Shown: positions 1 through 64,000 of the stretch, one piece after another
Numbering within the stretch: position 1 is the stretch's first letter
Layout of the letters: the number at the start of each line of letters is the position of its first letter
NCBI RefSeq assembly: GCF_013372285.1
Contig: NZ_CP054301.1
Span: 1,908,001 to 1,972,000, forward strand
Reading direction: 5' to 3'
Length of the DNA stretch: 64,000 bases
DNA from: Marinomonas primoryensis
GTDB lineage: Bacteria; Pseudomonadota; Gammaproteobacteria; Pseudomonadales; Marinomonadaceae
Made by a program: the position numbers and the translations under genes
The notes under the pieces: model-generated
Seen by the model: the letters and a program-made list of their open reading frames with translations, nothing else
What the model was told of the DNA's origin: nothing
The model's database searches: none

Positions 1-1
1 T

Positions 2-43
2 CGGTTGGCTGAATTGATCAAGCATTTTTTTAAAGGTAACTAA
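2..43 (+). CDS. C-terminal tail of an unidentified gene (partial)
   Basis: An open frame entering from the left edge ends in TAA here and encodes RLAELIKHFFKGN. It is too short to identify. It lies tail to tail with the ArsR-type gene, 8 bp from that gene's stop, so it is a convergent neighbour and not an operon partner. It could also be a chance open frame. Confidence 0.35.
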   Translation, partial: RLAELIKHFFKGN

Positions 44-51
44 TATTTATT

Positions 52-366
52 TTACAGTGTTGGGCAGAAAAGGCGGTGCAATGTTTGGATCAGTTCTTTT
101 ACTCTGCTGTCACCTAAGCTGTAAAAAATGGTTTGAGATACTCGTCGAGTGCTGACGAGTCCATCTTTTCTTAATACGGCAAGGTGTTGCGAAAGAGCGG
201 ATTGGCTTAAAGGCAGCTTTTCATTCAACGCTGTAACAGACAACTCTTCATCCAGTAAGTGACATAAAATCATCAGACGATTTTCATTGCTTAGGGCCTT
301 CAAAAACACAGCGGCTTGCGATGATTGGCGCAGCATCTCTTCCATTGTAAGTGTTTCGTTTTCCAT
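52..366 (-). CDS. ArsR-family regulator, YgaV/BigR-like
   Basis: A 104-residue winged-helix repressor. The recognition helix region (LSQSALSQHLAVLRKDGL, about residues 53-70) is typical of ArsR/SmtB proteins. It lacks the ELCVCDL-type metal site of ArsR or SmtB. It has exactly two cysteines, C35 in the motif LMILCHLL and C101 in LFCPTL. As I remember them, E. coli YgaV and the BigR/SqrR persulfide sensors carry cysteines at these same two positions, forming a disulfide or tetrasulfide when reactive sulfur is present. A sulfide- or redox-responsive repressor is therefore the best inference. Its target is not visible: the gene is followed by a convergent partial frame, and the next gene upstream, xthA, is on the same strand about 180 bp away. 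Confidence 0.85.
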   Translation of the reverse strand: MENETLTMEEMLRQSSQAAVFLKALSNENRLMILCHLLDEELSVTALNEKLPLSQSALSQHLAVLRKDGLVSTRRVSQTIFYSLGDSRVKELIQTLHRLFCPTL

Positions 367-548
367 GATCTTTTCTCGTTTCTAATAGGGTATTGTCGCG
401 CTAAGCTCTATGACAAAAATAAAACCATCCACATTGTCTGTGGATAAATGTGGTAGTAGTTGTGTTTGGTAGCTGTTCTTATCATACAGGGCGGCCATTA
501 TATTGTTTTGTACGTTATTTGCACAGCGACCGCCTTAATGACTCTTTG

Positions 549-1361
549 TTAACTTAGATTGAAGCTTGTCCAGATCGGGGCGTGGTCGGAGGGTTTCTCA
601 AGTGCACGCAAATCGTAGTCAACATCCGCTTCATTTAGGTATGGCGTTAAGCCATTCGAAGACAGAATAACGTCGATTCTTAAACCGCGTTTTGGTGTGT
701 CATCAAACCCTTTCGAGCGATAGTCAAACCAGCTAAAGCGATCATTTTTAGTCGGGTTTAATTGGCGATAGGTATCCGTTAGTCCCCAATTTGTTAGCGT
801 ACTCAGCCATTCTCTTTCTTCTGGCAGAAAGCTGCATTTTCCCGTTCTTAACCAGCGTTTTGCATTAGGTTCGCCGATACCAATGTCTAAATCCGTTGGC
901 GAGATATTAATATCGCCCATCACAATGATTTTTTCATCTGGTGAATGAGAAGCAAGGTAATCCATTAAATCCGCGTAGAACTTACGCTTTGCTGGAAACT
1001 TGGTTTCATGGTCGCGGCTTTCGCCTTGCGGGAAATAACCGTTCAATACTTTGATGGGGCCTTGTGGCGTATCAAAAGTAGCAATAATCATACGACGCTG
1101 TGCGTCTTCTTCATCGCCAGGAAAACCGTATTCTACTTTTATGGCTTCTTGCTTACTAAAAATCGCCACACCGTAGTGGGATTTTTGTCCGTAATAATAC
1201 GCATGATAGCCAACCGATGCCGGAATCTCATGGGGAAAGGCGTCATCGTGAACCTTAATTTCTTGCAAGCCAATTACGTCAGGAGCGTGCTTTTCAACTA
1301 ACGCTTCTATTTGATGTGGTCGAGCGCGCAAACCGTTGATATTAAAAGAGACAAATTTCAT
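549..1361 (-). CDS. xthA: Exodeoxyribonuclease III
   Basis: A DNA-repair enzyme of the EEP fold with AP endonuclease and 3'-5' exonuclease activity. I chose the start at 1361 because the protein then begins [17 protein letters not shown], as E. coli ExoIII does. A longer in-frame start at 1415 would add 18 residues that do not look homologous. Visible catalytic residues are E34 (LQEIKVHDD), D150 and N152 ([10 protein letters not shown]) and the C-terminal histidine in KPSDHAPIW. At 270 residues it has the family length. It is divergent from glutathione reductase, with about 300 bp between the two starts. Confidence 0.97.
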
Positions 1362-1431
1362 GAGAATCATTCCATAGCGAATTTTCTTAATGATACCCAG
1401 TTGCGTTAGAGGCATAAAGGGATTTAGGCAT

Positions 1432-1445
1432 AGATAGATCTATCT
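1432..1445. promoter_or_regulatory. Perfect 14-bp palindrome upstream of xthA
   Basis: AGATAGATCTATCT is a perfect inverted repeat about 70 bp upstream of the chosen xthA start, between xthA and gor. Its size would suit a dimeric regulator, but I recognise no consensus and found no second copy. Confidence 0.25.
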
Positions 1446-1523
1446 CTTAATAAATAAGTCCATTTTTCTTTATAGAGCGAAGGCTTCCTTGGTGATATTT
1501 TAGAGACCTAATGCGTAACATTT

Positions 1524-1566
1524 AATATCTGAATCCAAGTCCTTATTGGTTTCAGATATTTTTATT
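1524..1566 (+). terminator. Terminator-like hairpin between divergent xthA and gor
   Basis: AATATCTGAA (1524-1533) pairs perfectly with TTCAGATATT (1551-1560). The inner CCAA/TTGG pairs extend the stem across one T-T mismatch. The loop is seven bases and TTTTTATT follows on the plus strand. No plus-strand gene lies upstream that would need termination, so it may end a short leader or a small RNA ahead of gor. Confidence 0.5.
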
Positions 1567-1669
1567 AAAGAGATAATGGCTTAGCGGTGCTGTTCTGGGC
1601 GCTTCTGCTATTGAGATCAGACTGGTAAACTGTTCCATACTACATTATGAATTATTTTGGAGACTCAGA

Positions 1670-3046
1670 ATGGCTTATCAGTACGATTTATTTGTTATTG
1701 GTGCCGGTTCCGGTGGCGTTCGTGCTAGCCGTGTTGCAGCATCTAAAGGTTATAAAGTTGCTGTGGCAGAAGGCAGCGCATTAGGCGGTACGTGCGTTAA
1801 TATTGGTTGTGTGCCTAAGAAACTCTTTGTTTACGCTTCAGAATACGGTCATGGCTTTGATGAAGCCGCAGGCTTTGGTTGGAAGCATCAAGGCACTCAA
1901 TTTAACTGGTCTGTTCTACGTGACAATAAAACCAAAGAAATTGAACGATTAAATGGTATTTATGGCAACTTACTGAGCAATGCCGGAGTAGAACTGATCT
2001 CTGGCTATGCCAGCTTTGTTGATGCTCATACTGTGACGGTGGATGGCATAATGTATACAGCAGAGCGGATTCTCATCGCCGTCGGTGCCAAACCTTACAT
2101 TCCAGAGTTTAATGGCAGTGACTTCGTTGTTAGCTCCAATGAAATGTTCTTCTTGGACGAGCTTCCTAAAAAAGCCCTTGTCGTCGGCGGTGGTTATATC
2201 GCAGTTGAATTCGCTGGTATTTTAAACGGACTCGGTGTTGATACCGCATTGGCTTATCGTGGCGACCAATTGCTAAGAGGCTTCGACGAAGATGTTCGAG
2301 CGTTCGCCAGCGAAGAATATAAAAAGTCTGGTATCGACGTTCGTTTAAACACCGATGTTGAGCGTATAGAATTGGCCGATGCGGCGAACAAAAATGGCGC
2401 GCGCATTGTTCACTTTAAAGACGGACACTCTGAAGAATTTGGTTTGATCCTTTATGCGACGGGGCGAGTGCCAAATATTGGTTCGTTAGCACTAGAGAAG
2501 GCGGGTGTTAAAACCGGTAAAAATGGCGCGGTAATCATTGATAATAACTTCACCACGTCTGTAAACAGCGTGTTTGCGTTAGGTGACGTGACGGATCGTA
2601 TCCAATTAACGCCAGTGGCGATCAAAGAAGCAATGGCACTCATTGCTTACTGGTTCGATGGAAAAGAAGTCGATTTTGATTACGACAACATCCCAACCGC
2701 CGTATTCAGCCAACCAGCCATCGGCACCGTAGGATTATCAGAACAAGAAGCCGAAGCGCGCGGCATCGACTTCTGTGTTTATCAAACAGACTTCCGCCCA
2801 ATGAAACACACATTAAGCGGTGGCACGGCTCGTTCATTGATGAAGTTATTGGTTAACAATACAGATGACAAAGTCATTGGTGCACACATGGTCGGCGACT
2901 ATTCAGGCGAGATCATTCAAGGTTTGGGCATCGCTATCAAAGCTGGTGCAACCAAAGCAGACTTTGATGACACGGTGGGTGTTCATCCTACCAGTGCAGA
3001 AGAATTTGTTACCTTTTCAGCGGGTTCTTTAAAAGAACGCAAATAG
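1670..3046 (+). CDS. gor: Glutathione-disulfide reductase
   Basis: A cytoplasmic FAD enzyme that reduces GSSG with NADPH. The N-terminal FAD-binding motif VIGAGSGGVRASR starts near residue 9. The redox-active disulfide is C42/C47 in GGTCVNIGCVPKK. The NADPH-binding motif VVGGGYIAVEFAG lies near residues 170-185, and the C-terminal catalytic pair is H439 and E444 in HPTSAEE. At 458 residues it matches the family. The ribosome site GGAG precedes the ATG. It is a single gene with a strong terminator just downstream. Related disulfide reductases are less likely because the whole sequence follows the glutathione reductase pattern. Confidence 0.96.
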   Translation: MAYQYDLFVIGAGSGGVRASRVAASKGYKVAVAEGSALGGTCVNIGCVPKKLFVYASEYGHGFDEAAGFGWKHQGTQFNWSVLRDNKTKEIERLNGIYGNLLSNAGVELISGYASFVDAHTVTVDGIMYTAERILIAVGAKPYIPEFNGSDFVVSSNEMFFLDELPKKALVVGGGYIAVEFAGILNGLGVDTALAYRGDQLLRGFDEDVRAFASEEYKKSGIDVRLNTDVERIELADAANKNGARIVHFKDGHSEEFGLILYATGRVPNIGSLALEKAGVKTGKNGAVIIDNNFTTSVNSVFALGDVTDRIQLTPVAIKEAMALIAYWFDGKEVDFDYDNIPTAVFSQPAIGTVGLSEQEAEARGIDFCVYQTDFRPMKHTLSGGTARSLMKLLVNNTDDKVIGAHMVGDYSGEIIQGLGIAIKAGATKADFDDTVGVHPTSAEEFVTFSAGSLKERK

Positions 3047-3075
3047 CATAGAACCCAGTACTAGAATGGTTTTTT

Positions 3076-3103
3076 AAAAGACGCAGCGATGCGTCTTTTT
3101 TAT
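3076..3103 (+). terminator. Terminator of gor
   Basis: AAAAGACGCA (3076-3085) and TGCGTCTTTT (3090-3099) form a perfect 10-bp stem closed by the GNRA-type loop GCGA, followed by a run of T. It sits 30 bp after the gor stop. Confidence 0.85.
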
Positions 3104-3321
3104 TCCCTCCTTTTTCTTCAAGGCGAGGGAGGAGGGTGATTTGTCTGTTATGTAGTGCATGAGAGGCGAAGGCCTCAAAGGTCTTGTTTGCTCTTTTGAG
3201 TTTAATGCATTATGAATTGCGTTTAAGCACAAGGTCATCAGACCGAAGTTAATTCTTAACGAATATTGTCACTAATAGGCCGATACGATTAGGTTCTAGG
3301 TATAAATGAATAGGTTCACAT

Positions 3322-3364
3322 AAACAATAAAAAGGCTTTGTTGTGTTAAACCAACAAAGCCTTT
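3322..3364 (-). terminator. Terminator of the chemotaxis receptor gene
   Basis: On the minus strand, AAAGGCTTTGTTG pairs with CAACAAAGCCTTT across an eight-base loop and is followed by TTATTG. It lies about 20 bp after the stop of the receptor gene. Confidence 0.85.
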
Positions 3365-3384
3365 CTTAGTTCTAAAATGAACGT

Positions 3385-4884
3385 TTACTTCGTTTTAAAT
3401 ACGTTTGCTTTGGTTTCATAGGTGTTTGTAACCAAGGTGATGTCTTTGCTACTTTGCTGAAGACTGATCATCAAATCGGATAAAGATTTAATAGATTTGG
3501 CATTCTCTCCAATCTGGTCATTGATTAAGGAAATTACTTTTTCTTGTTCAACGGATTCTTGGGCAATTTTTTTACTAGACAGCGCTACATTACTTACAGA
3601 GTGTGCCCTTTCTAATAATGCTTTTGAAATTTTCTCTGCGTGGTCAACACTGATTGATGTTCTTTCCTTGCCTGATTCCATTGAACGAACAGTATTGTTA
3701 ACGCTTGTATTCAAGTTCGCGAGGACTTTTTCTATATCGTCTGTGGATTCACTGGATCTTTTTGCAAGTGTTCTTACTTCATCCGCAACAACAGCAAAGC
3801 CTCGGCCAGTTTCACCCGCTCTTGCCGCTTCGATGGCGGCGTTTAGAGCGAGTAGGTTGGTTTGCTCTGAAATGCTTCTGATAGCGTTAAGAAGCTTTGT
3901 AATGGATTCTACGTCTGATGTTAACGAATTGAGTGAGTCTGAAACAGAGGATGTATTTTTTGATAACAGCTGCATATCTTCCATGATTTCTAGGGTTTTA
4001 TTACTGTCACCTAAAATGCCTTGTTCTAACTCTCTAATAAGGTCGGCTGATTGAGAGCTGCTCACAGTAATGGATCGCATTGTGTGAGAAACGTCTTCCG
4101 TTGATGTCGCAACCAGCTGAGCGCGTTGGTTACTTGCAACAACATGATCTGTTACTTCTTCACTGATTTTCTTAATTTGACCACTACTAGCCACTAACTC
4201 ATCCGCGATGCCTTTATAATCCGTAAACAGATTTCCCAGTTTATCAAGTAGTGAGTTAAAGGCAATTTCGGCGTTTGAGGCAGGATTGGTCAATCGGATT
4301 GATAAATCATTATTATTTGAGATGGTTTCTATTGCATGGGCAATTTTCATATTTGAGGTGGATTCTTTTTTCATTAGCAATGCCATATAAATCAATATAA
4401 TTGCTTCACTAATGGCAAAAACACAATGTACAACCATCACCCATATAGTATGAGGCCCAGCAAAAATCATAATAGGCATGTCACCTATGTGAGTTCCCGC
4501 CATTTGAATAAACATAAAACTAATATGATAGATGGCAGTGGTTAACAATGCCGCGATGATTGGCTTCCAACTTTGGTAGATTAAAAATACGACCATAGTG
4601 GCGAAGATATGGAAGTGCATCTCGATCATGCCAAGCTGGCTCTGAATCAAAGCAGATGACGTCAACATCACTAAGATAGCAGCGCATATAGAAAATGCTG
4701 TACTGCCTTTAAAAAAAGTATAGGCAAATTGAGTAAGCATAAAGAGGATAATTGAGCTTATCAAAGTTAATGAAAACGACCCCGCTCCAACCAGCCCACT
4801 GATCAACAAAACAGGGATCTGTAAAAGTAAAAAACGATAAATAAATAAATCATTTTTCAGAGTGGTTTCTATTGGTGTCTTCAT
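3385..4884 (-). CDS. Methyl-accepting chemotaxis protein with a polytopic membrane sensor
   Basis: A 499-residue receptor that should signal through CheA/CheW. The first ~180 residues form about six hydrophobic segments with no periplasmic ligand domain. Within them lie clustered histidines: EMHFHIF, then YHISF, then PHTIW and VHCVF. A linker follows, and the cytoplasmic signalling helix carries the hallmark hairpin tip [19 protein letters not shown]. No canonical HAMP domain is obvious. The signal sensed is unknown; the histidine-rich membrane part resembles sensor modules seen in some diguanylate cyclases and receptors. The gene stands alone with its own terminator. Confidence 0.93.
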
Positions 4885-5230
4885 TATTGGTTTCCATTTG
4901 ATTTTAGTGATTCTATGTTACGTCCATAGAAAAATAAGGTTAATTTCTGAGCGAGTTTAGGACCCAAGCCTAAGTACGTCAAAGGTATTGATTTGGATCT
5001 AAAATAGAGCATAAATCAAATATTAGTTGTTTTGTATGGTGTGCTTTTGTGTATTTGTGTAGGTATTTTAGTTTCAATCCTGATCTGGCTCAGTAAATAT
5101 CCTATTTTCTTGTTAGAGATAGTTAGTTCATGGTGAGGCGTTGGGTCGTAAAAGCTTCAAGTTATTTAAGTCCAGTCGGATGCGCGCAGACTACTCTGTT
5201 AAGTAGGGTATTGCTCAGCGTGATGAACGG
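4885..5230. other. Intergenic stretch upstream of the chemotaxis receptor
   Basis: AT-rich DNA of 346 bases that should hold the receptor promoter and the 3' end of the leftward sugar operon. I see no convincing gene or strong hairpin. A plus-strand open frame starting at 5130 runs into the LacI-type gene antisense and looks spurious. Confidence 0.5.
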
Positions 5231-6259
5231 TTATAAATCTACTTGTAAGCGCTGGTCTATCGGTGGTGGGCAGGAGCTTTCTCGCACAATTAATTGGGTA
5301 GGGAGGGTCATTTCAGGATTAGGTTTTTTGCCCGATAAAATGTCGAGCAACAGTTTCATTGAGGTTTCTCCAATGAGCTGCCGTGGTTGGTGAATCGTGG
5401 TTAATTCAGGCACGCAATATTCACTGAGCGCAAGATTATCAAAACCAATAACCGACAACTCACTGGGGACTGGAATACCCATTTCTCGCGCTATTTTTAG
5501 TACGCCAATCGCAGCCTCGTCACTGTGGCAAACAATGGCGGACGGTTTATTGTCTAAGGACAATAGTTGCTTGCCAAGGTTGTAGCCTGCGATGTAAGAC
5601 AAATCGCATTCCAAAATATAACCTTCGGTAGAGGGGAGCTTCCACTTTGTCATGGTTTCGGTGTGACCATTTACGCGGGCATTATATACAGGATTGCTTC
5701 TTTTTCCTGTGATGCAGGCTATTTTGTAATGCCCCATCATAATCAAATACTCAACGCCTTTTTTTGCGCTGTAGTGATTGTCTATATGCACGGTGGGTAC
5801 CGGTATGTCGGAAAAATATTCACCAGCAATCACAATAGGTAATTTTACTTCACCGGCACTATTCACAATCATAGATTCAGGCACATCAGAAGAAAGCGAT
5901 AAAACACCATCTACTTGTTTACTGTCGAATAGATCAAAGTAACTGCGCAGCCGAGAGGACTCGTTACCCGCATCACCAATGAGCAGTTTGTAGCCGTTTT
6001 TATGTGCGAGCGCTTCGATACCGTGTACGACATCAGAAAAAAATGTGCTGTCTATATTGGGAAGCACAACGACAATGGTTTTAGACTCACTTTTACGTAA
6101 GCTTCTGGCAAGACCGTTAGGTGAATAACCCGCGTCAGAAGCGGCTTTTTCTACTTTAAGACGAGTGATTGGTGACACCATCTCTGGGTTAGTCAATGCT
6201 CTAGAAACGGTCGCGGTCGATACGCCAGCGAGCTTCGCTACATCTTTAACGGTGGCCAT
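5231..6259 (-). CDS. LacI-family transcriptional regulator, CytR-like
   Basis: A 342-residue repressor. The N-terminal helix-turn-helix MATVKDVAKLAGVSTATVSR and hinge (about residues 1-60) precede a periplasmic-binding-protein-like sensor domain. Sequence runs such as TVHIDN, CHSDEAAIGVL and VIGFDNLALSEYC resemble E. coli CytR. It is the last gene of the leftward sugar operon, 190 bp after the binding-protein gene. It is the natural candidate to bind the palindrome TGTAATCGATTACA at 12411, upstream of the first gene. The inducer is unknown; it is probably the imported sugar or an early metabolite. Confidence 0.92.
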   Translation of the reverse strand: MATVKDVAKLAGVSTATVSRALTNPEMVSPITRLKVEKAASDAGYSPNGLARSLRKSESKTIVVVLPNIDSTFFSDVVHGIEALAHKNGYKLLIGDAGNESSRLRSYFDLFDSKQVDGVLSLSSDVPESMIVNSAGEVKLPIVIAGEYFSDIPVPTVHIDNHYSAKKGVEYLIMMGHYKIACITGKRSNPVYNARVNGHTETMTKWKLPSTEGYILECDLSYIAGYNLGKQLLSLDNKPSAIVCHSDEAAIGVLKIAREMGIPVPSELSVIGFDNLALSEYCVPELTTIHQPRQLIGETSMKLLLDILSGKKPNPEMTLPTQLIVRESSCPPPIDQRLQVDL

Positions 6260-6403
6260 AAAAGTCCAATACCAAGCAGAAAGAAAAAAGAATGGCGCCC
6301 AAATGCATAGCCTTTTAATGATGGGTCGATAAAAACCGCCATATTACCAAAATCCTTCACTAAGCGCAGTGGCTATTGCATAGGAAAATAGTATTGAGAC
6401 GGT

Positions 6404-6435
6404 AGAGTCATTAAGGCTTGAACCCTAATGACTCT
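6404..6435 (-). terminator. Hairpin after the sugar-binding-protein gene
   Basis: AGAGTCATTA and TAATGACTCT form a perfect 10-bp stem 16 bp beyond the binding-protein stop, with a few extra G-C pairs possible in the loop. No T run follows on the minus strand. A 3' stabiliser that lowers expression of the distal lacI-type gene is as likely as a terminator. Confidence 0.45.
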
Positions 6436-6450
6436 GTAGTAAAGACCGTG

Positions 6451-7419
6451 TTAGTAAGCCGCGTCTTTAAAGTAATACTCTGCGGCGTTTTCTTTAGTCA
6501 CCAAGTCAGCACCTAAAATAACGCGAGATGGCTCGTGGTATAAGTAGCCGAGCTTTTCGTTTTTCACACCATGAACGGCCAATGCGATGCCAGAAGCAAT
6601 CATAGATGGGCTATAAGTCACGGTCGCACGTACCATTTTGTTGCTATGCTGAATCATTTCGATAATGTCTTTAGAACCTGCACCACCCAATACGGTTTTG
6701 ATGTCTGTACGGCCAGACTCTTCAATTGCTTTTAAAACACCTTTTAGCATGTCGTCATCTTGGCACCATACAGCGTCAATTTCAGGGTGTTTTTGTAGAA
6801 AGTTTTCCATCACGGCTAGGGCTTTTTGAGTTGACCAATCGCCAGGTTGCGAATCAAGAATTTTGATGTTCGGATAGCCCGCTATAACATCATTAAAAGC
6901 GTCAACACGCTGTTTGTTGATCGGGATCTGCATGCCTTCAATGACTACAATGTTTCCTTTCCCAGACATTTCTTTGGCGAGCCATTGAGCACCAACACGG
7001 CCTAAACCTTCATTGTCCCCTGCGATAAAGACATTTTGAGCTGGATGGGCAAGTTCTCTATCCACGACCACTGTATAAATCCCCTCGTCGTAGGCTTCTT
7101 CAATCACCTTTTGTAATGTCGCTGGGTTATGAGGAAGAATGACCAAGGCATCTATGCCTTTTATCATCAAATCTTCCACGTCGCCGACTTGTTTCGAGCC
7201 TGAGCTAGAAGCAACGACATAAAACTCAATGTCTTTTTCTTTGGCTTTTAAATCTGCAGCGGCTTTATTCGCCCACCAAAGTAGACCCGCAGTCCAGCCA
7301 TGGTCGGCAGATGGAACACTAACACCGACTTTGTATTTGGCCGCATAGCTTGAGCCAACAAAGGCAAAAAGCATCGTAAATACTGCGATTACTCTCATGA
7401 TGTTATTTTTATATTTCAT
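6451..7419 (-). CDS. Sugar ABC transporter substrate-binding protein (RbsB/peripla_BP_4 type)
   Basis: A periplasmic binding protein of 322 residues for a sugar or polyol importer. It has a signal peptide ending near SSYA-AKY (about residue 26). The mature start KVGVSVPSADHGWTAG is typical of ribose-type proteins, as are ALVILPHNPATLQKVI and VWCQDDDMLKGVL. A strong ribosome site (GGAGAG) precedes the ATG. It follows the permease gene by about 100 bp. The ligand cannot be read from the sequence. It differs clearly from the xylose-binding protein encoded 11 kb away, so the two importers should not be redundant. Confidence 0.93.
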   Translation of the reverse strand: MKYKNNIMRVIAVFTMLFAFVGSSYAAKYKVGVSVPSADHGWTAGLLWWANKAAADLKAKEKDIEFYVVASSSGSKQVGDVEDLMIKGIDALVILPHNPATLQKVIEEAYDEGIYTVVVDRELAHPAQNVFIAGDNEGLGRVGAQWLAKEMSGKGNIVVIEGMQIPINKQRVDAFNDVIAGYPNIKILDSQPGDWSTQKALAVMENFLQKHPEIDAVWCQDDDMLKGVLKAIEESGRTDIKTVLGGAGSKDIIEMIQHSNKMVRATVTYSPSMIASGIALAVHGVKNEKLGYLYHEPSRVILGADLVTKENAAEYYFKDAAY

Positions 7420-7523
7420 GGAAACTCTCCGTTTTACATTGTTTTAATAGTGAGCAAAACAGTGGTTTTACTCGTTTGTTAGCCTTTCTTCTTATGCATT
7501 ACATATTAAGAAAGACGAAGTCG

Positions 7524-8498
7524 TTAGCGGTCGCCTTTGAATTGAACAAGCACCGCAGTCAAAATCACGAGACCTTTCACCATGCCTTGTAGGTAAGGTG
7601 AAATTCCCATTAAATTCAGCATGTTATTAATAATACCTAGGATGATGGCACCAATAACGGTGCCCCAAATAGTGCCTTTACCACCGGATAACGCGGTACC
7701 ACCGATGACAACGGCGGCAATGGCGTCTAGTTCATAAAATAAACCAGCATCGCCAGGGCTAACGGAGTTTAAGCGCGATGCTAATAACACCGCGGATATG
7801 CCAACCGACACGCCAGCGATGACGAAGGTAAGGAAATATACCCAGCGGACTTTAATTGCGGAATATGACGCGACTTTTGAGTTTGAACCTACCGCACAAA
7901 CATGGCGGCCAAAAGCGCTGTGTTTTAGCAAGATATGGTAGGCAATGGCTAATAATAAAAAGATCCAAACCGGGTAGGGGATCGCCCATAAATAGCCACC
8001 GCCAATGTCTGCGAAATGGTTGTTTTCAGACACCATCTCCCCAGCATCACTGATGTACAGTGTCATAGAACGGAAGATGGACATGGTCGCTAATGTAGCA
8101 ATGAAAGAAGCGACTCTCCCTCGTGTGATAACGAGACCATTAATGGCACCAAATACGCCACCTAATGCAATGGCAGAGGACACCGCCATGGCAACAGCCC
8201 ACCAGCCATCACCAGCACCATTGATAATCATAATAGACAGCACGCCAACCAACGCCACCATCGAACCAACAGACAAATCAATGCCGCCCGCGATGATGAC
8301 AAAAGTCATGCCGAGGGCAATGATGCCAGTATAGGAAACCTGCCTTAATACATTGGTGATGTTACGTGGTATTAAGAAGTGCTCACTGGCAATGGACGAA
8401 AATATAACCAGTAGAACTAACGCGATAAAAGGAGCATAAGTCGCTATATCAAGCCGCTTTAAGCGTGTAATCATGGGCGACAACGGAAGCATGGCCAT
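7524..8498 (-). CDS. Sugar ABC transporter permease (RbsC type)
   Basis: An inner-membrane subunit of 324 residues with 8-10 hydrophobic segments. The family signatures are [21 protein letters not shown] (about residues 62-82) and, near the C terminus, AIAAVVIGGTALSGGKGTIWG. The GAGGA ribosome site lies just upstream of the ATG. It sits between the ATPase and binding-protein genes and completes a one-permease, one-double-ATPase importer, presumably a permease homodimer as in ribose transporters. Confidence 0.94.
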   Translation of the reverse strand: MAMLPLSPMITRLKRLDIATYAPFIALVLLVIFSSIASEHFLIPRNITNVLRQVSYTGIIALGMTFVIIAGGIDLSVGSMVALVGVLSIMIINGAGDGWWAVAMAVSSAIALGGVFGAINGLVITRGRVASFIATLATMSIFRSMTLYISDAGEMVSENNHFADIGGGYLWAIPYPVWIFLLLAIAYHILLKHSAFGRHVCAVGSNSKVASYSAIKVRWVYFLTFVIAGVSVGISAVLLASRLNSVSPGDAGLFYELDAIAAVVIGGTALSGGKGTIWGTVIGAIILGIINNMLNLMGISPYLQGMVKGLVILTAVLVQFKGDR

Positions 8499-8605
8499 AG
8501 TAAATCCTCAAGTATTCTTATTGTTATTTGCACGCGTGAGTTCGATAAAAATCACAGGTGTTATTTAGTTGTGTTTTGGCTATAGATGACGAACCGCTCG
8601 TCGCT

Positions 8606-10108
8606 CTAAGCCTGAGCCATGGTTTTTAAGCCAGCAGCGTAATACATAATTTCTTTTTCATTAATGGCATCACCAGTTAATTCCCCCATGATTTGTCCAG
8701 ACCTCATCACCATGACGCGATTCGATAACCCCATTACCTCTTCAAGTTCAGATGAAATTACAATGATGGAAACGCCTTGCTCGGTTAGTGAGTGGATAAA
8801 ATGGTAGATTTCCTTTTTTGTGTTCACGTCGATACCGCGAGTGGGCTCATCAAGAATAAGAATGCTCGGTTGAGTATCCATCCACTTTGATAAGTACACT
8901 TTTTGCTGATTGCCTCCGCTTAAATTTGCCAAATTGGAATGCAAAGAGGCGGCTTTGATGTCAAAACGTTTGACATAATCTCGTGCGACACTGTTTTCCT
9001 TTTTATGCTGAATAAGCCAGCCTTTGACATAAGACGCTAATGAAATCAGAGTGATGTTTTTTGGAATATCAAAATTCATGATCAACCCCTTTCCTTGTCG
9101 ATCTTCTGATAAATAGGCCAAATTATAAGCCACGGCATCGGCTATAGAATGGATCGCGACTTTCTCGCCATTTATTTCGATGTCCCCGCTGTCTTTTTTG
9201 CGCAATCCCATCACGGCTTCTGCCGTCTCGGTACGTCCTGCACCGATTAAACCAGCAAAACCAAGTACTTCGCCTTTTTTGAGGTCGAAATTAATGTCCT
9301 TAAGCACATCTTTAATGGATAAATTACTCACTCTGAGGACAACATCATCACTTGGTATTGTGCGTTGCGGATAAATTTGATTTAACTCACGACCAACCAT
9401 TTTACGAGCCATGTCTTCTTCATTGATCTCTGACACATCATCGACACTCACCAAATGGCCGTCTCTTAGAATGGCCAAACGATCGCAGAGTAACTTCACT
9501 TCTTTGAGTTTGTGCGAAATGAAGATAATGGTGACACCACGCTGTTTGAGTTTGTCGACCAAGGAGAAAAATATATCGACTTCATGGTCTGTCAGAACCG
9601 TAGTGGGCTCATCCATAATGAGAATACGCGAGTCATTGACCAGTGCTTTCGCAATTTCCACCATTTGCTTCTCAGCAACACTGAGGTTTTCAATCAGCGA
9701 ATCAGGGCTCAAACTGGTTTCTAATTCTTTTAATAATACGTTCGCTCTGTCACGCATCACCGATTTATTGAGTAAAAACCCTTTTTTAATTTCGTTGCCA
9801 AGAAATATATTTTCAAACACATTTAGGCTGCTGATTAAGTTGAACTCTTGCGGAATCATCGCAATACCTAAGCGCTTTGCATCAGACGCAGACTGAATGG
9901 ACACTTCAACGCCATCAATCTTAATACTGCCCGTTGTTTTGGTATAAATGCCGCTGATGATCTTGAGCAGGGTGGATTTGCCTGCCCCATTTTCACCTAA
10001 CACGCCGAGTACCTCGCCAGCAAAAATATCCAAAGTAATTTTGTGCAACACGCGTACACCAGAAAACTCTTTGACGATGCCGCGTATTTGCATAATGGGT
10101 TCATTCAT
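8606..10108 (-). CDS. Sugar ABC transporter ATP-binding protein (RbsA type)
   Basis: A 500-residue protein with two tandem ABC domains. Domain 1 has Walker A GENGAGKST (near residue 37), signature LSVAEKQMVEIAKAL and Walker B ILIMDEPT. Domain 2 has the degenerate Walker A GLIGAGRTE usual in this family, signature [14 protein letters not shown] and Walker [14 protein letters not shown]. Its start overlaps the stop of the dehydrogenase gene by 8 bp (the sequence ATGAATGA), suggesting translational coupling. It energises the importer of the neighbouring permease and binding protein. Confidence 0.95.
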   Translation of the reverse strand: MNEPIMQIRGIVKEFSGVRVLHKITLDIFAGEVLGVLGENGAGKSTLLKIISGIYTKTTGSIKIDGVEVSIQSASDAKRLGIAMIPQEFNLISSLNVFENIFLGNEIKKGFLLNKSVMRDRANVLLKELETSLSPDSLIENLSVAEKQMVEIAKALVNDSRILIMDEPTTVLTDHEVDIFFSLVDKLKQRGVTIIFISHKLKEVKLLCDRLAILRDGHLVSVDDVSEINEEDMARKMVGRELNQIYPQRTIPSDDVVLRVSNLSIKDVLKDINFDLKKGEVLGFAGLIGAGRTETAEAVMGLRKKDSGDIEINGEKVAIHSIADAVAYNLAYLSEDRQGKGLIMNFDIPKNITLISLASYVKGWLIQHKKENSVARDYVKRFDIKAASLHSNLANLSGGNQQKVYLSKWMDTQPSILILDEPTRGIDVNTKKEIYHFIHSLTEQGVSIIVISSELEEVMGLSNRVMVMRSGQIMGELTGDAINEKEIMYYAAGLKTMAQA

Positions 10109-11297
10109 TTACTTTGCCTCTTGGTGACTGTGCATTTGGCTGGTGGGCGTTAAGCGAATGCCACGCACTATCGTTAGCCGATGAGGCTAGCACGGCAGTA
10201 ATGAATTTCATGCCTTCAACACCATCATCAATACTGGGGATTAACCCCTGAACAGAGCGGACATCAGCACCGTCTTCAATGGCGTGAATCGCGACGGCAA
10301 TGTCCACATACAAATTAGCAAACCCTTCCAAATACCCTTCTGGGTGTCCGGCAGGTACGCGAGAAAGACGATTGGCTTCTTCACCTGCGCCGTGGCCAGC
10401 TCGAGTGATTTTCTGTGTTGATTCGCCCAATATGGATAGCCATAGTTCATTAGGGGACTCTTGTGCCCACTCAATGCCTGCTTTCTCGCCATAAATGCGA
10501 ATCTTTAGACCATTCTCATTCCCCGGCGCCACTTGGCTAGACCACAACATGCCTTTTGCACCACCGTCAAAGCGCAGCATGGTGTGGACGTTGTCGTCCA
10601 AACGTCGACCGCTCACAAATGCGGTTAAATCCGCAGAGACTTGATGTACTTTTTGACCTGAAATAAAACAAGCTAAATTAAACGCGTGTGTTCCAATGTC
10701 ACCCAAACAGCCCGCCATGCCAGATTTTTCCGGATCAGTGCGCCACTGGGCTTGCTTGTTGTCCGTACTTTCGGCCTGTTCTGTCAGCCAATCTTGGGCG
10801 TATTCCACTTGGATAACGCGTAGCTTCCCCAGTACGTCGCTATCAACCAGGTGCTTGGCGTGTCTAACGAGCGGGTAGCCGGTGTAGTTGTGAGTAAGAG
10901 CAAAAAAGGCACCGGATTTGGTTACTAGCTTTTTAAGTTCCAAGGCTTCGCTTAAATCCTTTGTCACGGGTTTATCACAAATCACGTGAATGCCTTGTTC
11001 TAAAAATGCTTTGGCAACGGGGTAGTGCATGTGGTTGGGTGTGACAATAATCACCGCTTGAATGCCGTCTTTGCGCTTTTTTTCTTGTTTGGCCATGGCT
11101 GAGAAAGAGGAATAAGAGCGCTCGTCATTAATCCCAAGGCGCCGAGCAGAGCTAAGAGCTCGGTCAGGGTCAGAGGACAATGCGCCAGCAACCAGTTCAT
11201 AACCATCGTCTATGCGAGTCGCAATGCGATGCACCGCACCAATAAAAGCGCCATCACCGCCACCCACCATGCCGATACGAATACGTTTGTGCGTCAT
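10101..11297 (-). CDS. Gfo/Idh/MocA-family sugar dehydrogenase
   Basis: An NAD(P)-dependent oxidoreductase of 398 residues. The N-terminal Rossmann motif is GMVGGGDGAFIGAVH (residues 9-23). The family catalytic motif appears as CDKPVT with K109, and GDIGTHAFNLA near residue 200 carries the usual active-site Asp and His. Members oxidise a ring hydroxyl of free sugars, inositols or glycosides to a keto group. The neighbouring epimerase suggests oxidation followed by epimerisation, as in the YcjS/YcjR pair (known from E. coli; applied here by inference). It starts 12 bp after the epimerase gene and has a good GGGAGAAG ribosome site. Confidence 0.9.
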   Translation of the reverse strand: MTHKRIRIGMVGGGDGAFIGAVHRIATRIDDGYELVAGALSSDPDRALSSARRLGINDERSYSSFSAMAKQEKKRKDGIQAVIIVTPNHMHYPVAKAFLEQGIHVICDKPVTKDLSEALELKKLVTKSGAFFALTHNYTGYPLVRHAKHLVDSDVLGKLRVIQVEYAQDWLTEQAESTDNKQAQWRTDPEKSGMAGCLGDIGTHAFNLACFISGQKVHQVSADLTAFVSGRRLDDNVHTMLRFDGGAKGMLWSSQVAPGNENGLKIRIYGEKAGIEWAQESPNELWLSILGESTQKITRAGHGAGEEANRLSRVPAGHPEGYLEGFANLYVDIAVAIHAIEDGADVRSVQGLIPSIDDGVEGMKFITAVLASSANDSAWHSLNAHQPNAQSPRGKVNE

Positions 11298-11309
11298 GAT
11301 CTTCTCCCG

Positions 11310-12365
11310 TTAACTCAAGCCAAGAAGTCGGCGGTTCATTTCGTTATCAACGCCGCTGCTGGCAAAGTCATCAAATGCGCGCTCAGTTACTCGAATTAAA
11401 TGATTGTTGACAAATTTAACGCCTTCTTCGGCACCGGCTTCTGGGTGCTTCATGCAGCATTCCCATTCAATAACCGCCCATCCGCCAAAATCATATTGGG
11501 TGAGCTTAGAAAAAATGCCTTTAAAGTCCACTTGGCCATCGCCTAAAGAACGAAAACGCCCAGCGCGATCGATCCAGTGTTGATAACCGCCATAAACACC
11601 TTGTCTGCCGGTTGAGTTAAATTCGGCGTCTTTTACATGGAACATCTTGATGCGTTCATGATAGATGTCGATGAACTGCAAATAATCGAGCTGCTGCAAC
11701 ACAAAGTGAGAAGGGTCAAAAAGGATGTTGGCTCGTGGATGATGGTTGGTTGCTTCTAAAAATAGATCGAAGGTGACACCATCGTGTAAATCTTCTCCAG
11801 GGTGGATTTCATAGCAGACATTAACGCCGCAACGATCAAATTCATTCAGAATCGGAATCCAACGATTGGCCAATTCTTTAAAACCGGCTTCAACCAATCC
11901 CGCTGGCCTTTGTGGCCAAGGGTAAAGATAAGGCCAGAGTAGAGCGCCGGAAAAGGTGGCGTGATTGGTGAGGCCTAAATTTTTGGAGGCTTGTGCGGAT
12001 TTGAATAATTGGTCGACGGCCCATTTTTGGCGAGCGTCTGGATTGCCTTTGACATGATCTGGTGCAAAGCCATCAAACATATCGTCGTAAGCGGAATGAA
12101 CGGCGACCAGTTGTCCTTGCAAATGCGTAGATAGCTCAGTCACTACCATGTTGTGCTTCGCGAGAGTGTCTTGAATGTATTTGCAGTATTCGAGGTCGCT
12201 TGCAGCTCGGTCTAAGTCAAACAGTCTTTGATCCCACGTTGGGATTTGAACGCCTTTAAAACCAATGCTTGCCGCCCATTCAATGATGTTTTCAAACGTA
12301 TTGAACGGTGCATCATCGCTGGCGAATTGAGCAAGAAACAGCGCGGGACCTTGTAAAGCTTTCAT
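11310..12365 (-). CDS. Sugar phosphate isomerase/epimerase (xylose-isomerase-like TIM barrel)
   Basis: A 351-residue TIM-barrel protein of the AP_endonuc_2 family, related to IolE, YcjR and tagatose epimerases. The expected divalent-metal ligands are visible: E186 (CYEIHPGED), D217 (ILFDPSHF), H243 (FHVKDAE) and E300 (VIEWEC). It is the first gene of the leftward operon, has a strong GGGGG ribosome site and lies 45 bp downstream of a LacI-type operator. It most likely epimerises the keto-sugar made by the adjacent dehydrogenase; the actual substrate is unknown. Confidence 0.9.
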   Translation of the reverse strand: MKALQGPALFLAQFASDDAPFNTFENIIEWAASIGFKGVQIPTWDQRLFDLDRAASDLEYCKYIQDTLAKHNMVVTELSTHLQGQLVAVHSAYDDMFDGFAPDHVKGNPDARQKWAVDQLFKSAQASKNLGLTNHATFSGALLWPYLYPWPQRPAGLVEAGFKELANRWIPILNEFDRCGVNVCYEIHPGEDLHDGVTFDLFLEATNHHPRANILFDPSHFVLQQLDYLQFIDIYHERIKMFHVKDAEFNSTGRQGVYGGYQHWIDRAGRFRSLGDGQVDFKGIFSKLTQYDFGGWAVIEWECCMKHPEAGAEEGVKFVNNHLIRVTERAFDDFASSGVDNEMNRRLLGLS

Positions 12366-12677
12366 AATATTACCCCCATATTTATTTTTATTTGAGTGGT
12401 TTTTATTTATTGTAATCGATTACATTTTCTAGCATAAAAAAAGACTTTTCCAATATTTTTTGTAAAGTCTTTCTAATGATTTTGCTTGAGTATAGTTATT
12501 TTATGCACCAAGTAAATGGATTTACGCGATAAAATGAGAAAAATTCATCATTCAAAGCAATGTAACAAGATGAAAAATTATTACAGTAGAAGTAATTACA
12601 ATGCTTATTATATGAGTATTTTTTTGAAAAAAATATTAACGTCGTCAGGGCTTTAGTCTCAATAGAACGATCCATAT
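12366..12677. other. Intergenic stretch upstream of the sugar operon
   Basis: AT-rich DNA of 312 bases carrying the operon operator near 12411. A minus-strand open frame of 73 codons (12496-12717) overlaps the end of the permease gene and has no coding character. I see nothing else. Confidence 0.55.
12411..12424. promoter_or_regulatory. LacI-type operator upstream of the sugar operon
   Basis: TGTAATCGATTACA is a perfect 14-bp palindrome with the central CG step typical of LacI-family operators. It lies 46-59 bp upstream of the first gene of an operon whose last gene encodes a LacI-family protein. I found no second perfect copy near the lacI-type gene or the xylose genes. Confidence 0.7.
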
Positions 12678-13940
12678 CTATAAGAAAAATCCGTTCACCA
12701 ATGAGCAGAGTAGCCACATAAAAATAGCATAATAAACGCTGTTGGTAACAATGATCTTAGTGGGGATTTGGTAGCGGCTGGTCATTAATAATCCCAGCCC
12801 AGTTAAGCCACTGCTGCCCGCTGATATGGCCCATGCGCTTAAAAACAAAAAGCCGAGCTGTGTGGGATCGGGATGTAAAGGTAATAACATGGGGCTGGCG
12901 ATCGCAATGCTCACAACGGGATGCACGCCGATGATGCCAACAACAATCATGCTGGCCAGCGTGAGTGAAAATAACAGCGGACTAAAGGTAAAACTGTCTA
13001 AATTAAAAAGCTGAGGATAGCTGAGAATAATCGCACTAATCCCATTGGAGAAAACGCCAGCGCCTAAAAATAGGGCAAATTGACTGCCGATTTGTGGCAG
13101 CTTGTGGTTTACAAAATGCGATAAGCTTTTCCATCTAGAGGCGGTACGCATTAACAACATGGTCGCACTAGGCGCCATAAGGCAAATCAATACCAGAATA
13201 CTGATGTCCGGCCAAATAAAATGAAAAAATATGACGCACACAGCCAGAAACAACGGAATAAAAAGGCTTTCTCGACGAATGGGATAGCCGTTAAAGTCTC
13301 CTTTTTTTCGTAGATAAGCTTCAATACTTGAAAAAACAATAGCAGTGAACCCCATGGCAAGCCCAGGAATAAGCGTCTTTTGCCATTGCATACCTGGTGC
13401 GTAAATCAGCGCAATACCCGTAGCCACAAAAAAAGGCGACCACCAAGCGGCAGCCGAAAAGTTACGCGTTAATATAAATTGCTGTATTGGCGTCAGCTTA
13501 ATCGCGCCTTTCATGCGATCTGCAAACACCATGATCACCGATAGATTGATCACCGCGCCTAAGACTTGTACGCCTATGGCTGTATTGAATATGGCGCTGA
13601 GCCCCGTCGGTAATGCTCTACTTTTATCCGTTGTACTGGTGAGATCTAAAAAAGACACTGCCACAAACATAGCGAGCATGGGTAAATTTACCGCAAACAC
13701 TTGCTGCCAAGACATCCATATCCCTTTTGACCCCGCAAACAGTAACGCCGCGATACCAACCCCCATAAGCCAACTAACCTGACGCTTTGCACTCGGCGCA
13801 AGCGTGTGCCACATGGCGACATTGGCAGTCCATGCCAGCAGTGTTGGCAGTAGAACGGAAATGCTCTGTGTGACGGAAAGCAGATAAAAAATCAGTGTGC
13901 CAAGCACAAACCAGCCAGTAAATTTTTTGATGGAAGCCAT
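12678..13940 (-). CDS. Polytopic membrane protein, probable ion-transporter-superfamily permease
   Basis: A 420-residue, very hydrophobic protein with about 11-12 predicted membrane segments. I do not recognise the family with certainty. Two features hint at IT-superfamily carriers: GIIGVHPVVSIAIASP in the C-terminal half and the glycine/serine-rich SAGSSGLTGLGLL. It lacks the usual TRAP DctM opening and has no ATPase motif. Its ribosome site is weak (AAGGA about 13 bases upstream). It shares strand with the short protein and the orphan TRAP binding protein upstream, so a common uptake role is possible but unproven. Confidence 0.7.
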   Translation of the reverse strand: MASIKKFTGWFVLGTLIFYLLSVTQSISVLLPTLLAWTANVAMWHTLAPSAKRQVSWLMGVGIAALLFAGSKGIWMSWQQVFAVNLPMLAMFVAVSFLDLTSTTDKSRALPTGLSAIFNTAIGVQVLGAVINLSVIMVFADRMKGAIKLTPIQQFILTRNFSAAAWWSPFFVATGIALIYAPGMQWQKTLIPGLAMGFTAIVFSSIEAYLRKKGDFNGYPIRRESLFIPLFLAVCVIFFHFIWPDISILVLICLMAPSATMLLMRTASRWKSLSHFVNHKLPQIGSQFALFLGAGVFSNGISAIILSYPQLFNLDSFTFSPLLFSLTLASMIVVGIIGVHPVVSIAIASPMLLPLHPDPTQLGFLFLSAWAISAGSSGLTGLGLLMTSRYQIPTKIIVTNSVYYAIFMWLLCSLVNGFFL

Positions 13941-14007
13941 GACTTAAGATGTTTCCTTACCCTAATAATACGGTACTTGTAGGCTGACATATTAAGCCAA
14001 ATAGCGT

Positions 14008-14718
14008 TTAAAGTAAGTTTTCGCTGTAAAATAAGGTGAGTTTATTTATTGTCTCATCAAGGGACTGTGATGTTTCATTATCCTTGATGCCTTTCGTCCA
14101 TTGAGTCACATAAAGTGTTTTTTTGTGGGGGATGTTGTTGTCTTCTTTCGTTATGTAAATAGCTGGTTTTTTTGGTTGATAAGGAAGAATTGTAGCGGAA
14201 TAAGTATTTAAAAATGTTAAAGAACAGTCTTTTTCATGACGAATTCGTAATACGCCGATTGGATTGTTTTTTCCCATGTATTGGCGGATATAAGAAACCA
14301 TACCGTGAATATCATCAGTGCGATCTAGGTCGGTGCTCACGAGTTCAGTATTAAGATGGTTAATCTCATAAAAGGCGCTATTAGTCGTCAACGACATATA
14401 GCCGCGTGCTGCGAAACGCCTAGCATACAATGCTTCTAATGGCTCTGCGGCTTGGCTATTATGATGTGCAATAACAATGATAGGGTAGCTGTTCGTATGA
14501 TCAAAACTTTCTGGCGTGTATATTGTTACAGGTATTTCATTTCCGCTTAAGCGATAGATGATGGAAAGGGTATTTATTTTCTCATTGACACTCATTGAAG
14601 TGTCGTTTATCGACAATGGAGTGTGAATGGTTACGGTGTTACGCTCTATAAAATCTGTCCCAAATATGAATAGAAACGCAAAAAATATGGCGATGAAAAT
14701 AAAGTGTTTCAAATTCAT
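14008..14718 (-). CDS. Membrane-anchored alpha/beta-hydrolase-like protein without a visible nucleophile
   Basis: A 236-residue protein with one N-terminal membrane segment (about residues 5-22), probably a signal anchor. The middle part, YPIIVIAHHNSQAAEP followed by ARRFAARGYMSLT, resembles the oxyanion strand and lid start of dienelactone-hydrolase-like enzymes. The position where the nucleophile elbow GxSxG should follow reads IGVLRIRHEKDCS, and no other elbow is visible. The C-terminal 60 residues look unlike the family. It may be a catalytically dead relative or a decaying gene, although the reading frame is intact. The function is unknown. Confidence 0.6.
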   Translation of the reverse strand: MNLKHFIFIAIFFAFLFIFGTDFIERNTVTIHTPLSINDTSMSVNEKINTLSIIYRLSGNEIPVTIYTPESFDHTNSYPIIVIAHHNSQAAEPLEALYARRFAARGYMSLTTNSAFYEINHLNTELVSTDLDRTDDIHGMVSYIRQYMGKNNPIGVLRIRHEKDCSLTFLNTYSATILPYQPKKPAIYITKEDNNIPHKKTLYVTQWTKGIKDNETSQSLDETINKLTLFYSENLL

Positions 14719-14832
14719 TTTCTATTACCTGTAGAAAGCATAATGACGAAGTGCTCGTTGTTTTCAATTCTATTATTAATAGCCCCCCTCAGCGTTTTTA
14801 TAGGTTGAGTTTGGGCTATGAATATCATTTAA

Positions 14833-15882
14833 CTAGTCATTGTATTGATTCAGGATTAGCTCGACACGATTAATAACATCAATCGTTTTTTGTGTGTTGT
14901 TCGGCAGACCTTTAGCCCAACTGCGTTGGTGAGAGGCAAAGTCAGATGTGTTGGCCCATGTCTGGATTTCTGCATCTGTTAGCTCTCTTACTGAGTTGCC
15001 TTCATGTTTAATGGTGCTGACCATTTCTGCGTAGCTTTTATCCATCGCATCGCCCAATAAACCATACGCGTATTCCGCCGCACGATTAAACGCTTGTTTG
15101 TCTTTATCCTCTAATTTCTCCCACACATCATTATTAATGGCGATGATGTATAAATGACCTAGCCACAGTTTTTTAGAGATAAGCGAGTGTTTTGCGGTTT
15201 TATGGAGATCAAGATTATAAGCGCTGTCGATATTAACCAAAATACCATCCAAGCGGCCGTCAGACAGGGCGTCATAGACTTCTGGTCCCCAATGCATTTT
15301 TACCGGTTCAGCGCCTGCACTTTTAAGAAAATCAAGGTGCCAGAAACTTGCAGAACGCCATTTTTGCTCTTTTATTTGCTGTAAATTAGGCAAAGATTTG
15401 GTGCCAAAAAAGCCTGCTGGAAAGCCTGTTGATAAAAAGATAGGGCGAATATTATTGTCGTCTAATTCCTGGTTGAACTCGGGAATGGTATCGAACACTT
15501 CACGAAAAAAAGCAACTTGCTGATCGCCAGAAGGGCCAACCGGAAAGCCTTTGAAAATCTGATGAAGCGGCATTTCTTTGGATTTGTATTCTGGTACGAT
15601 CACACTAATGTCTGTTTTCCCCGTGCTCAATGACGGCAGCGCATCGTACGCGATGGCAAGTTCGCCATCCCAATGAGTTTCGATTTTGAGTCGACCTTCA
15701 GATTCCCTTTCTACCGCAGGAAAAAACACGTCATTGAGGAAGTGCATTCTCATGCCATTAAGCGGTTGGTGGTCGCTGTATTGCAATATTGTTGGTGCTT
15801 GAGCTTGAGCTTGAACTGTGCCAAATAACACACAGCCAATAGTGACGAGTTTTGCGATGGACCTAATCGAGTGTTTGATCAT
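14833..15882 (-). CDS. TRAP-type transporter solute-binding protein (DctP family)
   Basis: A periplasmic protein of 349 residues. I placed the start at 15882, because AGAGGA lies seven bases upstream and the protein then begins with a clean signal peptide (MIKHSIRSIAKL, cleavage near QAQA). The DctP pattern shows in EQKWRSASFWHLDFLKSAGA and in the segment ending ALSDGRLDGILVN. The arginine that usually holds the ligand carboxylate seems present in KWRS. No dctQ or dctM genes lie nearby, so it is an orphan. It may use a distant TRAP permease or the unfamiliar permease downstream. It is preceded by the two-component kinase gene on the same strand. Confidence 0.88.
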   Translation of the reverse strand: MIKHSIRSIAKLVTIGCVLFGTVQAQAQAPTILQYSDHQPLNGMRMHFLNDVFFPAVERESEGRLKIETHWDGELAIAYDALPSLSTGKTDISVIVPEYKSKEMPLHQIFKGFPVGPSGDQQVAFFREVFDTIPEFNQELDDNNIRPIFLSTGFPAGFFGTKSLPNLQQIKEQKWRSASFWHLDFLKSAGAEPVKMHWGPEVYDALSDGRLDGILVNIDSAYNLDLHKTAKHSLISKKLWLGHLYIIAINNDVWEKLEDKDKQAFNRAAEYAYGLLGDAMDKSYAEMVSTIKHEGNSVRELTDAEIQTWANTSDFASHQRSWAKGLPNNTQKTIDVINRVELILNQYND

Positions 15883-16010
15883 GGAAATTCCTCTGAACAT
15901 TATGTAATGGAGTGAGAAAAATAACGGCTGTCATTGACCTGTTTCCCAAATGGATGGGGACAGCAATGGCGTCAGCTATTTAATATTCATTCACTGTAGC
16001 AAAACGATAA

Positions 16011-16026
16011 TGTCACTAGCCTGACA
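16011..16026. promoter_or_regulatory. TGTCA-N6-TGACA inverted repeat
   Basis: A 5-bp inverted repeat with a six-base spacer lies between the histidine-kinase gene and the TRAP binding-protein gene, near the likely promoter of the latter. TGTCA-type half-sites suit OmpR-family regulators such as CusR or CopR. This is a weak candidate site. Confidence 0.3.
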
Positions 16027-16032
16027 CTAACC

Positions 16033-17445
16033 TTACTTTTTTGTCAGAATTGAATTTTCCATTTGATTTGGGTGATTGATGGACAGCGTTAATCCGAAGG
16101 TATTCACGCCGTCACGACTGGTCGCAAACACATCGCCTTTGTGCATTAAGGCAACCGCTTTCACAATGGAAAGCCCCAATCCGTGGTGTGTTCTGCTGTC
16201 GCCTCGGGAAGAGTCAACACGGTAGAAACGCTCAAATAATCGATTAAGATGGGCTGGATCGATCGGTTCGCCTTCGTTGGACACGGAGACAAAAACGTCA
16301 CTGGCATCCATTGTGATGGACACCAAAATGGTCGATTTTGGGTTGGCATAACGCACGCTGTTGCCTAATAAATTGGCCAAAGCGCGATGAAACAGACGAC
16401 AGTCAATGCACGCGATTGCATCGCCTTTGATCTCGACATCAAGCGCTCTTTCTTCGAGCAAAGGTTCAATGTATTCAACGGTTTTAAGGGCTTCTTTTTT
16501 CAGCGAAACGTCCGATATTTGCGTCGCTCTTTCACCTGCTTGAGCATGAGACATGAACAACATGTCGTTGACTATCGACGTCATGCGTTCCAATTCTTCT
16601 AAGTTCGAGCCGAGTATCTCTTCCAGCTCAGCAATATCATGTTTATGCGACAGGCCAAATTGGGTTTGACCAATCATGTTAGTAAGCGGCGTTCTGAGTT
16701 CATGCGCTACGTCTGCGTTGAAGCTTTCAAGTTGTTGCCATGCGACTTTCTGGCGATCAAGGACACCATTAAATGACGCCGCTAAGGCTTGCAGTTCATT
16801 GGGTAAATTCGTGGTGTCTAGACGCTGATCGTAATTCCCCGCTTCCAGTTTTTCGGCTTGCGAACTGAGTCTTTGCACTGGTCTCATGCCCATTCTGGAG
16901 ATAGCAAACCCCAGTAATGCCACCAAAGAAATTCCCAGTATACTGATGAGAATCAGCGTCCGCGTGAATTCGTTTAATGTTCCAACATACGCCGTAGAAT
17001 CAATAGATACGACAAAACGTAATGCGGTATTTTCGCCATCAAACGACGTAAATGTTGTGTATAGGTAGCGATCAGACGACAACTCACTATCGGATGGAGT
17101 ACGAGTGAATCCGCTGGTTGATGGGATTTGGCTTGCGTCAGACAAGCTGTTATCGCCGAGAAGAACCGTTGAATCCGCGTCGAAAATCCAGTATTTCACT
17201 CTGCCGCCTTCGGCCTCGACTAGGTTGGAGAGTTTGTTGTCCAACCGTTTCCAGGCTTCTGGTGAAGCTCGCGAGCTGACCCAAGGTGCGATCAAGTTGG
17301 CTCTAAACTCCAACTCATTGTGCATTTGTTTGGTGAGTGAATCGTCCAGCGAAGACCGAAGATATAGGCCATAAACGGATAACATCAACACAGAGCATAA
17401 AACAAACATGACTGATAATCGGCTGGAAATAGACGTTGTTTTCAT
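16033..17445 (-). CDS. Sensor histidine kinase, CusS/heavy-metal-sensor type
   Basis: An inner-membrane kinase of 470 residues. I chose the start at 17445 (MKTTSISSRLS), with a CTAAGG ribosome site; a longer frame from 17499 would overlap the regulator. Two membrane segments (about 8-30 and 160-185) flank a periplasmic sensor. HAMP follows, then the phosphoacceptor motif DVAHELRTPLTNM, N box LANLLGNSVRYA, and G box HHGLGLSIVKAVA. The closest named class is CusS/CopS/IrlS. No copper or silver efflux genes lie nearby. It is co-transcribed with the regulator gene immediately upstream. Confidence 0.92.
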   Translation of the reverse strand: MKTTSISSRLSVMFVLCSVLMLSVYGLYLRSSLDDSLTKQMHNELEFRANLIAPWVSSRASPEAWKRLDNKLSNLVEAEGGRVKYWIFDADSTVLLGDNSLSDASQIPSTSGFTRTPSDSELSSDRYLYTTFTSFDGENTALRFVVSIDSTAYVGTLNEFTRTLILISILGISLVALLGFAISRMGMRPVQRLSSQAEKLEAGNYDQRLDTTNLPNELQALAASFNGVLDRQKVAWQQLESFNADVAHELRTPLTNMIGQTQFGLSHKHDIAELEEILGSNLEELERMTSIVNDMLFMSHAQAGERATQISDVSLKKEALKTVEYIEPLLEERALDVEIKGDAIACIDCRLFHRALANLLGNSVRYANPKSTILVSITMDASDVFVSVSNEGEPIDPAHLNRLFERFYRVDSSRGDSRTHHGLGLSIVKAVALMHKGDVFATSRDGVNTFGLTLSINHPNQMENSILTKK

Positions 17446-17464
17446 AAATACCTTAGGTTCAATG

Positions 17465-18142
17465 CTAGGATCTTGTTTCAAGAACGTAGCCCATACCACG
17501 AACCGTATGGATTAACTTTTCAGTGTAGGGTGAATCAACTTTGGCTCTCAGTCGTTTTACCGCCACTTCGACGACGTTCGTATCGCTGTCGAAATTCATA
17601 TCCCAGACCTGTTCGGCAATCATCATTTTTGAGAGGATTTTTCCCTGATTTCTGGCCAATAAACACAACAATGCAAACTCTTTTGCGGTCAATTCCAACC
17701 GGTCTTCGCCTCTTGTGATTTTTCTGGCCAACAAATCGATGTGTAAATCAGCAATGTTCAAATGCGTCACTTCTGTACCGTCGGTCTGGTTTCTTCTCAA
17801 CAAAGCTTGAATACGAGCGACCAGTTCACTCAATGAAAAAGGCTTGCACAAATAATCATCTGCGCCATGTTGTAAGCCCTTTACACGTTCTTCCACGGAG
17901 CCTTTAGCAGACAGCATGATCACAGGCGTGTTTTTACTTACACGAAGACGATCCAAAACGCCGTAGCCATCTAAATTTGGCAACATAACATCCAGAATAA
18001 TCGCGTCGTAATCGTATTCCATTGCAAAGTGTAAGCCGTCTAAACCATCGGCCGTGACATCGACATTAAAGCCTAGCTCCTTTAATGCACGCTTTACATA
18101 AGCAGAGGTTTTTTCTTCATCTTCAATTAAAAGTAATCTCAT
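17465..18142 (-). CDS. Response regulator, OmpR/CusR-like
   Basis: A receiver plus winged-helix regulator of 225 residues. I chose the start at 18142 (MRLLLIEDEE) because AGGA lies six bases upstream; in-frame ATGs at 18148 and 18181 are less well placed. The phospho-acceptor aspartate is in IILDVMLPNLDG, and the conserved threonine/serine and lysine lie in VIMLSAKG and DDYLCKPF. The C-terminal domain has ELTAKEFALLCLLARN and HTVRGMGYVLE. It is divergent from xylF and shares that intergenic region with an inverted repeat at 18219. Confidence 0.93.
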   Translation of the reverse strand: MRLLLIEDEEKTSAYVKRALKELGFNVDVTADGLDGLHFAMEYDYDAIILDVMLPNLDGYGVLDRLRVSKNTPVIMLSAKGSVEERVKGLQHGADDYLCKPFSLSELVARIQALLRRNQTDGTEVTHLNIADLHIDLLARKITRGEDRLELTAKEFALLCLLARNQGKILSKMMIAEQVWDMNFDSDTNVVEVAVKRLRAKVDSPYTEKLIHTVRGMGYVLETRS

Positions 18143-18218
18143 GCTCATTCCTAATGGGCGATTATTGTCGTCTTGTCTCATTATTCTAGTGCTTCAGCGC
18201 GAACTAATCATGAACATT

Positions 18219-18240
18219 TTTCTGACGTTTTTGTCAGAAA
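18219..18240. promoter_or_regulatory. Inverted repeat TTTCTGAC-N6-GTCAGAAA between the response regulator and xylF
   Basis: A perfect 8-bp inverted repeat with a six-base spacer (GTTTTT), about 80 bp upstream of the response-regulator start. Its geometry fits an OmpR-family autoregulatory box (CusR/CopR sites are similar TGAC/GTCA repeats). A hairpin role is possible but no gene ends here. Confidence 0.45.
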
Positions 18241-18387
18241 TTAATGCAGAGGTATTTTTCGCACGTTTATAAAAAACGCCACACACAAACAAAAAAAGAT
18301 AATACCGCTTCTAAGCCCATCAATTTACATTCGTCTTACTCCATCAGGAGATCGTTCACTTAATAACAATAACAAGGGATGAAAAAA

Positions 18388-19389
18388 ATGAAAAAAATCG
18401 TATCTATGACGGTACTCGCGACTCTTTGCGCGGCGACTTCTCTTCCTGCTTTAGCAGACGGTGAAAAAATTGGGTTGTTAATGTCTGATTTGCGTCTAGA
18501 GCGCTGGCAGAAAGACCGAGACTTATTTACCTCAGCGGCAGAAGCCATGGGTGCAAAAGTCTATACTCAATCTGCAAATGGCGATGTCACTACTCAAATC
18601 TCTCAAATCGAAAACATGATTTCTCGCGGCGTCGATGTGTTGGTTATCGTACCAGAAAACGGCGAAGTGCTAGGCAATGTGTTGGCGGAAGCAAAAGCGG
18701 AAGGCATTAAGGTATTAGCGTATGACCGGTTGATCAAATTTGCTGACATCGACTTGTATGTGTCTTTTGACAACATTCGAGTGGGCGAGATGCAAGCAGA
18801 AGCCTTACTTGGCTTAAAACCGAAAGGTAACTACTTTTTGATGGGCGGTTCACCGACCGATAACAATGCGAAAATGTTCCGTCAAGGCCAAATGAACGTA
18901 CTTCAACCCGCGATTGATGCGAAAAAAATACACATCGTGGGCGATCAATGGGCAATGGGCTGGTCTGCTGAAGCGGCATTAAACATCATGGAAAATGGTT
19001 TAACGGCCAACGCCAACAAAATCGATGCGGTCGTTGCGTCAAATGATTCAACGGCGGGCGGTGCAATTCAAGCACTGGCGGCACAAGGTTTGAGCGGCAA
19101 AGTGGTGATATCGGGTCAAGACGCCGATTTAGCGGCCATGCGTCGTATTGTCGCTGGTACGCAAACCATGACAGTGTATAAACCCATTTCTAAGCTGGCA
19201 ACAACCAGTGCTGAAATGGCGGTTAAGCTGGCTCGTGGTGAAAAAATCACAGTCAACGGTCATGTCAACAACGGCAAAAAAGACGTTGATGCAGTATTGC
19301 TTACGCCGATTTCTGTGTCTAAAAGCAATCTAGATTCCACCGTTATTGCTGACGGTTACCACTCTCGTGACGCTGTTTATAACCCTTAA
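18388..19389 (+). CDS. xylF: D-xylose-binding periplasmic protein
   Basis: High-affinity xylose-binding protein of the XylFGH importer, 333 residues. An earlier in-frame ATG at 18379 abuts the AAGGG ribosome site, so the second ATG at 18388, nine bases from it, is the better start. The signal peptide ends near LPALA-DGEK. The mature sequence KIGLLMSDLRLERWQKDRD and the segments VLAYDRLIKFADIDLYVSFDN and ASNDSTAGGAIQAL match XylF of enterics closely. It is the first gene of the xylFGHB cluster, whose product and regulator genes surround it. Confidence 0.96.
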   Translation: MKKIVSMTVLATLCAATSLPALADGEKIGLLMSDLRLERWQKDRDLFTSAAEAMGAKVYTQSANGDVTTQISQIENMISRGVDVLVIVPENGEVLGNVLAEAKAEGIKVLAYDRLIKFADIDLYVSFDNIRVGEMQAEALLGLKPKGNYFLMGGSPTDNNAKMFRQGQMNVLQPAIDAKKIHIVGDQWAMGWSAEAALNIMENGLTANANKIDAVVASNDSTAGGAIQALAAQGLSGKVVISGQDADLAAMRRIVAGTQTMTVYKPISKLATTSAEMAVKLARGEKITVNGHVNNGKKDVDAVLLTPISVSKSNLDSTVIADGYHSRDAVYNP

Positions 19390-19405
19390 TCTTCCTACTA
19401 TATCT

Positions 19406-19427
19406 ATGGCGCTCAATAGAGCGCCAT
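19406..19427 (+). terminator. Hairpin between xylF and xylG
   Basis: ATGGCGCTC and GAGCGCCAT form a perfect 9-bp stem with the loop AATA, 17 bp after the xylF stop. Only a weak T-rich tail follows. Such hairpins after binding-protein genes usually protect the upstream message and reduce read-through, giving more XylF than XylG/XylH. Confidence 0.6.
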
Positions 19428-19504
19428 TTGCTTCTTCTCCCATTTGTTTTTTCTCTTTTTAAAAAAGAGATGCCAAAAAAGAGATTTGAAAAAGAGGTGC
19501 AAAC

Positions 19505-21034
19505 ATGAAGCAACCCTTATTGGACATGCGTGGGATTGTAAAAAGTTTCTCCGGTGTTCGTGCATTGAATGGTGTGAGTATTCAGCTTGGTGCGGGTGAA
19601 GCCTTGTCCATATGCGGCGAGAACGGTTCTGGTAAATCTACCTTGATGAAAGTGCTCAGTGGTGTTTGGCCATTTGGTTCTTATGAAGGCGAAATTTACT
19701 TTGAAGGCAATTTGGTTAAAGCATCAAGTATTCGAGACACCGAAGCGCTAGGCATTGTTATTATCCATCAAGAATTGGCGCTCGTTAAAGAAATGTCCGT
19801 TCTAGAGAATATTTTCCTAGGCAATGAACTTGGTTCTTTCGCAAGGCTCAATGACGAAGAAATGCACCGTCGTACATCGGTACTGTTGGCACAAGTAAAA
19901 TTGAATGTGTTGCCAGACACCCCCATCCGAGACCTTGGTGTGGGCCAACAGCAATTAGTCGAAATTGCCAAAGCACTGAATAAAAACGTCAAGCTGTTAA
20001 TACTAGATGAACCGACGTCTTCTTTGACCACCACAGAAATTGAAATCCTCTTAAACATTGTTAGCGAATTGAAGCAGCGGGGCATCGCTTGTATCTATAT
20101 TTCTCATAAGTTGGAAGAGGTCTTAGCCTTATCTAATTGGGTTACAGTGATTCGTGATGGTGACCATATTGATACTCGATCTGTAGAACAGCTGACTCAA
20201 AACGACATCATCAGCATGATGGTTGGGCGTGAATTAGACGAATTATTTCCGCGGGAAGAACACGATATTGGCGATGTAGTGCTAAAAGTAAAACACGCCA
20301 CCGCGATGCAAGCCGGAGCAACACGTGCGCAAGTAGAAGACGTTAGTTTCGAATTGCGTCAGGGCGAGATTCTGGGTGTCGCGGGATTGATCGGTTCGGG
20401 CCGAACCGAATTGATGCAGTGTCTTTATGGTTCCTACGATGGGCGATATGACGCAGAAATCGAGTTGCACGGCCAGTCATTAACGATTCGATCCCAGCGT
20501 GTGGCATTAGAAGCTGGCATTGCGATGGTGCCTGAAGACCGTAAACGTCATGGCATAGTGCCAATTATGAGTGTTGGGCGAAACATCACCTTGTCCGTTT
20601 TAGATCAATATACGTCTTGGTTTGGTGAGATCAATGAAGATCAAGAAAGCCAAGATATTGATGATTACATTGCGCGGCTGAAAGTCAAAACAGCGACTTC
20701 GGAACTTGCGATTAAAAACTTAAGTGGTGGTAATCAACAAAAAGCCATTATCGCCAAATGCCTATTAACACACCCCAAAATTCTAATATTAGATGAACCG
20801 ACTCGCGGCATTGATGTGGGCGCCAAATACGAAATTTATAAGCTGATGTTTGCACTCGTCAAAAAAGGCATGTCGATCATCATGGTGTCGTCTGAATTAT
20901 CAGAAGTCATTGGCATCAGTGACAGAGTATTAGTGATGCATGAAGGCCGCTTAAAAGGTCAGTTTGACCATCAGGGTTTGACCCAAGAAATGATTATGAA
21001 TTGCGCGATCAAAGAGGATACAGCGAATGTTTAA
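19505..21034 (+). CDS. xylG: Xylose ABC transporter ATP-binding protein
   Basis: A 509-residue double-ABC ATPase. Domain 1 has Walker [10 protein letters not shown], signature [15 protein letters not shown] and Walker [12 protein letters not shown]. Domain 2 has the degenerate GLIGSGRTE, signature [13 protein letters not shown] and [15 protein letters not shown] good AGAGGTG ribosome site precedes the ATG. It overlaps xylH by 8 bp, implying coupled translation. It drives xylose uptake with XylF and XylH. Confidence 0.96.
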
Positions 21035-22157
21035 AACAATAAAAACCAGTCAATTACAACTGCTTGCCATGTTGGCGGCCATGTTGCTGATCGTCGTTTT
21101 CTTTTCTTTTGCAACAGACGGTGCGTTTGTGTCACCGAGAAATATTTCTAACTTGATTCGTCAAACCGCCATCGTCGGTGTGTTGGCGATTGGTATGGTG
21201 TTTGTCATTATCAGTGCCGAAATTGATCTGTCCGTTGGTTCCATGATGGGATTATTGGGCGGTATCGCGGCGATTTTGGATGTTTGGTTTCACTTTCCTA
21301 TTTTGTTAACGGTCTTGGTCACCGTCGTTGCGGGCTTGGTGCTTGGTTTGTTTAACGGCTGGTGGGTGGCGTACCAAAAAGTGCCTTCGTTTATTGTGAC
21401 CTTAGCGGGTATGTTGGCGTTTCGTGGCATTTTAGTCGGTTTAACAGACGGCGCCACCGTAGCACCAACGTCCAGTTCGTTGGCTATTATTGGGCAAAGT
21501 TACATTCCTTCAGGTTGGGGGATCAGTGTCATTGCTTTGTTGTGTTTAGGTTTACTGGCTCGTGTTTACACTCGCCGTCAAGCAAGACACAAACACGGTG
21601 TCGTTAATCAAGCGGCAAAATTTGAATACGGCAAAGCGACCATTGCTGTGTCTGTTTTATTGGGCTTGTTGTTTATTTTGGAAAGCTATCGTGGCATTCC
21701 GACGCCAATTCTCATTATGGGCGGACTGATTTTAATTGCGACGTATGTGGCGAAAAGAACCTCCTTTGGGCGTCGTGTGTATGCCATTGGTGGCAACATC
21801 GAAGCCACTCGAATGTCTGGCGTGAATGTTGAGCGTACCAAAATGTTGGTGTTTGGTTTCAATGGCATGATGGTCGCTGTCGCGGCGCTGATACTTACTT
21901 CTCGATTGGGTGCGGGTTCTCCTGCTGCCGGTAATATGGCGGAGTTGGATGCTATTGCGGCTTGTGTTATTGGCGGAGCCAGCTTAGCGGGCGGTGTGGG
22001 TGTTGTATTTGGCGCCATCATGGGCGCACTGATCATGTCAAGCCTGGACAATGGCATGAGCATGTTAGATGTGCCGACTTTTTGGCAATTGATCGTCAAA
22101 GGGATGATCTTGTTGCTCGCGGTTTGGTTGGATGTCAAAACCAAAAAAGCACAATAA
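21027..22157 (+). CDS. xylH: Xylose ABC transporter permease
   Basis: An inner-membrane permease of 376 residues, longer than RbsC types because of an extra central loop ([16 protein letters not shown], about residues 180-195), as in enteric XylH. Family signatures are [20 protein letters not shown] and [17 protein letters not shown]. About ten membrane segments are apparent. It starts inside the last codons of xylG. Confidence 0.96.
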
Positions 22158-22223
22158 AACGCGGTTTATCACTCTCTTTTCTTTCTGAAGAGTTGTTTGA
22201 AGAATTTTGTAAAAGGTATTTTT

Positions 22224-23672
22224 ATGTATATCGGTATTGATCTTGGTACGTCCGGTGTAAAAGTTATTCTTATGGCGGAAGACGGGCAAGTGCTGGCGAG
22301 CTGTACATCGCCGTTGTCGGTGTCGCGTCTGTTTGATCTTTGGTCTGAGCAAAGCCCAGAAGACTGGTGGCAAGCGACGGATTTGGCCATGTTGCAGCTT
22401 GCCGCTGAAAACAATCTACAAAACGTCAAAGCCATTGGCTTATCAGGGCAAATGCACGGTGCTACTTTGCTAGGTAAAAAGGGTGAAGTGTTGCGTCCTG
22501 CGATTCTTTGGAACGATGGCCGCTCCCATGAAGAATGTTTGATGCTGCAAAGACGGTGCCCAGAAGTGCAGGCGATTACAGGCAACTTGGTCATGCCAGG
22601 TTTTACCGCCCCGAAACTATTGTGGGTGAAGCAGCACGAGCCAGATATCTTTGCGCAAATTGATAAAGCACTGCTGCCAAAAGATTATCTGCGTTTTCGA
22701 ATGACGGGTGAGTTCGCGACGGATGTATCTGACGCGTCGGGCACGCTTTGGCTCAACATGGAACAGCGCGCTTGGAGCAATACTATGCTGCAAGCAACGG
22801 GGCTAAATGAACAGCAGATGCCGAAGGTGTATGAAGGCTCAGAAATCACCGGCACGATCAACGACGCCTTAGCGAAACGTTGGTCTATGCCTGTTGTACC
22901 AGTGGTGGCGGGGGGTGGCGATAATGCCGCAGGCGCCGTCGGTATGGGCATTATTAAACCGGAAGAAACCATGTTGTCGCTTGGTACTTCTGGGGTAATT
23001 TTTTCGGTCAGCGATGGTTTTACAGCCAATCCTGCGGTTGCGTTGCACAGCTTTGGTCATGCGATTCCGAATACTTGGCACACCATGTCGGTGATGTTGA
23101 GCGCCGCTAGTTGTATCGATTGGGTGACTAGATTGACGCAATTTGGCAATGTAGAAGCGGCGTTGTTGGCCGCTGAAAACCGAGCTGATCACGTGTGTAA
23201 CGTGACGTTTTTACCTTATTTAAGTGGTGAAAGAACGCCTCATAACGATGCCAATGCGAAGGGTGTCTTTTGGGGGATGACGCATGAAACCACCCCAGCG
23301 GATCTTGTTCAGGCGGTGCTGGAAGGTGTGACTTTTGCTTTGCTCGATGGTCTAGATGCCGTGCGCTCAGCGCAAAGTATCAGTGAAAGCATTGATGTAA
23401 TTGGCGGCGGTGCGAAAAGTACCTATTGGTTACAATTACTCGCTGACGTATTTGCTGTTCCTATGGATTACCGTGAAGGTGGGGAAGTAGGACCTGCGTT
23501 AGGCGCGGCACGATTGGCTGCGATAGGGTTTCGGGGCAACTCCGCGTTGAGTGAGGTCTGCGTTAAACCTAAACTGATTAAACGTTATTTGCCAAACAGT
23601 GATAGAGCGGTTCAATATGCTGAGAAACGAGAGCGTTTTCAAGGTTTATATCAACGACTAAAAGGTTTTTGA
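22224..23672 (+). CDS. xylB: Xylulokinase
   Basis: A FGGY-family kinase of 482 residues that phosphorylates D-xylulose to xylulose 5-phosphate. I set the start at 22224 (MYIGIDLGTSGVKVILM), preceded by AAAGG; the in-frame ATG at 22197 would add nine unrelated residues. ATP-site motifs IGIDLGTSGVK and DVIGGGAKSTYWLQL are present, as is the substrate segment GLSGQMHGATLL. It lies 66 bp after xylH in the same transcription unit. Confidence 0.96.
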   Translation: MYIGIDLGTSGVKVILMAEDGQVLASCTSPLSVSRLFDLWSEQSPEDWWQATDLAMLQLAAENNLQNVKAIGLSGQMHGATLLGKKGEVLRPAILWNDGRSHEECLMLQRRCPEVQAITGNLVMPGFTAPKLLWVKQHEPDIFAQIDKALLPKDYLRFRMTGEFATDVSDASGTLWLNMEQRAWSNTMLQATGLNEQQMPKVYEGSEITGTINDALAKRWSMPVVPVVAGGGDNAAGAVGMGIIKPEETMLSLGTSGVIFSVSDGFTANPAVALHSFGHAIPNTWHTMSVMLSAASCIDWVTRLTQFGNVEAALLAAENRADHVCNVTFLPYLSGERTPHNDANAKGVFWGMTHETTPADLVQAVLEGVTFALLDGLDAVRSAQSISESIDVIGGGAKSTYWLQLLADVFAVPMDYREGGEVGPALGAARLAAIGFRGNSALSEVCVKPKLIKRYLPNSDRAVQYAEKRERFQGLYQRLKGF

Positions 23673-23678
23673 TAATAG

Positions 23679-23710
23679 TGAGCGGCGTGAAAATACGTCG
23701 CTCATTTCCT
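23679..23710 (+). terminator. Probable terminator after xylB
   Basis: TGAGCGGCGT and ACGTCGCTCA form a 10-bp stem (one G-T pair) with the loop GAAAAT, a few bases after the xylB stop, followed by TTTCCT. The T run is short, so read-through into xylR is possible. Confidence 0.55.
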
Positions 23711-23836
23711 CGTATTTCCTCTTACCGGTTACGATTTTTTCAAGGCACATTTTGTTTTTTGTCATTTTCTAGAACTTACCCGCATTCCAAGGTTATGATC
23801 GCTACCAGCGACAATAATAATGAGAGATGCTTTTGT

Positions 23837-25018
23837 ATGTTTGAAAAACGCTACCGACTCAATTTAGTATTCAATGCCAATAAGGTCTATGACCGACAAG
23901 TTATTGAAGGCATTGGCGAGTATCTTCAAGCCGCCCAGTGTGACTGGGATGTGTACTTTGAAGACGACTTTCGTTATCGACTGGATGGATTAGCACATTG
24001 GAAAGGTGATGGAATCATTGCGGATTTTGACAATCCTGAAGTCGAAGCAATATTAAGAAACACCGACATCCCTACGGTTGCGGTGGGCGGGTCTTATCAT
24101 CATAAAAGTGACTATCCCCGTTTGCCTTACGTTGCCACAGACAATGCCGCGTTAGTAAGATGTGCGTATCAACATTTGAAGCGTAAAGGTCTGCCTCAGT
24201 TCGCCTTTTATGGCGTGCCAAGCAATGAATATAGCCGCTGGGCGAGTGAGCGTGAGAATGCTTTTATTGAACAAGTTCGTTCAGATGGTTATGAACCTCA
24301 CCTGCATCAAGGTCTGTTTACCACCGCTGAGCTTTGGGAAACCGCTCAGCAAAATTTAGAAAATTGGTTGAAAAACTTACCCAAGCCTATTGGTATTGTC
24401 GCGGTAACGGATTCACGTGCTCGTCATTTACTGCAAGCTTGCGACCATTTAAACATCATGGTGCCAGAACAGGTCGCCATTGTCGGCATAGACAATGAAA
24501 GCATGGCGCGATATTTGAACCGAACAGCGTTATCTTCTGTCGAACAAGGCAGCAAGCAAATGGGCTATGAAGCCGCAAAAATGCTGCATCGTATGTTGCT
24601 CGGTTATCCGGTTGAAAACTCGCTGGTGGTGGTTGACCCCATTGGTATTGAAGAGAGGCAGTCGTCTGATTACCGAGCGTTGCGTGATCCTTATGTGATT
24701 CAAGCCATGCACTTTATTCGTCATAACGCCTGTCGAGGCGTGAAAGTCGCGCAAGTGGTTGACCATATCGGCATATCCAGAACCAACTTAGAAACCCGCT
24801 TTATCGACGAAATTGGCTGCTCGATGCACGAGCAATTGCACATGACCAAGTTTTATCGCGCCTGTGAATTAATCACCTCGACCAATCTCCCGTTTGACGA
24901 AATTGCCCGAACTTGCGGCTACCCTTCCGTGCAATACATGTACACAGTCGCACGTAAAAACGTAGGCATGACGCCAGGAGAATATCGAGTGTCGTCGCGC
25001 CTTGCTAAAGACGCTTAA
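23837..25018 (+). CDS. xylR: Xylose operon activator XylR (AraC family with sugar-binding domain)
   Basis: A 393-residue activator. I chose the start at 23837 because MFEKRYRLNLVFNANKVYDRQV matches the start of E. coli XylR; the open frame runs 56 codons further upstream without homology. The N-terminal two thirds form a LacI/periplasmic-like xylose-binding domain (IADFDNPEVEA, VAVTDSRARHLLQACDHL). The C-terminal ~100 residues hold two AraC helix-turn-helices (VVDHIGISRTNLETRF; FDEIARTCGYPSVQYMYTV). It presumably activates both xylFGHB and the convergent xylA in response to xylose. Confidence 0.95.
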   Translation: MFEKRYRLNLVFNANKVYDRQVIEGIGEYLQAAQCDWDVYFEDDFRYRLDGLAHWKGDGIIADFDNPEVEAILRNTDIPTVAVGGSYHHKSDYPRLPYVATDNAALVRCAYQHLKRKGLPQFAFYGVPSNEYSRWASERENAFIEQVRSDGYEPHLHQGLFTTAELWETAQQNLENWLKNLPKPIGIVAVTDSRARHLLQACDHLNIMVPEQVAIVGIDNESMARYLNRTALSSVEQGSKQMGYEAAKMLHRMLLGYPVENSLVVVDPIGIEERQSSDYRALRDPYVIQAMHFIRHNACRGVKVAQVVDHIGISRTNLETRFIDEIGCSMHEQLHMTKFYRACELITSTNLPFDEIARTCGYPSVQYMYTVARKNVGMTPGEYRVSSRLAKDA

Positions 25019-25054
25019 CTCGACTAAAAATAAATATGGCGAGCATCTCAAGCA

Positions 25055-25095
25055 TAAAAAAACACAGGTCAGTTTTGCTGACCTGTGTTTTGATA
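25055..25095. terminator. Bidirectional terminator between xylR and xylA
   Basis: AAAACACAGGTCAG (25059-25072) pairs perfectly with CTGACCTGTGTTTT (25078-25091) around the loop TTTTG. A and T runs flank both sides, so it can end both convergent genes. Confidence 0.88.
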
Positions 25096-25117
25096 CGTTG
25101 TACTGACTGTTTCGGTG

Positions 25118-26437
25118 TTATTTGTAGATAAAACCGTTCACAACGTTTTCTAACATTTCTTGACGGCCAGAAACGGCTTTAGGGTCAATGTTATTTTTCT
25201 CTGCGTAAGCCGCAAGGTCTTGCAGAGAATGCTTACCAGAAAGAATGTCCGCACCTAATGGATCGTTCCATTTTGCATAGCGTTGATTGACCAATTTGGA
25301 CAAGCTTTCGCTTTCAATCATTTTCACTGCGCGTTCTAGTGACAACGCCAAGGTATCCATGGCTCCAATATGACCGTGGAACAAATCTTCAAGGTCCATA
25401 GACTGACGGCGCAGTTTGGTATCAAACATGTAGCCGCCGTTTTGGAAGCCGCCGTTTTTCAGAATCTCATAAGTAACAAGCGTGTATTCTTCTACGCTAG
25501 TAGGGAACTGGTCTGTGTCCCAGCCTAATTGCGCGTCGCCTTGGTTTGCATCGACAGAACCGAGAAGACCCAAAGAGCATGCTGTCGCGATTTCATGATG
25601 GAAGCTGTGACCCGCCAATGTCGCGTGGTTGGCTTCGATGTTGACCTTGATTTCTTTCTCAAGACCAAACTCTTTTAAGAAACCGTACACTGTCGCGGTA
25701 TCGTAATCGTATTGATGCTTGGTTGGCTCAGCCGGTTTTGGCTCGATCAATAACGTACCGTTGAAACCGATTTTGTATTTATGCTCAACCACCATCTGCA
25801 TGAAACGACCAAGCTGGGCGCGTTCACGTTTCAAATCGGTATTTAGTAGGGTTTCATAACCTTCACGGCCGCCCCACAAGACATAGTTTTGGCCACCTAA
25901 TGCTTTGGTCGCATTCATCGCATGAAACACCTGAGTCGCCGCGTAAGCGAAAATTTCTGGGTTCGGATTGGACGCCGCGCCAGACATGTATCTTGGATTG
26001 GAAAACGCATTCGCTGTTCCCCATAAAAGCTTAATGCCCGTGGCTTCTTGCTTGGCTTGAAGGACATCAACCATTTCTGCGAAGTTGTTAATGTATTCTT
26101 TTAGTGAACGGCCTTCCGGGCTGACATCGATATCGTGGAAACTGTAATAAGAAATGCCCAATTTTGTGAAGAACTCAAACGCCGCATCGGCTTTCAACTT
26201 TGCCGCATCCATCTCGGACGCCGCTTTGTACCAAGGGCGATCAAAGGTATTTGCCCCAAATACATCGCTTCCTTGCCAACAGAAATTGTGCCAATAGCAA
26301 GCGGCCATTCTTAAATGTTCTGCCATGGTTTTACCCATTAGCACCTTGTTCGCATCGTAATGTTTAAAAGCAAAAGGATTGCTGGAATTTGCACCTTCGT
26401 ATTTTACAAACGGCACCGTCTTAAAAAAATCGCTCAT
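25118..26437 (-). CDS. xylA: Xylose isomerase
   Basis: Converts D-xylose to D-xylulose in the cytoplasm; 439 residues, against 440 in E. coli. The catalytic His and Asp are in [14 protein letters not shown] (near residues 98-111), and the metal/substrate segment [18 protein letters not shown] and the metal site [18 protein letters not shown] are intact. An AGGAG ribosome site lies nine bases before the ATG. It is transcribed toward xylR, apart from xylFGHB, unlike the xylAB order of E. coli. Confidence 0.98.
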
Positions 26438-26653
26438 ATCAGAACTCCTGACTGTTGTTATTTTTGTCCCTACGAATCATTGTTTTTTTAAGCGTTTGCT
26501 TCAATTACGAAATTTCCTGAGCGCGTTATTGAATTTGTTGGGGAGGCTTGTCGAACAGTAGCTCAGTGGTTTTTCGCATTGGGCTTTGACCTGATTATGA
26601 TGAGTACAATAAGATGTTGAGAGAGTCGTAGTACCAGATTAATAGGAGTATGA

Positions 26654-27067
26654 ATGAACATTGAGGTGTTAGAAAACCCAGATCAAGCACTAATCGATTA
26701 TCTTAATAAAAAAATTGATGATTTCAATTGGGCTAATTGGGAAGTAAATGAACGAGTTCCCTTAGCTGTGCAAATAAAGAGTAAGCAAGGTGAGGTTATA
26801 GCCGGTGCAGCAGCTCGCACGTTTGGTGATTGGTTATTATTAGATACATTATGGGTTTCAGATGAACTGCGTGGTCAAAATGTTGGTAGTAAAATTCTAA
26901 AAGAAATTGAAGTGTCAGGTAAGAAACGTGGATGCATTAAATGCCTTTTAAGTACGCTAAACTTTCAGGCTATGCCTTTTTATGAAAAGCACGGTTATAA
27001 AACCGAGTGGATTCAGCAGGGGTATCCTAAAACTGGTTGTAAATATTTCATGGTAAAAGAGCTATAA
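26654..27067 (+). CDS. GNAT-family N-acetyltransferase
   Basis: A 137-residue GNAT enzyme. Acetyl-CoA motif A reads LWVSDELRGQNVGSKILKEIE (about residues 75-95), and the C-terminal AMPFYEKHGYKTE is typical. A well-placed AGGAG precedes the start. The acceptor substrate is unknown. It stands alone, divergent from xylA. Confidence 0.88.
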   Translation: MNIEVLENPDQALIDYLNKKIDDFNWANWEVNERVPLAVQIKSKQGEVIAGAAARTFGDWLLLDTLWVSDELRGQNVGSKILKEIEVSGKKRGCIKCLLSTLNFQAMPFYEKHGYKTEWIQQGYPKTGCKYFMVKEL

Positions 27068-27179
27068 ATGATATTTGTGTACCGTTCTGTTAACACGTTA
27101 CTCAAGAAGGACGAAGACCGTTTTTTTTGATCCTTCGTCGCTGATTTTAATTGACAATCATTTGCTTCTTAGGGAGGGG

Positions 27180-27902
27180 TTACCTCTTCACACAAACATA
27201 AACCGAGTTCGTCGATTGTCCGCCTTGAAACGGGTTATCAAATGACACTAGGTGCGAATCAACACTCTCGAATACGGTTTTGAGCAATTCAATGAAGTTG
27301 TCTTCTGGTGGGTTCTGAGACCACATGGCGAATACGCCGTTTGGTTTTAGTTGTGCAGCCATGAGAGATAGGTTTTCTGTGGTGTAGAAACCAGCGTTGC
27401 TTGGGTTGAGGAATTCCGTTGGGGAATGGTCGATGTCGAGCAAGATGGCATCGAACTTTTTACCTGCATGGCTTGGGTCAAGTCCAATACTTGGGTCTGT
27501 GGCGAGGTCGAAAAAGCTGCCCAAAACATAACGGTTACGTTTGTCTGTGTTGAGTATTTTTCCTAGTGGGACGAGTTCTTTTTGGTGCCAGCTGATGACA
27601 GTTTCTAACGCATCGACCACCAGAAGTTCAGCAATTCGTTCGTCTTTTAACGCGGCTACGGCGGTGTAACCTAAGCCCAATCCACCGACGACAACACTCA
27701 GATTTTCGCCTTGTACTTGCGCTAAGCCAAGGGTAGACAAGGCTTCTTCTGCATCGACAAACATGCTCGACATAAGAAACTCTTCGCCCAGCTTTACTTC
27801 GTAGATGTCTCTGTCGCCAAACGCGGGAATACGGCGTCTGCGCAGGGAAATTTCGCCTAAAGAGGATTCTTGGCTGTCGATTTCTTCGAACAATAGCGGC
27901 AT
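27180..27902 (-). CDS. Spermidine-synthase-like methyltransferase-fold protein
   Basis: A 240-residue protein with the Rossmann-like fold of spermidine synthase. The nucleotide-binding strand is VVVGGLGLGYTAVAAL (about residues 70-85), with an acidic residue at the end of the next strand (LLVVDALE). DAILLDIDHSPTEFLN matches the catalytic aspartate region. It lacks the N-terminal beta domain sequence of classical SpeE and no speD is nearby, so polyamine synthesis is not assured. It is convergent with the acetyltransferase gene. Confidence 0.8.
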   Translation of the reverse strand: MPLLFEEIDSQESSLGEISLRRRRIPAFGDRDIYEVKLGEEFLMSSMFVDAEEALSTLGLAQVQGENLSVVVGGLGLGYTAVAALKDERIAELLVVDALETVISWHQKELVPLGKILNTDKRNRYVLGSFFDLATDPSIGLDPSHAGKKFDAILLDIDHSPTEFLNPSNAGFYTTENLSLMAAQLKPNGVFAMWSQNPPEDNFIELLKTVFESVDSHLVSFDNPFQGGQSTNSVYVCVKR

Positions 27903-28167
27903 GGTTGGGGTGTCCTAAAATAGTGTGTGATGATACTAATGACGTTCTTGGAAAAGTACCGTGTGTTAGTACTTTGTCCGTTGGCGATTTTAAGCAATAG
28001 TCGCCTTTTAAAGTCGGTCATGTTTGTATTTGATTTGCCGTATTTTACAACAGCTACTTATCAATAGGCTGACAGCGGTCTAAATAAACCTTTTTTTATT
28101 CAAAAAATAATGACTATTTAAGACATTAAAGTAGGATTCTCCCCAACCTTACGTGAATGGAGTCATT

Positions 28168-28641
28168 ATGCCTTTTCTAGTTCCCATGTCTAAGCCGTTT
28201 TTTTCATCCTACATTGAAGAATTGATCGTGCAGTACGCCAAAGAAAACGTCGACTCAGGTCGATGGCAGAAAGCGGGGTCTTTAACACGTTCCCGACGTG
28301 ATACCGAGCGATTATTGCCTCGTGGTATCGAGACGGAAAATAACCATTTCTTTGAATTGAAAGCGCCAGATGTGAATGAATCGGTTGGCAGCATATGGTT
28401 GTCGCTCGAAAACAGTGCTACCACGGGTACGGTTTTTATTTATGATTTAGAAATCAAACCGGAATATCGTCGAAAGGGCTATGCCAAGCTTGCCTTGAAG
28501 GAAATCGAAGACTTTGCCGCCACACACAACATTGTCAATGTTGGTCTACATGTTTTTTCTAACAACGAAGCCGCGCAAGCACTTTATACTGAAATGGGCT
28601 TTAAGACGGTGAGTCTTAATATGGTTAAGAAGATTGGTTAG
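28168..28641 (+). CDS. GNAT-family N-acetyltransferase
   Basis: A 157-residue acetyltransferase. I use the ATG at 28168 (MPFLVPMSKPFF), with GGAG about eight bases upstream; an in-frame ATG at 28153 lacks a site. Motif A is DLEIKPEYRRKGYAKLALKE (near residues 95-115), followed by LHVFSNNEAAQALYTEMGF. The substrate is unknown. It is followed 54 bp later by the ACT-domain gene, probably in the same transcript. Confidence 0.88.
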   Translation: MPFLVPMSKPFFSSYIEELIVQYAKENVDSGRWQKAGSLTRSRRDTERLLPRGIETENNHFFELKAPDVNESVGSIWLSLENSATTGTVFIYDLEIKPEYRRKGYAKLALKEIEDFAATHNIVNVGLHVFSNNEAAQALYTEMGFKTVSLNMVKKIG

Positions 28642-28694
28642 CGGGCTGGCTTGTGAATGGATGAAATAACACAAATAGTATGGAGGAGGGTTTT

Positions 28695-29090
28695 ATGACT
28701 GCGATAACAGAACTGGATAAATTACTTCGTTCAATGAGTCCAGAATTAGTTAGTGGAGAGTTCGTTTTTTGTACGGTTCAAGGTACGGCCCAAGACTATT
28801 TAGCATTGGATCCTATAATGACGTTTATTGAATCTGAAGGATTAACTCTGATTCTAGCTAAGCAAACGGCTTTAGATGCGGGTTTAGCGTTTGAAAGTGC
28901 ATTTAGCCAAATTACATTGACGGTACATTCCAGTTTGGATGCGGTCGGTCTAACCGCTGCGGTATCAAATAAGCTGACAGAGAAAGGCATTAGTGCCAAT
29001 GTTGTTGCCGCTTATTATCATGATCATATTTTTGTACAAACTGAAAAAGCTGAGGCGGCATTAAAAGAGTTTAGTGCTCGGTCTAGCTAA
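28695..29090 (+). CDS. ACT-domain protein
   Basis: A 131-residue protein. The start at 28695 (MTAITELDKLL) is preceded by GGAGG; the in-frame ATG at 28680 overlaps that site. The C-terminal half, HSSLDAVGLTAAVSNKLTEKGISANVVAAYYHDHIFVQ, split here only by my reading of the fold, has the beta-alpha-beta pattern of ACT domains with the conserved turn before a helix. Such stand-alone ACT proteins usually bind amino acids. No partner enzyme is adjacent, so the role is open. Confidence 0.78.
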   Translation: MTAITELDKLLRSMSPELVSGEFVFCTVQGTAQDYLALDPIMTFIESEGLTLILAKQTALDAGLAFESAFSQITLTVHSSLDAVGLTAAVSNKLTEKGISANVVAAYYHDHIFVQTEKAEAALKEFSARSS

Positions 29091-29363
29091 TATTTCTAAT
29101 CATATTTTGGACAGATAAACAAACGCTCTGATGAGTGACTGTGTTTTGGCGAGTTCACCGCCATAGTATAGGCAGAGTTATATGGCCGTTACCCTCATGC
29201 CACCGTTGTGGTTTTTTACATAAAAAGGCTTTTAATTTATCAGTGTTAAAGAGAGTCGGTTCGATTTTATTTTAGGCTCTTACTCCTAGTATCAGTTACT
29301 ATTTCTTCTATATAGAAAAATCATTGTCAGCCTAAAAGGCAAATAAAGTGGAAAGTAAATCAA

Positions 29364-30857
29364 GTGGAAAGTGAAGCGGGTAGTTGGGCAGTTTGTCCAG
29401 AATGTCTGGGGCTCGGTAAAAAAAGTCGAAAGCTGCGCAAGAAAGTGAAGTTGCGTTACCAAAAAGAATTGGATGCGTTTGAAAAAACGAATGGCGAAGG
29501 GCTTGCTCCTGTTCGGCCTCAAGGTCACCTCGAAGATTGTTTGAAATGTGCAGGTTCTGGCTTACTTGCCGCTACGGATTTCCCAGTTGCCGATACAGTA
29601 AATTACCCTCATGTTGCGATTGTTGGTGGCGGGATTGGCGGTGTGGCGTTGGCCGTTGCATGTTTACATCGTGGTATTCCATTTACGCTCTACGAGCGTG
29701 ATAGCGGCTTCGATACTCGATCTCAGGGTTATGGATTGACGTTGCAGCAAGCGAGTAAAGCGATTGAAGGATTGGGCTTGTTCTCATTAGAAGGCGGTGT
29801 TGTGTCTACTCGCCATCTGGTTCATACAACAGAAGGTGACGTGGTCGGCGAATGGGGCATGCGCAAGTGGATGCAGTCCGATGAGCAATCGTTACAGAAA
29901 CTGTCTTCGTCGAAACGCACCAATGTACATATTGCACGACAGTCTTTGCGTTTAGCATTACTTGGTCAATTGAGTGCTCAAGTGCCTGTGCAATGGAATC
30001 ATCAGTTGGTGGATTTCAAGGAAACAATAGGCGAAGGTGTTGATCTGACGTTCCATGTAAAGGGTCAAGCAAAGGGTCAGGAAAACGAAGGCATTAAAAT
30101 TGCCAAGGCTGACTTAGTCGTCGGTGCCGATGGTATTCGCAGTACCGTGCGAAAATTGCTCATTGATGAGGAAGCGGCGCCTTTACGCTACCTTGGTTGT
30201 ATGGTGATTTTAGGCATTTGTCCTTTGAAGAACCTGAACGGCCTTAAGCATGATTTACTGGATTCTGCTACGGTATTTCAAACCGCCAATGGCAATGAGC
30301 GAATCTATATGATGCCTTATTCGTCAGATTCTGTAATGTGGCAGCTTAGCTTTCCCATGCCCGAAGACGAGGCGAAAGAGTTGAGTGCTAAAGGTGTGAC
30401 GGCATTGAAAGAAGAAGCGTGTAGAAGAACACAATGGCACCATCCTATTCCTCAGATTTTGGCGGTAACTCAGGAAGCGCAGGTGTCGGGTTATCCCGTG
30501 TACGATCGAGAATTAATGACTTCTGAATTATTAGAGCAAGCCGGAAAAGTCACACTGATAGGTGATGCGGCGCATCCGATGAGCCCATTCAAAGGCCAAG
30601 GCGCGAATCAAGCATTATTAGACGCGTTGGCGCTGGCTCGAAGCATTACCAAGGGTTGTCAGCCGCCGTCTGAGTGGCACGGAAGTTGGAAAAAAACAGG
30701 CATCAGAGACAGTGTGTTAACGAGTTTTGAAGCCGAAATGTTAGAACGCAGTGCTTCTAAAGTGAAAGGGTCAGCCGAGGCGGCAGAATTTTTACATTCT
30801 GACGTTGTGCTCCATGAAGGGGATGAGCCGAGAGGGCGGTGCCTAAAGAACAAATAA
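29364..30857 (+). CDS. FAD-dependent monooxygenase with N-terminal CxxCxGxG zinc-finger-like domain
   Basis: A 497-residue flavoprotein starting with GTG. Residues 1-70 carry two DnaJ-like cysteine motifs, CPECLGLG (C11, C14) and CLKCAGSG (C59, C62), separated by a very basic, charged linker; together they could bind one zinc. From residue 84 a class A flavin monooxygenase follows. It shows the dinucleotide motif VAIVGGGIGGVALA, DG motif DLVVGADGIRSTVR and the second FAD motif TLIGDAAHPMSPFKGQGANQAL. TetX- and kynurenine-monooxygenase-like hydroxylases are the nearest enzyme type. The substrate and the role of the cysteine head are unknown. No operon partner is evident. Confidence 0.85.
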   Translation: MESEAGSWAVCPECLGLGKKSRKLRKKVKLRYQKELDAFEKTNGEGLAPVRPQGHLEDCLKCAGSGLLAATDFPVADTVNYPHVAIVGGGIGGVALAVACLHRGIPFTLYERDSGFDTRSQGYGLTLQQASKAIEGLGLFSLEGGVVSTRHLVHTTEGDVVGEWGMRKWMQSDEQSLQKLSSSKRTNVHIARQSLRLALLGQLSAQVPVQWNHQLVDFKETIGEGVDLTFHVKGQAKGQENEGIKIAKADLVVGADGIRSTVRKLLIDEEAAPLRYLGCMVILGICPLKNLNGLKHDLLDSATVFQTANGNERIYMMPYSSDSVMWQLSFPMPEDEAKELSAKGVTALKEEACRRTQWHHPIPQILAVTQEAQVSGYPVYDRELMTSELLEQAGKVTLIGDAAHPMSPFKGQGANQALLDALALARSITKGCQPPSEWHGSWKKTGIRDSVLTSFEAEMLERSASKVKGSAEAAEFLHSDVVLHEGDEPRGRCLKNK

Positions 30858-31029
30858 TGAGTTATACCAAGTAGTTCAAGCCTATTTCTACGCTCGTTCA
30901 GCATGGACTAATGCCCGCCTTTAATCTAACGTTCTGTGCAATAATAGATTTTTGCCTTACCATCAAATAAAAATAATGTCAGGTTATACGAAAGTTGGCC
31001 TTCGGCACCCAATTGAGTAGGAATAAAAC

Positions 31030-32061
31030 ATGCAATTATCCGCTGGAAAGTCGTGGTCTTTACGCCGTACGGCTGACAAAAATGGTTTGTTCAAAATGGC
31101 GTCGTTAGATCAAATTCCACCGATCGTTGGACCAATGGCGGCTTTTCATGGCGCCAGCGAGGCGCCGTTTGATGATGTGGTTACGTTTAAGAGGTTGCTG
31201 ATTGAGCAGTTTCAGGGCTATTCATCCGCCATGTTGCTTGATCCTCAGTTTGCTGTTCCTGGTTGCATCGACGCGCTAGACGCATCAAAAGGGCTTTTTA
31301 TTTCATTGGAAGACCCGTCATACGACCTAGTCGCGAACAATGAACGCCGCTCCAAGTCTGCAGAATTTTGGTCCGTCGGTAAGATCAAGCGTATGGGCGG
31401 TAATGCGGTAAAAATGCTGGCTTGGTATCGTCCTGATGCGAGTGCTGAAACGAACCAACATCAACAGAATTATGTGATGCAGGTTGGTGACGCTTGTGCG
31501 AAATATGACATTCCCTTTTTCTTAGAGTTGCTCGCTTATCCGCTGGACTCTGATAGCACGTTAAAGGCCGATGACGTGAACAGAAAAGAGCGTCTACGTG
31601 ATACGGTATTACAGTCGGTTGAAGAGTTCGCAAAATCGAAATATCAAGTAGATGTGTTTATGCTTGAAAGCCCAATTGAAGGGAGTGACGCACCGGGTGT
31701 TGGTCATCAAGGTGAGGAACATATTCAACCTGTGTTTGAAGAAATGGCTCGATTGGCCAATCGTCCTTGGGCGATGTTGTCGACTGGGGCCACGATGGCT
31801 GAGTTTAATAAAATTATGACTCACGCGTATGCCGCCGGCTCATGTGGCTACTTAGCAGGAAGGACCTATTGGTTGGATACACTGGCGCACTATCCTGATT
31901 GGTCTGCTATGCAAGCCGATATTCATCAAAATGTGTCTTATTACATCCAAGAGCTTAATGACATTACCGATAAAATGGCAACGCCTTGGTCAAGTCACTC
32001 ATGTTATTCAGCGCCGCTTGAAGCAGACAGGGCATTCTGTTCACGTTATGCTGACATGTGA
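31030..32061 (+). CDS. LacD-like class I aldolase homologue lacking the usual Schiff-base lysine
   Basis: A 343-residue protein related to tagatose-1,6-bisphosphate aldolase (LacD) and sulfofructose-phosphate aldolase (YihT). Recognisable parts are SSAMLLDPQF, KMLAWYRPDA, DIPFFLELLAYPL, and STGATMAEF with AAGSCGYLAGRTYW near the C terminus. In LacD/YihT the Schiff-base lysine lies in a DVLKVEVP-type strand; here that strand reads DVFMLESP, with M211 in the lysine position. K128 in AVKML is retained. It may be inactive, use another residue, or act on a different substrate. It is followed 40 bp later by the EEP-family gene. Confidence 0.75.
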   Translation: MQLSAGKSWSLRRTADKNGLFKMASLDQIPPIVGPMAAFHGASEAPFDDVVTFKRLLIEQFQGYSSAMLLDPQFAVPGCIDALDASKGLFISLEDPSYDLVANNERRSKSAEFWSVGKIKRMGGNAVKMLAWYRPDASAETNQHQQNYVMQVGDACAKYDIPFFLELLAYPLDSDSTLKADDVNRKERLRDTVLQSVEEFAKSKYQVDVFMLESPIEGSDAPGVGHQGEEHIQPVFEEMARLANRPWAMLSTGATMAEFNKIMTHAYAAGSCGYLAGRTYWLDTLAHYPDWSAMQADIHQNVSYYIQELNDITDKMATPWSSHSCYSAPLEADRAFCSRYADM

Positions 32062-32101
32062 TTTGTGTCTATTTAATAACAACTAAGAACATAGGTTTAA
32101 T

Positions 32102-33190
32102 ATGTTATCAGTGCTTATTATCTGCACAACGATCATTGTGCTGGCAACTTTGCTGCCATTATCACGACACCCTCATTGGGTTATTCGAGGGATGGACTTT
32201 CCTCGTTTGCAAATTGCGATTGTCGCTGTGGTGTTGTTGGTCGTCGATGCCGTTCTTCTTGATATACAATCGATAAGTACTTTGGCCATTATGGGCGCAA
32301 CGCTTTTATGTTTGATTTGGCAGTTGTGGTGGGTATTGCCTTATACCGTTTTATGGCCAAAAGAGGTGAAAAGTGCCAGTGGTATTCACCCTGAGAGGCA
32401 ACTGAGCATTCTCACTTCGAATGTATTAACGCCCAATCGAAATGCCGATGCTTTGATTCAGTTGGTCAGAAAATATAAACCTGATGTGTTGGTAACATTG
32501 GAATCGGATCAGTGGTGGGAAGACAAACTCAGTGTATTAGAGGCTGAGATGCCCTACAGTGTGAAATGTCCTCTTGATAACTTGTATGGTATGCATGTAT
32601 TTTCAAGGTTGCCTCTAGAGGAAGATGAAATTTGCTATCTGGTTGAAAAGGATGTGCCATCGATACATGCCTCGCTGGTGTTACGAACAGGCGACAAAGT
32701 CCGTGTGCATTTTATTCATCCAGCGCCACCCAGCCCGTCTGAGAACCCCGAATCGGCGGAACGAGATGCCGAGTTAGTGATTGTAGCGAGAAGTGTAGCT
32801 GAAAGTGACCAGCCTGTTATTGTCACCGGAGATCTTAATGATGTCGCTTGGTCGGCTACAACGCGTCTTTTTCTTAAAATTAGTGGCTTGTTAGATCCAC
32901 GAGTGGGGCGTGGCATGTATAATACCTTTCATGCGTCATATTTCTTTTTGCGGTGGCCATTGGACCATTTGTTTCACAGTCAGCATTTCACACTACGATC
33001 CATTCAACGGTTACCCTCGATTGGTTCGGATCACTTCGCTTTGCTGACCAGAGTTTTATTTTCACCGGTTCAAGATAAAAATCAGCAAGGGCTAACCCCC
33101 AATGTTACTGACAACGAATGGTCAAAAGACATAACGCAAGAACAGGACGTTAGTAAGCACGATGTGCCGCGACCTGGTGAGTCAAATTAA
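32102..33190 (+). CDS. Membrane-anchored endonuclease/exonuclease/phosphatase-family protein (YafD-like)
   Basis: A 362-residue protein. Three hydrophobic segments fill the first ~85 residues, then an EEP-fold domain follows. Its motifs include ILTSNVLTPNRNADAL, PVIVTGDLNDVAWS and the terminal SIGSDHFALLTRV. The expected metal-binding Glu is probably in VTLESDQWW. The catalytic part should lie in the periplasm or at the membrane; whether it is a nuclease, a phosphodiesterase or a phosphatase cannot be told. A polar 40-residue tail ends the protein. It lies between the aldolase-like and Rho-like genes on the same strand. Confidence 0.85.
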   Translation: MLSVLIICTTIIVLATLLPLSRHPHWVIRGMDFPRLQIAIVAVVLLVVDAVLLDIQSISTLAIMGATLLCLIWQLWWVLPYTVLWPKEVKSASGIHPERQLSILTSNVLTPNRNADALIQLVRKYKPDVLVTLESDQWWEDKLSVLEAEMPYSVKCPLDNLYGMHVFSRLPLEEDEICYLVEKDVPSIHASLVLRTGDKVRVHFIHPAPPSPSENPESAERDAELVIVARSVAESDQPVIVTGDLNDVAWSATTRLFLKISGLLDPRVGRGMYNTFHASYFFLRWPLDHLFHSQHFTLRSIQRLPSIGSDHFALLTRVLFSPVQDKNQQGLTPNVTDNEWSKDITQEQDVSKHDVPRPGESN

Positions 33191-33254
33191 CTGTCGCCTG
33201 ATGGCGGAAAAAGATTTTAAAATACTTAATTATCCAAGGCTATAAACCAATATC

Positions 33255-34211
33255 ATGACGAGAAAAATATTAAGTTTGAAGGGAAAGCGATCAACAGACG
33301 CTGAATCTGCCAATGGAGAGATCGAGGATCAATTTCCTAATGACCCACAAAAACGTTTTTTAAATGGTGTTGTGATCCATCCGGCTCCGTGTATTCGTTT
33401 GGAATCCGGATCTAAGCAGCTTTCGATGCGGGCAATGGATTTGATTTCTCCAATCGGTTTGGGTCAGCGAGGATTGATTGTTGCGCCACCGGGCTCTGGT
33501 AAAACGACGACGTTAAAGCATATTTGTCAGGCTGTGGGCGAAGCGTACCCTGAGATAAAGCTGTATGCGTTGCTTATTGATGAACGACCAGAAGAAGTGA
33601 CCGATTTCAAACGCAGTGTGTCGGCAGAAGTTCATGCTTCCTCTTCCGATGAAAGTTATGCCCAGCATGTACGTGTGGCCGATAAGCTGCTTGATAAGGC
33701 CCGTAAAGAAGCGGGTGAAGGGCATGATGTGATGATTGTGATTGATTCACTCACAAGACTGTCACGCGTTTATAATGCAGGGCAAAAAAGCAGCGGTCGA
33801 ACCATGTCGGGCGGACTCGATACTAGAGCACTAGAAATACCGCGAAAACTGTTTGGTGCGGCCAGAAATATTGAGAACGGTGGATCACTTACGATTCTAG
33901 CAACGATACTTGTGGATACTGGAAGCCGGATGGATCAGGTGATTTTTGAGGAGTTCAAAGGCACGGGTAATATGGAAATTGTGTTATCTCGAGACGTTGC
34001 GAGTCATCGTATTTTCCCCGCGCTGGATATTGCGAAAAGCAGCACGCGCCGTGAGGAGCTTCTTATTGATTCTAAAGATATTGAAAAGGTAAGGGCGTTG
34101 CGACGGTCATTAACGGACCTTCCTCCAGTAGACGGCACTAGAAAGCTGGTTGATTTATTGGAAGAGTTCCCAACGAATGCTGAGCTATTAAAGGCTTTTT
34201 CACCCGCCTAG
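33255..34211 (+). CDS. Short Rho-type RNA translocase paralogue lacking the RNA-binding N-domain
   Basis: A 318-residue protein that aligns with the ATPase half of transcription terminator Rho (about 419 residues). Motor motifs are complete: GQRGLIVAPPGSGKTTTLK (P-loop), IDERPEEVTDFKR with catalytic E110, Walker B VMIVIDSLTRL, the Q-loop region SGRTMSGGLD, EEFKGTGNMEI for the R-loop, and the arginine-rich SSTRREELL. Missing are the N-terminal helical and cold-shock-like RNA-binding domains; only about 35 polar residues precede the motor. A normal full-length Rho should exist elsewhere. Possible roles are a dedicated helicase or translocase, or a modulator that mixes with Rho hexamers. Confidence 0.88.
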   Translation: MTRKILSLKGKRSTDAESANGEIEDQFPNDPQKRFLNGVVIHPAPCIRLESGSKQLSMRAMDLISPIGLGQRGLIVAPPGSGKTTTLKHICQAVGEAYPEIKLYALLIDERPEEVTDFKRSVSAEVHASSSDESYAQHVRVADKLLDKARKEAGEGHDVMIVIDSLTRLSRVYNAGQKSSGRTMSGGLDTRALEIPRKLFGAARNIENGGSLTILATILVDTGSRMDQVIFEEFKGTGNMEIVLSRDVASHRIFPALDIAKSSTRREELLIDSKDIEKVRALRRSLTDLPPVDGTRKLVDLLEEFPTNAELLKAFSPA

Positions 34212-34243
34212 TTTTTAAGTCGCTAATGACTTTAAATATTAAC

Positions 34244-34296
34244 AACGAAAGAATCCGATTTCTTAATGGCTTTTAAGGAATCGGATTCTTTCGTTT
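34244..34296. terminator. Bidirectional terminator between the Rho-like and bactofilin genes
   Basis: A roughly 22-bp stem made by the sequence AACGAAAGAATCCGATTTCT and its complement (34274-34295), nearly perfect, with a short loop. It sits 32 bp after the Rho-like stop and 10 bp beyond the bactofilin stop, serving both convergent genes. Confidence 0.85.
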
Positions 34297-34305
34297 GAAG
34301 GTAAA

Positions 34306-34731
34306 CTACAGGTCTGGATCATTACTAATTAAAGTAAGGTTATCCGTTAAATCAGGGATTTCTTGCGTCGATGACGTCTTTTCAGATGGGTTGGTTACCC
34401 CCATGAACTTACCGCCGGGCTCAATGCTCAAGTTGTCGCTATAAACGGTGCCACTAACACGGCCACAACTTAATATTTCAATGCGTGTGGCATGACAGAT
34501 ACCTTCAAAGTGGCCGTTAATGATCAGGTGCTCAGTCGTAATTTCTCCTAGCACGTTACCAGACTCACTAATTTTTAGTTGATTTACAGCCTCAATTTGC
34601 CCTTCAACATGCCCATCAATTTGTAGCTGGTTTGCTACTTTGAGGTGTCCGTTAACTGTGCAGCCTTCTGCGATGAGAGTTGTAGTTGATGACTGACTCT
34701 TAATTCTATTTTGTCCACCAAAGATTCCCAT
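34306..34731 (-). CDS. Bactofilin
   Basis: A 141-residue polymer-forming cytoskeletal protein (DUF583 family). The core (about residues 18-115) is a right-handed beta-helix made of short repeats such as CTVNGHLKVANQLQIDGHVEG and HLIINGHFEG. Short disordered tails flank the core, as usual. An AGAGGA ribosome site lies inside the end of the upstream peptidase gene. Bactofilins form membrane-associated filaments that often localise peptidoglycan enzymes; the overlapping M23 peptidase gene fits that role. Confidence 0.93.
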   Translation of the reverse strand: MGIFGGQNRIKSQSSTTTLIAEGCTVNGHLKVANQLQIDGHVEGQIEAVNQLKISESGNVLGEITTEHLIINGHFEGICHATRIEILSCGRVSGTVYSDNLSIEPGGKFMGVTNPSEKTSSTQEIPDLTDNLTLISNDPDL

Positions 34732-35582
34732 CTTATTCCTCTTACATTTTTGAAAATTGTATCAAATTTATCAACGTTCCAATCCAAAAATGGTTTTGGA
34801 TTTAATGGTCGCCCAATAAACCTCACTTCATAGTGAAGGTGAGGGCCAGACGTTAACCCACTGTTGCCTGAATAGGCAATCAAATCGCCTTTTTTAATAA
34901 AATCGCCTTTTTTAACAACGAACTTACTTAAATGAGAATAAGAACTCGAAAACCCATATGAATGCAGTATGCGAAGGAAATTACCAGACCCTTTGTTACT
35001 CGGTCGTATTGCTTCTATCGCGCCATCTGCCGGTGCATAAATGGGAGTTCCTGTATTCACTGCAAAATCTTGTCCACGGTGATATTTCATGACGCCCGTA
35101 ACAGGGTGGATTCGTTTACCATAACCTGAAGACGTTCTTGCATTTTTTACAGGCGGACCGCTTGGTATTTGAGTCAGCATGGCTACTCGTATTGAGGAGT
35201 TGATGGTGGCCGTGTCCAAACGAGACTCCAGCTTACCGTCATTGTTATCCATGCCCAAAAGACTTTCTAAATCTCCCAGTCGATCAGAAACCAATTGCAT
35301 TCGTTCTTCTCGCTCTGATAAATCTTGTTCTAAGCTTATTTTTAGTGCGGTGAGTGAGGTGATTTCTTTGCTTAATGAAGATGATTTATTTTCTAGCTCA
35401 CGCAGTTTTAGTTTTGAGAATTCCGCGTCGTTAAGCAAATAATAAATGATTCCAGCCGCGAGTAAGATACCAAAAAAAATCATGGCACTGATAAATTTGA
35501 ATGTATGACGAGTTTTCTTCCCAAAGCTAAAGTGCTTCGTTCCATGAATTGAAGAAACGGATACGGTTATATTATCTTTCAT
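34635..35582 (-). CDS. M23-family metallopeptidase (LytM type), membrane anchored
   Basis: A 315-residue protein. A short cytoplasmic head is followed by one membrane segment (about 30-50) and a coiled coil (about 55-110). The LytM domain has the zinc motif HRGQDFAVNTGTPIYAPADG and the second motif GPHLHYEVRF. Both motifs look intact, so it should be an active cell-wall endopeptidase. Its last ~32 codons overlap the start of the bactofilin gene by 97 bp in another frame. It probably acts with that bactofilin in shaping the wall. Confidence 0.93.
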   Translation of the reverse strand: MKDNITVSVSSIHGTKHFSFGKKTRHTFKFISAMIFFGILLAAGIIYYLLNDAEFSKLKLRELENKSSSLSKEITSLTALKISLEQDLSEREERMQLVSDRLGDLESLLGMDNNDGKLESRLDTATINSSIRVAMLTQIPSGPPVKNARTSSGYGKRIHPVTGVMKYHRGQDFAVNTGTPIYAPADGAIEAIRPSNKGSGNFLRILHSYGFSSSYSHLSKFVVKKGDFIKKGDLIAYSGNSGLTSGPHLHYEVRFIGRPLNPKPFLDWNVDKFDTIFKNVRGIRWESLVDKIELRVSHQLQLSSQKAAQLTDTSK

Positions 35583-36363
35583 CGCTTTGCTTTTGTTACC
35601 ACATCATAATTACGTTTTAGTGAGTTAGCATACTATCTACATTTGTGTTTTTTTGTAACTTAAAGTTTAGATCACGAGAAAATTCTACTTTTGGCTGGTG
35701 TTGTTTTTCGATGGGTGCCGCTGCTTGCCCCCCTAAATCTTCCTTTAATGGTGATTGATTTTTTAGTGTTGTCTCGCTACCACTTCATCTTAAAAGCCTC
35801 TTAGAGCAATGTCTTTTGCGCACATCACCTGAGAAGGATATTGCCGTTTTGTTAGCGTCAGATTGCCAAGGACTGAAGGGGAGTGAAGTTCATCGGCCTG
35901 CACCTAGCGATTCTCATTTCAAGTGGAACGGACGCAAAAATACAGTTATAAAAATAAAAAACGTACATTGATAATGTTGTCCGTTATGGCCCTGTAGCTG
36001 GTAGGATGGACTAAGCTAGTTGAGTGTGTGCTAGAAGAGGGATTAAATGCTAATTTTATGGCGTTCGTCTTTGAGGTAATTGATTTCGATCATCAATGCA
36101 GGTGAGCAATTTATACTTGAAAGGGTATAGCTGAAAGCAGACTTGGCTTTTAGGCGGAATAAAGGTGCGAATTTTTTGCAAGGATTTTAGCTTTAGGATC
36201 AATTTTCAAACCTTTAGACGTAAAAAAGCATTGTTTTTCGTTTTTTTTAACCTCTCTTACGTTAAGTGCAAACCATTGATTCTAAAGCTATTGATAAATG
36301 CTCACCTGTGTAAGATACTTGTTTAGATATTTGTGTCCATTTTTTGTAGATAAAGGGAAGCTT
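35583..36363. other. 781-bp intergenic region upstream of fimV
   Basis: This is the longest gap in the window. It should contain divergent promoters for the M23 gene and fimV. A short plus-strand open stretch near 35818-35970 (LRTSPEKDIAVLLASDC...) has no recognised homology. AT-rich runs lie at 36220-36250. I see no tRNA and no strong hairpin. In pseudomonads asd precedes fimV; I found no trace of asd here. Confidence 0.5.
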
Positions 36364-38562
36364 ATGCTCAGAAAAACCCTCGTTAGTATTGCTGTGTCAG
36401 GCGCACTATATGTGTCCAGCAGTTACGCATTAGAGCTGGGTGAGTTAACCTCTCAATCAAACTTGGATGAGCCTTATCGCGGAAAAATTGTACTTTCCGA
36501 TGTAGGGTCATTAACAAACGATGATGTTTTGATTCGTTTAGGCAGTGAGAGCGAGTTTCGTCAAGCCGGGTTCGCTCCGACTCGAGTCTTGTCTCAGCTT
36601 AAATTTGATGTCACTCGGGTAGATGGTGATTTAATTGTCGCTGTCTCTTCTGATAAGCCTCTTCAAGTTGACGAACTGCATTTTGTTTTGGCTGCTCGCT
36701 GGCCAAGCGGCCAAGTTGTTAGGGAATATCAAGCACCATTAAACCAATCCTCCTTGGTTGAAAAGTCTCAAAATGAAGTGGTGCAATCGGCTGCTGTTTC
36801 TTCAACATCAAAAGATTCCGTTTTTCGTCAAGCTACGTTGTCTGCAGAGCGAGTGTCTCCGAAAGGGCGATTGAACGTCGTTAAAGGCAACACGCTTTGG
36901 TCTATTGCTGGTCAAAATCGTCCTACGAATCAGCTAACTATTTATCAAACAATGATGGCGATACAGGCACTAAATAAAGACGCTTTCTATTCTGATAATA
37001 TTAACCTTTTAAAAGAGGGAGCGATTTTGCGTTTACCAACGCAGGAACAAATTGCTCTTTTCAATAAGTCTATTTCGAAAGAAGAGTTTCAGCGTCAGCA
37101 TGACGCTTGGATGGCTCTAAAAAGATCTAAAGGTCAGTCCTCTATTGAGCAAGCCCAGTTAAATACACAGGCGAAAGCGAAAGCCGCCTCTAATGTTGTT
37201 GAAACAGGTGGTGATAAACTTACTTTGGCTTCTGGACAAAGTATTCTGCCTGAAAATGTGGCTAGCTCTAATACCGGTGATGACAAAAACTTGGCATTAA
37301 ATACCTTGCAAGGTGAACTGTCCGCTTCACAAGAAATGCTGGATAAAGAGAAGCGAGAAAAAGGTGAGCTTTCAGGTAAGTTAAGTGATTTGAATAAACA
37401 GTTAGAGACATTAGAAAAGCTTATAAGCTTGAAAGATAAGCAAATGGCAGATTTACAGCAGCAATTTACCAGTGCTCAACAAACTCTTCAAGAGCAAAAG
37501 AATACAGTAGATCAGCTTTTAGAAGCGGATCAGATTCGTAGAGAAAAAGAGCAAGCTGAAGCTGATTCTCTTGCTAATAAGATTTTCGGAAATCCAATTG
37601 TTGTTTCTATTGGTGCTGTGGTTCTTCTGTTGTTTGGTTTCTTGATCGGTCTGGTTATGCGTCGGGCCGGAAAAAAACAAGAGGAGCAAGAATCGTTAAA
37701 AAAGGATGAATTTGACCTCTCATCAGCAGCCGCTGTTGCGCCCGTTGTTGCTGTAGCTGCTGCCCAATACGTTGCCGATGATGAAGTCGAAGAAAAAAAT
37801 GACTTGCAAGAAGAAGATCCATTTGCGTTTGATTTTGGTACACCAGACGCAGATGATGGCCTTGATGATTTTGGTTCTTTCGACGAGGATATTGCTTCTG
37901 TTGATTTACCTGACCGGGCAGCAGATGAAGATGTTGATTTGTCAGAAGATCCTGAGAGTGAGCTTGAAAGCGCTTTAGATGAAGATGATTCTGATGATGT
38001 GTTTGCGTCATTTGATGAGGCCGATGATTTGTCTGAACCCGAGTTGGACATTGATGCTGAATATGGCTTAGATGAGTTGGACGCATTTGTTGAGGAAGAT
38101 ATTCCTACAATGACGCCGGATGTGATTGAGGCGGATATTGATTCAGAAGGCGAAATCGAAAGTGAAGAAGAGTCTTTTGTTTCTAGCTTATTGAATGATG
38201 TCGATCAGGAAGATACAGACGAAGCTTCTATTTTTAGTGGAACGCCAAACGATTCTTTAGCCAATTCGATAGAAGAAACGTTGGCTGAAGCTCAGCAGGA
38301 AGACGACGAAATTGAAGTCCCTGCATTTGGAGAAGCCGAAGCCGCAGCAGATGAAGAAGTTAGCGATGAAGAAGAAGAGTTTGATTTTTTTGATGCGAGT
38401 GGTGATGAAGCTGCAACTAAATTAGATTTGGCAAGAGCCTATATGGATATGGGGGATGAAGAGGGTGCAAAAGTGATCCTTGATGATGTCATCGAGTCAG
38501 GAAATGAGAAACAAATTGCTGAAGCGCAGAATATGATGGAGCGAATGTTCCCAAGTGACTAA
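36364..38562 (+). CDS. fimV: FimV/HubP-family polar landmark protein
   Basis: A 732-residue inner-membrane protein. The start at 36364 (MLRKTLVSIAVSG) has AAGGGAAG upstream and gives a clean signal peptide; the frame extends 22 codons further without it. Order: periplasmic FimV N-domain, LysM domain (KGNTLWSIAGQNRPTNQ), coiled coil, one membrane segment (VVSIGAVVLLLFGFLIGLV), then a long, highly acidic cytoplasmic region and a C-terminal TPR-like FimV motif (TKLDLARAYMDMGDEEGA). These proteins organise polar type IV pili, flagella and chemotaxis machinery. Its stop overlaps the truA start by 8 bp. Confidence 0.93.
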   Translation: MLRKTLVSIAVSGALYVSSSYALELGELTSQSNLDEPYRGKIVLSDVGSLTNDDVLIRLGSESEFRQAGFAPTRVLSQLKFDVTRVDGDLIVAVSSDKPLQVDELHFVLAARWPSGQVVREYQAPLNQSSLVEKSQNEVVQSAAVSSTSKDSVFRQATLSAERVSPKGRLNVVKGNTLWSIAGQNRPTNQLTIYQTMMAIQALNKDAFYSDNINLLKEGAILRLPTQEQIALFNKSISKEEFQRQHDAWMALKRSKGQSSIEQAQLNTQAKAKAASNVVETGGDKLTLASGQSILPENVASSNTGDDKNLALNTLQGELSASQEMLDKEKREKGELSGKLSDLNKQLETLEKLISLKDKQMADLQQQFTSAQQTLQEQKNTVDQLLEADQIRREKEQAEADSLANKIFGNPIVVSIGAVVLLLFGFLIGLVMRRAGKKQEEQESLKKDEFDLSSAAAVAPVVAVAAAQYVADDEVEEKNDLQEEDPFAFDFGTPDADDGLDDFGSFDEDIASVDLPDRAADEDVDLSEDPESELESALDEDDSDDVFASFDEADDLSEPELDIDAEYGLDELDAFVEEDIPTMTPDVIEADIDSEGEIESEEESFVSSLLNDVDQEDTDEASIFSGTPNDSLANSIEETLAEAQQEDDEIEVPAFGEAEAAADEEVSDEEEEFDFFDASGDEAATKLDLARAYMDMGDEEGAKVILDDVIESGNEKQIAEAQNMMERMFPSD

Positions 38563-39379
38563 AAAAGTTGTACTAGTTGTTGAATATGATGGCTCTGAGT
38601 ATAAGGGCTGGCAGGCACAAAAACTTGGCATTCCAAGTGTTCAGGAAAGTTTAGAAAAAGCATTGGCTGTGGTAGCAAATCATCCTGTTCGGGTGGTTTG
38701 TGCTGGCCGAACAGACTCCGGTGTCCATGCCAGTGCTCAAGTGGTTCATTTTGAAACCGATGCTGAACGAAATGAACGGGCGTGGACTTTAGGCGTTAAT
38801 ACTTACCTACCTTCTGATATTCGAGTGGTGGCAGCACGTGATGTTGCAGATGATTTTCATGCTCGCTTTAGTGCGTTAAGTCGTCGTTATCGATACGTGA
38901 TTTACCAATCTTCTATTTGCCCAGCCATATTGTCCAATGGGGTAACATGGTCTTATAGAGCGCTTGATGCGCAGGCAATGAAAGAGGCCGCTAGCGTATT
39001 TTTAGGTACTCATGATTTCTCTTCTTTTCGTGCCATTGGCTGTCAGGCCAATACACCAATCCGAACGATTTTAAACTTCGATGTCCAGCAGGTAGGTCAA
39101 TATATTATTCTTGATGTGAGGGCGAATGCATTTTTGCATCACATGATTCGGAATTTTGCTGGGGTCTTAATGTCGATCGGTGCGGGTGAAAAACCTATCG
39201 CTTGGGCGAAAAAAACCTTAGATGCTAAAGACCGTACTAAGGGTGGAATAACAGCACCACCAACTGGTTTGTATTTTGTGGGTGTTGAATATCCGGAGCA
39301 TTTCAATGTGCCTTTTTGTAAGTTAGGGCCACATTTTTTGCCTTATATAGAAGAGTCAAGTTATGACGTGCCAAGTTAA
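38555..39379 (+). CDS. truA: tRNA pseudouridine(38-40) synthase TruA
   Basis: Modifies U38-U40 of the tRNA anticodon arm. It starts with GTG inside the end of fimV. The catalytic aspartate lies in CAGRTDSGVHASAQV (near residues 50-64). Other TruA segments are VEYDGSEYKGWQ and FLHHMIRNFAGVL. At 274 residues it has the normal length. It overlaps trpF by 17 bp. Confidence 0.97.
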   Translation: MTKKVVLVVEYDGSEYKGWQAQKLGIPSVQESLEKALAVVANHPVRVVCAGRTDSGVHASAQVVHFETDAERNERAWTLGVNTYLPSDIRVVAARDVADDFHARFSALSRRYRYVIYQSSICPAILSNGVTWSYRALDAQAMKEAASVFLGTHDFSSFRAIGCQANTPIRTILNFDVQQVGQYIILDVRANAFLHHMIRNFAGVLMSIGAGEKPIAWAKKTLDAKDRTKGGITAPPTGLYFVGVEYPEHFNVPFCKLGPHFLPYIEESSYDVPS

Positions 39380-39980
39380 AATTTGTGGAATAACTAATAT
39401 AGACGACGCGTTAATGGCGTGTCGCTTTGGTGCAAACGCATTGGGTTTTGTCTTTTATGAAAAAAGCCCTAGATACGTAACGCCAGAAATCGCCAATTCT
39501 ATAGTTGCGAAGCTTCCACCTTTTGTTACGCCAGTGGCTTTGTTTGTTGATGCGGATGCTTCCGTAATAACTTCTGTTATTGGCGGTAGTTCGCGTTGGA
39601 TGATTCAGTTTCATGGTGCTGAAACAGAATCTGAGTGTCTTTCTTATCAGCGACCCTATATGAAGGCATTGAGAATAAAAATAGGGGATGATGTGTCGGC
39701 GTTGGTAGATCAATACCCAAGCGCCAGTGCAATGCTATTGGATGCTTATAAAGCTGGTATTCCTGGTGGTACGGGTGAAGTGTTTGATTGGTCGTTAATA
39801 CCAAAGGTGTTGTCTAAGCCGATTGTATTGGCTGGAGGTTTGACGCCAAATAACGTTGAGCAGGCGATAAAGCAAGTTGCTCCTTATGCTGTTGATGTAA
39901 GTGGTGGTGTTGAATTGTCTAAAGGCATAAAGAGTGAGCCTAAGGTTCGAGAATTTATTAATGGAGCAAAATGTGGATAG
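39363..39980 (+). CDS. trpF: Phosphoribosylanthranilate isomerase
   Basis: Third step of tryptophan synthesis from anthranilate. A TIM-barrel protein of 205 residues with the catalytic cysteine in [12 protein letters not shown] (near residue 7) and the phosphate-binding segments [13 protein letters not shown] and AVDVSGGVE. It is a stand-alone enzyme, not fused to TrpC as in enterics. It is embedded between truA and trpB with overlaps at both ends. Confidence 0.97.
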
Positions 39981-41184
39981 CAATGATATCAATCTAGATT
40001 TACCCGATGCCCATGGCCACTTTGGCCCATATGGTGGTGTGTTCGTATCAGAAACGCTCATGTCTGCATTAGACGATCTAACCAAAGTATATGAGCGTTT
40101 GTCTAAAGACAGTGAATTTCAAGCGGCTTTTGATTATGACTTGGCGCATTATGTCGGGCGTCCATCGCCGCTTTATTTTGCACAGCGCCTAACAGAAAAA
40201 GCTGGCGGGGCAAAAATTTATCTAAAACGTGAAGATTTAAATCATACCGGTGCGCACAAAATAAACAATACGATTGGTCAGGCATTGCTTGCTAAGCATA
40301 TGGGTAAACCAAATATTATTGCTGAAACAGGCGCTGGTCAGCATGGCGTAGCATCTGCGACTGTAGCGGCTCGTTTAGGATTGAAGTGCAAGGTGTTTAT
40401 GGGGGCGGAGGATATTCGTCGCCAATCACTGAACGTTTATCGTATGAAGCTACTCGGTGCAGAAGTTATTTCTGTTGAGTCAGGCACTAAGACATTAAAA
40501 GACGCACTTAATGAAGCGATGCGTTATTGGGTCGGCAATGTGGATGATACTTTTTATATTATTGGTACCGCCGCAGGCCCGCATCCATACCCTAAATTAG
40601 TGCGAGATTTTCAGTCCGTTATTGGTCGTGAAACCAAAGCCCAGTGCCTAGCTCAAGAAGGGCGTTTACCCGATGCGCTTGTTGCTTGTGTCGGTGGTGG
40701 TTCAAATGCCATTGGTATGTTTCATCCTTTCATAAAAGATGAAAGCGTTGCTATGTATGGCGTAGAAGCAGGCGGGGACGGAATCGAAACGGGTCGTCAC
40801 GCGGCGCCTTTATGTGCTGGACGACCAGGTGTATTACACGGTAACCGTACTTATGTAATGGCGGATGATGACGGTCAAATCATCGGCACTCATTCTATTT
40901 CAGCTGGTTTGGATTACCCTGGTGTTGGCCCTGAACATGCTTGGCTTAAAGACATTGGCCGTGCTAATTATGTCGCGATCAATGACGATGAGGCAATGGA
41001 TGGTTTTCGTGATTTAACACGATTAGAAGGTATTATGCCTGCATTAGAGTCGAGTCACGCGGTGGCTTACGGTATGAAGTTAGCTGCGACGATGGAAAAG
41101 GATAAGATTGTTGTTATCAATCTTTCAGGTCGTGGTGATAAAGACATTCTTACTGTTGCAGAAATAGATGGGATTGAAGTATGA
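39961..41184 (+). CDS. trpB: Tryptophan synthase beta subunit
   Basis: Makes tryptophan from indole and serine with PLP. The pyridoxal lysine is in [15 protein letters not shown], the substrate loop is [11 protein letters not shown] and the phosphate-binding glycine run is [12 protein letters not shown]. Two starts are plausible: ATG 39961 or GTG 39973, the latter with GGAG six bases upstream; both overlap the trpF stop. The frame also opens from 39934. About 400 residues match the family. It overlaps trpA by the ATGA sequence. Confidence 0.97.
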
Positions 41185-41987
41185 GTCGCATTAAGCAATG
41201 TTTTGAAAATTTAGCAAAATCTGGTAAAAAGGCGCTTATTCCTTATATTACTGCAGGTGATCCGGCGCCTGATCATACGGTTACTATGATGAATGCTTTG
41301 GTTGCTGCAGGGGCTGACATTATTGAAATTGGCATGCCTTTTTCAGACCCGATGGCGGATGGTCCAGTCATTCAATTGGCTTGTGAGCGTAGCTTGGCGG
41401 CGGGCACCAGTGTTAAAAAAGTATTGCAAATTATTACTGAGTTTAGACGTAACGATAAGCAAACGCCGATTGTTTTAATGGGCTATTTGAATCCAATTGA
41501 GTTCTTTGGTTATCAGGCTTTTTCGGATGCGGCAAAAGAAGCGGGCGTTGATGGTATTTTATTAGTCGATCTGACTCCAGAAGAGGCGATAGATGTAGTA
41601 GAATGCTTCCGAGACAACGAGATCGACCTTATTTATTTGTTGTCACCAACGACGACATCGGAACGTGCAAAGAAAATTTGTAACTTAGCATCAGGCTATG
41701 TTTACTACGTTTCGGTGAAAGGGGTGACGGGATCTGCTGAATTAGATGTCGATAGCGTTAAAAAGCATGTGGATTCTTTGCGTACTATAACCACGTTGCC
41801 GATTGGTGTTGGTTTTGGTATTCGTGATGCAAAAACCGCAGCGGCCGTAAGTAAATGTGCTGATGGTGTAATTGTCGGCAGTGTATTAGTAAACGCTATT
41901 GCTGAAAATAAAGATCGTCAAAAAGAATATATAGCTGACGCTTTAGGGTCTATTTTAGCGCCAATGCGTAGTGAAATGGACGCGTAA
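41181..41987 (+). CDS. trpA: Tryptophan synthase alpha subunit
   Basis: Cleaves indole-3-glycerol phosphate and channels indole to TrpB. It is a 268-residue TIM barrel with the catalytic glutamate in [16 protein letters not shown] and the catalytic aspartate in [12 protein letters not shown]. The phosphate site [12 protein letters not shown] is present. Its start overlaps the trpB stop, so the two subunits should be made in coupled amounts. Confidence 0.97.
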
Positions 41988-42017
41988 GCGGCAGCAAATG
42001 AGAATGTGGAGAATTAA

Positions 42018-42884
42018 ATGAGTAGCTGGTTAGATAAATTTGTACCTTCCATCGTGCGCAGTGAATCAAAGCGCGCTACAACAGGCACTGTGCCTGAAGG
42101 TCTTTGGAAAAAGTGTCCAAAATGTGAAAATGTTCTGTACCGTCCGGAGCTAGAAAAAAACTTAGATGTTTGTCCAAAATGTAATCATCATCTTCGTGTT
42201 GGTGCTCGTCGTCGTTTGGATATTTTCTTGGACAAAGAAGGGCGTCATGAAATTGGTGCGCATCTTGAACCAGAAGATAAATTAAAATTCAAAGATACAA
42301 AGCGTTATAAAGATCGCATTGTTGATGCTCAAAAAAAGACGGGTGAAAAAGACGCTCTAGTCGCAATGCAAGGTGTGCTAAATGGTATGCCAGTGGTTGC
42401 TGTTGCGTTTGAATTTGGCTTTTTGGGCGGTTCAATGGGAGCCATTGTTGGTGAGCGTTTTATTCAAGCAGTCAATGTTTGTCTAGAAAAGCGTATTCCA
42501 CTTATTTGTTTCTCCGCTTCTGGTGGCGCTCGTATGCAAGAGGCGCTTATCTCTTTGATGCAAATGGCTAAAACCAGTGCTGGTTTAGAGCGTATGAAGC
42601 AAGAAGGCATCCCATACATTTCTGTCATGACAGATCCTGTTTTTGGTGGTGTTTCTGCCTCTTTAGCGATGCTGGGTGATCTGAACGTTGCAGAGCCGAA
42701 TGCTTTGATTGGCTTTGCCGGGCCTCGAGTTATTGAGCAAACCGTACGTGAAAAACTGCCAGAAGGTTTCCAACGTAGCGAATTTTTATTAGATAAAGGT
42801 GCGCTAGATATGATCATCAAGCGTGATGAAATTCGTGATCGTTTGTATAATATCTTATCTTTGCTCACCCATAAGGTTGCTTAA
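42018..42884 (+). CDS. accD: Acetyl-CoA carboxylase carboxyltransferase subunit beta
   Basis: Part of the carboxyltransferase making malonyl-CoA for fatty-acid synthesis; the partner AccA is not in the window. The N-terminal zinc ribbon is visible as CPKCENVL and CPKCNHHL (residues ~33-55). The acyl-CoA-binding region [14 protein letters not shown] and the oxyanion segment [12 protein letters not shown] follow. At 288 residues it has family length. GGAG precedes the start, 30 bp after trpA. Confidence 0.97.
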
Positions 42885-42888
42885 TTAA

Positions 42889-44151
42889 ATGACGCACACG
42901 TCATTATCGAGTTGGCTTTCATATATTGAAAGCCAACATCCCTCTGAGATAGAGCTGGGCCTGGAAAGAGGGAGTAAAGTGTTAGCTAGATTAAATTTAT
43001 CTAGGCCAAAAGTAAAAGTCATAACAGTGGCAGGCACCAATGGCAAAGGTTCCACCTGTGCTATGTTGACCCAATACCTCTGTACACAAAACTATTCTGT
43101 TGGTACTTATACATCCCCGCATTTTCTTGATTTTAATGAGCGCATCGCCTTAAACAATACCTCTTGTGATGACGATCTTATTTGTCGTGCATTTGAAGCG
43201 ATTGAAGCAGCACGAGAAAACATATCATTAACGTATTTTGAGTTTAGTACTCTCGCGGCTCTATGGATTTTTGATCAATCCAAGCTGGACTATTGGGTAC
43301 TAGAGGTTGGGTTGGGTGGGCGTTTAGATTCAGTCAATATGATTGACACTGATGTGGCGGTGGTAACATCAATTTCCTTGGATCATATCGATTGGCTAGG
43401 GGATAACCTTGATGTTATTGCTCGCGAGAAAACAGGCATAGCGAGAAAGGATAAGCTGCTAATCAGTGGTGTGGTTAACCCACCAAGCTCCATCGCGACG
43501 ACGGCATTGGACGTGGGAGCGCATTTGCGCCAAAAGGGGATTGATTTTAGTTTCACGTCAAATCAAAGTGAGTGGGCGTGGGCTGGTAATGGCGTTCAAT
43601 TCGATAATTTGCCGATACCATCTTTGCCGCTACAAAATGCTGCGACCGTGATTGCGGTGTTGGTCTTTATGGAGCTTGCCCCTGCCCAAGAAGATTTGGC
43701 CACACTTTTTCGTACCGCGCAATTAACGGGGCGCTTTCAGCAGGTTGCTTCTTCTCCTGATATATACATTGATGTGGCGCATAACCCAGAAGCGGCGGTG
43801 GAGCTTGCTCGCCGCGTGAGCCATTTTTCGCGTCAACCTGTTGCCGTGTGTGGCATGTTAAAAGACAAAGACATTGATGGTGTGATGACTTATCTTGCGC
43901 AGAGTTTTTCTGATTGGTTTTGCGCTGATTTAGCCGGGCCAAGAGGGGCAAGAGCCAATGAGTTGGTTGAGTGTATTATACGATGCTCTCCAAGTATGTC
44001 TTCGAAAGTGAAGGCTTTTGATTCTGTGCATGACGCGTTTGACGCCGCTTTGACTAAGGCGAAAGAGGAGCAACGTTCAGTAATTGTTTTTGGCTCTTTT
44101 GTCACCGTCTCGAATTATTTGGCGTTTAGTCAATTGAAGAGTGATTTATGA
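42889..44151 (+). CDS. folC: Dihydrofolate/folylpolyglutamate synthase
   Basis: A Mur-ligase-family enzyme that adds glutamate to dihydropteroate or folates. The P-loop is TVAGTNGKGSTCAML (about residues 45-60). Family segments are GTYTSPHFLDFNERI, EVGLGGRLDSVN and DVAHNPEAAVELAR. At 420 residues it has normal length. It starts 4 bp after accD and overlaps the SPOR gene by 4 bp. Confidence 0.96.
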   Translation: MTHTSLSSWLSYIESQHPSEIELGLERGSKVLARLNLSRPKVKVITVAGTNGKGSTCAMLTQYLCTQNYSVGTYTSPHFLDFNERIALNNTSCDDDLICRAFEAIEAARENISLTYFEFSTLAALWIFDQSKLDYWVLEVGLGGRLDSVNMIDTDVAVVTSISLDHIDWLGDNLDVIAREKTGIARKDKLLISGVVNPPSSIATTALDVGAHLRQKGIDFSFTSNQSEWAWAGNGVQFDNLPIPSLPLQNAATVIAVLVFMELAPAQEDLATLFRTAQLTGRFQQVASSPDIYIDVAHNPEAAVELARRVSHFSRQPVAVCGMLKDKDIDGVMTYLAQSFSDWFCADLAGPRGARANELVECIIRCSPSMSSKVKAFDSVHDAFDAALTKAKEEQRSVIVFGSFVTVSNYLAFSQLKSDL

Positions 44152-44738
44152 TTGATAGAACCATAACATACAGACTTATTGGTGCCGGCATCATGGTGCT
44201 GTCCGCTGCGGTAATACTGCCATTAGTTTTAGATGGTGAGCGTCCAGCTGAGCTAGATGTTCAGGTTCAGGTAACGTCACCACCAGCTTTCCCTATTATA
44301 GAAATTGCCCCGGTCAAGCCTGCAGACAGTTTACCGATTGAATCAAATAGCACAGATAATAAAGCAGTAGGCGAAATTCGTCTTATTCCTGTTCCACAAT
44401 CAGCAAAAGATACTGAAAGTATCCGTAACACTGATTCTAAGACACCTGGAGCTGATAATAGCCCCGTAGTAACAGCGTCAGCTAAAAAAGTATTGCCTGA
44501 AAAGGTGGCAGATCGTTGGGTGCTTCAAATTGCAACGTTTAAAAGCAAAGACAACGCTATTCGTTTAGTCGATAAGCTTAAAGACTCGGATTACGATGCT
44601 TATAGTTTAACGACAAATTCGCTCTATAAAGTATACGTCGGCCCTGAATTTAAGCGGGAAACCTCTGAAAGAATGCGTGAAGAAATTAAGAAAAAGTTTA
44701 GCTTAACTGGCATTGTTGTTAAGTATTCAGTGAATTAA
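44148..44738 (+). CDS. SPOR-domain protein (DedD-like)
   Basis: A 196-residue inner-membrane protein: one N-terminal membrane segment (about 10-28), a low-complexity periplasmic linker and a C-terminal SPOR domain (WVLQIATFKSKDNAIRLVDKL, about residues 123-196). SPOR domains bind septal glycan strands stripped of peptides, so this is a probable division-site protein. The folC-SPOR-cvpA-purF order is the same as in Pseudomonas and E. coli (dedD). Confidence 0.9.
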   Translation: MIDRTITYRLIGAGIMVLSAAVILPLVLDGERPAELDVQVQVTSPPAFPIIEIAPVKPADSLPIESNSTDNKAVGEIRLIPVPQSAKDTESIRNTDSKTPGADNSPVVTASAKKVLPEKVADRWVLQIATFKSKDNAIRLVDKLKDSDYDAYSLTTNSLYKVYVGPEFKRETSERMREEIKKKFSLTGIVVKYSVN

Positions 44739-44813
44739 TACGAGGTTTTTTATCTCAGTATTTGGAAAATGTCAGTCATCTGTTAAACTGCGCAGCGATT
44801 TTTAGAGGTATTC

Positions 44814-45347
44814 ATGGAACAAGTAAATTCAATGTCGACGATTGATTGGTTGATTATTGCCGTGGTGATTCTTTCCACACTTTTAAGTTTGAAAAGAGGG
44901 TTTGTAAAAGAAGTATTATCGCTTCTTACTTGGGTTATTGCCTTTATTGTATCGATAAAATTCTCTGACCAAATGCAAGCTCTGCTACTTGATCAAGTTC
45001 AAAACGATCAGATTCGTTATATTGTTTCTTTTGTTTCTCTGTTTATAGCAACCTTGGTGGTAGGGGCGTTAGTCAGTTTTTTACTAGGCTCACTGATTCA
45101 GGTAACAGGCTTGTCGAGCACTGATAGAGTATTAGGCATGCTCTTCGGCTTCGCGCGAGGCAGTTTGATTGTTGTGGCTTTTGTCTCGTTATTGAGCTTG
45201 AGCCCTGCTATAGAGAAAACAGAGTTTTGGAAAACATCACAATTGATCCCTCAATTGGGGCAGTTGAATAACTGGACGCGTGATATGTTAGGCAAGAGTT
45301 CGGATCTTATGGATTCGACTCTCATTGACCGCGCCCTTGGTAATTAG
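44814..45347 (+). CDS. cvpA: CvpA-family membrane protein
   Basis: A 177-residue inner-membrane protein with four hydrophobic segments. The family pattern is WLIIAVVILSTLLSLKRGFVKEV near the N terminus and VLGMLFGFARGSLIVV in the middle. Named for colicin V production; its wider function is poorly known, with links to envelope stress. AGAGGT precedes the start. It lies directly ahead of purF, as in most gammaproteobacteria. Confidence 0.94.
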   Translation: MEQVNSMSTIDWLIIAVVILSTLLSLKRGFVKEVLSLLTWVIAFIVSIKFSDQMQALLLDQVQNDQIRYIVSFVSLFIATLVVGALVSFLLGSLIQVTGLSSTDRVLGMLFGFARGSLIVVAFVSLLSLSPAIEKTEFWKTSQLIPQLGQLNNWTRDMLGKSSDLMDSTLIDRALGN

Positions 45348-45423
45348 CTGCTGAACATCGCAGCCAAATAAAGAAAGAACCTTGCGGCGTTTGTCGCAAT
45401 TCCCCAACACGAGGATCTAGAGC

Positions 45424-46932
45424 ATGTGTGGTATCGTTGGTGTCGTAGGCACGTCTGTGGTTAACCAAGCAATTTTTGATGCGTTAACCGTTCTTCAGCA
45501 TCGTGGGCAAGATGCTGCAGGTATGGTAACCAGCCATAACGGACGATTATGTTTGCGCAAAGACAATGGTCCGGTGAGTGAGGTATTTCGCACTCGCCAT
45601 ATGAAAAAACTCCAAGGCAATATAGGGATAGGCCATGTTCGCTATCCAACGGCTGGAACATCCAGCTCAGCAGAAGCTCAACCTTTCTATGTTAACTCTC
45701 CTTACGGTATTTCTCTTGCACACAATGGCAATTTAACGAATACGACTAAACTGAAGCGTGAGGTGTTTGAATCTGACTTGCGTCATATCAATACTACTTC
45801 TGACTCTGAAGTGCTCGTAAACGTATTGGCCCATGAGCTTCATCAAGAAGGAAAATTAATTCCTACGCCAGAAGATATTTTCAATGCGCTTGAGCGTGTT
45901 TATAAACGTATTGAAGGTGGTTATGCGGTTGTTACTCTGATCACTGGTTATGGTATTTTGGCGTTCCGTGATCCTGATGGTATTCGTCCATTGATTTACG
46001 GCTCTAAGCAAACCGAGGCTGGTCTTGAATACATGGTGGCCTCTGAAAGTGTTGCGCTTGACGCGGCAGGCTTTAAAGTCGAACGTGATATTCAACCCGG
46101 AGAAGCTATCTTTTTTGATGTAAACCATAAGGTTCATGTGCGTCAATGTACGCCTAAAAAAGTCGCTCGTCCTTGCTTGTTTGAATACGTTTACTTTGCT
46201 CGACCGGACACTGTTATTGATAATATTTCGGTTTATAAAGCGCGAATTAATATGGGCGATCGCCTTGCCGCGAAAATTCAACGTGAGTGGAAAGGCATTG
46301 ATATTGATGTGGTTATCCCCATTCCCGATACCAGCCGTACGGCTGCTCTGCAAATCGCACAAGCATTGAATATTCCGTTCCGTGAAGGCTTGGTAAAAAA
46401 TCGCTATATTGGTCGTACCTTTATTATGCCGGGTCAAGAAATTCGCAAAAAATCGGTTCGTCAAAAGTTAAACCCAGTTCCCTATGAGTTTAAAGACAAA
46501 ACGGTCTTGTTGGTTGACGATTCCATTGTTCGCGGTACAACGAGTAAAGAGATCATCGAAATGGCAAGAGAGGCGGGCGCGAAAAAGGTATATATCGCTT
46601 CAGCTGCACCGGAAGTTCGTTATCCAAATGTATATGGCATTGATATGCCAGCGGCGCATGAATTGATTGCCCATAACCGTAATGTTGATGAGATTTGCAA
46701 GTTAATTGGCGCAGATAAATTGATCTTTCAAGACCTAGATGATTTGATCGAAGCGTGTATTGATGAAAAACACTCTGACGTTCGAGAATTTGATACGTCT
46801 GTTTTTGATGCAACATACATAACCGGCAATATTGATAGTGTCTATTTGGCCAGTATTGAAGGTGCGCGAAATGATTTGAATAAATCTGCTATCGAAGATA
46901 TGCAGAGTAGCGATATGATGCACCCTATGTAA
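45424..46932 (+). CDS. purF: Amidophosphoribosyltransferase
   Basis: Committed step of purine synthesis: PRPP plus glutamine to phosphoribosylamine. C2 (MCGIVGVVG) is the glutamine-hydrolysing nucleophile. The PRPP-binding motif is [17 protein letters not shown], and the N-terminal amidotransferase segments [12 protein letters not shown] and [11 protein letters not shown] are intact. At 502 residues it matches the family. A terminator follows 28 bp after the stop. Confidence 0.98.
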
Positions 46933-46960
46933 TATTTTCAGTATCTCGTGACGGATTTAA

Positions 46961-46993
46961 CTAAGCCAGGTCTCGCCTGGCTTAGTTGTTTTT
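46961..46993 (+). terminator. Terminator of purF
   Basis: CTAAGCCAGG and CCTGGCTTAG form a perfect 10-bp stem with loop TCTCG, followed by TTGTTTTT. It abuts the metZ remnant directly. Confidence 0.88.
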
Positions 46994-46997
46994 GGGA

Positions 46998-47413
46998 AAG
47001 ATTTTAAGAATGGCTTTGCGTATGACGGCGCGCTCATTAAATGCCTTAAAATTGGTTGAGTATTTAGAAGCGCATTCTAAAGTGCTTAAGGTGAATTGCC
47101 GAACCATAAGTATTATGAATCGATTAAGCAGAAGCAAAAAGATTTTGGTGGCTTGTTATCCTTTGAAGTCGAAGGTGGGCGTGAAGCCGTGTGGCTAGTT
47201 AATAACGGCACAAAATTGATGTCGATTACTTGTGGTTTAGGCGATACGAAAACCTTGGTTACTCATCCTGTAACGACGACTCATGGTCGATTAACGAACG
47301 AAGAAAAAGCCAAAGCAGGTATTACCGAAGGTTTGATTCGTGTATCGGTTGGGTTAGAAGATATTGACGATATTATTGCAGACGTAGACTTTGCCCTAGC
47401 GCAATTGTCTTAA
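46998..47413 (+). pseudogene. metZ: Remnant of O-succinylhomoserine sulfhydrylase (metZ)
   Basis: Only the C-terminal third of a PLP-dependent MetZ-type enzyme (normally about 400 residues) remains. Frame 1 (from about 46998) gives ALRMTARSLNALKLVEYL and continues to KVLKVN. Frame 2 takes over at 47096 with LPNHKYYESIKQKQ, then LSFEVEGGREAVW, THPVTTTHGRL and GLIRVSVGLEDIDD, the usual MetZ ending. The codons between AAT and TTG fit loss of about 10 bases (the expected Y-P-G codons). The PLP lysine region and everything upstream are absent. In Pseudomonas metZ follows purF, so this is a decayed resident gene. Expression is unlikely, as the purF terminator lies just upstream. Confidence 0.85.
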
Positions 47414-47438
47414 ATGCGCGTAGCTTAATAATATAGGC

Positions 47439-47478
47439 AAAAAAATGGCTTTAGAATAATATCTAAAGCCATTTTTTT
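47439..47478. terminator. Bidirectional terminator between the metZ remnant and the RND operon
   Basis: AAAAAAATGGCTTTAGA pairs perfectly with TCTAAAGCCATTTTTTT around a six-base loop. It can serve the convergent RND operon, whose last gene ends 20 bp away. Confidence 0.88.
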
Positions 47479-47498
47479 ATGCGAGCCACCTTAGCTTT

Positions 47499-50400
47499 CT
47501 AGTCGCCTTTTTCTATGCTGTTTTCTTCTTGCTCAATTTTATCTTGTTTAATGCTCGCTTCTTGTAATGCTTCCAACTGCTTTCTTTCTTTTTTGCGATA
47601 ACCTAATACGAGCAAACAAGGTGTCAGTATGAGTGTTAGTGGTGTCGCAAAAGTCAGTCCACCAGCAATCGCGGTTGATAGTTGTGTCCACCATTGCGCA
47701 GAGGGCGCGCCAACGCTTAATGATTGATGAATTAAATCAATGTTTAATTGGAACACCATAGGAATCAAACCAAGAATGGTGGTAACTGTGGTCAACATTA
47801 CTGGCCTTAAGCGCTGTACGCCGGTACGGATAGCGGCTTCACGAACCATCATTCCTTGTTTACGTAATCCGTTAAAGGTGTCTATTAAAACGATATTGTT
47901 ATTTACGACGATCCCCGCCAACGCAATAACACCAACGCCGCTCATAACGATGCCGAAGGGCTGGCCTTTCATCATGAGTCCAATAAGTACGCCCATCGTC
48001 GAAAAAATAACGGCGCTTAGGATTAACAAACATTGAAAGAAGTTATTGAACTGAGTGACCAGAATTATAGCCATAATAAAGAAAGCAACACCAAAAGCTT
48101 TCATTAAAAACATCATGGATTTTTGCTGATCTTCTGTATTACCACGGAATTCATAGCTGACAGTTTTATCGATATTGGCGGCATCAAGCTTGATTTTAAT
48201 GGCCTTGATAACTTCGTCGACCACTAGACCATCTTTGACATCAGCATCAATTTTAATGGTTTTCTTTCCGTCTGTTCTGTTTATTATTCCTTGTTTTGGT
48301 GCTGCATAGCGCTGAATGAAGTTGCTCGCAGGTATGCTTCCTTGATTCGTCGGGATTTGTAGCTGATCTAACTGGTCTAAGCTGCGTTGATTAACAGGGT
48401 AGCGAAGCACAATATCAATTTTGTCGTCGGCGCCATCCGGTAAGAAATCACTTAATGTAATGCCTGTGGTAACCAGCTTAATAACATTCCCTAAGCTATT
48501 CACATCAACGCCGTATCGACTGGCTTCAGCGCGATTTATATCGATACGCCATTCGATTCCCGGTAAAGATCTATCATCGCTCACTGTGATGATTTCTTCT
48601 CTTTCAAGCAACTTTCTAGTGATTTCGTCGGCCGCAAGATTTAGGGCGACTGAATAATTTGAGCTAAGTTGCAGTTGAATATCGGCACCCGATTGTGGGC
48701 CGCCTTGCTCTTTTTCGGCACTTACTTCGATGCCTGGAATTTGTTTTGTTCTCTCTCGAATACGATCCAAAATAACGCTGGCAGAATCTCGTTTGTACCA
48801 ATCAATAAACTCCATACTGATTGAGCCAATGCTGTCAGGAGCCGCGCTGTTGCCTGGCGTAGCATAAGACGTTGTCACGACACTTTTAAGCTCTGGCGTC
48901 CCAATTACCTGTCGCTCAACTTGTTTTACGAGCGCATCTTTTTCGTCAAGAGAAAGGTCACCACGAGCGCGAATGTCTAAATTCGCAGATTCTGGCTCAA
49001 TATTTGGGAAAAATTCTACCCCTTTTCCGAATTGCCCATAACTGGCAAAAACGCTAATAAGCAGCGTGATAGTGAACAAGAGAACCCAAATAGGGCGCTC
49101 TACTAGACGAGTAAGTACTCGGCCGTATAAGCCGGTTGGGCCTGTTAGCTGGCTTAGATCACCTGTTTCAGTAATGCGTAACGTGTGCATGGTCTTTTCA
49201 CTGTAAGCGCCTTTTTTACCAATGATAGATCCAATGGTAGGTAATACGATGAGCGCCATAATAAGAGACGATGACAGAGTCGCTATAATAGTAATTGGCA
49301 TGTAACGCATAAATTCGCCAACGATGTCAGGCCAAAATAATAGTGGCATGAAAACGGCGAGAGTGGTTGCAGTAGATGCTGTAATTGGCCACGCCATACG
49401 TTTGGCGGCTTCGCTATAAGCCTGACGTTTTGAGGCGCCTTCTGCCAGTTTTCGGTCAGCGTATTCTGTGACAACAATGGCGCCGTCAACCAGCATGCCG
49501 ACACTGAGTATTAAGGCAAATAGCACGACCATGTTGATGGTGTAGCCTTGCAAATCCAAAATCAAGATGCCAGATAAAAACGCACCAGGAATGGCTAAAC
49601 CCACTAATAAAGCGCTGCGAATACCAAGTGCCCAAACGATGACAATCATTACTAGTAGGGTGGCAGCTAAGACGTTGTTGAATAAATCGTTGAGTGATGT
49701 CTCGATGTCTGTTGATTTATCACCGGTTAGGTTGTATTCAACTCCGTCAGGCCATTGTTCACTTTCGTCTTTTACTACGGCTTTAACGGCTTCAATAGTC
49801 TCAATGATGTTAACGCCAACGCGTTTTGAAACCGCTAAAGTTATGCTGCGCTTACCTTCTACACGAGCATAGCTGCTTGGGTCTTCAAAGGTTAGTTCGC
49901 CAGTGGCAATGTCACCTAAAAGGACCACTTGGTCGCCATCGGCTTTTATTGGTAGATTAAGAATGTCTTCTTTGGTTTTTAGTAAACCTGGAACTTTAAG
50001 AGAAAATCGTCCTGCGCCAGTATCCAAGTTGCCGGCGGCAACCAAGCGATTGTTACCTGAAACGAAGTTCGCTACATCGGCAAGAGAAAGATTGTAGGAT
50101 TCTAGTTGTTCAGGACGAATAATGATTTGTGCTTGCTGATCTCTGTCGCCGCTTATACTGGCTTCTAATACACCGTCCACCGCTTCAATTGAGTCTTGAA
50201 GGTTTTTCGCGGTACGGCTAAGGGTGGCAAAACTGACGTTCCCGGATAGATTAACGCGTAATACAGGGAAGGTTGAGAGGTTTATTTCGGAGACGGTTGG
50301 TTCATCTGCATCATCCGGTAGTTCACTTTTAGCTCGATCAACTTTGTCTTTTGCATCGCTAATCGCTTGATCGATGTCTACGCCAGACTCGAATTCAAGA

Positions 50401-50678
50401 ATAATAGACGCGTGACCTTCAGAAGCGGTCGATTTAAGTTCTTTTAATCCTTCTAAGCCTTTTAGCTCTTTTTCTAAAGGATGTACTAATAAACTGTCTG
50501 CATCTTCTGGCGAAATGCCTTCTAAAGAAACAGAAACATACGCCATTGGGATGGTGATGTCTGGATCACTTTCTTTGGCTATTTCAATATAAGAAACCGT
50601 GCCCATGATGAGTATCAGGACAAAAAACATCATTACGGTGCGTGAGCGAGCTAAGGCCGCCTCAATCAATGTTTGCAT
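47499..50678 (-). CDS. RND-family efflux transporter, inner-membrane pump (HAE1-like)
   Basis: A 1059-residue proton-driven exporter with 12 membrane segments and two large periplasmic loops (about 40-330 and 560-870). The opening MQTLIEAALARSRTVMMFF and DIATGELTFEDPSSYARVEGK fit the AcrB-like class. In the proton-relay helix the motif is SVGMLVDGAIVVTEY, with one of the two aspartates of AcrB (D407-D408) replaced by glycine, seen in some subgroups. A polar tail of about 30 residues ends the protein. It lies 12 bp after the adaptor gene. Substrates are unknown. Confidence 0.94.
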   Translation of the reverse strand: MQTLIEAALARSRTVMMFFVLILIMGTVSYIEIAKESDPDITIPMAYVSVSLEGISPEDADSLLVHPLEKELKGLEGLKELKSTASEGHASIILEFESGVDIDQAISDAKDKVDRAKSELPDDADEPTVSEINLSTFPVLRVNLSGNVSFATLSRTAKNLQDSIEAVDGVLEASISGDRDQQAQIIIRPEQLESYNLSLADVANFVSGNNRLVAAGNLDTGAGRFSLKVPGLLKTKEDILNLPIKADGDQVVLLGDIATGELTFEDPSSYARVEGKRSITLAVSKRVGVNIIETIEAVKAVVKDESEQWPDGVEYNLTGDKSTDIETSLNDLFNNVLAATLLVMIVIVWALGIRSALLVGLAIPGAFLSGILILDLQGYTINMVVLFALILSVGMLVDGAIVVTEYADRKLAEGASKRQAYSEAAKRMAWPITASTATTLAVFMPLLFWPDIVGEFMRYMPITIIATLSSSLIMALIVLPTIGSIIGKKGAYSEKTMHTLRITETGDLSQLTGPTGLYGRVLTRLVERPIWVLLFTITLLISVFASYGQFGKGVEFFPNIEPESANLDIRARGDLSLDEKDALVKQVERQVIGTPELKSVVTTSYATPGNSAAPDSIGSISMEFIDWYKRDSASVILDRIRERTKQIPGIEVSAEKEQGGPQSGADIQLQLSSNYSVALNLAADEITRKLLEREEIITVSDDRSLPGIEWRIDINRAEASRYGVDVNSLGNVIKLVTTGITLSDFLPDGADDKIDIVLRYPVNQRSLDQLDQLQIPTNQGSIPASNFIQRYAAPKQGIINRTDGKKTIKIDADVKDGLVVDEVIKAIKIKLDAANIDKTVSYEFRGNTEDQQKSMMFLMKAFGVAFFIMAIILVTQFNNFFQCLLILSAVIFSTMGVLIGLMMKGQPFGIVMSGVGVIALAGIVVNNNIVLIDTFNGLRKQGMMVREAAIRTGVQRLRPVMLTTVTTILGLIPMVFQLNIDLIHQSLSVGAPSAQWWTQLSTAIAGGLTFATPLTLILTPCLLVLGYRKKERKQLEALQEASIKQDKIEQEENSIEKGD

Positions 50679-50690
50679 GTTGAGCCTCCC

Positions 50691-51785
50691 TTAGTTTTGA
50701 TAGTGTGCATCGACTTTATCGCCAGCAGACACAAACCCTTGTCCGACAGTAATAATATTGACGTTATCGGGTAGGCCGCTAACCCAAACTTGATCTCGTT
50801 CAGATTTGACTATCTCGACAGGTGAGATAACGACTTTATTATCAATGTCGATTGTCTTAATGGCGGTTCTGCCAGTGTTGTCGAGTGTTAATAAGGCAGG
50901 GGAGAAGGCGTGTGCTTTTTGCTCGTCTAAAATGAAATTAACCGCAGCAGTTAGCCCTGCTGGAATAACGTTCTCTGGGTTATCTACTTGCATTTCGACA
51001 CTAATTGTTCGGCTAGATTCATTGGCCGTGGTACTGATGTAAGAAACAAAACCTTCTGCTTCATAACCAGACTCAAGGCGAATATTTCCTTGTGTGCCTA
51101 GCTTAACTAGTTGGATCTTATTTTGCGGAATATTGACGCTGACTCTGATAGGGTTCAAAGACACCAATGTACCAACCGATGCGCCGACCGATAGCACTTG
51201 CCCTTCTTGAACGTCCAGCGTGTTTAATACACCGGAAAAAGGAGCAGTCAGATTCGCATTTTCTAAATCCACCGACAAAGCACGTTCAACTGATTTGGCT
51301 GAGGCAAGATCGGTTTCAGCTTGTGCAACATTAACCTTGGAGGAAAGATTATTGGCTGCAAGTTTTTTCATACCATCTAACTCAAGCGTTCTTTGCTTTA
51401 CTAAAAGGCGAGCTTGTTCAATTTGAACCTTCAGTGTACGAGTGTCTATCTGGGCAATAGAACTGCCTTTTTTTACAAAATGACCTTTTTCGACAGGTAG
51501 CTTGATGATTCGGCCTTGAAAGCTGTTTGTTAGTAGTAAGGTCTCATCCGCTAGTGTTTTCCCACTTAAAGGTAAGTTCATTTCAATGGATTTCACAATC
51601 AGTGTTTTTGCCTGAACTGAATAAGCAAGTTTAGCCTCTGCCGTTTGTGATGAAATGGTGTTTTCTTCGGGCGTCGATTCAGTTGGACTAACCGTAATGC
51701 CATTGCCACCAAAATACATCCAACCGACAGTTACTGCGGCGATAACAACGGCCGTTATCGGTCCTACTTTACTTTTGAACTCCAT
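50691..51785 (-). CDS. RND efflux periplasmic adaptor subunit (membrane fusion protein)
   Basis: A 364-residue protein with an N-terminal membrane anchor (about residues 7-24). The lipoyl-like domain (GRIIKLPVEKGHFVKKGSSIAQID) is followed by an alpha-helical hairpin (about 110-160) and the second lipoyl half LTAPFSGVLNTLDVQEGQVL. A beta-barrel domain follows. It bridges the RND pump to an outer-membrane channel; no tolC-like gene is present here. It is the first gene of the leftward pair and divergent from uup. Confidence 0.94.
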   Translation of the reverse strand: MEFKSKVGPITAVVIAAVTVGWMYFGGNGITVSPTESTPEENTISSQTAEAKLAYSVQAKTLIVKSIEMNLPLSGKTLADETLLLTNSFQGRIIKLPVEKGHFVKKGSSIAQIDTRTLKVQIEQARLLVKQRTLELDGMKKLAANNLSSKVNVAQAETDLASAKSVERALSVDLENANLTAPFSGVLNTLDVQEGQVLSVGASVGTLVSLNPIRVSVNIPQNKIQLVKLGTQGNIRLESGYEAEGFVSYISTTANESSRTISVEMQVDNPENVIPAGLTAAVNFILDEQKAHAFSPALLTLDNTGRTAIKTIDIDNKVVISPVEIVKSERDQVWVSGLPDNVNIITVGQGFVSAGDKVDAHYQN

Positions 51786-52045
51786 TTAATGCTCCATGAA
51801 ATAAAAAATTTTATTATATTAAAGACAGTATATTCGTAAAAAATGATGAAGGAATATGTTTTATTTAATCTTTATAAAGATCATAACAACTTTAATGCGT
51901 CGTTTTATGACAAAAATTGCTTATTTAATTTTCTAACAACAAAATCCTCTTTCTTTTTTAGCATTTGACGGCTTGTATTTACTGAACCTTCGCTTAGAAG
52001 GATGGTACTATATCGCCACAAAATTTTTACATTATATGAGTAGAT

Positions 52046-53959
52046 ATGAGTCTATTGTCGTTAGAACAGATTAGTGTTGCTTTTGGGCATAACCCACTGC
52101 TGTCAAAAATTAGTTTTTCAGCGGACGCTGGCGAACGTGTTGCTATTATCGGCCGTAATGGCGCAGGTAAATCCACTTTATTGAAAGTCATCTCTGGTGA
52201 GCAAGTTGCCGACGAAGGCATGGTTCGCATCGAAGGGGGGATGAAAGTCGCACAGCTTCCACAAGAGCTGCCAGCGGCCAATGAAAAAACGGTTCGTGAA
52301 GTCGTGAGTGAAGGCGCAGGCCAAGCCCATACTTTGATGGCACGTTATTTTAAATTATTAGAAGATTTCGAGAATGATCATTCAAATGAACTAGGTGACA
52401 TTCAAACCGAGCTAGACAAAATTCAAGGCTGGGATCTTGAGCAGCGAGTGAATCACATGATTCAACGTTTGGCTCTTCCTGCTGATAAGTTGATGTCGGA
52501 GTTGTCAGGTGGTTGGCGTCGTCGTGTTATTTTGGCGCAAGCGTTAATTTCTAATCCTGATGTACTGCTGCTAGACGAACCAACAAACCATTTGGATGTT
52601 CCTACGATCGAATGGATGGAGCAACAGCTTCAACAATTTCGTGGTTTGATTCTCTTTATTACCCATGACCGTCGTTTTCTTGAAAAGCTGGCCAATCGTA
52701 TTATTGAGTTAGATCGCGGTAACTTAATTTCATTTAGCGGCAGCATTCATGCGTTTTTAGCCTTCAAAGAAAAAATGTTGGAAGAAGAAGAGCGTGCAAA
52801 TGCATTGTTTGACAAGCGCTTAGCAGAAGAAGAAGTGTGGATTCGTCAAGGTATCAAAGCTCGTCGTACTCGTAACGAAGGTCGAGTTCGTGCTTTGGAG
52901 GCATTGCGAGATGAACGTTCTGAGCGCATTGGTCGTCAAGGTAATGCGAAAATGGCGATTGAGACCAAAGATAAATCCGGCAAGCTAGTCGCCGAATTCA
53001 CCCAAGTGAGCCACTCTTTTGATGACAAAGTCATTTTGCAGCCTATGGATCTGGTTGTTTCTCGTGGTGATCGCATTGGACTGATTGGTCCGAATGGTTG
53101 TGGTAAGAGTACTTTCCTGAAAATTCTCTTAGGAAACTTAGAGCCTTCTTCCGGTACGGTTCACCAAGGTACCAAATTAAACATCGCTTACTTTGACCAA
53201 TTGCGCGAACAGTTAGACCCAGAACAAACCGTGGCGGAAAACGTTGGTGAAGGCAAAGATGTTATTGAAATTAATGGCCAAAACAAACACGTTATTGGTT
53301 ATCTTGGTGACTTCCTTTTCCCACCAGAGCGAGCACGTACTCCAGTAAAAGCCTTGTCTGGTGGTGAACGAAATCGCGTGTTGTTGGCGAAATTATTTAC
53401 TCGTCCAGCCAATCTTTTGATAATGGATGAGCCGACCAACGACCTTGATGTAGAAACATTGGAACTGCTCGAAGAGCTGCTAATGAACTACGATGGCACC
53501 TTGTTATTGGTAAGTCATGACCGTGCTTTCCTTGATAACGTTGTCACAAGCGTGATTGCGTTTGAAGGCGAAGGCAAAGTCAAAGAATACGTCGGCGGCT
53601 ATCAAGACTGGATTCGCCAAGGTGGTAAATTCCCAACGGAATCGACGTCTCAGACTAACGATGAGCCAACCAAAAAAGAAAAAGCCAAGCTAGAGGCAAA
53701 GAAAGAAGCCGCGCCAGCGGTTAAGCCCAAAGCCAAGCTAAGCTATAAACTGCAGCGTGAATTTGAAAACATGCCAGAAGCCATTGCTACGTTGGAACGA
53801 GACATTGCGTCTCTTCATGTTACAACAAGCGCAGCGGATTTCTATTCAGGTGATGCAGAACAAGTGCAAAAAACATTGTCGAAAGTATCACACAAAGAAC
53901 ATGAGCTTGAAACAACGATGGAGCGTTGGCTTGAGCTTGAAGAAATGAAAAACGGGTAA
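52046..53959 (+). CDS. uup: ABC-F family ATPase Uup
   Basis: A 637-residue soluble protein with two ABC domains and no membrane part. Walker A motifs are GRNGAGKST and GPNGCGKST, signatures LSGGWRRRVILAQAL and LSGGERNRVLLAKLF, and Walker B motifs LLLDEPTNHLD and LIMDEPTNDLD. The interdomain linker is rich in charged residues. The C-terminal extension (about 545-637) is the Uup-specific coiled coil that binds nucleic acid. ABC-F proteins act on ribosomes; Uup also affects precise transposon excision. It is followed 3 bp later by the DUF2760 gene. Confidence 0.95.
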   Translation: MSLLSLEQISVAFGHNPLLSKISFSADAGERVAIIGRNGAGKSTLLKVISGEQVADEGMVRIEGGMKVAQLPQELPAANEKTVREVVSEGAGQAHTLMARYFKLLEDFENDHSNELGDIQTELDKIQGWDLEQRVNHMIQRLALPADKLMSELSGGWRRRVILAQALISNPDVLLLDEPTNHLDVPTIEWMEQQLQQFRGLILFITHDRRFLEKLANRIIELDRGNLISFSGSIHAFLAFKEKMLEEEERANALFDKRLAEEEVWIRQGIKARRTRNEGRVRALEALRDERSERIGRQGNAKMAIETKDKSGKLVAEFTQVSHSFDDKVILQPMDLVVSRGDRIGLIGPNGCGKSTFLKILLGNLEPSSGTVHQGTKLNIAYFDQLREQLDPEQTVAENVGEGKDVIEINGQNKHVIGYLGDFLFPPERARTPVKALSGGERNRVLLAKLFTRPANLLIMDEPTNDLDVETLELLEELLMNYDGTLLLVSHDRAFLDNVVTSVIAFEGEGKVKEYVGGYQDWIRQGGKFPTESTSQTNDEPTKKEKAKLEAKKEAAPAVKPKAKLSYKLQREFENMPEAIATLERDIASLHVTTSAADFYSGDAEQVQKTLSKVSHKEHELETTMERWLELEEMKNG

Positions 53960-53962
53960 TTT

Positions 53963-54556
53963 ATGACGCAGAAAATAAAAGCAGTTTCTTTTGTGCCACG
54001 TTTCTTTGGTGCCTTCGGTCAGTTTTTCAAATACATGGGGAGCGGCGATTATGCCGCTCGCTGTCAGCAAGCGAATAAAGGCGAACTCTTCGCTTTTGAA
54101 GCTGAACCAACGGTCATTACTGAAACAGTAGAAGTGATTCGTGAAATTGAAGTGATGGCGCCAGCTTTGGATACGGTTAACGAAGACGGTGCACACCAAT
54201 TACTGCTGCTTTTACAACAAGAAGCGCGTTTCATCGACTTCCTTCAAGAAAGCATTGATGATTATGCGGATGCAGATGTTGGCGCGGCAGCACGCCAAAT
54301 TCATGCGGGTTGCTCTAAAGTATTGACGCAGCACTTTACCATCGAAGTGGTGAATTCCGCGGCAGAAAACAGCCGAATTGAGATACCAGCCGATTACGAT
54401 GCTAAGCAGATTAAATTGGAAGGCCGAGTGGAGGGCGCTGGTCCTTATACCGGTACTTTGATTCATCCTGGTTGGAAAATCACAGACACACGTTTACCGA
54501 AAGTGACAAACACCGAAAGCCTAACTATTTTGGCGCCAGCCGAAGTCGAGGTATAA
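53963..54556 (+). CDS. DUF2760-domain protein
   Basis: A 197-residue protein of unknown function. The N-terminal SFVPRFFGAFGQFF is weakly hydrophobic. The C-terminal ~130 residues hold the DUF2760 pattern (LLLLQQEARFIDFLQESIDDY, then DYDAKQIKLEGRVEGAGPYTG and LIHPGWKI). DUF2760 genes are often found beside Hsp70-like genes, and here two such genes follow at spacings of 3 bp. A chaperone-cofactor role is plausible but unproven. Confidence 0.85.
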   Translation: MTQKIKAVSFVPRFFGAFGQFFKYMGSGDYAARCQQANKGELFAFEAEPTVITETVEVIREIEVMAPALDTVNEDGAHQLLLLLQQEARFIDFLQESIDDYADADVGAAARQIHAGCSKVLTQHFTIEVVNSAAENSRIEIPADYDAKQIKLEGRVEGAGPYTGTLIHPGWKITDTRLPKVTNTESLTILAPAEVEV

Positions 54557-54559
54557 CCC

Positions 54560-56311
54560 ATGAGCGACTACTTTATTGGTATCGATTTAGGTACCACGCA
54601 TTCTGCTGTCTATTATTCCCAGTCGGGTCAATCCCAAGCAGGGCGTATTCAACAACTGGCGATCCCGCAATTTATCGCGGCTGGCCAAGTCGATTCTCGT
54701 CCTTTATTACCTTCTTTTATTTACTTTCCTCATGACACTGAATTCTTAGAAAGTGACTTACTGTTGCCGTGGGGAAAAGCCCATTCGATTGTGGGCCAAT
54801 TAGCACGTGAGTTGGGGACTAAGTCGTCTGGTCGTTTAGTACAAAGTGCAAAAAGTTGGTTGTGTCATTCTCGTGTTGGCGCGGATGAAAACGTACTTCC
54901 TGTCGATGCGCTTGAAGAAGTTGAAAAAATCTCTCCTGCTGCTGTGACTGAAATCTTGTTAGCGCACCTAGTAAATGCTTGGAAAGTTTCTTTTCCAAAT
55001 GCGCCTATTACAGAGCAAAACGTTGTCATTACCGTGCCTGCGTCATTTGACCCTGCAGCTCGTGCGATTACCGAGCAATCAGCAGAACGAGTCGGCTTAC
55101 GAGCACGCTTGATAGAAGAACCGCTGGCCGCGTTTTATGCGTGGCTGAGTGACCAAAAAAATTGGACGGAAAACTTAACCGTTAACGAACATATTTTAGT
55201 GGTCGATGTGGGGGGTGGAACCACAGATTTGTCTTTGATCCAAGCCGTTGAGAAAAATGACGCATTAGGTCTAGAGCGCGTAGCGGTTGGTCGTCACATA
55301 CTATTGGGTGGCGACAACATGGACATGACTTTAACCTATCATTTGGCGGCTCAACTTGCGCAAAAAGGTACTAACCTTGAACCTTGGCAGATCACCGGCT
55401 TAACCCAAGCCTGTCGTGAAGCCAAAGAGCGTTTGTTGTCTAATCCAGATATTGCTGAAACCAGTGTCGTCGTACCGAGTCGCGGTCGCAGCTTGTTTAA
55501 TAACAGTGTCAAAGCCACGTTAACCCAAGCCGATGTTCAGCAATTGTTGATTGATGGTTTCTTTCCTCAAGTACAGTTAGGTGAGCAAGCTCATAAAGTC
55601 GCTCGTAGTGGTTTTAGCACCATCAATTTAGATTATGAAGGCGATCCAGCCATCACTCGACACATTAGTGAGTTTTTATCTCGACACGATGTGAAGCCGA
55701 GTAAAATATTACTGAACGGCGGCGTGTTCAATGCGACGGTGATACGCAATACACTAGAGGCTCGCTTACAAAGCCTATTAGGTGGCATGCCGTTAACGAT
55801 GTTGACACCTTCTCACTTAGATTATGCAGTGGCCAAAGGCGCAACCTATTACGCCAAAGTTCAAGCGGAAGGCGGCGTTAAGGTCAAAAGCGGATTAGCG
55901 TCGAATTACTACATTGGTGTTGCCAGTCCAATGCCCGCGATTCCTGGTATGGCGCCGCCGGTTGATGCTATTTGCGTCGCACCATTTGGTTTAGAAGAGG
56001 GTTCAGAGGAGCAGATGCTACCCAATGAATTCTCTCTTGTGGTCGGTGAAAGCGTTATATTTCGTTTTTTCCAATCCAAACACAATGAAGCGGATGCCGT
56101 GGGTAAAGTCGTGTCTGCTTTCGCTTTGGGTCAGTTGAATGAACTGAGCCCTTTGTCAGTTCGTTTGGACGCTGGACATTATCAAGCAGGGGAAATGGTG
56201 CGTATTTATCTAACCGCTCGTGTTACTGAGTTGGGCTTATTGTTATTGCAAGCGCACGACACACAGTCTGATTTAAACTGGACCATTGAGTTTCAAGTTA
56301 GAGAGGTCTAA
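54560..56311 (+). CDS. Hsp70-family protein, 583 residues
   Basis: A DnaK-superfamily ATPase. The actin-like ATP site shows IGIDLGTTHSAVYY (phosphate 1), LVVDVGGGTTDLSL (phosphate 2) and ILLNGGVFNATVIRNTLEARL (adenosine). The region after about residue 400 does not look like the classical DnaK peptide-binding domain, and there is no EEVD-type tail. No dnaJ or grpE gene is near. It lies 3 bp after the DUF2760 gene and 3 bp before a second Hsp70-like gene, implying one transcript and a shared role. Confidence 0.9.
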   Translation: MSDYFIGIDLGTTHSAVYYSQSGQSQAGRIQQLAIPQFIAAGQVDSRPLLPSFIYFPHDTEFLESDLLLPWGKAHSIVGQLARELGTKSSGRLVQSAKSWLCHSRVGADENVLPVDALEEVEKISPAAVTEILLAHLVNAWKVSFPNAPITEQNVVITVPASFDPAARAITEQSAERVGLRARLIEEPLAAFYAWLSDQKNWTENLTVNEHILVVDVGGGTTDLSLIQAVEKNDALGLERVAVGRHILLGGDNMDMTLTYHLAAQLAQKGTNLEPWQITGLTQACREAKERLLSNPDIAETSVVVPSRGRSLFNNSVKATLTQADVQQLLIDGFFPQVQLGEQAHKVARSGFSTINLDYEGDPAITRHISEFLSRHDVKPSKILLNGGVFNATVIRNTLEARLQSLLGGMPLTMLTPSHLDYAVAKGATYYAKVQAEGGVKVKSGLASNYYIGVASPMPAIPGMAPPVDAICVAPFGLEEGSEEQMLPNEFSLVVGESVIFRFFQSKHNEADAVGKVVSAFALGQLNELSPLSVRLDAGHYQAGEMVRIYLTARVTELGLLLLQAHDTQSDLNWTIEFQVREV

Positions 56312-56314
56312 ATC

Positions 56315-59050
56315 ATGGCGCAACCAGCTTTTGGCTCTTCTTATCGAGTGGGAATTGATTTAGGGACGACGAACTGTGTCGTTTCTTACCTTTCATCGAC
56401 GTGTCTGGACTCTGATCGAAATACACCGACACTATTGCCTATCCCTCAAGTAATGAGCGATGGCTCTGTGCAGGAATTTGATTATTTGCCGAGTGCAATT
56501 TACCTGCTGGCCAACGATGAGATAGGGAAGATTGTTCCTATTTTACCTTGGCGTCATCATGATACAGAATGTGTCGTTGGCATGGGCGCATTAGCCTTAG
56601 GCCAACGCCGAACAGGGCAATTAGTACAGAGTGCAAAAAGCTGGTTGAGTCACCGACAAGTCGATCGTCGCTCAGCCATTCTTCCCTGGGGAAGTGATTC
56701 GGTAAAAAAGCTCAGTCCATTACAAGCCAGTAAGTTACTTCTTTTACACATTAGGCAAAGCTGGAATCATCGTTTTCCTGACGCTCTTTTAGAGTTGCAA
56801 ACCGTCGCTTTAACCTTGCCGGCATCCTTTGACGAAGAAGCACGTGCGCTGACGTTAGAAGCCGCTAAATTGGCTGGTTTAGAAGACCTTTATCTATTAG
56901 AAGAACCGCAAGCAGCTTGCTATCACTACATCAGTGACGATGAAAAGCTAGCGTCTTTGGCTGATAAGAAAATGCTGTTAGTGGTTGATATTGGAGGAGG
57001 CACAAGTGACTTTAGTTTGGTTGCCATACGCTCTTCTGCGAAAACCAATAAACAAGGTGCGGCGATTTCATTAAAGCGCATCGCAGTCGGTGAGCATTTA
57101 TTGCTTGGTGGCGATAATCTTGATCAAGCTTTAGCGTTTCAGCTCGACCCCAAACAAATTTCGGCTTTATCCGTGTCTCGTCTCGCCGCGTTGGTTCAGC
57201 AAACGCGTCAAGCTAAAGAAAATCTATTGGGCGCTAATGCGCCAGAATCCTTGAGTATTACGGTATTGGGCGGCGGCAGTCGTCTGATTGGCGGCTCACA
57301 GAAATTTGATGTTTCAAGAAACACATTATTAGAGCAAATGAGTACGGGGTTCTTTCCTCTTGTGGAAGCGAATGATCCGGTACAAAAAAACGCTTACGCT
57401 ATGCATACGTTAGGTTTGCCGTACGAATCTGATCCTGCGTTCACGCGACATTTAGCGGTATTTTTGCAACAACACAAAGCCGCCATTGAAATGGCGACTG
57501 GATCGACTATGCCAGATGCCGTGTTGTTTAACGGCGGGTTGTTTAATAGCCCAGTGTTAAAAGCCCGTTTGCTGGCGCAATTAAATGCTTGGTCAAATAC
57601 TCCGATATTAGCCTGCTCTGCCGATGAACCAAACGAGGCGGTTGCAAAAGGTGCGGCGATGTACTTAAACGCCTTGGCGGGAGAAAGTGCACGAATTGAA
57701 AGTGGCGTGGCGCACAGCTTGTATTTGAAACTTGGGGATGATCAATTTGTTGGTATTTTGCCCAAAGACACGCTAAAAGGTGAAACGCTGCTTTTAGAGC
57801 AAGATTTTTTTGTCACATTGGGTCAACAAGTTCAATTTCCTTTGTATCGTTCTGATGATCATCTTGAATGTGTCGTGGGAGAATTGCGAAAAGAAAATGG
57901 CCTACATTACATCTCCAATTTAGCAACAGAATTAGACAGTTCAGAAGAAAATACAGAGTTATCTGTTTCAATGTCGGTGCAAATGACCGAAGTGGGTGTG
58001 CTTCAAGTTCTTTTAAATGGTAATGACACACGCGATCAGTGGCGCTTGGACTTTTCCACCTCTAAGCAGGACCCAAATAACGACTCGGATTCTGATGCAT
58101 TATTACATTCCAATATGGGGCAAGCAGAAGAGCATCTGACGCACTGCTTTTCTGGTGCGGGACAAAAACAGAACCCTGATTTAGTGAAAGCGCTCAAGCA
58201 AGACTTAGATCAATTATTAGGCAAGCGCGATGATTGGAATCTGGCGACATCTCGTCGCTTGGTCGATAAATTGCTGAGTTTAAAATCCGGTCGCCTGAAA
58301 AGTGCCCAGCATGAACGTCAATGGTTGCAGTTGATTGGTTATTGTTTACGCCCAGGCTACGGCGCCGCAGACGATTTGTTGCGCGTTCAGCAAGTGATTA
58401 ATACCACTAAAGCGGGTACCCAGTTTGATAGCGCGCCAGTCTGGGGGCAATATTGGACCTTGTATCGCCGTATTGCAGGCGGTATGTCCATTGATCAGCA
58501 GCACGTATTGTTTAAGCAATTTAGTCAATATTACTCGCCAACCGGACAACGCTCCCGAGATAAAATAAAGGCGCTGACGACCAAGTCCAGTGACGATCTA
58601 ATTCGCCTTGTGGGCGCGTTAGAAGCGGTGCCGCACGAAGACAAAATCATTGTGGTGGATTGGCTGATAAAGCGTCTACAGAAAACCTCAGAGCCCGATA
58701 CGGCGTGGTGGACAGTGGGACGAATTGCTTCCCGTCATTTGTTGTCAGGTAAACAAGAACTGCGGCTTTCAGAAGGGCGCCTTTTTCCGATTCTTGATTT
58801 TGCATTGAAAGAGGATTGGAAGAAACGTAAGCAGGCAGGCCTCGCTGCGGTTCTGATGAGCCAAGTCAGTGTGGATGAATCAGAAAAACTAAAAGGCTAC
58901 CGTAAAAAAATCGCCAACAAACTTAAAAAAGACAAATGCCCAACCCAATGGGTTGAGCGTTTAGAAAGCCAAATAGAAATCAACGGCGACGAGTTAAACG
59001 CATTGGTAGGGGAAAGCCTGCCAATTGGGCTGCGATTATCACTGGTTTAA
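56315..59050 (+). CDS. Large Hsp70-family protein with C-terminal DUF3731-like region
   Basis: A 911-residue protein. The N-terminal ~450 residues are an Hsp70 ATPase: VGIDLGTTNCVVSYL, VVDIGGGTSDFSLV and AVLFNGGLFNSPVLKARLL. A beta-rich section follows. The last ~330 residues are helical and basic (LLGKRDDWNLATSRRLVDKLL onward) and fit what I know of DUF3731. It resembles the preceding gene over the ATPase part, suggesting an old duplication plus a fused helical domain. It ends 4 bp from the convergent lipase gene with no terminator visible between. Confidence 0.88.
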   Translation: MAQPAFGSSYRVGIDLGTTNCVVSYLSSTCLDSDRNTPTLLPIPQVMSDGSVQEFDYLPSAIYLLANDEIGKIVPILPWRHHDTECVVGMGALALGQRRTGQLVQSAKSWLSHRQVDRRSAILPWGSDSVKKLSPLQASKLLLLHIRQSWNHRFPDALLELQTVALTLPASFDEEARALTLEAAKLAGLEDLYLLEEPQAACYHYISDDEKLASLADKKMLLVVDIGGGTSDFSLVAIRSSAKTNKQGAAISLKRIAVGEHLLLGGDNLDQALAFQLDPKQISALSVSRLAALVQQTRQAKENLLGANAPESLSITVLGGGSRLIGGSQKFDVSRNTLLEQMSTGFFPLVEANDPVQKNAYAMHTLGLPYESDPAFTRHLAVFLQQHKAAIEMATGSTMPDAVLFNGGLFNSPVLKARLLAQLNAWSNTPILACSADEPNEAVAKGAAMYLNALAGESARIESGVAHSLYLKLGDDQFVGILPKDTLKGETLLLEQDFFVTLGQQVQFPLYRSDDHLECVVGELRKENGLHYISNLATELDSSEENTELSVSMSVQMTEVGVLQVLLNGNDTRDQWRLDFSTSKQDPNNDSDSDALLHSNMGQAEEHLTHCFSGAGQKQNPDLVKALKQDLDQLLGKRDDWNLATSRRLVDKLLSLKSGRLKSAQHERQWLQLIGYCLRPGYGAADDLLRVQQVINTTKAGTQFDSAPVWGQYWTLYRRIAGGMSIDQQHVLFKQFSQYYSPTGQRSRDKIKALTTKSSDDLIRLVGALEAVPHEDKIIVVDWLIKRLQKTSEPDTAWWTVGRIASRHLLSGKQELRLSEGRLFPILDFALKEDWKKRKQAGLAAVLMSQVSVDESEKLKGYRKKIANKLKKDKCPTQWVERLESQIEINGDELNALVGESLPIGLRLSLV

Positions 59051-59054
59051 GTCA

Positions 59055-59924
59055 TTATTCCAGTGAAAACCCAAACAGACTGATCTGCATTTTATAAGGC
59101 ACTTCGGTGGATTTTTTAGTCAACGCATTGACTAACTCAAGATACGTTGTCATTTTATGGGCCGTTAGGTTTTGCTCACTTGGTATAGCCGAAGTGAACT
59201 TGGTGGCTCGTAACATACTTTTGATCCCGCTCGTAATGGAAAATTTATTGTTTCTCATCAAAATGACTTCTTCCCCTAAGTGCCAATAAATGTCCAACTC
59301 CTGAATCTGCAATGGGCTTAAGGGCGGAACCAAAGGCACGATGTCTTGCAGTGTAACGATTCTGGTCAGAGGCAAGCCTGCGAATCTTTCTGCGCCTGAT
59401 ACGTTGGTCACTTTTGGTTGTCCGAACGTCACGACATTGGTGAGTGGGTAATCGTCCATTTTCAGATACATGGCTACAATGACAGCAATAGCCCCTCCTA
59501 AACTGTGTCCGGTTATTTGAATCGGCTTTCCTGCTACAAGGTAAGGCTTCACATCCTTGTAAACCGCTTTCGCGGCATAGGCAAAACCTTGATGCAGCAT
59601 AATGTCCAGTTTGGCGTCAGGAAGCAAAGACACATTCAGATTCAGCATGACGTTTTCAAGATTCGCCGTACCGCGAATCGCAAGGGTCTGCACGCCATCC
59701 TTTTCGCTTAATAAGTAACTGACTTGAGAGTTAATAAAGGTCGCTTGATGAACCAAAGTTTGCCCTTGATCTTTTAGAAGTGCAGTCATGTTCTCCGCAG
59801 CAAGATAAGTGTCGTCCGACAATTTGGCCTGCGCTTTAATCATCACAAAATCTGGTGCTGCAAACACTAACTGAAATGAGCTCACTAAAAGAATAGATAA
59901 AACAACACGGGTGAATTTCAGCAT
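59055..59924 (-). CDS. Secreted class 3 lipase-family protein
   Basis: A 289-residue alpha/beta hydrolase. A signal peptide ends near LVFA-APDF (about residue 23). The nucleophile elbow is ITGHSLGGAIAVIVA (serine near residue 143). A catalytic aspartate is likely in TLQDIVPLVPP. It fits the lipase_3 family and should act on lipids in the periplasm or outside the cell. No lipase foldase is nearby. No good ribosome site precedes the start. Confidence 0.88.
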   Translation of the reverse strand: MLKFTRVVLSILLVSSFQLVFAAPDFVMIKAQAKLSDDTYLAAENMTALLKDQGQTLVHQATFINSQVSYLLSEKDGVQTLAIRGTANLENVMLNLNVSLLPDAKLDIMLHQGFAYAAKAVYKDVKPYLVAGKPIQITGHSLGGAIAVIVAMYLKMDDYPLTNVVTFGQPKVTNVSGAERFAGLPLTRIVTLQDIVPLVPPLSPLQIQELDIYWHLGEEVILMRNNKFSITSGIKSMLRATKFTSAIPSEQNLTAHKMTTYLELVNALTKKSTEVPYKMQISLFGFSLE

Positions 59925-60163
59925 AGGAGATGTATTAGCAACAAAAGAATAGGAAGGTGCAAAGAGTACTAAAAAAAGGCTTTTTCGAATAGATTTTTAT
60001 GTCGCGCTAGCGCAATGACTCAGTTTGTTTTTGCTGATGGCGATGTTCATGAAAGGTTAGATAAAAAAGGCCTTTAGATAAAAACGTCTTGGCTATCGAC
60101 ATTAACCGTTATGCATTAAACTTGAACCCTTCATTTTTCTTTAAATTTTAACCTGAGTATCTA

Positions 60164-60775
60164 ATGAGCACCGAGTTCTCCATTCTATCTGCCACCTTAT
60201 TATTTTTATTCGTCATTGATCCGTTTGGCAATATTCCTATCTTGTTGTCTGTGATGAAGGGTGTGCCACAGAAGCGCCAATACCAGATTGTGTTGCGTGA
60301 TGGATTAATCGGCTTGATCATTCTGGTGTGTTTTTTGTTTTTTGGGGCAGAATTTTTAGCGCTGTTGCATTTGGAAACAGAGTCTATTTCCATTGCTGGT
60401 GGCGTGGTGTTGTTTGTGATTGCTTTGAAGATGATTTTTCCTTCGCCCTACACCAAAGAGGCTGGCCCCGTAATAGAGCCTTTTATTGTGCCCATTTCCA
60501 TTCCAATGCTGGCAGGCCCTTCCACTTTGGCGACGTTATTGGTGATGGTTAAGAGCTACCCAAATGATCAGCAAGACTTGCTGATCTCGGTAGGTGCTGC
60601 ATGGGGCATTTCGGTCGTTATTTTGGCGATGGCGCCTTTGCTGAATCGCGTGTTGAGAGAGAAAGGGTTGGCGGCGTTAGAACGTTTGATGGGAATGTTG
60701 TTGTTGATGATGTCCGTGCAGATGTTAGTAAACGGTGTACGTAGCTTATTCACTCATACCTTGGCCGCCTTATAG
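60164..60775 (+). CDS. MarC-family integral membrane protein
   Basis: A 203-residue protein with six membrane segments. The family pattern is LFVIDPFGNIPILLSVM near the N terminus and VPISIPMLAGPSTLATLLVM in the middle. MarC proteins (E. coli YchE, YhgN) have no firmly known function. It is convergent with the rraA-like gene. Confidence 0.93.
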   Translation: MSTEFSILSATLLFLFVIDPFGNIPILLSVMKGVPQKRQYQIVLRDGLIGLIILVCFLFFGAEFLALLHLETESISIAGGVVLFVIALKMIFPSPYTKEAGPVIEPFIVPISIPMLAGPSTLATLLVMVKSYPNDQQDLLISVGAAWGISVVILAMAPLLNRVLREKGLAALERLMGMLLLMMSVQMLVNGVRSLFTHTLAAL

Positions 60776-60803
60776 GTGGTACGTATTCTGTCTTTAAAGT
60801 GAA

Positions 60804-60826
60804 AGAGCCCTCCTTAAGGGAGGGCA
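60804..60826 (-). terminator. Hairpin overlapping the rraA stop
   Basis: GCCCTCC (60807-60813) pairs with GGAGGGC (60819-60825) around TTAAG-type loop bases. On the minus strand TCTTTC follows, a weak T tract. The stem includes the last codons of the rraA-like gene. Confidence 0.4.
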
Positions 60827-61299
60827 AGCGGTTGCTTAGACACAGCGATACCATTTAAATCGCAATAAATAAAATTACCTTGAGCAATGACGATGCCCGC
60901 CATATACAAGGTTTTACCTAGATCACCAAGACCACGTTTTTCTGTTGGCATTGGATGAGCGCACAAAGCGTGAATGCCGACGTTTAAAGTGGCTTGTGCA
61001 GCAACATCTCGTATTGCGCCGTAAATAACAAAACCTTCCCAGCCATTATTCGCGGCTTTTTCTGCCAGCATGTCGCCAAGTAACGCGCGTCTTTTGCTTC
61101 CGCCACCATCCACAACCATGACTTTCCCTTTGCCGTCTTCGTTAACGAGTTCGCGCACTCGGCTGTTGTCTTCAAAGCAGGAAACGGTAACGACTTCTCC
61201 ATAAAAGTGACTGCGTTTTCCGTACGAGGTGAAAATAGGTTCAGCGATTTGCAGTTGTTCTGGATACAAGTCGCATAGGTCTGGAAGTAAGTCTTTCAT
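60814..61299 (-). CDS. RraA-family protein (ribonuclease activity regulator / 4-hydroxy-4-methyl-2-oxoglutarate aldolase fold)
   Basis: A 161-residue protein. Typical RraA segments are DLLPDLCDLYPEQLQIAEPIF, VMVVDGGGSKRRALLGDMLA and GWEGFVIYGAIRDVAA. In E. coli RraA inhibits RNase E; related proteins are aldolases using the same GDxxA loop, and GDMLAEKAANNG fits that loop. Gammaproteobacterial length favours RraA, but enzyme activity is not excluded. Confidence 0.93.
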   Translation of the reverse strand: MKDLLPDLCDLYPEQLQIAEPIFTSYGKRSHFYGEVVTVSCFEDNSRVRELVNEDGKGKVMVVDGGGSKRRALLGDMLAEKAANNGWEGFVIYGAIRDVAAQATLNVGIHALCAHPMPTEKRGLGDLGKTLYMAGIVIAQGNFIYCDLNGIAVSKQPLALP

Positions 61300-61421
61300 A
61301 CTGTCGCCTAGTTAGAATCGTGGATTGTGTCTATGACACTAAGTAGGCGAGTAATGAAAAGCCAATTTTTATCAAGGATGTTCAGTATTTCATAGCTTGA
61401 TATGTGATTGGTGATGGATTG

Positions 61422-61937
61422 TTATTGTTCAATCATCGGAATTTCACTAGGGTCAATCAAACCGTGTTCTGCTGCAATTTGCAGTAGTTGAATAATCAAT
61501 TCATCGGGCGGCAGTAAGTGCAGTGGGGTAGTTTGACCTTGTTCTGCAACGGCATCATCAAGATTTACGTCGCGCTCTTCGAACCAAGAGTGAATACTTT
61601 GGACTTCAAAGCTAGGTTCCAATCCTTTTATATCGTAAGTGGCTTCGACTAACTGGTTGAGGAGCTCAGGCTCTAATCCATAAATGATGTCAGTATCAAA
61701 TTCGTTGATCCATTCCGCTAAAATATCGCTGGCTTCAAAACCGAACTCATGAAGCTGTTGTTCGTCTAGATCGTGAGGATTAGGCTCAATACGGTGATTT
61801 TCTAGCCACTCGTCGTCAGGTATAACCAGTACTTCTTTGACTTGAGCTTCGTGAGTAGACCAAGTAAAAAGCAGAGGGAACGCTGGCTCGTCGGAAGAAT
61901 TGGCGACAGCCGTCATGAATATAGGTAAACTTGCCAT
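61422..61937 (-). CDS. Acidic hypothetical protein
   Basis: A 171-residue, strongly acidic protein that I do not recognise. It has no signal peptide or membrane segment. The segment SDILAEWINEFDTDIIYG has some likeness to RNase-H-fold exonuclease strands, but the N-terminal DxE motif of such enzymes is absent. It is divergent from the carboxypeptidase gene, with only 38 bp between starts, so the two share a control region. Confidence 0.65.
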   Translation of the reverse strand: MASLPIFMTAVANSSDEPAFPLLFTWSTHEAQVKEVLVIPDDEWLENHRIEPNPHDLDEQQLHEFGFEASDILAEWINEFDTDIIYGLEPELLNQLVEATYDIKGLEPSFEVQSIHSWFEERDVNLDDAVAEQGQTTPLHLLPPDELIIQLLQIAAEHGLIDPSEIPMIEQ

Positions 61938-61975
61938 AATTTAGAACCAATGTTTGATTGTTAAGGAAGAATAAA

Positions 61976-63130
61976 ATGACCAGCCGAATCAAGATCAGTA
62001 GTGCGTTTGATGGCGGTAATATCTCCGTAATTGAAGCCTCGGAGCCAGACAATATTAGAGTAAAGATCCCTAATGATACAAACTCTAAATTCCTTCAGTG
62101 GTTTTATTTTCGATTACAAGGCGGAATGGGTGAACAATGCGTCATTCAATTTGAAAATGCCAGCGATGCCGCTTACCCAGATGGTTGGGTGGATTATCAA
62201 GCTGTCGCGTCGTACGATCGTGAATATTGGTTTCGCGTACCAACGGAATACGTCGATGGTAAATTGGTGATTTCTCACCAACCAGAGCAGGACAGTGTGT
62301 ACTACGCGTATTTTGCCCCTTACAGCTATGAACGACATTTAGATATGATTTCTTGGGCAGCAAGCCATGACGATTGTATTACTGATCATTTGGGTGAAAC
62401 CGCCGAAGGTCGTGATATTACTTTACTGGAAGTCAGTCAAACTCAAGGTCTAGCGAAGAATATTTGGATTATCGCTCGTCAGCATCCAGGTGAAACCATG
62501 GCGGAATGGTTTGTTGAAGGTTTATTAGAGCGTTTGTTTGATGAATCCCATCCGGTTTCCCGTTCGCTTTTGAATCAGTGTCGTTTTTACATTGTGCCAA
62601 ACATGAACCCAGACGGTGCGGTGCATGGTAATTTGCGCGTGAACTCTAAAGGCGTGAACCTGAATCGTGAGTGGAAAAATCCTACGCAAGAATTTAGCCC
62701 TGAAGTATTGGCCGTACAAAAGAAAATGGCCGAAACGGGCGTGGATATGTTCTTAGACATTCATGGTGATGAAGCGTTGCCAGTCAATTTTGTGGATGGA
62801 TGCCAAGGCGTACCGTCTTTTGACGCTCGTATGGAAGCCATGGAAACCTTGTTCAAGGATATGTTTGTTGCAGTCAGTCCTGATTTTCAAACAAAAATCG
62901 GTTATACGCCAGATCAGTTTGGCGAGGCGAATCTGACGGTGGCTACTAAGTGGGTTGGCGAAACTTACAATTGTCTGTCTTTTACCCTGGAAATGCCGTT
63001 CAAAGACAATCAAAATTTGCCGGATGAAATTGTGGGTTGGTCTCCAGAGCGCGCTAAAATTCTTGGTGCGGATATTTTATATCCGATTTATCAGGTCATT
63101 ATGAGCCCGCACATGAAAGTGGATGACTGA
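61976..63130 (+). CDS. M14-family zinc carboxypeptidase, cytosolic type
   Basis: A 384-residue enzyme. The start at 61976 (MTSRIKIS) has AAGGA eight bases upstream; an in-frame ATG at 61958 is less likely. There is no signal peptide. An N-terminal beta domain (about 1-120) precedes the peptidase domain. Zinc ligands are His and Glu in RQHPGETMAEWF and His in FLDIHGDEALP. The catalytic glutamate lies in FTLEMPFKD, and NLNREW holds the substrate-carboxylate arginine. This domain order resembles cytosolic carboxypeptidases (Nna1/AGTPBP-like). The substrate is unknown. It lies 3 bp ahead of the MazG-like gene. Confidence 0.92.
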   Translation: MTSRIKISSAFDGGNISVIEASEPDNIRVKIPNDTNSKFLQWFYFRLQGGMGEQCVIQFENASDAAYPDGWVDYQAVASYDREYWFRVPTEYVDGKLVISHQPEQDSVYYAYFAPYSYERHLDMISWAASHDDCITDHLGETAEGRDITLLEVSQTQGLAKNIWIIARQHPGETMAEWFVEGLLERLFDESHPVSRSLLNQCRFYIVPNMNPDGAVHGNLRVNSKGVNLNREWKNPTQEFSPEVLAVQKKMAETGVDMFLDIHGDEALPVNFVDGCQGVPSFDARMEAMETLFKDMFVAVSPDFQTKIGYTPDQFGEANLTVATKWVGETYNCLSFTLEMPFKDNQNLPDEIVGWSPERAKILGADILYPIYQVIMSPHMKVDD

Positions 63131-63133
63131 TCG

Positions 63134-63496
63134 ATGGCATCGCCACAAAATGATTCGTTAGAAACGCTAACATTGGCCATGCGTCAGTTTGCAGAGGAAC
63201 GAGAATGGGAGCAGTTCCATTCCCCTAAAAATTTGACGATGGCACTGGCCGGTGAAACAGCGGAGCTACTGGATTGTTTTCGCTGGCTGTCAGAAGAAGA
63301 CTCTTATCAGCTGAACGATGAACAGATGCTGGCTGTTAAAGACGAATTGGCTGATGTGTTGTTATTTACTGTTCGATTAGCCGATAAGTTAAATATAGAT
63401 TTGTTTGGTGCGGCGCAGCAGAAAATGGCCAAAAACGCACAACGCTATCCCATTGAAAAAGTAAAAGGCAGTGCAAAAAAATACACCGCGTATTAG
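63134..63496 (+). CDS. MazG-like nucleotide pyrophosphohydrolase
   Basis: A 120-residue all-helical protein of the dCTP-pyrophosphatase (RS21-C6) type. The metal-binding acidic motifs are AGETAELLDCFRWL (near residues 37-50) and VKDELADVLLFTVRLAD. Such enzymes clean non-canonical dNTPs. It follows the carboxypeptidase gene with 3 bp between and is probably co-transcribed. Confidence 0.92.
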   Translation: MASPQNDSLETLTLAMRQFAEEREWEQFHSPKNLTMALAGETAELLDCFRWLSEEDSYQLNDEQMLAVKDELADVLLFTVRLADKLNIDLFGAAQQKMAKNAQRYPIEKVKGSAKKYTAY

Positions 63497-63649
63497 TAGG
63501 GGTGATTTTGTGTATAAAACACAAATAATCATGTTTTTTGACTCGATGTAACGCGTTTTGTTCTGGCGGTTTTTTACGAAGTCGATTAGGATCACGGACG
63601 AATTAAAAAGCTCCGTTTTTATAACACGTTATTTTTAGGACGAGAAAAA

Positions 63650-64000
63650 ATGCCTAAGGCTAGTGAAATTAAAAGAAACATGGCAGTCGATTACGACGGC
63701 AAAACATACATTGTGAGAGGCATAGATCGCTCTGTTCCGCAGGGGCGTGCTGGTGGTAGCATTTATCGTATGCGTATGTACGATGTGGTGTCAGGGCGAA
63801 AATTAGACGAATCGTTTAAAGATTCAGACATGATCAATCTTGCAGATCTTATTCGTCGACCTGCTATGTTTTCCTATTCAGATGGTGATGAATACGTTTT
63901 CATGGACAGCGAAGACTACACGCCTTATACCCTGAATAAATCGGCTATTGAAGATGAAATTTTATTCATCAACGAAGAGATTACTGGCATTCAAGTTGTT
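63650..64000 (+). CDS. yeiP: Elongation factor P-like protein EfpL/YeiP (partial, cut by window end)
   Basis: The first 117 codons of an EF-P paralogue that relieves ribosome stalling. ATG at 63650 has AGGA upstream. [18 protein letters not shown] and the segment [16 protein letters not shown] match E. coli YeiP. At the loop tip, where EF-P carries its modified residue, the sequence is VPQGRAGGS with R33, the same position as the YeiP arginine. The C-terminal domain lies beyond the window. Confidence 0.95.

Follow-up and report, generated by a model that had tools for sequence, protein, structure and literature searches.

The genes for DUF2760, HspA and HspB form a conserved three-gene unit that occurs in many proteobacteria and has been little studied, and we put it at about an even chance that their products constitute a membrane-tethered tandem-Hsp70 ATPase machine in which DUF2760 recruits and HspB is the partner motor. 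A two-Hsp70 machine tethered to the membrane in this way explains why the trio is constant and why its catalytic sites are conserved, and it accounts for the beta domains and for the N-termini of DUF2760, while the uup gene that precedes the unit here is a neighbour only. The unit was analysed in a window of 64,000 nucleotides, meaning the whole stretch of DNA presented, from Marinomonas primoryensis, whose genome is a single 4.07-Mb contig. A full-text literature search, whose coverage excludes many subscription journals, returned no paper on DUF2760, DUF3731, PF10816 or PF12531, and three plasmid records with gene tables use only the names “DUF2760 domain-containing protein” and “Hsp70 family protein”.

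In the window, four ORFs on the + strand follow one another in the order uup, DUF2760, HspA and HspB with a gap of 3 bp each, so that the ORF coordinates agree with the first-pass annotation in order, strand and all three gaps. The uup-type ABC-F ATPase (52046..53959, 637 aa) matches the NCBIfam Uup model over its full length. The DUF2760 protein, a proposed membrane adaptor (53963..54556, 197 aa), matches Pfam PF10816 at residues 75–196 with an E value of 1.6e-48 and 164.1 bits against a gathering cut-off of 25, and its conserved domain, delimited by PF10816 and the family sequences, lies at 54185..54550. HspA (Hsp70-A; 54560..56311, 583 aa) reads, from its sequence, as a lidless protein with an ATPase domain and a beta domain; HspB (Hsp70-B; 56315..59050, 911 aa) has an ATPase domain, a beta domain and a C-terminal helical DUF3731. 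PF00012 was found in both Hsp70s, with E values of 3.6e-20 (HspA) and 1.1e-15 (HspB). The large helical domain that the first reading had seen fused to the second Hsp70 corresponds to PF12531/DUF3731 at residues 663–908 (58301..59038; E 1.2e-70, 238.7 bits, gathering cut-off 25), which is helical in the AlphaFold2 model and for which the Pfam description is “DNA-K related protein”; a search of PDB sequences with the DUF3731 profile gave only two matches, with E values of 0.62 and 0.63. As that reading had also stated, neither DnaJ nor GrpE is encoded among the ORFs of the cluster.

The first-pass annotation had proposed a comparison of DUF2760 neighbourhoods across proteobacteria as a check on its grouping of uup with these genes. 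This comparison covered 49 neighbourhoods plus the window (50 loci) and 80 more, some Marinomonas genomes being in both sets; HspA follows DUF2760 in all 130 loci (50/50 and 80/80), and uup is found beside the unit in Marinomonas only. HspB lies in the same stretch as DUF2760 in 110 of the 130 loci (45/50 and 65/80), a few of these HspB copies being distant, disrupted or truncated where a contig ends. The remaining 20 loci have no HspB in the stretch, some of them at a contig edge, and eight of the nine such genomes that were checked carry DUF3731 elsewhere. HspB/DUF3731 is absent from the genomes G339 and G386, the DUF2760 locus of the latter ending at a contig edge, and HspA may therefore work without HspB. 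In an even sample of 274 genomes of the class, DUF2760 occurs in 10 and DUF3731 in 11, with both in 10, DUF2760 only in none and DUF3731 only in one (Fisher p 2e-17, uncorrected for relatedness); in a sample of 293 genomes of the order, the corresponding numbers are 43 and 41, with both in 41 and DUF3731 only in none, the two DUF2760-only genomes being G339 and G386. Once L199 and L206 are set aside for want of a usable gene table, 128 loci remain, and in 88 of these the start of HspA overlaps the end of DUF2760 by 4 bp, as is typical of translational coupling. The idea of a dedicated chaperone system thus gains support, as a chaperone-like ATPase system, from the conservation of DUF2760, HspA and HspB together.

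The unit is distributed over Gamma- and Betaproteobacteria, Bradyrhizobium plasmids (Alphaproteobacteria) and one MAG labelled Myxococcales. Two conjugative Bradyrhizobium plasmids carry DUF2760-Hsp70-Hsp70 with no uup annotated in the stretch shown, and on one plasmid copy the module is followed by groES-groEL. Nine loci have a gene for an HtpX-type membrane protease no more than two genes from DUF2760; in seven of them, all from one family, it is divergent, and in two, from Methylococcales, it is on the same strand. One of the nine is named HtpX by NCBIfam. The proximity of HtpX in two lineages and of groES-groEL fits a quality-control role but may be due to chance. A gene with HAMP and adenylate/guanylate cyclase domains directly follows HspB on the same strand in eight loci of one family (e.g., L069:3440-5095, the copy from which the domains were read). 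A sigma-32 promoter score of at least 10/12 was reached in one of 105 upstream stretches compared with about 1.7 in base shuffles, which gives no clear promoter; a score of 9/12 was found in 26 of the 105 compared with 14.2 in shuffles, several of these stretches being near-copies.

The conserved domain of DUF2760 has 24 invariant positions in 64 sequences, and the N-terminus in front of it is of two kinds. A script-based division, in which a Kyte-Doolittle value of at least 2.2 over 19 residues was taken as transmembrane-like, assigned a transmembrane-like segment to 44 of 128 copies; the other 84 are less hydrophobic (Kyte-Doolittle at most 1.79), and most of them share, by eye, an aromatic-rich motif of the SFxxRxxxAFGxFF type. 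In the window, the N-terminal helices of DUF2760 (53990..54076, model residues 10–38) begin with an amphipathic one: the hydrophobic moment of residues 9–26 is 0.52 against a shuffled mean of 0.22, and a fraction of 0.0006 of the shuffles is as high. For three other DUF2760 copies the fractions are 0.032, 0.036 and 0.051, which is weaker evidence; the membrane link proposed for the Marinomonas protein depends on one amphipathic segment. Changes between the two kinds of N-terminus number at least three on the HspA tree and two on the HspB tree, both of which carry long-branch warnings. The Marinomonas Hsp70s group mainly with relatives from their order, many of which have the transmembrane type of DUF2760, while DUF2760 of Marinomonas is of the other type; this mismatch may reflect a switch or recombination.

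In 11 loci (10 Methylococcales and genome G249), the gene immediately before DUF2760 codes for a protein of about 126 aa with an apparent signal peptide, and this family has no significant Pfam match. In genome G136, one ORF (L055:8490-9605) contains both this family and DUF2760 with a hydrophobic segment between them, and this fusion of an apparently exported domain to DUF2760 across a hydrophobic segment suggests a periplasm–membrane–cytoplasm topology, the signal peptide and topology having been read by eye. Confidence in the model of DUF2760 is middling (pLDDT 78.2, pTM 0.53); no structural relative was found at a Foldseek E value of 0.001 or below, the best VIA alignment having a Z of 4.6 over 55 residues, and a search of PDB sequences with the DUF2760 profile gave a single match with an E value of 0.52. 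Since the model is middling and without a structural relative, the recruiting role that we assign to DUF2760 is a guess.

HspA and HspB are sister-like in sequence, sharing 32.6% identity over 599 aligned positions (271 bits) compared with 84 and 61 bits against the genome's own DnaK. Ten DnaK positions (D8, T11, K70, E171, D194, G196, G197, T199, D201 and K270) are identical in all 127 HspA and all 101 HspB sequences, apart from one HspB row that is gapped at D8 and T11; the catalytic residues of the Hsp70 superfamily nucleotide-binding domain (D8, T11, K70, E171, D194, T199, D201 and K270) are thus present in both proteins. Other positions differ: K55 is mostly R, R56 is variable, D231 is replaced by N in every row, and F stands in place of T344 in 99 of the 101 HspB sequences, DnaK positions past K270 not being alignable in HspA. 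The AlphaFold2 model of HspB, built from 59 sequences (pLDDT 83.1, pTM 0.63), contains a nucleotide-binding domain at residues 8–455 (56336..57679), an eight-stranded, SBD-beta-like domain at residues 469–581 (57719..58057) and only helices from residue 601. In VIA alignments, residues 8–583 of the model superpose on ATP-bound DnaK (4jn4) with a Z of 31.7 and 4.3 Å over 471 residues, and residues 5–582 on BiP (5e84) with a Z of 32.8 and 4.2 Å over 469 residues. Because the ATPase and beta domains superpose together on DnaK and BiP, the peptide-binding sandwich that follows the nucleotide-binding domain is present in the HspB model as a fold. HspA aligns with HspB from residue 2 to 578, and by this alignment it would possess the beta domain as well.

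The first reading held that neither Hsp70 has a classical peptide-binding half, and this stands in part: the SBD-beta fold is there in the HspB model, but the lid and the hydrophobic linker are missing. HspA ends shortly after the beta domain, and HspB has DUF3731 in place of the canonical SBD-alpha lid. In place of the canonical DVLLL linker, HspA has VRIRGG, VKVKSG or close variants (read by eye in 17 of 118 rows), and HspB has an IGGG/IESG-like segment (read by eye against DnaK in 12 of 78 rows). Both proteins fall short of the NCBIfam cut-offs, with HspA scoring 67.8/64.5 bits and HspB 55/50.6 bits against 648/822.55 bits for DnaK, and 84.4/79.5 bits and 78.3/76.5 bits, respectively, against 620/708.55 bits for HscA.

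In a rival reading, the Hsp70 pair is no folding machine but a regulatory switch or scaffold, driven by ATP and located at the envelope, that acts on a membrane process through DUF2760. The VRIRGG-like segment in HspA, the absence of the lid and the fact that DnaK R167 is not kept as a rule are all in its favour, as are the roles of Hsp70s in Myxococcus described in PMC8265645. However, an SBD-beta-like domain that superposes, together with the nucleotide-binding domain, on ATP-bound DnaK has been kept, and groES-groEL follows the module on one plasmid; we regard a switch or scaffold as unlikely.

Another possibility is that HspA and HspB are accessory Hsp70s which rely on GrpE and the housekeeping J-proteins, and that DUF2760 does no more than localise them. 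Candidate J-proteins are at hand, since five J-domain matches were found in the genome, all outside the cluster, one of them a J-domain and SH3 protein encoded about 6 kb from the module. R167, a J-contact residue of DnaK, is nevertheless missing from most HspA sequences, and only part of the family keeps it; a search for reciprocal retention between HspA and HspB found it never in both partners and in neither in 18 of 47 genus-level states, from which no pattern is drawn. As the DVLLL linker is replaced and R167 is kept only in part, ordinary DnaJ coupling appears less fitting, and this second arrangement is improbable in our estimation. The nearby J-domain protein (436 aa; L219:6249-7559, past the module end and outside the window) has an SH3-like stretch below the Pfam cut-off and, by eye, a hydrophobic segment between the J-domain and this stretch. 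It was rejected as the missing partner because all 39 Marinomonas genomes, including G367, which lacks the module, have a match to it, so that it is not module-specific; in G367, the gene for the J-domain and SH3 protein is located about 0.29 Mb from uup. Another of the genome's proteins, of 192 aa (L221:5412-5990), has a C-terminal J-domain. Besides DnaK, the genome has no other strong PF00012 match, so that no HscA was seen.

The Uup protein of the window scores 871.9 bits end to end against the NCBIfam model NF050005, which is below the cut-off of 900, and two further Uups from Marinomonas reach 870.1 and 872.1 bits; the window protein is the genome's only close match, the next being 38% identical. 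DUF2760 is present in 38 of 39 Marinomonas genomes of an even genus sample, and the order uup-DUF2760-HspA-HspB was found in all 38 and in G442. In each of 22 Marinomonas loci, uup is directly upstream of DUF2760 with a gap of −8 to 32 bp, and such gaps make co-transcription of uup and DUF2760 likely within Marinomonas; the uup of the window probably shares the module transcript while standing outside the conserved module. In the 108 loci from outside Marinomonas, the 4 kb upstream contained no uup in any case; the upstream sequence extends to at least 1 kb in 99 of them and to at least 1.9 kb in 97, so that the rest could hide a uup. The uup count leaves aside weak ABC-ATPase matches further off (36–61 bits) and, in L158, an ABC-F match at a distance of 7 kb. 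In Marinomonas G367, which has no trio, uup keeps the same RND-HlyD flank as in module-bearing genomes, and on its other side is a lipase gene 58% identical to the window lipase that follows HspB. This lipase gene follows HspB in seven of 38 Marinomonas loci, many stretches being too short to tell. Because G367 retains the uup flank and the lipase without the trio, the module behaves as a cassette that is present or absent behind uup, through either gain elsewhere or loss in G367.

The first-pass annotation had suggested that the chaperones work with Uup under translation or DNA-structure stress. Such a functional tie is very improbable: the 3-bp gap in the window and the uup gene directly upstream in every module-bearing Marinomonas examined speak for it, but uup is adjacent in 0 of 108 other loci (nine of them with less than 1 kb upstream), and G367 retains uup without the module. 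The adjacency is genus-wide and thus exceeds the single strain named in the first reading's refuting condition, yet it still speaks against the proposed link to Uup, and uup was rejected as a component of the system. The conjugative plasmids and the Thiodictyon plasmid pTs485 might suggest a mobile cassette for stress or defence, which is equally hard to credit, since PADLOC gave no match for DUF2760 and one weak match per Hsp70, a single-protein query that detects close relatives only found no relative in viral contigs, and of the 39 Marinomonas genomes sampled, 38 have the module in the same place behind uup. On pTs485 (L255:1-17815), DUF2760-HspA lies amid genes annotated as anti-phage and one for a TIR-domain protein, and tblastn found no HspB in this record.

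Compared with known systems, the module Hsp70s resemble DnaK in their catalytic-site residues and in the layout of a nucleotide-binding domain followed by SBD-beta. Unlike the DnaK system with DnaJ and GrpE, the module is without lid and hydrophobic linker, lies far below the DnaK family cut-offs, and consists of two paralogous Hsp70s and DUF2760 with no J-protein or GrpE gene. Hsp110 is an exchange partner that serves Hsp70, and Ssz1 is a lidless Hsp70 of the ribosome-associated complex; both Hsp110 Sse1 and the RAC core with Ssz1 are included in the Foldseek list. The module shares with these pairs two unequal Hsp70-type proteins, one enlarged, and the loss of a lid; unlike them, it is bacterial and has a membrane-type partner, and heterodimer formation and nucleotide exchange are only proposed for it. 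A 454-aa Hsp70-fold protein in the genome, presumably a minor bacterial Hsp70 of the YegD type, is likewise an example of a divergent Hsp70-fold ATPase beside DnaK, but it ends after the ATPase domain, and the module is separate from it. In a study of Myxococcus Hsp70s (PMC8265645), deletion of the Hsp70 SglK is reported to lower social motility, and noncanonical Hsp70s of this genus act in sporulation and oxidation resistance; the same study describes MXAN_5323 as a 925-aa Hsp70 distant from DnaK, which is similar to HspB in being large, near it in length and far from DnaK.

In the membrane-tethered machine that we favour, DUF2760 would use its N-terminal transmembrane or amphipathic helix to sit on the cytoplasmic side of the inner membrane, the less hydrophobic kind presumably attaching as well, and its conserved domain would recruit and possibly stimulate both Hsp70s, replacing a J-protein. 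HspA would be the lidless Hsp70, and HspB, a paralogue with its lid replaced by the helical DUF3731, would form a physical complex with it as the partner motor and divide the labour, perhaps exchanging nucleotide or acting as a holder, as Hsp110 does for Hsp70. As clients we regard inner-membrane proteins, or proteins located at that membrane, as probable. A more specific form, in which the module is a J-protein-free bacterial counterpart of Hsp70/Hsp110, with two coupled motors, one of them bearing a helical DUF3731 arm where the lid would be, and DUF2760 as anchor and activator that switches them on at the inner membrane in the quality control of membrane or translocating proteins, is put forward tentatively and is on balance rather unlikely. 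The bacterial account of Hsp70 is that of DnaK with DnaJ and GrpE, while in this module the linker is altered and a J-protein gene is lacking; should it prove to be a two-motor chaperone tethered to the membrane, it would offer a simple bacterial system for the cooperation of two Hsp70s and for the recruitment of Hsp70 without a J-domain.
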